21,732 bases of DNA from a virus: positions 1 through 21,732 of IMG/VR virus record IMGVR_UViG_3300042545_002269; one strand, given 5' to 3'. The notes under the pieces were generated by a model, which saw nothing but the letters and a program-made list of their open reading frames with translations, ran no database searches and had not been told where the DNA came from. Each line of letters begins with the position of its first letter. Position 1 is the first letter of the stretch. Position numbers and translations under genes: made by a program. This document shows, one piece after another, positions 1-21,732 of this stretch.

Positions 1-1386
1 AGAAATAAAATTCCACGCCTGAGTATGTATCGTCCCAATAAGACGAATGATTATCGCTTCTTTGATCGTACCATCAGTGAGCAATTTACTGTGGGCGGAC
101 TCGACATATATATCCACAAATATCTCGGCCCTAAAGTGTTGCCACTTGACGGTGCCAACCCCGATGTTACACAACCAGTTTATGATAACGAAAATCCGTT
201 GTTTATTCAAGACTTGTTCTTGCTTGAAAACCGCGATCGTGCATATGACCCCGATGTGTATGTAATGCGTGGTGTTTATCGTCAACAGGACATTGATTTT
301 GATTTGACTCAATTTGGATTGTTTTTAAACAATGATACCCTGTTTATTACATTTCATTACAATGACATGATCGACACATTTCAACGAAAACTAATGTCTG
401 GCGATGTGTTAGAAGTACCAAATTTGCGAGATCCAGATCCGCTTGATAAGACCATACCCAGAGCCTTGCCCAAATACTATGTGGTTCAAGATGCTTCCTA
501 TGCCAGCGAAGGGTTTAGCCAGACCTGGATGCCGCACCTGTGGCGAGTGAAAGCTACTCCAATGGTCAATGCACAAGAGTATCAAGAAATCCTAAATAAA
601 CCGTTTGTGACTGAAAATATATGGGATAATGGAAATTTTTATCCCACAGGAACCATAGTCAACAACGGAGACAGTTATTATCGTGCCGTAACTGATGTTC
701 CGCCCGGCACTAATATCAGCAATACCACCTATTGGGTGGCTGTGAATCCACCCACAGAAGCTGATCGCGGTAGCACACGCAACAAAGATCTGGCCTTAAA
801 CGACGCTATACTGGCACAGGCAGAAGTTGATGTACCGTTGTCAGGTTACGACACTGTGAAGTTTTATATATTGCCGACCAATCCTGATGGTACCCCAGCC
901 AACGCTGACGCTGTGACCATAGACAATGCCTTGGTCAATGCTGACCAAACAGGCATTAATGTTGCTGATCAAAGCCAGAGTCCGCGTGGCGATGGCTATA
1001 CTATTGGTTACATGACCGGCGATGGTATAGCACCAAATGGATTGCCAGTTACCACTGGGGTTACTTTTCCCACTGCGGCATATGAAGGCGATTACTGTTT
1101 GCGGTTGGACTATTTCCCAAATCGTCTGTTTAGATACAATGGTCGTACCTGGATCAAGATCGAAGATGCTATACGCACTGACTTGACCAATGGACCCAAC
1201 AACAATACTTTACGCTCCAGCTTCGTGAACAATACATACACAGTGCCCACAACAGACCTGGGCAACATACCAAGTCGTCAGAGCCTAAGTCAGCTGTTGG
1301 AACCCAGAGCCGACAATGGTGATGACAACGGTGGTAAAACACCTAAGCCTTTTCCTAAAACACAACCTGGACAAAAATCGAGCTGA
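1..1386 (+). CDS. 14: gp14-like neck protein, 5' end cut by window edge
   Basis: Probable homologue of T4 neck protein gp14, which closes the filled head and joins it to the tail. The frame is open from base 1. The first ATG (25) has no Shine-Dalgarno sequence before it, so the true start probably lies upstream. Residue numbers here count from that ATG (453 aa; T4 gp14 is about 256). The first ~190 residues fit the gp14 pattern loosely: an N-terminal element ending in GLDIYIHKYLGP, a stretch of short strands (residues 60-120), then SGDVLEVP and a YYVVQDASY/WRVKATP strand pair. Residues ~198-241 look like a small carbohydrate-binding-type fold (W-x-G-x-Y-x-x-G-x-x-V, later YYRAV and PPGTN, ending YWV). 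Residues ~352-380 hold an adhesin-like LFRYNGRTW element, and the tail is Pro/Lys-rich. gp15 starts 3 nt after the stop, as in the T4 order 13-14-15. The position supports the call more than the identity does. Confidence 0.6.
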   Translation, partial: RNKIPRLSMYRPNKTNDYRFFDRTISEQFTVGGLDIYIHKYLGPKVLPLDGANPDVTQPVYDNENPLFIQDLFLLENRDRAYDPDVYVMRGVYRQQDIDFDLTQFGLFLNNDTLFITFHYNDMIDTFQRKLMSGDVLEVPNLRDPDPLDKTIPRALPKYYVVQDASYASEGFSQTWMPHLWRVKATPMVNAQEYQEILNKPFVTENIWDNGNFYPTGTIVNNGDSYYRAVTDVPPGTNISNTTYWVAVNPPTEADRGSTRNKDLALNDAILAQAEVDVPLSGYDTVKFYILPTNPDGTPANADAVTIDNALVNADQTGINVADQSQSPRGDGYTIGYMTGDGIAPNGLPVTTGVTFPTAAYEGDYCLRLDYFPNRLFRYNGRTWIKIEDAIRTDLTNGPNNNTLRSSFVNNTYTVPTTDLGNIPSRQSLSQLLEPRADNGDDNGGKTPKPFPKTQPGQKSS

Positions 1387-1389
1387 TAT

Positions 1390-2772
1390 ATGCAACAATT
1401 TTTTTATGACCAACAAATACGCCGTTTCTTGCTGCAATTTACCAGAATGTTCAGTAATTTCAGTGTGGAATATGGAAGAGACAACAGCGATACTGCTACC
1501 TTAATACGTGTGCCTGTCAGGTACGGAGACTCTACTCGTCAGGCACAAACAATTTTGCAAAACAACTCTGCCAATTCAATGCCGTCGACTCCCTTGATGA
1601 CCTTTTATATTACAGCACTGGAATATGACAGACCCAGAATACAAGACCCCACACATGTGAGCAAGCTACAGGTACGTCAGCGTTATTATGACACTGCCAC
1701 TGATTCTTATGAAACTACCCAAGGAAATGCCTTTACTATAGAACGCTTAATGCCGGTTCCGTATAACCTGTCGATTGCGTTGGATTTATGGACATCAAAT
1801 ACCAACCAAAAGTTTCAATTAATCGAACAGATTGCCACGTTATTCAATCCCAGTTTAGAAATACAAAGCACAGATAATTTTCTTGACTGGACCAGTCTCA
1901 GTGTAGTATACTTGGATGGTGTGACGTGGAGTAGTCGTACCATACCACAAGGAACAGAAAATCCCATTGATATTGCTACTATGAAGTTTAGCATGCCTAT
2001 CTGGATATCCAGTCCTGCAAAGGTGAAAAAATTAGGAGTTGTTGAGCGTATCGTTGCTTCAATCTTTGATGCACAAGGTGACGCCAACGAAGCCATTACC
2101 AACAACGATTTGTTGTTGGGTACCAGACAACTGTTGACTCCGTTTGATTATCAAGTGTTGCTGATAGGCAATAAATTACAAGCATTGAAATACAGTGCTG
2201 TGGTTGACGAACCCAATTCATCAACTGATGCTCCAAATAACCCTCCCAGCAACGAATTTTGGCCAGCTATACTTGACATGTATAGTGGATTCAGACCTGG
2301 AATATCACAAATTAGATTAGATAATCAATGGGGTACTGATGACCAGGTGATTGGCACTGTCACTGTCGACCCTACCGACGAAAGATTTTTACTGTTTGAT
2401 GTTGATGTAGACACTATACCGCAAAACACTATACCGGCAGTTAATGCTGTAATTGATCCTTTATTGAGCGGACCCGGAACAGGATTACCAGTGGCCACAA
2501 CAGGACAACGGTATCTCATACTGAATGACATCGGTAATGTCAATAATACACAACCCAGTTCGGCCTGGGGTGGTGTGGTAGCAAAAGCAAATGACATTAT
2601 TGAATATGATGGCACAGACTGGATTGTGACATTTGGCAGTACTACCAATACCGCAAATATTCAATATGTAACCAACATCACTACTGATTTACAATATCTG
2701 TGGACAGGATCTCAATGGGTCAAAAGTTACGAAGGTCTTTATCCGGGGGGCGAATGGAGTCTTGTGCTTTGA
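1390..2772 (+). CDS. 15: gp15 tail-sheath stabiliser / tail completion protein, with C-terminal extension
   Basis: Homologue of T4 gp15, the hexameric terminator ring that caps the finished tail tube and sheath and gives the head its docking surface. The N-terminus MQQFFYDQQIRRF...MFSNFSVEYGR matches the T4 pattern MFGYFYNSSFRRY...LFSNIQIKR. It is followed by the same LIRVPVRYG strand, the PYNLSIALDLWT strand (residues ~124-135), FQLIEQIATLFNP (142-154) and a MKFSMPIWISSP strand near 198-209. T4 gp15 is about 272 aa; this protein is 460 aa. The extra ~200 C-terminal residues are rich in T, N and D and contain small Trp motifs (EYDGTDW at ~405, LWTGSQW at ~437) like those of phage fibre proteins. 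The ATG at 1390 follows the gp14 stop closely with a poor Shine-Dalgarno, suggesting translational coupling. The last 19 nt overlap the Nudix gene. Confidence 0.85.
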   Translation: MQQFFYDQQIRRFLLQFTRMFSNFSVEYGRDNSDTATLIRVPVRYGDSTRQAQTILQNNSANSMPSTPLMTFYITALEYDRPRIQDPTHVSKLQVRQRYYDTATDSYETTQGNAFTIERLMPVPYNLSIALDLWTSNTNQKFQLIEQIATLFNPSLEIQSTDNFLDWTSLSVVYLDGVTWSSRTIPQGTENPIDIATMKFSMPIWISSPAKVKKLGVVERIVASIFDAQGDANEAITNNDLLLGTRQLLTPFDYQVLLIGNKLQALKYSAVVDEPNSSTDAPNNPPSNEFWPAILDMYSGFRPGISQIRLDNQWGTDDQVIGTVTVDPTDERFLLFDVDVDTIPQNTIPAVNAVIDPLLSGPGTGLPVATTGQRYLILNDIGNVNNTQPSSAWGGVVAKANDIIEYDGTDWIVTFGSTTNTANIQYVTNITTDLQYLWTGSQWVKSYEGLYPGGEWSLVL

Positions 2773-3194
2773 CCGCAGTGGGTGTATGGTTTTATGCGTA
2801 CGATACACAACGCTATCTATATCTCATGCGTAACGATTCTAAATATCCTGGAACATGGGGATTGCCCGGAGGCAAGTGCGAAGCCGGGGAAACCTTATTA
2901 GAAAGTATCGAACGAGAATGCTGCGAAGAATTAGGTTCCTTTCCTGACTATGTAAAGTTGTTGCCATTAGACCGGTTTACCAGTCCCGACGGTGCTTTCA
3001 GTTATCATACTTTTTTCTGCTGTGTGGCACAGGAATTTCAACCGGTTTTGAATGAGGAACACTTGGGTTATGCTTGGATTGATTCAGTCGCATGGCCTAA
3101 ACCTATGCACCCAGGATTATGGAATACGGTAAACTTCGATACTATTAAAGAAAAAGTTGAGATTATAAAAAGTTCTGTTCACACATCGCAATGA
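2754..3194 (+). CDS. Nudix hydrolase (MutT-like)
   Basis: Nudix-fold pyrophosphohydrolase of 146 aa. The Nudix box GX5EX7REUXEEXGU is complete: G40, E46, then R54-E55, E58-E59 and G61 (GKCEAGE ... RECCEELG), giving the metal-binding glutamates of an active enzyme. The preceding GTWGLPGG is typical of MutT/RppH-type members. Substrate is not evident; phage Nudix proteins act on nucleoside polyphosphates, ADP-ribose or RNA 5' ends. ATG 2754 was chosen because it follows a G-rich Shine-Dalgarno and puts the first strand (ALTAVGVWFY) at the N-terminus; in-frame ATG/GTG-type starts further upstream would add unstructured residues. The gene overlaps the end of gp15 by 19 nt, so it is probably translated from the same message. 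It converges on the minus-strand gene ending at 3179, with a 16-nt overlap of the two 3' ends. Confidence 0.88.
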   Translation: MESCALTAVGVWFYAYDTQRYLYLMRNDSKYPGTWGLPGGKCEAGETLLESIERECCEELGSFPDYVKLLPLDRFTSPDGAFSYHTFFCCVAQEFQPVLNEEHLGYAWIDSVAWPKPMHPGLWNTVNFDTIKEKVEIIKSSVHTSQ

Positions 3195-3844
3195 CTTACA
3201 AACTCGCGATACTTCATAGTAGTAACATTGCGATTGTTACGCCATTGATCTGGCATGTTTGCTTCGACACCCACCAGTATAAAATTAGTTAAATTGTAGG
3301 CTTGAAATACATCGTTGATCTGTGTATGGTGTCCGGCTGTAAGATGCGGTGTACTATTGTTGTATCCTAATAGAAATACTTCAGAATGCCCATCAAACGC
3401 AGCCAAATATACGGCTGCTGCAAAATGATTTATCGGTGGAGTATACGGAATCAAATAAAAATTCTTAGGATATCTGATACAATTCTTGGCATCAGTGTAT
3501 ACTACATTTTCAATTGAATAACTTTGTTGTTGAATTGATTCTAATTCGTAGCGATTAGTACTGACAAAAAAATCAAATTTCATATCAGTCCATAAAGAAC
3601 CAGAGCCGTATGTTTGCAAACGTTTCTTACCTAATAATCCACCTTTGTGTCTTTGCAATCGGCGGTAATCAAATAGCTCTACATCACACCCACTGCCAAT
3701 TACAGCAGCGCGACCACTGATGTGATAATTTTCAATAGCATTGGGTATCCATTCTCGATCTTGTTGTTTAGATCCGTTGGTCCATCGATTTTGAGTAATT
3801 ACAAATTCGCCAATATAATCTTTTCGATAGTTGGGCTGGATCAT
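3179..3844 (-). CDS. Rossmann-like protein of unknown function, paralogue of the 194-aa protein at 12982-13566
   Basis: 221 aa, not assigned to a named family. It has a predicted strand-turn AAVIGSG (~46-52) like a nucleotide-binding loop, a FFVSTNRYE segment (~92-100), NHFAAAVYLAAF (139-150) and a buried strand VFLLGYN (156-162). The same landmarks occur in the same order in the 194-aa protein encoded at 12982-13566 (VLGNG, LVSTDR, PIAAGIACL, IYLLGFD), so the two are paralogues. The layout recalls MptE/DUF115-like or sialyltransferase-like Rossmann proteins, but the resemblance is too weak to assign a reaction. Its ATG overlaps the stop of the 620-aa fibre gene as ATGA (3841-3844), so it is translationally coupled to that fibre. 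A role in modifying or assembling the fibre is inference from position only. Confidence 0.75.
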   Translation of the reverse strand: MIQPNYRKDYIGEFVITQNRWTNGSKQQDREWIPNAIENYHISGRAAVIGSGCDVELFDYRRLQRHKGGLLGKKRLQTYGSGSLWTDMKFDFFVSTNRYELESIQQQSYSIENVVYTDAKNCIRYPKNFYLIPYTPPINHFAAAVYLAAFDGHSEVFLLGYNNSTPHLTAGHHTQINDVFQAYNLTNFILVGVEANMPDQWRNNRNVTTMKYREFVSHCDV

Positions 3845-5703
3845 AACCGCCCTACTAATATCTCAATTGTGCCTTCTGTGTCACTGTCAAAGTCTTGCAA
3901 ACTTTTACCAATTATCGATCCAGGTTTGTATAAGTTATCATGCAATTTAGTTGCCACTCCTCGGAGTCTACTTGAGCATAATAAATCACCGCGGTTAATC
4001 TTTCCTACTACACGGCACGGAATACGTCCCAACAATGCCACTTCCACAGCAGTGTCAGATTTTTCCCCTGAATTCATTATTAATGCAGGATTAGTTGATA
4101 CTACTCCAGCAATTCTTGTGCTGGCATAATCAACCGTGGCAGTGACTTCGGCCAGGCCACCAATTTCCAATACAGTGCCGGGCGGATACAAAACGTCGGC
4201 TACATATTTTTCTGCAACGTCAGCATATTGTGCACTGGCTGCTTTGGCAAATACAGTATTAAAATATGCTGTGCTTGATCCAATGTTACCTACGCCGTTG
4301 GCATTGCTATTGACAATGTTTCCACCAGTAATTGTACCGGTACCGGCTGATATATTACCAGCAGTAATATTTCCTGTTGCACTAAATGCACCAGCATATG
4401 TTAACGGTCCTGTGCCTGCTCGACCAAGTTTGCCTGTGGCATCACTGTTACCAAATACAATGTAAGCATTGGCACCATTTTGCTGTCCTTTAATACCAAC
4501 AGTATCAGCTATGTTGATATCACCAATCCAGGCATCGTCGCCAACTTTGAAGTTTTGCCCAGATCCATTGAGTGTACCAGCAAAAGTACCGGCAGTCACT
4601 GTGTTAAGAACTTTATCGTATGTAAAGTTGGCATTGCCGCCAAAGACACCAGCATCATTAAACTGCACATTGGTATTTGCTCCGCCTGGAGTTCCGCCGC
4701 CGCCACCGGCTAATAGGTTTGTTCCTACTCCGTCTGCTGCTGCTGTTAGGTCAATAAAAGCACCTTTGGCGTTGTTGCCTTGAAAAAATCTTAATTTGTT
4801 TTGGAATATGTCAATGGTTACTTGACCAATTAAACTGGTATTAGTAGCAGGTATACCAAGATTAACTTGTCCTCCTTCGTCGCCAGAAGATTGTGTTGAC
4901 CATAGTTCTTTTCCAAACAAATCTCCAGTGGCTCTTACTACTCCAGTGGTGTTGATATTGCCACCTGTAATGTTACCCGTGGCAATTACTTGAGCACCAG
5001 TATTTAAATTACTACCAGTTACGTTACCAGTAGCACTTATAACACCAGTTACATATTCACCAGTTGTGGCAAACACAGCTACGTTGCTGGTGCCACCGAC
5101 GCCAATACTGACGTTACCACCAGAACTCACTACATTAACATTGCTTGTACCATTTGATATAGAGTTTAGACTGATACCGGTCACACCAATGGTAACAGTT
5201 TTACTGGTGTTGTTTCCGAAAATGCTGATGTTGTCACCAGCTGTAAATGTTACACTATCACCAACACTGGTGGCCAAGACCGCGGTACTGTTGGCATAAA
5301 TGTTACCAAAAGCAAATGCTGAATTTTGTTCGAACACCAATGCAGTGGTGCCAATAATGATGGGATTATTTGTTGTCAGCTTCCACTGTGTATCTTTGTA
5401 GACATCACCTTCGGTGACCATGATAATAAGGCCTGCCTGCAATTCACCTGTGGCATTGCCATCATTTGCACGTACCCAAGTGCCAGATGATCCTGCACCC
5501 ACTGTTTGTACTTCGTATATTCCGTTTTCGCTTCCGGGATCATTTGCTGATACTAATACTCTATCGCCTGTTACTAAGCTGACACCATCGACTGTGGCCG
5601 GAGCTCCGCCAGATAAAGTAATATCAGATGTTGTGATCACACGAACAGCTTGTTTATAGTCTATGTCTGATATCTGTTCGGCACGTATGCGTGTTAATCC
5701 CAT
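3841..5703 (-). CDS. Tail fibre / adhesin protein, 620 aa, with YADxAEKY C-terminal domain
   Basis: Probable tail-fibre or receptor-binding protein. Order of parts: a short N-terminal attachment segment (MGLTRIRAEQISDID); a globular domain at ~17-127 (KQAVRVITT...GDRVLV...NGIYEV...WVRANDG...KLTT..PIIIGTTALVF), common in phage fibres; a Gly/Asn/Thr-rich shaft (~130-265) with GNITGGN-type turns; a middle domain with a poly-Gly linker and NVQFNDAGVFGGN (~332-360); more shaft; and a C-terminal domain from ~480 (FNTVFAKAASAQYADVAEKY...IAGVVSTNP..IMNSG...) to the end. That C-terminal domain also ends the 1566-aa fibre. It resembles, in its AGVVSTNP strand, the peptidase-G2-type intramolecular chaperone domains of phage appendages, but self-cleavage is not shown. 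Shine-Dalgarno AGGAAAG lies 4-5 nt before the ATG. A GCTAAATA late-promoter-like octamer is at 5725-5732. Confidence 0.85.
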   Translation of the reverse strand: MGLTRIRAEQISDIDYKQAVRVITTSDITLSGGAPATVDGVSLVTGDRVLVSANDPGSENGIYEVQTVGAGSSGTWVRANDGNATGELQAGLIIMVTEGDVYKDTQWKLTTNNPIIIGTTALVFEQNSAFAFGNIYANSTAVLATSVGDSVTFTAGDNISIFGNNTSKTVTIGVTGISLNSISNGTSNVNVVSSGGNVSIGVGGTSNVAVFATTGEYVTGVISATGNVTGSNLNTGAQVIATGNITGGNINTTGVVRATGDLFGKELWSTQSSGDEGGQVNLGIPATNTSLIGQVTIDIFQNKLRFFQGNNAKGAFIDLTAAADGVGTNLLAGGGGGTPGGANTNVQFNDAGVFGGNANFTYDKVLNTVTAGTFAGTLNGSGQNFKVGDDAWIGDINIADTVGIKGQQNGANAYIVFGNSDATGKLGRAGTGPLTYAGAFSATGNITAGNISAGTGTITGGNIVNSNANGVGNIGSSTAYFNTVFAKAASAQYADVAEKYVADVLYPPGTVLEIGGLAEVTATVDYASTRIAGVVSTNPALIMNSGEKSDTAVEVALLGRIPCRVVGKINRGDLLCSSRLRGVATKLHDNLYKPGSIIGKSLQDFDSDTEGTIEILVGRL

Positions 5704-5724
5704 GTCTTTCCTGTAATAACTGAA

Positions 5725-5732
5725 TATTTAGC
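5725..5732 (-). promoter_or_regulatory. T4-type late promoter (GCTAAATA)
   Basis: The minus strand reads GCTAAATA, two changes from the T4 late consensus TATAAATA. It lies 21 nt upstream of the 620-aa fibre start with a Shine-Dalgarno between, and directly after the terminator of the preceding gene, so it can restart transcription. Confidence 0.6.
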
Positions 5733-5733
5733 C

Positions 5734-5763
5734 AAAAAAATAGGGCAGTTGCCTGCCCTATTT
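5734..5763 (-). terminator. Intrinsic terminator of the 1566-aa fibre gene
   Basis: Perfect 8-bp GC-rich stem (TAGGGCAG / CTGCCCTA, 5741-5748 with 5753-5760), extended by A-T pairs, with a 4-nt loop. On the minus strand it is followed by seven T (5734-5740). It begins 12 nt after the stop codon of the 1566-aa fibre gene. Confidence 0.9.
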
Positions 5764-5774
5764 AATATAGCCTA

Positions 5775-8700
5775 CTATACCCGGCCGATAACTACCTCAA
5801 TAACACCGTCTTGACCATCGAAGTCAGCAAGTGCTTTACCAATTACTGATCCCACAGCAGGGTCGGCTTCTGCTCTGGCACGACCGTTGCTGGTTGCCAC
5901 CATCATGTCGCCTTTGCGTACAAGTCCTGTTACTTTAACTGGCACACGACCTTGCAGAGCAACAGGAACCACGTGATCACCTGTTTGTCCTGAGTTCATC
6001 AAGTAGCTGGGGTTAGTACTTACTACACCAGCAACTCTACGGCAAGCATCTTCGGCGCACATTGTGACTTCTTTGGAACCACCAAAACACACCACTGTAC
6101 CTGGTTCAATAATTTGATCAGCTTCGTACATTTCGGCCAAGTCAGCATACTGTGCTGATGTTGCTTTGGCAAATACAGTATTGAAGTAAGTGGTTGCTGT
6201 ACCAATGTTACCGACTCCATTGGCTTGACCATTTTCGATACCTGCACTGGTAATATTAACAATTGTGGCTCCGCCGACATTTGCACGTATATTACCACCG
6301 CTTGAAACAACTGCTACACTGGATGTTCCACTAAAGATTTGTGATGTATCAATACTCGAACTGGCAATAGTTGCTGGCGTTGTTCCGTCTGGTTGAAAGA
6401 ACGCAATACTGTTGCCAGTCGATGCTTTCATTATTACGTTACCAAGGTATAAGCTTGTGCCAGATAGATATAGATCTTTCCATCGAGCAGTAGTTGTTCC
6501 CAAATCATATGTTACGTTTGCAGTTGGAACTAAATTACCAGTCACATCAAATTGAGCAGCAGTTGCAGACCCTTGTATCACTGCATTACCGCTACTATTT
6601 TGTATGCCAACTATAGTAGTTGTGGTGGTTAATAATCTGACATCAATTACGTCTGTAGATTCAGGTGCTTCTGTGAATAAAAGATTTGCTCCCGATACTG
6701 AATAAGCTGTAGTAGGTTGTTGCACAACACCGTTAATGGCCACTATAGTGGCAGCAGTTGTACTACTCTCACTTAAACTAAATTCAGTTTGTACTCCATT
6801 ACCAACAAATTCATCTGCTGTAATAACAGTAAAGACTGAGCCTGCTGTTGCCCATGAATCACTGTCGTAAAATTCCAAAGTGTCAGCTGTGGTATTGAAT
6901 CGCACCATGCCCGTGACAGGCACATCTGGACGGTCACTGGTTGAACCAACTGGAATAATAATTGAATTAGTAGTGCCAATCTTGAGTGCTGCGTTTGTGG
7001 TCGGTGTACCTGTTCCAATCAACACAGTATCGCTACCAGCATCAACAACCAACAAGTTGGCAATAGTATCGCCAGACACTATGAGGTTGACATCGGCACC
7101 TGCTGAGTTAATCAGTACTTGTCCGTTTGTGCCAGTAATTGTGTCGCCACTGATACGTATATTACCCAAATTGGCTTGTCCGGTGGTAATAATATTACCG
7201 CCTGTGATATTACCAGTTGCTACTACTTGTGCACTTGTATTTAGGTTGCCGCCTGAAATATTTCCACTGGCACTGACAGTGGCAGAATTTACAGCTGATG
7301 TAATAACAGCATTACCGCCAACCAAGTTACCACTGGCACTGACAGTAACACCTTCTACTGATGCAGCACTAATTAAATTGCCACCGTTGATATTACCTGA
7401 AGCACTTACTGTGGCAGAATTTACAGCTGATGTAATAACAGCATTACCACCTACCAAGTTACCACTGGCACTGACAGTAACACCTTGTACCAATGCAGCA
7501 CTTATTACATTGCCGCCTGAAATATTTCCAGTACCAGATACAATTCCGCTGCCAAATAAAATATTTCCACCTGTGACGTTACCACTGGCACTGACAGTAG
7601 CAGAATTTACTGCTGAAGTAATGTTAGCGTTACCACCTACCAAGTTACCACTGGCACTGACTGTAACACCTTCTACTGATGCAGCACTAATTAAATTGCC
7701 ACCGTTGATATTACCTGAAGCACTTACTGTGGCAGAATTTACAGCTGAAGTAATGTTGGCATTGCCACCTACCAAGTTGCCACTTGCTGATACAGTAACA
7801 CCTTGCACTAATGCAGAACTTATTACATTGCCGCCAGATACGTTACCCGAAGCACTCAATGTAACGCCTTGTACTAAAGCACTTGATATTACATTACCGC
7901 CGTCAATGTTACCTGAAGCACTTACTGTGGCAGAATTTACAGCTGATGTAATAACAGCATTACCACCTACCAAGTTACCACTGGCACTGACAGTAACGCC
8001 TTGTACCAATGCAGCACTAATTAAGTTGCCGCCTGAAATATTTCCACTGGCACTGACAGTGGCAGAATTTACAGCTGAAGTAATGTTGGCATTACCACCT
8101 ACTAAATTACCGGTGGCAGAAATATCAGCACCTGTTACTGAGCCGGTTACGCTGAGGCTTGTACCAGTGGCAGCACCAATGTTTGGTGTTGTTAAATTTG
8201 CACCTGCTTTGACAATAATGTTACCACCAATATCAAATGCAGTGGTGTTATTATCAACTTTGGCATTAAATGTTTGGGCAACTAATACCAAACCAGCTGA
8301 TGTATTTGCTGAATAAACTTGGCTTTGGCTGAATTGTGCAAACGCAATATTGCTTGTGCCAAAGGTGATAGTTCCTGTAGGTGAATCGACCACATAAGCC
8401 GAACCCAGATTAATGTTGCCACTGCTAACGAAGAAGTAATCGTTTAGACTTAACTCTTCTGCACTGTTTGGACCGTATTCGTCTGCGTCGGTAGATCTAA
8501 CAATTACTGTTGCGTTGCTCCAGGTGTAAATACCGTTCAATACTGCATTGCCTTCATTCTTGACCAAGATTCTGGTGCCCAGAGTCTGCACGTTAGCTGT
8601 GTCAATTAAATTGAAGCTACCAGTTGTGGTTATAGTTGCACCAATACCGTTGCCAGCACCATTGGGCTGTGCATAGGTTATAGTACCGCCTGTGGTAGTG

Positions 8701-10475
8701 GCCAAATTTGCGGTGGTTGCTACCAACACTGCTTCGTGATAGGCCAGGCCTGATGACACCATATTGTCAACATACAACTTAGATGCTGCATCTTGATCTT
8801 GCTCAGGATAAGCTACACCGTTGATGTAGTCATTTGACAATACAATATTACCAGCTGGCGAAAGATTAATGTCACCAGTGACTGTACTAACCGTCAACGC
8901 ACCGCTGGGGTTGGTCAATGTGGCTGTGTTTACATTTCCACCATTGACATTACCTGTGGCACTTACTGTGGTGCCTTGTACCAATGCAGCACTAATTAAA
9001 TTACCACCAGTGACGTTACCTGAGGCCGACACAGTTGCTGAATTAACAGCATTAGTGATATTGGCATTGCCACCTACCAAGTTGCCACTGGCACTGACTG
9101 TAACGCCTTGTAACAATGCTGCACTGATTAAATTTCCACCGTTGACATTGCCACTGGCACTGACAGTGGCAGAATTTACAGCTGAAGTAATGTTGGCATT
9201 GCCACCTACCAAGTTGCCACTGGCACTGACTGTAACGCCTTGTACCAACGCAGAACTTATTACATTACCACCTTCAATGTTACCAGTGCCAGATACAATT
9301 CCGCTGCCAAATAAGACATTTCCGCCTGTGACGTTACCCGAAGCACTGACAGTGGCAGAATTTACTGCCGAAGTAATGTTGGCATTTCCGCCAACCAAGT
9401 TACCACTGGCACTGACAGTAACACCTTCTACTAATGCACTTGATATTACGTTTCCACCGCTGATATTACCTGAAGCACTGACAGTAGCAGAATTTACAGC
9501 TGAAGTAATGTTGGCATTGCCACCTACCAAGTTGCCACTTGCTGATACAGTAACGCCTTCTACCAACGCAGAACTTATTACATTACCACCAGAAATATTT
9601 CCACTGGCACTTACTGTGGCAGAATTTACTGCCGAAGTAATGTTGGCATTTCCGCCAACCAAGTTACCACTTGCTGATACAGTGACACCTTCTACCAACG
9701 CAGAACTTATTACATTACCGCCCAATATGTTACCAGTACCGCTTACAATACCCGACCCGTATAAGACATTGCCACCAGTGATGTTACCGCTTGCCGAAAC
9801 AGTGGCCGAGTTAACAGCTGATGTAATAACAGCATTGCCGCCAACCAAGTTACCACTTGCTGATACAGTGACACCTTGTATCAAAGCTGCACTAATTAAG
9901 TTTCCGCCAGAGACATTGCCAGTAGATGAAACTACACCACCAGTTAATAAATTGCCACCTTGAACATTTCCTGTTACTGTTAAATTACCCACTACATTTC
10001 CAACTGTAATGTTGGCAAAGGTCGTGTCACCAGTGATGTTTGCAGTTTGAGCAAAAAAGTTGCCAACTTTTAAATTGGCAAAACTGGTTACAGTAATGGT
10101 GGTGTTGGAGATTTCGCTGCTGGTAAATACAGCTTCAAATTCTTGTGCGTTTTCTTTCCAAACAAATGCAATGTTTTCACTTGTGCCGCGTTTGCCAATA
10201 AAACCAATGTCAACTGTGGGAGATCCTGTTTGACCAGTGGCCAATACAATAAGCGGATCTTCTACCAATAAATCAATAGTGTCAATGGCAGTGACGTTAC
10301 CTTGAACTGTAAGGTTGCCAGTGATTGTTAAATCTGAGCCGTATGTTAGGTTGTTGGAGATTTTCTGCGAAGTGATCGAATAATTCTGAAGTTTAGCGGC
10401 TGCATTGACACCGTAATATACGTTACCAGAAATTGCATCAGTTATTTGATTGTTATTGATACGGGTAATAGCCAT
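5775..10475 (-). CDS. Giant repetitive tail fibre / adhesin, 1566 aa
   Basis: Very long fibre protein. Residues 1-160 form an N-terminal module (ITGNLTVQGNVT...VEDPLIVLATGQ...IGFIGKRGT) shared with the 205-aa protein at 12362-12979. Residues ~165-520 are a first repeat array, 570-720 a globular domain (HEAVLVATT...TRILVKN...NGIYTW...) like the N-domain of the 620-aa fibre, and 785-1100 a second array. Next come an RP-P..G.VRFNT box (~1180-1210) and an FVGNG.QTEFSL...INGVVQQP..AYSV domain (~1222-1282), both shared with the 352- and 132-aa proteins. The end (~1418-1566) is FNTVFAKATSAQYADLAEMY...VAGVVSTNPSYLMNSG. The arrays consist of 22-residue coils with a GN-x-x-GGN turn, as expected of a beta-solenoid or trimeric beta shaft. 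The start has a GGAGAGAT Shine-Dalgarno and a GGTAAATA octamer upstream. A terminator follows. Receptor binding is inferred from architecture. Confidence 0.9.
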   Translation of the reverse strand: MAITRINNNQITDAISGNVYYGVNAAAKLQNYSITSQKISNNLTYGSDLTITGNLTVQGNVTAIDTIDLLVEDPLIVLATGQTGSPTVDIGFIGKRGTSENIAFVWKENAQEFEAVFTSSEISNTTITVTSFANLKVGNFFAQTANITGDTTFANITVGNVVGNLTVTGNVQGGNLLTGGVVSSTGNVSGGNLISAALIQGVTVSASGNLVGGNAVITSAVNSATVSASGNITGGNVLYGSGIVSGTGNILGGNVISSALVEGVTVSASGNLVGGNANITSAVNSATVSASGNISGGNVISSALVEGVTVSASGNLVGGNANITSAVNSATVSASGNISGGNVISSALVEGVTVSASGNLVGGNANITSAVNSATVSASGNVTGGNVLFGSGIVSGTGNIEGGNVISSALVQGVTVSASGNLVGGNANITSAVNSATVSASGNVNGGNLISAALLQGVTVSASGNLVGGNANITNAVNSATVSASGNVTGGNLISAALVQGTTVSATGNVNGGNVNTATLTNPSGALTVSTVTGDINLSPAGNIVLSNDYINGVAYPEQDQDAASKLYVDNMVSSGLAYHEAVLVATTANLATTTGGTITYAQPNGAGNGIGATITTTGSFNLIDTANVQTLGTRILVKNEGNAVLNGIYTWSNATVIVRSTDADEYGPNSAEELSLNDYFFVSSGNINLGSAYVVDSPTGTITFGTSNIAFAQFSQSQVYSANTSAGLVLVAQTFNAKVDNNTTAFDIGGNIIVKAGANLTTPNIGAATGTSLSVTGSVTGADISATGNLVGGNANITSAVNSATVSASGNISGGNLISAALVQGVTVSASGNLVGGNAVITSAVNSATVSASGNIDGGNVISSALVQGVTLSASGNVSGGNVISSALVQGVTVSASGNLVGGNANITSAVNSATVSASGNINGGNLISAASVEGVTVSASGNLVGGNANITSAVNSATVSASGNVTGGNILFGSGIVSGTGNISGGNVISAALVQGVTVSASGNLVGGNAVITSAVNSATVSASGNINGGNLISAASVEGVTVSASGNLVGGNAVITSAVNSATVSASGNISGGNLNTSAQVVATGNITGGNIITTGQANLGNIRISGDTITGTNGQVLINSAGADVNLIVSGDTIANLLVVDAGSDTVLIGTGTPTTNAALKIGTTNSIIIPVGSTSDRPDVPVTGMVRFNTTADTLEFYDSDSWATAGSVFTVITADEFVGNGVQTEFSLSESSTTAATIVAINGVVQQPTTAYSVSGANLLFTEAPESTDVIDVRLLTTTTTIVGIQNSSGNAVIQGSATAAQFDVTGNLVPTANVTYDLGTTTARWKDLYLSGTSLYLGNVIMKASTGNSIAFFQPDGTTPATIASSSIDTSQIFSGTSSVAVVSSGGNIRANVGGATIVNITSAGIENGQANGVGNIGTATTYFNTVFAKATSAQYADLAEMYEADQIIEPGTVVCFGGSKEVTMCAEDACRRVAGVVSTNPSYLMNSGQTGDHVVPVALQGRVPVKVTGLVRKGDMMVATSNGRARAEADPAVGSVIGKALADFDGQDGVIEVVIGRV
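7176..8123 (-). repeat. Second tandem-repeat array in the 1566-aa fibre (66-bp units)
   Basis: In-frame tandem repeats encoding residues ~785-1100. Fifteen GN-x-x-GGN turns occur, mostly 22 residues (66 bp) apart. Coils of type GNLVGGNA(N/V)ITSAVNSATVSAS often alternate with type GN(I/V)xGGN(V/L)IS.A.V.GVTVSAS, giving a 44-residue (132-bp) higher-order unit. One spacing is 18 residues (FGSGIVSGTGN variant) and the last is 17. Confidence 0.95.
8916..9983 (-). repeat. First tandem-repeat array in the 1566-aa fibre (66-bp units)
   Basis: In-frame tandem repeats encoding residues ~165-520. Seventeen GN-x-x-GGN turns occur with the same 22-residue coil and the 44-residue alternating super-unit. 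Three consecutive super-units (residues ~263-394) are nearly identical in protein sequence. Two spacings are shortened to 18 residues by the (Y/F)GSGIVSGTGN variant; the first spacings (18, 21) are also irregular. DNA copies differ mostly at third positions. Confidence 0.95.
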
Positions 10476-10504
10476 TTATCTCTCCACGCCGGCAGGCAAT
10501 AGAG

Positions 10505-10512
10505 TATTTACC
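10505..10512 (-). promoter_or_regulatory. T4-type late promoter (GGTAAATA)
   Basis: The minus strand reads GGTAAATA in the 76-nt gap between the 352-aa and 1566-aa genes, 29 nt upstream of the latter's ATG with room for its Shine-Dalgarno. It deviates from TATAAATA at the first two positions. Confidence 0.55.
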
Positions 10513-10551
10513 AATTTGATTAGAATATTGTATTGGGGCAGTTAAAAACAG

Positions 10552-11610
10552 TTAGTTGAGATCAATCCAACCACTGCCAGTGTAGCCTTGGAACTTGGTG
10601 CCCGTGGCATTAAACACCATCATTCCCGCAACAGGAGAAGCGATTGCTGCATCTCTAACAGTGCTGTTGGCATAGACTGCCAACTGTATGGCTGTGATTG
10701 CAGAGATATTATTACCAACAATATTTCCAGTTGCAGTGATATTACCAGTGGCATTTATTGTTCTACCGCTGCTGGCTTGCAACGTGATATTACCAGAAGA
10801 GTCAGCTCGAACAATAGCATTTCCGTTGGAATTAGTAATATAATCAGTGCTGCTTACACCTGCCAAAAATCTTATTTGTATAGTATCAGTAACAATCGGA
10901 GTTGTTGTGAATGTAATATCAGTGCCAGCCACTGTGTAATCTATGTCAGGTGTTTGTCCAACACCGTTTACAGTAACCAAAATGCTGGCCGCAGTAGCAG
11001 TTTGATCCAAAGTAAATTGGCTGGCTACTCCGTTGGGATCAATAGTTTGATTAAGAATAGTGGTAGTGCCGCCTGGGATTAATTCATCCCAACCAAACCC
11101 GTCATAAACTTCGGCATAACTGGTGTCGCTATTGAACCTAATTGTGCCGGCAGGCGGGCTAACAGGTCTGTCGCCCTGATCCCCAGCAGGTAATGCCAAT
11201 CCAGAAACTGTATCAATAAAAACTAAACTGTTTCCGGTCGGCGATAATGTAATGTTTCCCGGTGTTACTGATGTTGAAATTGTGGTATTGCTAAAAGTAA
11301 AATTACCAATATTGGCATTTGCAGCCACATTATCTACGTAAATTTTGGTAGCAGCGTCCGAGTTAGCAATCGGCTCCAACAAGTTATTGATATTCACGTT
11401 GCCGGCATCAATGTTACCGACCAGATTAATTGTGACATTTCCCACTGTAAAGTTACCAGCTACTTCAAGAGCAGACGCAGGAGTTGAGGTCAAAATTCCA
11501 ACACGATTGTTATTGACATCAAAGTATATTAAGTTGCCTTGAATGGCCAGATTGGAGCCACGCCGGAGATTGTCTGCCAGTATGTTGCCGGAAATCTTGT
11601 TTATTGCCAT
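10552..11610 (-). CDS. Fibre / virion structural protein, 352 aa
   Basis: Probable fibre component built from the same modules as its neighbours. The N-terminus MAINKISGNILADNLRRGSNLAIQGNL is an attachment-type segment with a GN-rich strand region. SDAATKIYVDN at ~84-93 matches DAASKLYVDN in the 1566-aa fibre. The box GDRPVSPPAGTIRFN...VYDGFGW is at ~146-174. A domain at ~186-250 (VASQFTLDQ...VTVNGVGQTPDIDYTV...DTIQIRFL) recurs in the 1566- and 132-aa proteins. A short GN-turn shaft follows (~285-303), then a last element with MMVFNATGTKFQGYTGSGW. It lacks the YADxAEKY C-terminal domain. The start is supported by an AAAGGACA Shine-Dalgarno and a CATAAATA promoter octamer at 11629-11636. The 1566-aa gene follows 76 nt downstream. 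Exact place in the virion is unknown. Confidence 0.8.
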   Translation of the reverse strand: MAINKISGNILADNLRRGSNLAIQGNLIYFDVNNNRVGILTSTPASALEVAGNFTVGNVTINLVGNIDAGNVNINNLLEPIANSDAATKIYVDNVAANANIGNFTFSNTTISTSVTPGNITLSPTGNSLVFIDTVSGLALPAGDQGDRPVSPPAGTIRFNSDTSYAEVYDGFGWDELIPGGTTTILNQTIDPNGVASQFTLDQTATAASILVTVNGVGQTPDIDYTVAGTDITFTTTPIVTDTIQIRFLAGVSSTDYITNSNGNAIVRADSSGNITLQASSGRTINATGNITATGNIVGNNISAITAIQLAVYANSTVRDAAIASPVAGMMVFNATGTKFQGYTGSGWIDLN

Positions 11611-11628
11611 CGGTTGTCCTTTACTGGA

Positions 11629-11636
11629 TATTTATG
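11629..11636 (-). promoter_or_regulatory. T4-type late promoter (CATAAATA)
   Basis: The minus strand reads CATAAATA, one change from TATAAATA, in the 29-nt gap between the 132-aa and 352-aa genes. It ends 18 nt before the ATG of the 352-aa gene, with the Shine-Dalgarno AAAGGA between. Confidence 0.75.
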
Positions 11637-11639
11637 GCA

Positions 11640-12038
11640 TTAAGTCGAGCTGTGAATTACACTTATGGGTTCACCACTGGGTGGTGCTGATGTAAAAGTA
11701 ATATCAAACCCACCGTCGACTGTGTAAGCTGTTGTAGGGTCTTGATAAATTGATCCAACAAAAACAATAATTTGCGTCGTTTGGCTTTCTACTATACTCA
11801 TGGTAAAAATTGTTGTACTACCGTCGCCTGTAAACGAATCCACAGTATAATCAACAGAACCGGCAGCATTTAGCTCAATAAATTGTGTCCCATTGAAATA
11901 TTCAACCAACCCTGTATCAGTGTTGTATCGTATGAGCCCAAATTTTGGAGACAAAGGGCGTGTGGCAGACCCACCAGCTGGCAACACCACACCAGAGGAT
12001 CCAGATTGTAAACGACGATTTTTTACAAAATATCCCAT
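11640..12038 (-). CDS. Small virion structural protein, 132 aa
   Basis: Probable minor structural or fibre-associated protein. Residues 1-20 (MGYFVKNRRLQSGSSGVVLP) form a basic leader. Residues 27-56 carry the box RPLSPKFGLIRYNTDTG...EYFNGTQF, also found in the 352- and 1566-aa fibres. Residues 63-128 hold the VDSFTGDGSTTIFTM...IYQDPTTAYTV...FDITFTSAPP domain shared with the same two proteins. It therefore looks like a minimal two-module version of the larger fibres. Its ATG overlaps the stop of the 104-aa gene (TAATG at 12036-12040), so the two are translationally coupled. I know of no enzymatic motif in it. Confidence 0.78.
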   Translation of the reverse strand: MGYFVKNRRLQSGSSGVVLPAGGSATRPLSPKFGLIRYNTDTGLVEYFNGTQFIELNAAGSVDYTVDSFTGDGSTTIFTMSIVESQTTQIIVFVGSIYQDPTTAYTVDGGFDITFTSAPPSGEPISVIHSST

Positions 12039-12352
12039 TAGATTGTGGTATAACTGACCACTGTGGTTATGGCGTTGTTGGCATTGGCATTAACTCTGAC
12101 AGTGTCGCCTGTGTCCAACAACAGCTTTTCGCCGCCAGCATACAGTTGATATGTGTCCAATGCTGTCAGCTCAATGCTGGCCAAGATGACGTTGGCATTG
12201 CCAACACTGCCGCCACTGGGTACCACGTATACGTTGGCTGTGACATTACCAGCTGAATAGTTACAAAGGCTCATAAAAGTAATGGCTGTTGCACCTGCAC
12301 TGACATAAACGTTTGATGCTGCGGTAGTTACGTTACCTACGGTAATTGACAT
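12038..12352 (-). CDS. Small virion structural protein, 104 aa
   Basis: A short, Ala/Val/Thr/Asn-rich, almost lysine-free protein with the alternating pattern of an all-beta sandwich. Recognisable pieces are AGATAITFMSLCNYSAGNVTANVYVVPSGG (start ~19) and EKLLLDTGDTVRVNANA (~74-90). The pattern of a strand of small residues, then CN, a short loop, NVYVVPSGG and LDTGDTV resembles small structural proteins encoded beside fibres in T4-like phages of cyanobacteria and other aquatic bacteria. That is recognition by pattern, not by a search. The ATG follows an AAGGAA Shine-Dalgarno located just after the stop of the 205-aa gene, and its stop overlaps the start of the 132-aa gene. The three form one short operon. 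Confidence 0.72.
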   Translation of the reverse strand: MSITVGNVTTAASNVYVSAGATAITFMSLCNYSAGNVTANVYVVPSGGSVGNANVILASIELTALDTYQLYAGGEKLLLDTGDTVRVNANANNAITTVVSYTTI

Positions 12353-12361
12353 GAGTATTCC

Positions 12362-12979
12362 TTAAAATATAATAGCAAAGACAATGGCCTTGCTCTTGCT
12401 GACTAATTCGTCTTCAACTGATGGACTCTTGACATAAAGACCAGTTCCGCCTGATCCTTCAGCATTGTGAAACACAGCCACCGAGTTGGCCACTGCGGTT
12501 GGAACAGTTGCTATGTTACCAAACACTTGATGACCTTGTAACGTGACTCGAGCATTTGCTGTATCAAATGTGTAAGCAGTGTTTCCACCAAATGTGCCGC
12601 CAGCATTGAATTGAATGTCACTGTTGGCACCACCTGGCGGGGTGGTGCCTGTGCCAGTTACAATGTTTGCAAATGTGGAATTATCAGTTGATATTTGCCA
12701 AGCACCCACAGTTACATTGTATCGTAATGATGCAAAAGTATTTGGGCTTGATGTTTGTTGGGCTAAAATTCCAATGTTAGAATAGGTACCTGTGTTGTTT
12801 GCAGCCAGTGTAATAAATGGATCAGTAATTTCCAATTCAGTGCTATTGATATAAGTTATATTTCCTTCGACATCAAGGTTGCCCAGAATACGCAAAGTGT
12901 TGGTAGATACAACAACATCATCTTCGCTGTTGAGAGTGGTAATATAATATGTGCCGTCTATGCGTTTTTGGGTGGCCAT
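12362..12979 (-). CDS. Fibre-related virion protein, 205 aa
   Basis: Structural protein sharing two modules with the large fibres. Residues ~28-100 (LRILGNLDVEGNITYINSTELEITDPFITLAANN...IGILAQQ...ASLRYNVTVGAWQIST) match the N-terminal module of the 1566-aa protein. The segment PPGGANSDIQFNAGGTFGGNTAYTFD (~113-138) matches the NVQFNDAGVFGGNANFTYD segment of the 620-aa fibre. The C-terminus (LVSKSKAIVFAIIF) is a short hydrophobic strand. The protein has attachment and linker modules but no tip domain, so it may be an adaptor or short collar fibre; this is inference. The start has an AAGGAT Shine-Dalgarno and an AATAAATA octamer at 12999-13006, which lies inside the end of the upstream gene. Confidence 0.8.
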   Translation of the reverse strand: MATQKRIDGTYYITTLNSEDDVVVSTNTLRILGNLDVEGNITYINSTELEITDPFITLAANNTGTYSNIGILAQQTSSPNTFASLRYNVTVGAWQISTDNSTFANIVTGTGTTPPGGANSDIQFNAGGTFGGNTAYTFDTANARVTLQGHQVFGNIATVPTAVANSVAVFHNAEGSGGTGLYVKSPSVEDELVSKSKAIVFAIIF

Positions 12980-12981
12980 GT

Positions 12982-13566
12982 TTAGAGATCCTTTGATGTA
13001 TTTATTCGCAAAACAAAGTCCCCAATCGTGATAGATTGTAAATTTGTCAAGGTTCGAAAATCTGGGATATCAGCAGTGGTATCGCCCGAAACCCTTATAA
13101 ATTCCACAGAAGGAAAATCACGTACGACTGTGCTTAATTGTCTAATCCAGTTGCCAGTAAAGGTAGGGTTAGCATCTGCAGATTTGTAAAATTCACTACC
13201 AGCATAAACATTATTAAATTTACCCACCACTGTTGGACCCATGTCAAACCCTAACAAATAAATTTTGCGATTTAAATCCAAGCAAGCAATACCGGCGGCA
13301 ATAGGACCAGAGCTGAATCCGTGATATTGCTTTGGCACTGATTGTGCACCTGATCCTGGACTGGGTCTACGTGTGTAAAATCTATTCTTTTGTGCGTATC
13401 CGCTTTCTTGTATTGTGGTGCTGATGGGGCGGTCAGTAGACACTAACACATGAGGTGTATGAGTACGGTACAAGGCATTACAGCCATAAACTGTGCCTAA
13501 TTTAAGCAAGATATCAACATCGATATGCTGTCGGCTGATGCCGTTTCCTAATACAAAAGCAGTCAT
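12982..13566 (-). CDS. Rossmann-like protein of unknown function, paralogue of the 221-aa protein at 3179-3844
   Basis: 194 aa, function not recognised. It starts directly with a strand and glycine turn TAFVLGNG (2-9), then GTVYGCNALYR (24-34), HVLVSTDRP (39-47), SGPIAAGIACLDL (86-98) and IYLLGFDMG (102-110). The order and spacing parallel the 221-aa protein at the other end of the fibre island. The LGNG...YGCNALYR...D pattern suggests a nucleotide- or nucleotide-sugar-binding fold of the glycosyltransferase/MptE-like kind; no reaction can be assigned. It sits between the MGRP protein gene and the 205-aa fibre-related gene. Its Shine-Dalgarno GGGAGGA lies inside the 3' arm of a terminator-like hairpin (13566-13598), so its expression may be reduced or regulated. 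Confidence 0.75.
   Translation of the reverse strand: MTAFVLGNGISRQHIDVDILLKLGTVYGCNALYRTHTPHVLVSTDRPISTTIQESGYAQKNRFYTRRPSPGSGAQSVPKQYHGFSSGPIAAGIACLDLNRKIYLLGFDMGPTVVGKFNNVYAGSEFYKSADANPTFTGNWIRQLSTVVRDFPSVEFIRVSGDTTADIPDFRTLTNLQSITIGDFVLRINTSKDL
12999..13006 (-). promoter_or_regulatory. T4-type late promoter (AATAAATA)
   Basis: The minus strand reads AATAAATA, one change from TATAAATA, 19 nt before the ATG of the 205-aa gene and within the last codons of the 194-aa gene. It would drive the 205-104-132 aa operon. Confidence 0.7.
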
Positions 13567-13598
13567 AAAAAATCCTCCCAGTATGTAGCTGAGAGGAT
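13566..13598 (-). terminator. Terminator-like hairpin that contains the RBS of the 194-aa gene
   Basis: On the minus strand a 10-bp stem (ATCCTCTCAG with CTGGGAGGAT, one G-T pair; 13589-13598 with 13572-13581) is followed by six T (13566-13571). It lies 18 nt after the stop of the MGRP protein gene. The 3' arm carries GGGAGGA, the Shine-Dalgarno of the next gene, and the T-run touches its ATG. It can act as a terminator, an RBS-hiding hairpin, or both. Confidence 0.8.
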
Positions 13599-13616
13599 CT
13601 CGTGGTAATATAAAAA

Positions 13617-14219
13617 TTACGAAGTGTAGTTTTCTACAATTACCAGACTCAACAAGTTCTGCTGTGTAGCAGTGTTGCCTTGTCCTGTTGTGCCAGACTT
13701 GATTTCTGTGCCTTCGTCTGTGAAGAAGTTGGCTGCATAACGAATGTTCTGCTGTACAAGATTCTGTGCAAAGCCGCCGGCAGCAGCACCACCAACTTCA
13801 CCACCTGTGAAGTCATATGCATACTTGTTTGTGAGCTTGCTGATTAAGACTTCTGAGCTGTCAGCATCTAAGGCAAAGCTGATGTTCATGTTGCCCGCTG
13901 TTAGTGCACCTTGTGCTTCGTTGGCTAACACACAAACGCCTTGCTCACCTGAACTGGCACCTTCGACCAGATACTTTCTTGTGCCTTTTTGGCGAACAAT
14001 CCAACCATCTTCTTCGCTTTGGCCTGTGATGAAAACACGGCATTTGACCACAGGATAAGCTGCTGTAGCAACACCGCCGCCGTTGCCTTCACCACCAACT
14101 ACACCAAGATACTGATCAGTGTTGAATGTGGCTGGGAATACTGGATTAGTTAGCTGATCCCAAGCATTGAAACCAATGTCTTTGGTTGTGGATTTTTTGA
14201 TTTTTAGTGGACGACCCAT
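13617..14219 (-). CDS. MGRP-type virion-associated protein, 200 aa (unknown function)
   Basis: Begins MGRPLKIKKSTTKDIGF, a basic start I associate with proteins encoded near structural genes of T4-like phages from aquatic bacteria; function is not established. The body has short strands (VVKCRVFITGQ..., GWIVRQKGTRKYLVEG ~94-110), a Gly/Ala-rich stretch (GGEVGGAAAGGFAQ) and a Thr/Gln-rich C-terminus ending LSLVIVENYTS. ATG 14219 was preferred over an in-frame start at 14288 because it follows the Shine-Dalgarno AAAGGAAAAG, and the 23 upstream residues look unlike protein start sequence. A CATAAATA octamer 84 nt upstream would give a leader of about 80 nt. A terminator-like hairpin follows the stop. 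A decoration or tail-associated role is possible but not shown. Confidence 0.75.
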   Translation of the reverse strand: MGRPLKIKKSTTKDIGFNAWDQLTNPVFPATFNTDQYLGVVGGEGNGGGVATAAYPVVKCRVFITGQSEEDGWIVRQKGTRKYLVEGASSGEQGVCVLANEAQGALTAGNMNISFALDADSSEVLISKLTNKYAYDFTGGEVGGAAAGGFAQNLVQQNIRYAANFFTDEGTEIKSGTTGQGNTATQQNLLSLVIVENYTS

Positions 14220-14303
14220 TTTTTCTTTTCCTTTAAAAGTTAGGCGTTCTAGGCCTACGCGGTGGGATACCGCATAAAACGCAACCATTGCGTTGTATAG
14301 ATA

Positions 14304-14311
14304 TATTTATG
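14304..14311 (-). promoter_or_regulatory. T4-type late promoter (CATAAATA)
   Basis: The minus strand reads CATAAATA, one change from TATAAATA. It lies in the divergent gap between the MGRP gene and the plus-strand glycosyltransferase gene, 84 nt before the MGRP start codon. Confidence 0.65.
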
Positions 14312-14336
14312 AAATAAATCCGTATCTAATACACAC

Positions 14337-14344
14337 AGTAAATA
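14337..14344 (+). promoter_or_regulatory. Possible late promoter (AGTAAATA) abutting a start codon
   Basis: The plus strand reads AGTAAATA, ending 5 nt before the ATG at 14350. It shares the TAAATA core with the minus-strand sites but differs at the first two positions. It is the only candidate before this isolated plus-strand gene. Similar TAAATA strings occur by chance inside plus-strand genes (for example near 592 and 2839). Confidence 0.4.
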
Positions 14345-14349
14345 TCCGT

Positions 14350-15483
14350 ATGGACACAGAACTGTTAATATTGCAAGGCAACACACATAGAGAACAGCAT
14401 CAACCGGATCAGGCTTTGGCCTGTTATGCACAGGCCTTTGTTAACGATTATACCTCAGCAGGTGCTTTCAACAATTACGGTAATGTGCTTAGAGAAATGG
14501 GATTTCCTGATCGTGCACAACCATTTTTAGAACATGCTATCCGTTTAGATCCCAGTAACGAAACTGCACGTTTTAATTTGGCTGTGTGTTATCTGTTACA
14601 AGGCAATTATCAACAGGGGTGGACTGCTTACGAAGACCGCTGGCGATTTGAACACTTAAAAGGTACACTGCCGCAATTGCCACAACCTCGTTGGACTGGG
14701 CAAGATCTCAAAGACAAGACTATTCTTGTCATCGGCGAACAGGGACTGGGCGATACTATACAGTTTGTGAGATTTATTCTCAATCTCAAAGAGTCTGGTG
14801 CTCGCGTTGTATTGGCAGTTGCTGGTGCCATGGTCACACTATTTGGACCTGACACAATTGCGTTCAACGATGCTTTGCCTGAATATGATTACTGGACTCC
14901 TATTATGAGCATTCCAGGCATGTTGGGAATCACCTTAGAAAATTTAAACAGTCCGTTGAGTTATATTTCACCCGATGCAACCGGTATAAAGCAATGGCAA
15001 AAAAGACTGGGTGTTAAGAAAAAACTTCGAATAGGGTTCAGCTGGGCTGGACGTAGAGATACTTGGATACATCAACACAAGTCAGTTCCGTTCGATCAAA
15101 TAGTCAAATTGATAAAATCTAATCCGCAGCACGAATGGGTAAATTTACAAATTGACGCCGATCAAGCAGAATCTGCAATTCTAATACAATTGGGTTGTGC
15201 AACATATCCAGGTACTATCTCCTGTATGGCAGATTCGGCTGCCTTAATATCGTGCATGGATGTGATTGTCAGTGTGGATACTGCAGTAAGTCACTTGGCA
15301 GCAGCGATGGGTCGACCCACTTGGATCATGCTGAATCATTACGGAACAGATTGGCGATGGCTATTAAATCGTGCAGATAGCCCGTGGTATCCTACTGCAA
15401 GATTATTTAGGCAATCCACAATTGGCAACTGGGACAGTGTGGTAAACAAGATCGCACTGCACCTAAATCTGTTTAAAATTTAA
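14350..15483 (+). CDS. TPR-containing glycosyltransferase (GT9/heptosyltransferase-like)
   Basis: 377 aa in two parts. Residues ~3-100 are about three tetratricopeptide repeats (ALACYAQAFVNDY, AFNNYGNVLREMG, A..FLEHAIRLDP, ARFNLAVCYLLQGN). Residues ~112-377 are a GT-B-type glycosyltransferase domain of the kind found in bacterial TPR proteins related to ADP-heptose:LPS heptosyltransferases. Landmarks are GEQGLGDTIQFVRF (129-142), GFSWAG (229-234), the D-x-A-A-L-I-x-x-x-D-V-I-V-x-V-D-T-A-V-x-H-L-A segment (~295-317, the expected nucleotide-sugar-binding region), and DWRWLL..DSPWYPTARLFRQ (334-355). It is the only plus-strand gene between 3195 and the right edge. Its 3' end overlaps the converging gene by 4 nt. 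An earlier in-frame TTG (14293) is possible, but no Shine-Dalgarno supports either start. Acceptor unknown; capture from a bacterium is likely (inference). Confidence 0.85.
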   Translation: MDTELLILQGNTHREQHQPDQALACYAQAFVNDYTSAGAFNNYGNVLREMGFPDRAQPFLEHAIRLDPSNETARFNLAVCYLLQGNYQQGWTAYEDRWRFEHLKGTLPQLPQPRWTGQDLKDKTILVIGEQGLGDTIQFVRFILNLKESGARVVLAVAGAMVTLFGPDTIAFNDALPEYDYWTPIMSIPGMLGITLENLNSPLSYISPDATGIKQWQKRLGVKKKLRIGFSWAGRRDTWIHQHKSVPFDQIVKLIKSNPQHEWVNLQIDADQAESAILIQLGCATYPGTISCMADSAALISCMDVIVSVDTAVSHLAAAMGRPTWIMLNHYGTDWRWLLNRADSPWYPTARLFRQSTIGNWDSVVNKIALHLNLFKI

Positions 15484-16085
15484 GCGGCAGTTTGCCACGA
15501 TTTTGAATAGGTGTAAACCCAGACTGGACGAGTAACAGTGTTGCTTTGAAATTCTTTGTTGCTGTTGGTACTGGCTGCCGACTCTGTGACACGACACTCA
15601 AACATATGATCTGAAAAGGTGTCTTGTGCACCACCTGCAACCCCGGCACCTTGAATTACATAAGTAGCCTGCGGGCTTGCATAGTTTAAGAGATAGGGCG
15701 ACATATCTCGATCACCGAGATCTGTCACAGTGGTTCCTATGTAAGTAATATTAAAACTGTTGTAGCTGTTGCTGTTCTGCTGTCTAACAACAGACCAAGC
15801 CCCGGTAACAACAATTCTGCACACAGTAGGTCCGTAAGTTTGGCCAGTATCAGGATCTGTATACGTGGTCAACTCGTTGCCAATCTCTGCAATGGGCCAG
15901 TCTACTGCTCTCAAGTGCAAAAGACCGCCGCTCAAGGGATTGGGATGACCCAGGCTGAGTCCAAACGTAGCACCGTCGTTGTAACCGGCTTGACTGTATC
16001 GCCATAGACCTGGGTCAACAACAGTTAAACCTGTGTTGGCAGTGAGTTCTGCAGAACCTGAGAAAGGTGTGATAAATGTAGGCAT
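15480..16085 (-). CDS. Unrecognised, probably virion-associated protein, 201 aa
   Basis: No family recognised. The sequence is rich in G, T, S, N, Y and W, with many short beta-type strands, no membrane segment and few charges, which fits a structural phage protein. Notable pieces: the N-terminus MPTFITPFSGSAELTANTGL; LWRYSQAGYNDGATFGLSLGHPNPLSGGLLHL (~27-58); CRIVVTGAWSVV (~88-99); and TRPVWVYTYSKSW near the end. The start is fixed: an in-frame TAA lies two codons upstream, formed by the promoter octamer itself. A perfect TATAAATA ends only 4 nt before the ATG with no Shine-Dalgarno, so the message is predicted to be leaderless. It is separated from the upstream 281-aa gene by a terminator, so it is an independent transcription unit. 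Confidence 0.7.
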   Translation of the reverse strand: MPTFITPFSGSAELTANTGLTVVDPGLWRYSQAGYNDGATFGLSLGHPNPLSGGLLHLRAVDWPIAEIGNELTTYTDPDTGQTYGPTVCRIVVTGAWSVVRQQNSNSYNSFNITYIGTTVTDLGDRDMSPYLLNYASPQATYVIQGAGVAGGAQDTFSDHMFECRVTESAASTNSNKEFQSNTVTRPVWVYTYSKSWQTAA

Positions 16086-16089
16086 GCTT

Positions 16090-16097
16090 TATTTATA
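16090..16097 (-). promoter_or_regulatory. Perfect T4-type late promoter (TATAAATA)
   Basis: The minus strand reads TATAAATA, the exact T4 late consensus, 4 nt before the ATG of the 201-aa gene and just past the terminator of the 281-aa gene. The expected transcription start lies at or within the start codon. Confidence 0.8.
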
Positions 16098-16102
16098 GCA
16101 AC

Positions 16103-16126
16103 AAAAAGCCCCTGGCGGGGCTTTTT
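16103..16126. terminator. Bidirectional intrinsic terminator
   Basis: Ten-base stem AAAAAGCCCC / GGGGCTTTTT with a 4-nt loop. T-runs lie on both strands (five on minus, six on plus). It starts 3 nt after the stop of the 281-aa gene and ends that minus-strand transcript; the plus-strand use has no obvious client. Confidence 0.9.
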
Positions 16127-16128
16127 TC

Positions 16129-16974
16129 TTAGCGTGAAAAACGCAGTATATCTGCTCGCAGTTGTGCTATAGGATCTATGGATTCTGCAACAGCACCTGT
16201 GGGTCTTTGTGTCACTAACAGTTCAGCTGGGAATATGTCTATGCCGCCTGGACCCATCACTGCTACTCGTCCGTCGGGTCTAACACGACTGACTTCGTAT
16301 TCAATCCAGTAACCGCGTGTGTTTTTGGCCCAGACTGTTTGTCGTGGTTGAAGTTGCGGTGCAGCTTCTGACATGTCTTCTGCTGCCGACGTCTCACCCA
16401 CAGGACCTGTCCATCCGCCCGGGCCACCAAAACTGGTATCAGGACCTGATCCTGCGCTCTTTATGGCATACCGCAATTCTGCAAGTGCTTCTTCAGCTGT
16501 GTCAAATCCCACAGCATCGTAGCTGCCGTCGTACAGTTTCACATAGTAGGGACCATTACCTGGGCTGGCTTCTGAATCCGTACCAATCTCGCCAATGGGC
16601 ACTCCGCCTTTCTTGACAACACGTACGGTGGTATCACCCTTGTGTCGCATGACATCCGGACGGGCTTCTGAGACGCCTGTGTATTCATCCTCCCACGGAC
16701 TGCCTTTCCATGTAGCTGGATCTTGATCGTAGTATGCTGCCTCTTCGGCTTCGCCACTACGCATGTGATATGTGGTCATTAACCATTGCATTTTATCACG
16801 CAGCTCATCTGTGTAGTTGACGCCTTCTGCTACACCTGGAGCAGCAGCTACAGCAGCACGGCTTTCTGTCAGCTCTTGACGAGTTGGGCCAGTTGTGGCT
16901 TCTGCAAAGTGATTCATCAGCTCTCGCAAGTCAGTTGCGGTGTGATCTGGTCGTAGCACAGGTTTGATTGTCAT
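16129..16974 (-). CDS. Unrecognised protein, 281 aa
   Basis: No family recognised. The N-terminal ~90 residues are charged and probably helical (LRPDHTATDLRELMNHFAEATTGPTRQELTESRAAVAAAP..., DELRDKMQWLMTTYHMRSGEAEEAA). The middle (~115-175) has short strands with YYVKLYDGSYDAVGFDTAEEALAELRYAI. A Gly/Pro-rich linker follows (~175-195), then a compact region QTVWAKNTRGYWIEYEVSRVRPDGRVAVMGPGG (~212-244) that reads like a small SH3-type barrel. A helical end (IDPIAQLRADILRFSR) completes it. The start is supported by Shine-Dalgarno AAGGA and a GCTAAATA octamer upstream; a strong terminator follows. Lying between gp23 and the fibre island, it could be a head-internal or scaffold-type protein, but nothing in the sequence proves this. 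Several IxE/LxE-type sites are too common to count as processing evidence. Confidence 0.7.
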   Translation of the reverse strand: MTIKPVLRPDHTATDLRELMNHFAEATTGPTRQELTESRAAVAAAPGVAEGVNYTDELRDKMQWLMTTYHMRSGEAEEAAYYDQDPATWKGSPWEDEYTGVSEARPDVMRHKGDTTVRVVKKGGVPIGEIGTDSEASPGNGPYYVKLYDGSYDAVGFDTAEEALAELRYAIKSAGSGPDTSFGGPGGWTGPVGETSAAEDMSEAAPQLQPRQTVWAKNTRGYWIEYEVSRVRPDGRVAVMGPGGIDIFPAELLVTQRPTGAVAESIDPIAQLRADILRFSR

Positions 16975-16999
16975 TGGGGCGGTCCTTGTTCGGTTTGTT

Positions 17000-17007
17000 T
17001 ATTTAGC
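17000..17007 (-). promoter_or_regulatory. T4-type late promoter (GCTAAATA)
   Basis: The minus strand reads GCTAAATA, identical to the octamer before the 620-aa fibre. It contains the stop codon of the 82-aa gene and lies 25 nt upstream of the 281-aa gene, with a Shine-Dalgarno between. Confidence 0.6.
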
Positions 17008-17251
17008 TGTCTTTTGAGTGATCTTCCACTTCACGATGTAACTCTTCAGCAGTCCAACCAGATTCTGTCAAGATGTGTATGGCATTTATAAACAAACTAA
17101 ACACAGTTGCCGTGTAGTCAAATCCCAGTTCGTTGCCTTCTTTTTCGTATAGCTGTTCTAATGCTTGATCAGCAGCAGCGTTGCATACGTCTAAATCAAA
17201 ATGGTATACAGTACCATCTGCTAATACTTCTACAATTTCATTGTCTTTCAT
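17003..17251 (-). CDS. Small acidic protein of unknown function, 82 aa
   Basis: Begins MKDNEIVEVLADGTVYHFDLD, then a helical region with LEQLYEKEGNELGFDYTATVFSLFINAIHILTESGWTAEELHREVEDH. It is strongly acidic, and the central amphipathic helix (~47-60) looks like a packing or dimer surface. Function unknown. ATG 17251 was chosen over an upstream in-frame start near 17290 because it has the Shine-Dalgarno AAAGGAA and because ATGA (17248-17251) overlaps it with the stop of the homing endonuclease, a normal coupling arrangement. The upstream residues instead belong to the endonuclease zinc motif read in another frame. If the endonuclease inserted here, this gene may once have been transcribed directly after gp23. 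Confidence 0.7.
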   Translation of the reverse strand: MKDNEIVEVLADGTVYHFDLDVCNAAADQALEQLYEKEGNELGFDYTATVFSLFINAIHILTESGWTAEELHREVEDHSKDS

Positions 17252-17928
17252 TTTGTTTCCTTTAAGAATCGACAGTTGGCACCATGCCAACGTACATAAG
17301 TGTTTACAGCTATCATTTGATTACAATGTGGACACAGTTTCTTTTCGCGTTTGCTACCACGTACAGCATCTGCTTTCTTTTGTATTGTTTCAGCTGACTG
17401 TTTACGACCAGTGGCTTTTTCTCGTTGTTTAGATTTTGCTTCGTCTGTATGCTTTTTATTGTACATACCGTTTCGTTCACCAGCATGGGCTTTGCTCATA
17501 TTATCAAGCCATTCTTGCGAAAACGGCTTTCTTTTTCTTCCAGTAATTGCTGCTTTTTGATTGGCTTTTTCATGCGGCGGTTGAACTCGTCCTTTGTTGA
17601 GATTAGAGATATATCTTGAAAATTCTTCTCTCAGCGTATTATACACCCTGCTGGTAATCTTAGATGCATAACGTGTTTGATACGGGCCTTCTGCTTTCAT
17701 AATATACATAGCATTGATCATTTTATATCTTGCTTCGCCTGTATACATTTTAGTTAGAAGCCAATGACATACAAAGTGCTCGCGGGCTGTTAAATCTACT
17801 AAATTGTCAGCATCATCTGATCCACCAAGACTACGTGGTACTACATGATGACGTTCAGAATAGCCGTCTAATGTTCTGCTACGTGCTCGATCTGTTATAT
17901 TTTGGTACCAAGTTTGATATTTGTTCAT
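17248..17928 (-). CDS. HNH homing endonuclease with NUMOD3 and zinc-finger motifs
   Basis: 226 aa, free-standing homing endonuclease. The HNH motif lies near the N-terminus: ERHHVVPRSLGG (25-36, catalytic and metal-binding His), N42 in DNLVDLTAREH and H51 in HFVCH. A NUMOD3-type DNA-binding segment GERNGMYNKKHTDEAKSKQREKATGRK spans ~150-176. A C-terminal zinc-binding site reads C199-P-H-C202 ... H215-G-A-N-C219. All parts expected for activity are present. It follows the gp23 terminator and has its own CATAAATA promoter 5 nt before the ATG, with no Shine-Dalgarno, so its message should be nearly leaderless. Homing endonucleases commonly sit next to conserved phage genes they target; gp23 is the obvious candidate here (inference). 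Confidence 0.9.
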   Translation of the reverse strand: MNKYQTWYQNITDRARSRTLDGYSERHHVVPRSLGGSDDADNLVDLTAREHFVCHWLLTKMYTGEARYKMINAMYIMKAEGPYQTRYASKITSRVYNTLREEFSRYISNLNKGRVQPPHEKANQKAAITGRKRKPFSQEWLDNMSKAHAGERNGMYNKKHTDEAKSKQREKATGRKQSAETIQKKADAVRGSKREKKLCPHCNQMIAVNTYVRWHGANCRFLKETK

Positions 17929-17933
17929 ATAAG

Positions 17934-17941
17934 TATTTATG
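17934..17941 (-). promoter_or_regulatory. T4-type late promoter (CATAAATA) abutting the endonuclease start
   Basis: The minus strand reads CATAAATA, ending 5 nt before the ATG of the HNH gene and about 40 nt past the gp23 terminator. No in-frame alternative ATG, GTG or TTG start was found upstream. Confidence 0.72.
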
Positions 17942-17982
17942 TTTGTTAGTTCAATATAACACTTTAATAATATAAAGTCAAC

Positions 17983-18008
17983 AAAAAACCTGCCGAAGCA
18001 GGTTTTTT
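17983..18008. terminator. Intrinsic terminator of gp23, UUCG tetraloop on the minus strand
   Basis: Perfect 11-bp stem AAAAAACCTGC / GCAGGTTTTTT (17983-17993 with 17998-18008). The minus-strand RNA loop is C(UUCG)G, a very stable tetraloop, followed by six U. It lies 24 nt after the gp23 stop and is symmetrical, so it could stop transcription in either direction. Confidence 0.93.
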
Positions 18009-18032
18009 GATATTGAAAAACAACTAAATGGA

Positions 18033-19250
18033 TTAGCTGAATGACAAATTGGAAACTGCGATCTCGCCCACGTAGTCGCCGGCGTTGCCGAACGAGCTGG
18101 CCGTGTTAGTGAGCTCGATATACCCATAGCGAGTCATAAAGCTCACGACTGGTTCAAATGTTGACGGATCAAGAACAACACCGCTGCTCATTAGAGGAAT
18201 ATATGGGCAATAGAACGCTGCTGCATCAGCTTCGCTCGAACCCTTATAACCAACTAGAACAGGTGTGCTATCACTAGCGTAGCTGTCAACGAACACACGC
18301 ATTGCACCGTTCAGAGTACCAACAAACTTGGTGTTTGTAGGTGCTTCGAATGTGCCTTCTGTGGTACGTGCAAATGCACTTGTTGTTGCTGACTGAAGAA
18401 CAGTCAATGAAGCTGGAGAAACAACAGCCCAGTTACCAGCACCGCGACGTGTGCGCTGTGCAATCAGGTTAGCAACACGGTTGATCAGAACAGCTAAAGC
18501 AGCGTGTTCGTCACCAACGAATGTGGCAGTACCAGATACAGTAGCTTGGTTGTATGTAAACTCAGTTGTGGCCAAACTGCGTAGGCTCAACAGGATTTCC
18601 TGGTCAATTTCAGCTGTAATTTCTTGAGCCAAAGCTGCCATGATTTCGGCTTCTACGTCGATACCATGCATTGCTTGTGCGTCTTGAGCTGCTTCAAAAG
18701 TCCAACGAGCCTGTAGCTTACGTGTCTTAGCTTCAACAGCTTGCTTCAGGATCTGTACGCTGATCTGACGACCACCGTTGCCTTCAAGTGTTGCTGTCTG
18801 TGCACCGGCATAACCTTGTGCAGCAGTTTGTGTTGTTGCTGCGTTATCAGCACCGCGAGCGCCAGCTGAGTAAGCTGTAGCGATCTTGAATGGTGACAAG
18901 GCTTCTTCACCAGCTACAACTGAAGTTGCTGCTGCTGATTGGTCTGTCATTGTCGATGCATAACGTACACGCAGAGTGTGGATCTGACCAACTGGGCCAG
19001 TCATTGGCTGAACACCAACCAACTCGTTAGCGATAACAGTTGGCATAACACGTCGGATTACAGGCAGAATTACACGGTTTAGTGTAGCAATGTTGCCCGA
19101 AACTGTTGAACCAGCACTTGCGTTTTCTTTCAAGTACTTGCGAGTGTTTTCTAAGATAACACTCATTGTGTTGCGACGGCTGCCTTTCAGACCTTCCATA
19201 AGGGCTTCTTTGGTTTCGTCCCAACGGCCTTCTAATAGTGCTTGTGACAT
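18033..19250 (-). CDS. 23: gp23 major capsid protein
   Basis: T4-type major capsid protein (HK97 fold), 405 aa; T4 gp23 is 521 aa. Diagnostic segments are LPVIRRVMPTVIANELVGVQPMTGPVGQI, EAKTRKLQARWTFEAAQDAQAMHGIDVEAEI...EITAEIDQEI, RTRRGAGNWAVVSP, VGYKGSSEADAAAFYCPYIPL and FEPVVSFMTRYGY, all in T4 order. Most of the length difference falls in the region after GQIHTLRVRYA, where T4 carries its insertion domain, and in the N-terminal propeptide. Processing by gp21 is expected at an E-containing site near residues 40-45 (YLKE before NASAG); earlier LLE-G (7) and LME-G (19) are also candidates. Shine-Dalgarno AAAGGAGA precedes the ATG. It is 15 nt downstream of gp22 and ends in a strong terminator. 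No TAAATA octamer was found directly upstream. Confidence 0.95.
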   Translation of the reverse strand: MSQALLEGRWDETKEALMEGLKGSRRNTMSVILENTRKYLKENASAGSTVSGNIATLNRVILPVIRRVMPTVIANELVGVQPMTGPVGQIHTLRVRYASTMTDQSAAATSVVAGEEALSPFKIATAYSAGARGADNAATTQTAAQGYAGAQTATLEGNGGRQISVQILKQAVEAKTRKLQARWTFEAAQDAQAMHGIDVEAEIMAALAQEITAEIDQEILLSLRSLATTEFTYNQATVSGTATFVGDEHAALAVLINRVANLIAQRTRRGAGNWAVVSPASLTVLQSATTSAFARTTEGTFEAPTNTKFVGTLNGAMRVFVDSYASDSTPVLVGYKGSSEADAAAFYCPYIPLMSSGVVLDPSTFEPVVSFMTRYGYIELTNTASSFGNAGDYVGEIAVSNLSFS

Positions 19251-19265
19251 TTAAGTCTCCTTTAA

Positions 19266-20354
19266 TTAAAGACCTGCCAGGCGCTTGATGTCGATCACGT
19301 TGGAACGGTCTTCTTCTTCTGCGGCCTTGACGGTTTTATCACCAGTTACTTCACGAACACTTTCTGTAACAACCTTGCGGCTCTTGGCAGTGGCGTCATT
19401 CAGTACAGCTGGTAGATACTTCTCGAAAGCGCCTTTCAAACGTGTTGTCTGAACGCTTTCTAACAAATTACGCATTACTTCCTGCTTCTCTTCGTTGAGA
19501 GGTGCAAGCAATTCTTCCATTTCGGCTTGACGCTGATTGGATTCCTTGATAATACGAATTTCTTTCTCTTTTGATTCAACGAGTTGTTGTGACTTCTCGA
19601 CGATCTTAGTGGCTTCTTCAAGTTGCTTGTTTTTGTGAGCAACTACTCGGCTCAGTTTGCGGATTTCGGCATTCTCATTCAAGTATGTCGAACCAAACTC
19701 TGCTGCGTAGGCTTCAAAAATCTTACGACCAAAATTGTTCTCGCGAGCAACTTTAATGTCTTCGTGCAACTGATTCATTTCTGTCTTTAGATGCTTGGCA
19801 ACTGACTTACCTAACTTATCAGCACTTTCTTTTACAAAACGTGCTTTCAAAGCTTCGAGTTGACCACGGGCTTCGCGAACTAGACGAACTTTTGTTTCTA
19901 CAACATCACGTTTGTCTTTTGCAAATTCCATGATTTCTTCAGCCAGCGCACCCACAATAAACTTCTCCAACTTCTGAAGTCCTTCTGAATGCATCTTGCG
20001 ATCTTTGCGTAATTCGCCAATTTCTTCCGCCAATTTAGAAACCATAAAGTCGTTAAACTTTGTGCTGCTTTCTTTCATCTTGGCTTGGAATCGGACACGA
20101 TCTTCAGCTAATGCTTGCTTTTCAGCAGCAATGCCTTGAATCTCTTGTGCAAGACCTTCTGTTACCATGCGATCTAGGGCTTCCACCATTACTGTTTTGT
20201 CGTGCTCATAGCGTTGTGCAAACTCTTCGCGGAGTTCTGCACGTAACTCTTCACGAGCTTCTGTTAGTTTCGATTCCCAAGCTTCGTTGAGTTCTTGACC
20301 AACATCTTCGTTAATTAGTCCGCTATCTAGCAGTGGTTTAATAGCATCAAACAT
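19266..20354 (-). CDS. 22: gp22 prohead core scaffold protein
   Basis: Main internal scaffold of the T4-type prohead, degraded by gp21 during maturation. The call rests on position between gp21 and gp23, near-complete alpha-helical, highly charged composition, and typical pieces such as the N-terminus MFDAIKPLLDSGLINEDVGQELNEAW and EDIKVARENNFGRKIFEAYAAEFGSTYLNENAEI (~202-235). At 362 aa it is longer than T4 gp22 (269). Much of the extra length is a series of related helices at ~60-190: EGLAQEIQGIAAEK, SKLAEEIGELRKDR, GALAEEIMEFAKDK, then a weaker copy. A long coiled coil follows (KNKQLEEATKIVEKSQQLVESKEKEIRII). The C-terminus ends NVIDIKRLAGL. Shine-Dalgarno AGGAGAAA is 4 nt before the ATG, and gp21 ends 9 nt upstream. 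Confidence 0.9.
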   Translation of the reverse strand: MFDAIKPLLDSGLINEDVGQELNEAWESKLTEAREELRAELREEFAQRYEHDKTVMVEALDRMVTEGLAQEIQGIAAEKQALAEDRVRFQAKMKESSTKFNDFMVSKLAEEIGELRKDRKMHSEGLQKLEKFIVGALAEEIMEFAKDKRDVVETKVRLVREARGQLEALKARFVKESADKLGKSVAKHLKTEMNQLHEDIKVARENNFGRKIFEAYAAEFGSTYLNENAEIRKLSRVVAHKNKQLEEATKIVEKSQQLVESKEKEIRIIKESNQRQAEMEELLAPLNEEKQEVMRNLLESVQTTRLKGAFEKYLPAVLNDATAKSRKVVTESVREVTGDKTVKAAEEEDRSNVIDIKRLAGL

Positions 20355-20363
20355 CTATTTCTC

Positions 20364-20990
20364 CTAGATTTTGAGATCTTTGATAAGGCGTTTTACTTCC
20401 TCTTTCAAAAATCTCTGTACTTTGTTGTCTGACCCTAAATCTCTAGCCATTTCTAAAACTCTCTGACCACCTTTCATGTTCATCAAGCCTTCGTAAATTG
20501 CTTTGGGATATGCGTTTGGCGCACTGGGTTGGGCAACTACATCAACAGTGACTATTTCAAAGTCACTGACATGTCCGTTCGCTTCGTTAACGTTTCCGCT
20601 ACCTCGGCTAGAAACTCCTAATTTCACACCGCTTTCCAGCATGGTGCGAACCAAATTGCCCATTGGCGTGGGTAAAATCTTTAACTTTCCAAAACCGTTT
20701 GGGCCATCCATCCACATTTCTGTGATCATATGGCTAACGCGGTCAAGGTTTACTTTAAGATCATCCGGGTGATCCACCTCTCCCAATACAGAGTAACCGC
20801 TGGTAATTTGTTCGTTCAGTGTTTTGACTGCACGTTCAATTTCATTAACAGGGTACACTCGCTCATTGGCATTCTTAACACCGCCTTGGATGCAAATGCC
20901 TTTCATGTAAAGGTTCTTACCTTCTTCGCTGCCTTCCACAATAATGCGGGCAGCGTCGAAAGTAAGATTTTCACGGAGGTAAAGAGCCAT
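20364..20990 (-). CDS. 21: gp21 prohead protease
   Basis: Serine protease of the T4 prohead (peptidase family S77-type), 208 aa against 212 in T4. It cleaves capsid and core proteins after head assembly and then itself. The conserved core is GEVDHPDD (H74 is the likely catalytic His), followed by RVSHMITEMWMDGPNGFGKLKILPTPMGN, GVKLGVSSRGSGNV (likely nucleophile in S127-S128) and DFEIVTVDVVAQPSAPNA (acidic residues 143-150 near the third catalytic position). The N-terminal strand region and a charged helical C-terminal tail (~175-208), probably the self-inhibitory or core-binding end, are as expected. The ATG follows AAGGTAA; the upstream gp67-like gene ends 13 nt before it. Confidence 0.95.
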   Translation of the reverse strand: MALYLRENLTFDAARIIVEGSEEGKNLYMKGICIQGGVKNANERVYPVNEIERAVKTLNEQITSGYSVLGEVDHPDDLKVNLDRVSHMITEMWMDGPNGFGKLKILPTPMGNLVRTMLESGVKLGVSSRGSGNVNEANGHVSDFEIVTVDVVAQPSAPNAYPKAIYEGLMNMKGGQRVLEMARDLGSDNKVQRFLKEEVKRLIKDLKI

Positions 20991-21003
20991 TTACCGGGTT
21001 ACC

Positions 21004-21732
21004 TTATTGGATCACAGACTTAGTATTAACACCTGTGGCCTGAGCCAAGTGTGGCTTAGTGGCAGGTTTTACGTTTGGCTGTGTTGTGCTGCCCATGTCT
21101 TTTGCTGTAGGGGCAGTACGTCCGTGTGCTGTGTCGCCAGTCATTGAAACTGGTTTAGCAACAGCACCTTTTGCGCCGCTGTTGACAGCCACAGTACTTT
21201 TCTTATTAACACCGCCTTCTTCTGAAGTAACTGGCTTTGGAGCAGCTTTGAGATCGACGTTTTCGTACATGCCTTCTGTTTCTAACTCGTCGTCGACAAC
21301 TTCTTCGCTGTCCATGTCGTCACCGACTTCCATGTCCATTTCTGCGTCCATTTCGTCAGCACCGCCGTCGCCCATCAGGCTTTCAAATTCAGCCATGAGT
21401 TCGTCCAGCTTGTCTTCGAGATCAACAACACGATCTTCTAATTCTTCTTCGCCGCCTACATCTGAATGATGGTCATCCATGTCCATTTCTACTTCTTCGC
21501 CTTCCATTGAAACACCTGATTCTTCAGTTTCGATGTCGTCAATTAGGTCGTCGGCTTGATCGCCGCCCATCATGCCTTCTTCCATGGCTTCTGCGTCGTC
21601 TTCAACAGCTTCTTCCATAGTTTCTTCTTCTTCGTCTGCTGCCATCATTTCTTCATAGATGGTACGGCTTTTTTCCACAACGATGTCATGGAACAGCTCG
21701 CGTGCTTTTGCTTCGTCATCATTAATGACGTA
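21004..21732 (-). CDS. 67: gp67-like prohead core protein, 5' end cut by window edge
   Basis: Small prohead core protein, placed exactly where T4 gene 67 lies (before 21, 22, 23). The frame is open to the right edge, so the gene starts outside the window. The visible N-terminal part reads VINDDEAKARELFHDIVVEKSRTIYEEMM, parallel to the T4 gp67 pattern AIKSNDLVAARKLFAEAMAARTIDLI, and is followed by a very acidic stretch of about 130 residues (runs of E and D). T4 gp67 is only about 80 aa; here the acidic region is longer and is followed by a Pro/Ala/Thr/Lys-rich tail (~70 residues) ending GVNTKSVIQ. An internal GTG (21678) could be mistaken for the start but would cut the conserved helix. It is probably cleaved by gp21 into internal peptides. 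Confidence 0.85.
   Translation of the reverse strand, partial: YVINDDEAKARELFHDIVVEKSRTIYEEMMAADEEEETMEEAVEDDAEAMEEGMMGGDQADDLIDDIETEESGVSMEGEEVEMDMDDHHSDVGGEEELEDRVVDLEDKLDELMAEFESLMGDGGADEMDAEMDMEVGDDMDSEEVVDDELETEGMYENVDLKAAPKPVTSEEGGVNKKSTVAVNSGAKGAVAKPVSMTGDTAHGRTAPTAKDMGSTTQPNVKPATKPHLAQATGVNTKSVIQ

Follow-up and report, generated by a model that had tools for sequence, protein, structure and literature searches.

The two long repeat arms of the phage fibre proteins described here nearly always change length together. We consider it probable, if some way from certain, that each chain forms a giant antiparallel hairpin, in which arm 1 leads outward, the central domain makes the turn and arm 2 leads back. 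A little more cautiously, we lean towards a shaft with hundreds of residues in each leg, in which register is kept by compensatory, mirrored insertions and deletions such that arm 1 equals arm 2 plus a constant. With the same slight inclination, we would regard the length of this hairpin shaft as a trait that evolves freely under one strict rule, an architecture of which the papers that we found give no description. The proposal draws on the observed length matching, on paired length changes and on one clean pair of mirrored gaps.

According to our model, the chain would begin at the N-terminal base domain and run outward through arm 1, which holds coil array 1; the central domain, as the distal tip, would turn it round, and arm 2, with array 2, would bring it back to the base, where the C1-C3 domains lie. 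The arms would pack against each other nearly residue by residue, and the shaft could therefore shift in length only with a near-equal gain or loss in both arms at roughly the same height. We infer that the protein trimerises, that the central domain marks the tip end and that this domain binds the receptor.

Domain layout and coil arrays of the fibre protein

The window, that is, the whole 21.7-kb stretch of DNA analysed here, is a fragment of a large aquatic T4-like tailed phage. It encodes a gp23-type capsid protein, a prohead protease and a gp15-type sheath stabiliser, structural genes of a tailed phage among which the fibre gene lies. Its main fibre gene is organised as follows.

5775-10475, minus strand: fibre protein gene P0001, 1,566 aa, an open reading frame from ATG
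10035-10475, minus strand: N-terminal domain, residues 1-147, starting with MxITRIxNNQI
8853-10034, minus strand: arm 1, residues 148-541, 394 aa, with coil array 1 of 17 GN..GGN coils (at about 9971-8889)
8145-8852, minus strand: central (mid) domain, residues 542-777, family A3
7143-8144, minus strand: arm 2, residues 778-1111, 334 aa, with coil array 2 of 15 GN..GGN coils (at about 8111-7149)
6612-7142, minus strand: C1 domain, residues 1112-1288, family A5
5778-6611, minus strand: C2 and C3 C-terminal domains, residues 1289-1566

The C-terminus of P0001 matches phrog_22593 and phrog_19602, the latter annotated as a tail fiber protein. A Pfam search of the protein returned no family above the cut-off and a sequence search of the PDB with the whole protein no match up to E 1; searched against the PDB singly, the N domain gave nothing meaningful by sequence, and the best that C1 gave was weak, partial similarity to a depolymerase. 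The profile of the N domain (A4) is common to many phage fibre proteins, and this domain is probably the virion anchor and the base of the fibre. We propose that C1 lies back at the base beside it, and that the central domain forms the distal tip and the turn of the hairpin. The C3 domain is common to many relatives.

The arrays contain exactly 32 GN..GGN motifs by regular-expression count, 17 within residues 169-508 and 15 within residues 789-1088, just as the first-pass annotation had counted by eye; shuffled versions of P0001 held 0.05 on average and 2 at most (2,000 shuffles). Its description of a nearly constant 22-residue spacing is borne out by 25 of the 30 intervals inside the arrays, the remaining ones measuring 17 or 18 residues. 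The two coil types that it had joined into a 44-residue unit are likewise both present, each 22 residues long: type A, GNLVGGN(A)(N/V)ITSAVNSATVSAS, in 12 copies and type B, GN..GGN(V/L)IS(S/A)A(L/S)V(Q/E)GVTVSAS, in 13. They mostly alternate, with one B-B junction and with 17/18-residue coils interspersed. There is also a third level of repetition, in that an 18-residue coil of array 1 recurs at residues 230 and 380 of the protein, 150 residues apart, which amounts to a 450-bp tandem.

The arms are matched in length across relatives

Arm 1 was taken as the stretch, in amino acids, between the N domain and the central domain, and arm 2 as that between the central domain and C1. Among 45 distinct relatives with N, central and C1 domains, arm 1 ranges from 76 to 719 aa and arm 2 from 5 to 648 aa, with r = 0.99 and a slope of about 1, values that include seven proteins whose central-domain match is split or doubled and whose figures were taken by hand from the match table. 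Arm 1 exceeds arm 2 by about 63 aa, and 41 of the 45 proteins fall in a band of 45-95 aa; the four exceptions have offsets of -19 (L107), 1 (L305), 22 (L188) and 30 (L224). The larger set used for this test, after a first measurement with an unexpected outcome, was gathered in three additional scans of the viral collection. All relatives are metagenomic assemblies, and single values may err; collapsed repeats would, however, blur the length rule, not create it.

For 38 distinct proteins, r was 0.991 and the Theil-Sen slope 0.997 (95% CI 0.967-1.019), and the median absolute deviation was 7.5 aa, as opposed to 130 (minimum 49) in 20,000 random pairings. The set is diverse, with a median anchor identity of 0.56. 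In 19 disjoint nearest-relative contrasts, the median change in length was 138 aa and the median mismatch between the arms 5 aa (correlation 0.988). Examples of such paired changes in arm 1 and arm 2 are 131/131 (window against L015) and 166/166 (L218 against L220); others are 102/102 and 328/326. If all 133 related pairs with a length change are taken, which are not independent of one another, none has changes of opposite sign and 93 agree within 11 aa. As a negative control, the distance between C1 and C3 was measured in the same proteins and showed no correlation with arm length (r = 0.19, p = 0.29). The match is tighter when expressed in residues (median 1.7%) than in coil starts (10%, the latter from a crude regular expression).

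A second tip family, in which an N-like domain stands in place of the central domain, behaves more noisily (r = 0.84). Here, the arms are equal in 13 of 35 proteins (for example 359/359, 66/66 and 381/386), and in another 18 they are equal apart from about 50-105 aa added on one side; in L012 and L022 this surplus can be seen as an additional domain in arm 2.

The first-pass annotation had described a repetitive shaft whose length would differ among relatives in steps of one or two coils. The repetitive shaft and the strong length differences stand; independent arrays that change by one or two coils at a time are not supported in that form, as both arms shift equally. Two near-copies, L008 and L009, match the window at 100% identity across 18.5 kb and carry the same 32 copies. 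In the nearest distinct relative, L015, the N, central, C1 and C3 domains are 69-88% identical, the arms are longer and the coils have been swapped wholesale for a different, 21-residue type (TAASVVGG), and in L019 the arrays are almost absent.

We also noticed two fibre proteins of more than 3,000 aa (L062 and L025) with three or four central domains, some of which are regularly spaced with gaps of about 580-600 aa; these might be multi-hairpin fibres.

Signs of a mirrored register between the arms

Between L218 and L220, either arm shows a single clean gap of 166 aa; counted from the base, it spans 143-309 aa in arm 1 and 164-330 aa in arm 2. Because these distances from the base are approximately the same, whereas parallel coordinates would not coincide, the gaps are mirrored and not parallel. 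The residual offset of 21 aa equals one repeat unit in these proteins and is below the resolution of gap placement, which in repeats may slide by one unit. In this pair, related non-coil inserts are also present in both arms close to the base. Among the aligned pairs with length changes, L218/L220 is the only one with a single clean gap in each arm.

The main rival to the hairpin is a jointed leg, comparable with the long tail fibre of T4 and its half-fibres, in which the arms would lie end to end, with the central domain as the knee, and selection would have kept the segments equal to let the leg fold back on itself. Roughly equal arms are predicted by this arrangement too. What it does not require is agreement within about 5 residues or inserts and gaps that mirror each other, and we thus hold it to be unlikely.

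A broader sign of mirrored register comes from the non-coil (rare-residue) profiles of 34 proteins. With arm 2 reversed and both arms aligned at the base, the profiles correlate at 0.175, against a null of 0.004 +/- 0.054; this value was reached by 0 of 1,000 mismatched pairings, although the mean effect is small and the base alignment, like several other test choices, was picked post hoc, after inspection of examples. Parallel and tip-aligned comparisons of the arms were not significant. In the window itself, the first coils of arm 1 start at 22, 39, 61 and 83 residues from the base and those of arm 2 at 24, 41, 63 and 85, and the two arms stay 2-6 residues apart across 15 coils, a near-zero offset that depends on where the anchors are placed.

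These data also bear on the idea that one arm is a copy of the other, made by duplication or gene conversion, and that equal length merely follows from the copying. The arms of one protein do share their coil vocabulary, the coils of the window cluster together across phages, and the order of types is the same in window coils 7-15 and 22-30. However, the parallel colinearity expected of copying is not seen in the profile comparison, and in L037 the arms measure 381/386 despite an identity of 31% and different repeats. Moreover, the close pair L218/L220 changed equally at mirrored, not parallel, positions. We therefore disfavour arm copying and rate it as distinctly improbable.

Predicted fold of the arrays

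AlphaFold2 (AF2) modelled array 1 as a beta-solenoid with three strands per coil, at medium confidence (pLDDT 73.5, pTM 0.72) and as a monomer fragment, which cannot reveal contacts between the arms; the C-terminal region was modelled poorly (pLDDT 51). In Foldseek searches at E <= 0.001, the array model had no match in the PDB; a search of BFVD gave five, with low TM-scores and mostly to uncharacterised proteins. In its coil form the model resembles monomeric beta-solenoids such as the MpAFP RTX region, CsgA and Ag43, from which it differs in that absence of a PDB match. Given that AF2 over-predicts solenoids for repeat sequences (PMC11795689), the model lends little weight to a beta-solenoid. 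Taken at face value, it would nevertheless speak against the hairpin, as a monomeric solenoid of the array alone would not itself need matching at the level of residues.

The same model, together with the strong length variation among relatives, would suit an ordinary linear shaft of two independent solenoid or trimeric beta arrays that drift by recombination, which was the view of the first-pass annotation. Independent arrays would, however, not remain matched over 5-719 aa, and the paired changes contradict them, so that we find this view very hard to credit. Finally, a third component of phage-specific length, such as a partner fibre or a chaperone, could measure and so equalise both arms, and the adjacent gene indeed encodes another fibre that shares the C3 domain, but the mirror register favours direct pairing and the lengths of the next gene, at a glance, seemed not to follow arm length, which leaves this explanation with hardly any probability.

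Relation to known fibres and significance

In the tip of T4 gp37, composed of collar, needle and head, the path of the chain leads out and back. The tip is an elongated six-stranded antiparallel needle with receptor-specific sequence between two conserved flanks (PMC7291167; PMC9659904), the flanks being 60-120 residues long (PMC9659904), and iron is bound in it through HxH motifs (PMC6116203). Hence, gp37 provides a precedent for an antiparallel needle, but the arms of the P0001 family are far longer, up to about 700 residues, and consist of GN/GT coils. Neither array arm of P0001 contains a histidine, let alone an HxH iron-binding motif. Membership of the gp37 family by sequence was considered and rejected, the PDB search up to E 1 having returned no match.

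The central-domain family matches tail fiber gp9 of 23sh and the fibre orf22 of the solved PDB entry 9efk (E 1.3e-22); in the latter, residues 235-388 of 658 are homologous to the central domain and the arms are not matched. The 9efk entry contains 18 chains of orf22, which would fit six trimers. Parts of a report on marine phage tail fibres describe fibre-specific repeats, a conserved N-terminus and a variable C-terminus (PMC3909814); in those parts, length matching of two repeat arms is not described.

Should the hairpin hold, the build of the shaft could be read from sequence in a large, uncharacterised family of fibres of aquatic phages: the tip would be the domain flanked by equal arms, and both termini would lie together at the base. 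It would yield a length rule by which tip domains, which are probably receptor-binding, can be found in metagenomic fibres, as well as a natural example of intramolecular compensatory indels. It would also imply that AF2 monomer solenoids of such arrays may be incomplete.

Distribution and age of the coils

The pattern of three successive 22-residue coils was found in 39 viral stretches; in 84,980 cellular species there were two matches, both unrelated low-complexity G/N stretches. Three relatives (L022, L046 and L047) have an ordered B-A pair within arrays of 17-residue coils (GNVTGGNVTTAGVVSAT), and outside the window B occurs without a following A in 9 of 17 cases. In the window gene, the 44-residue pair has taken over. 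Other lineages possess a dominant coil type of their own, as observed for L015, L218, L067 and L010 (21-residue TAASVVGG, GDVEAAT-GTITDLDG and DNADITNGITAGTTITAT). Judged by sequence, coils look as if they were homogenised within each gene. Used as a protein or DNA query against phage records, the array had no match, perhaps owing to low-complexity filters, and LR745206, Syn33 and Phosso, which match P0001 outside the arrays, have no GN..GGN coils near the match.

Identity among copies at codon positions 1, 2 and 3 is 0.93, 0.93 and 0.58 for type A and 0.80, 0.89 and 0.55 for type B. Synonymous codon identity is 0.59 (A) and 0.54 (B), compared with 0.45 and 0.42 when codons are permuted, and ranges from 0.19 to 1.00 across copies; the coils at residues 833 and 1005 are identical in DNA. 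All 12 A coils and 11 of the 13 B coils of the window are closest to one another and not to the same coil elsewhere. This range, together with the closeness of the copies to each other, suggests that duplication or conversion went on after the split from relatives and that the copies are of mixed age, some very recent. The earlier reading of purifying selection after old duplications thus holds as regards the third-position differences and the constraint on amino acids, but not as regards age. Block structure at synonymous sites is slight: neighbouring coils correlate at r = 0.18, and half-coils and junctions hardly or not at all.

Neighbouring genes

Several genes and open reading frames around or across P0001 deserve mention.

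3841-5703, minus strand: second fibre gene, 620 aa, directly downstream of the main fibre gene
10552-11610 and 11640-12038, minus strand: adjoining small genes, each with a paralogue of the C1 domain
17248-17928, minus strand: NUMOD3/HNH gene adjoining the major capsid protein gene
6880-8316 and 8869-9963, plus strand: antisense open reading frames across both arrays, 478 and 364 aa

The second fibre starts with M-x-(I/L)-TRI...QI as does P0001, contains a few GN..GGN-like coils and has a C3 domain 43% identical to that of P0001; similar small genes come after the fibre gene in relatives. The product of 11640-12038 matches the T7 tail-fibre N-terminal domain (PF03906) below threshold, and the NUMOD3/HNH gene is probably a homing endonuclease. 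The antisense frames are probably open through the repeat period and not coding. Accessory genes are interspersed with the structural ones at 2700-3194 and 14293-15483 (plus strand) and at 3179-3844 and 12982-13566 (minus strand). Their products are a NUDIX hydrolase, a TPR and glycosyltransferase-9-like protein and a pair of short proteins, similar to each other by eye, of which one gives a weak sialyltransferase-like PHROG match.
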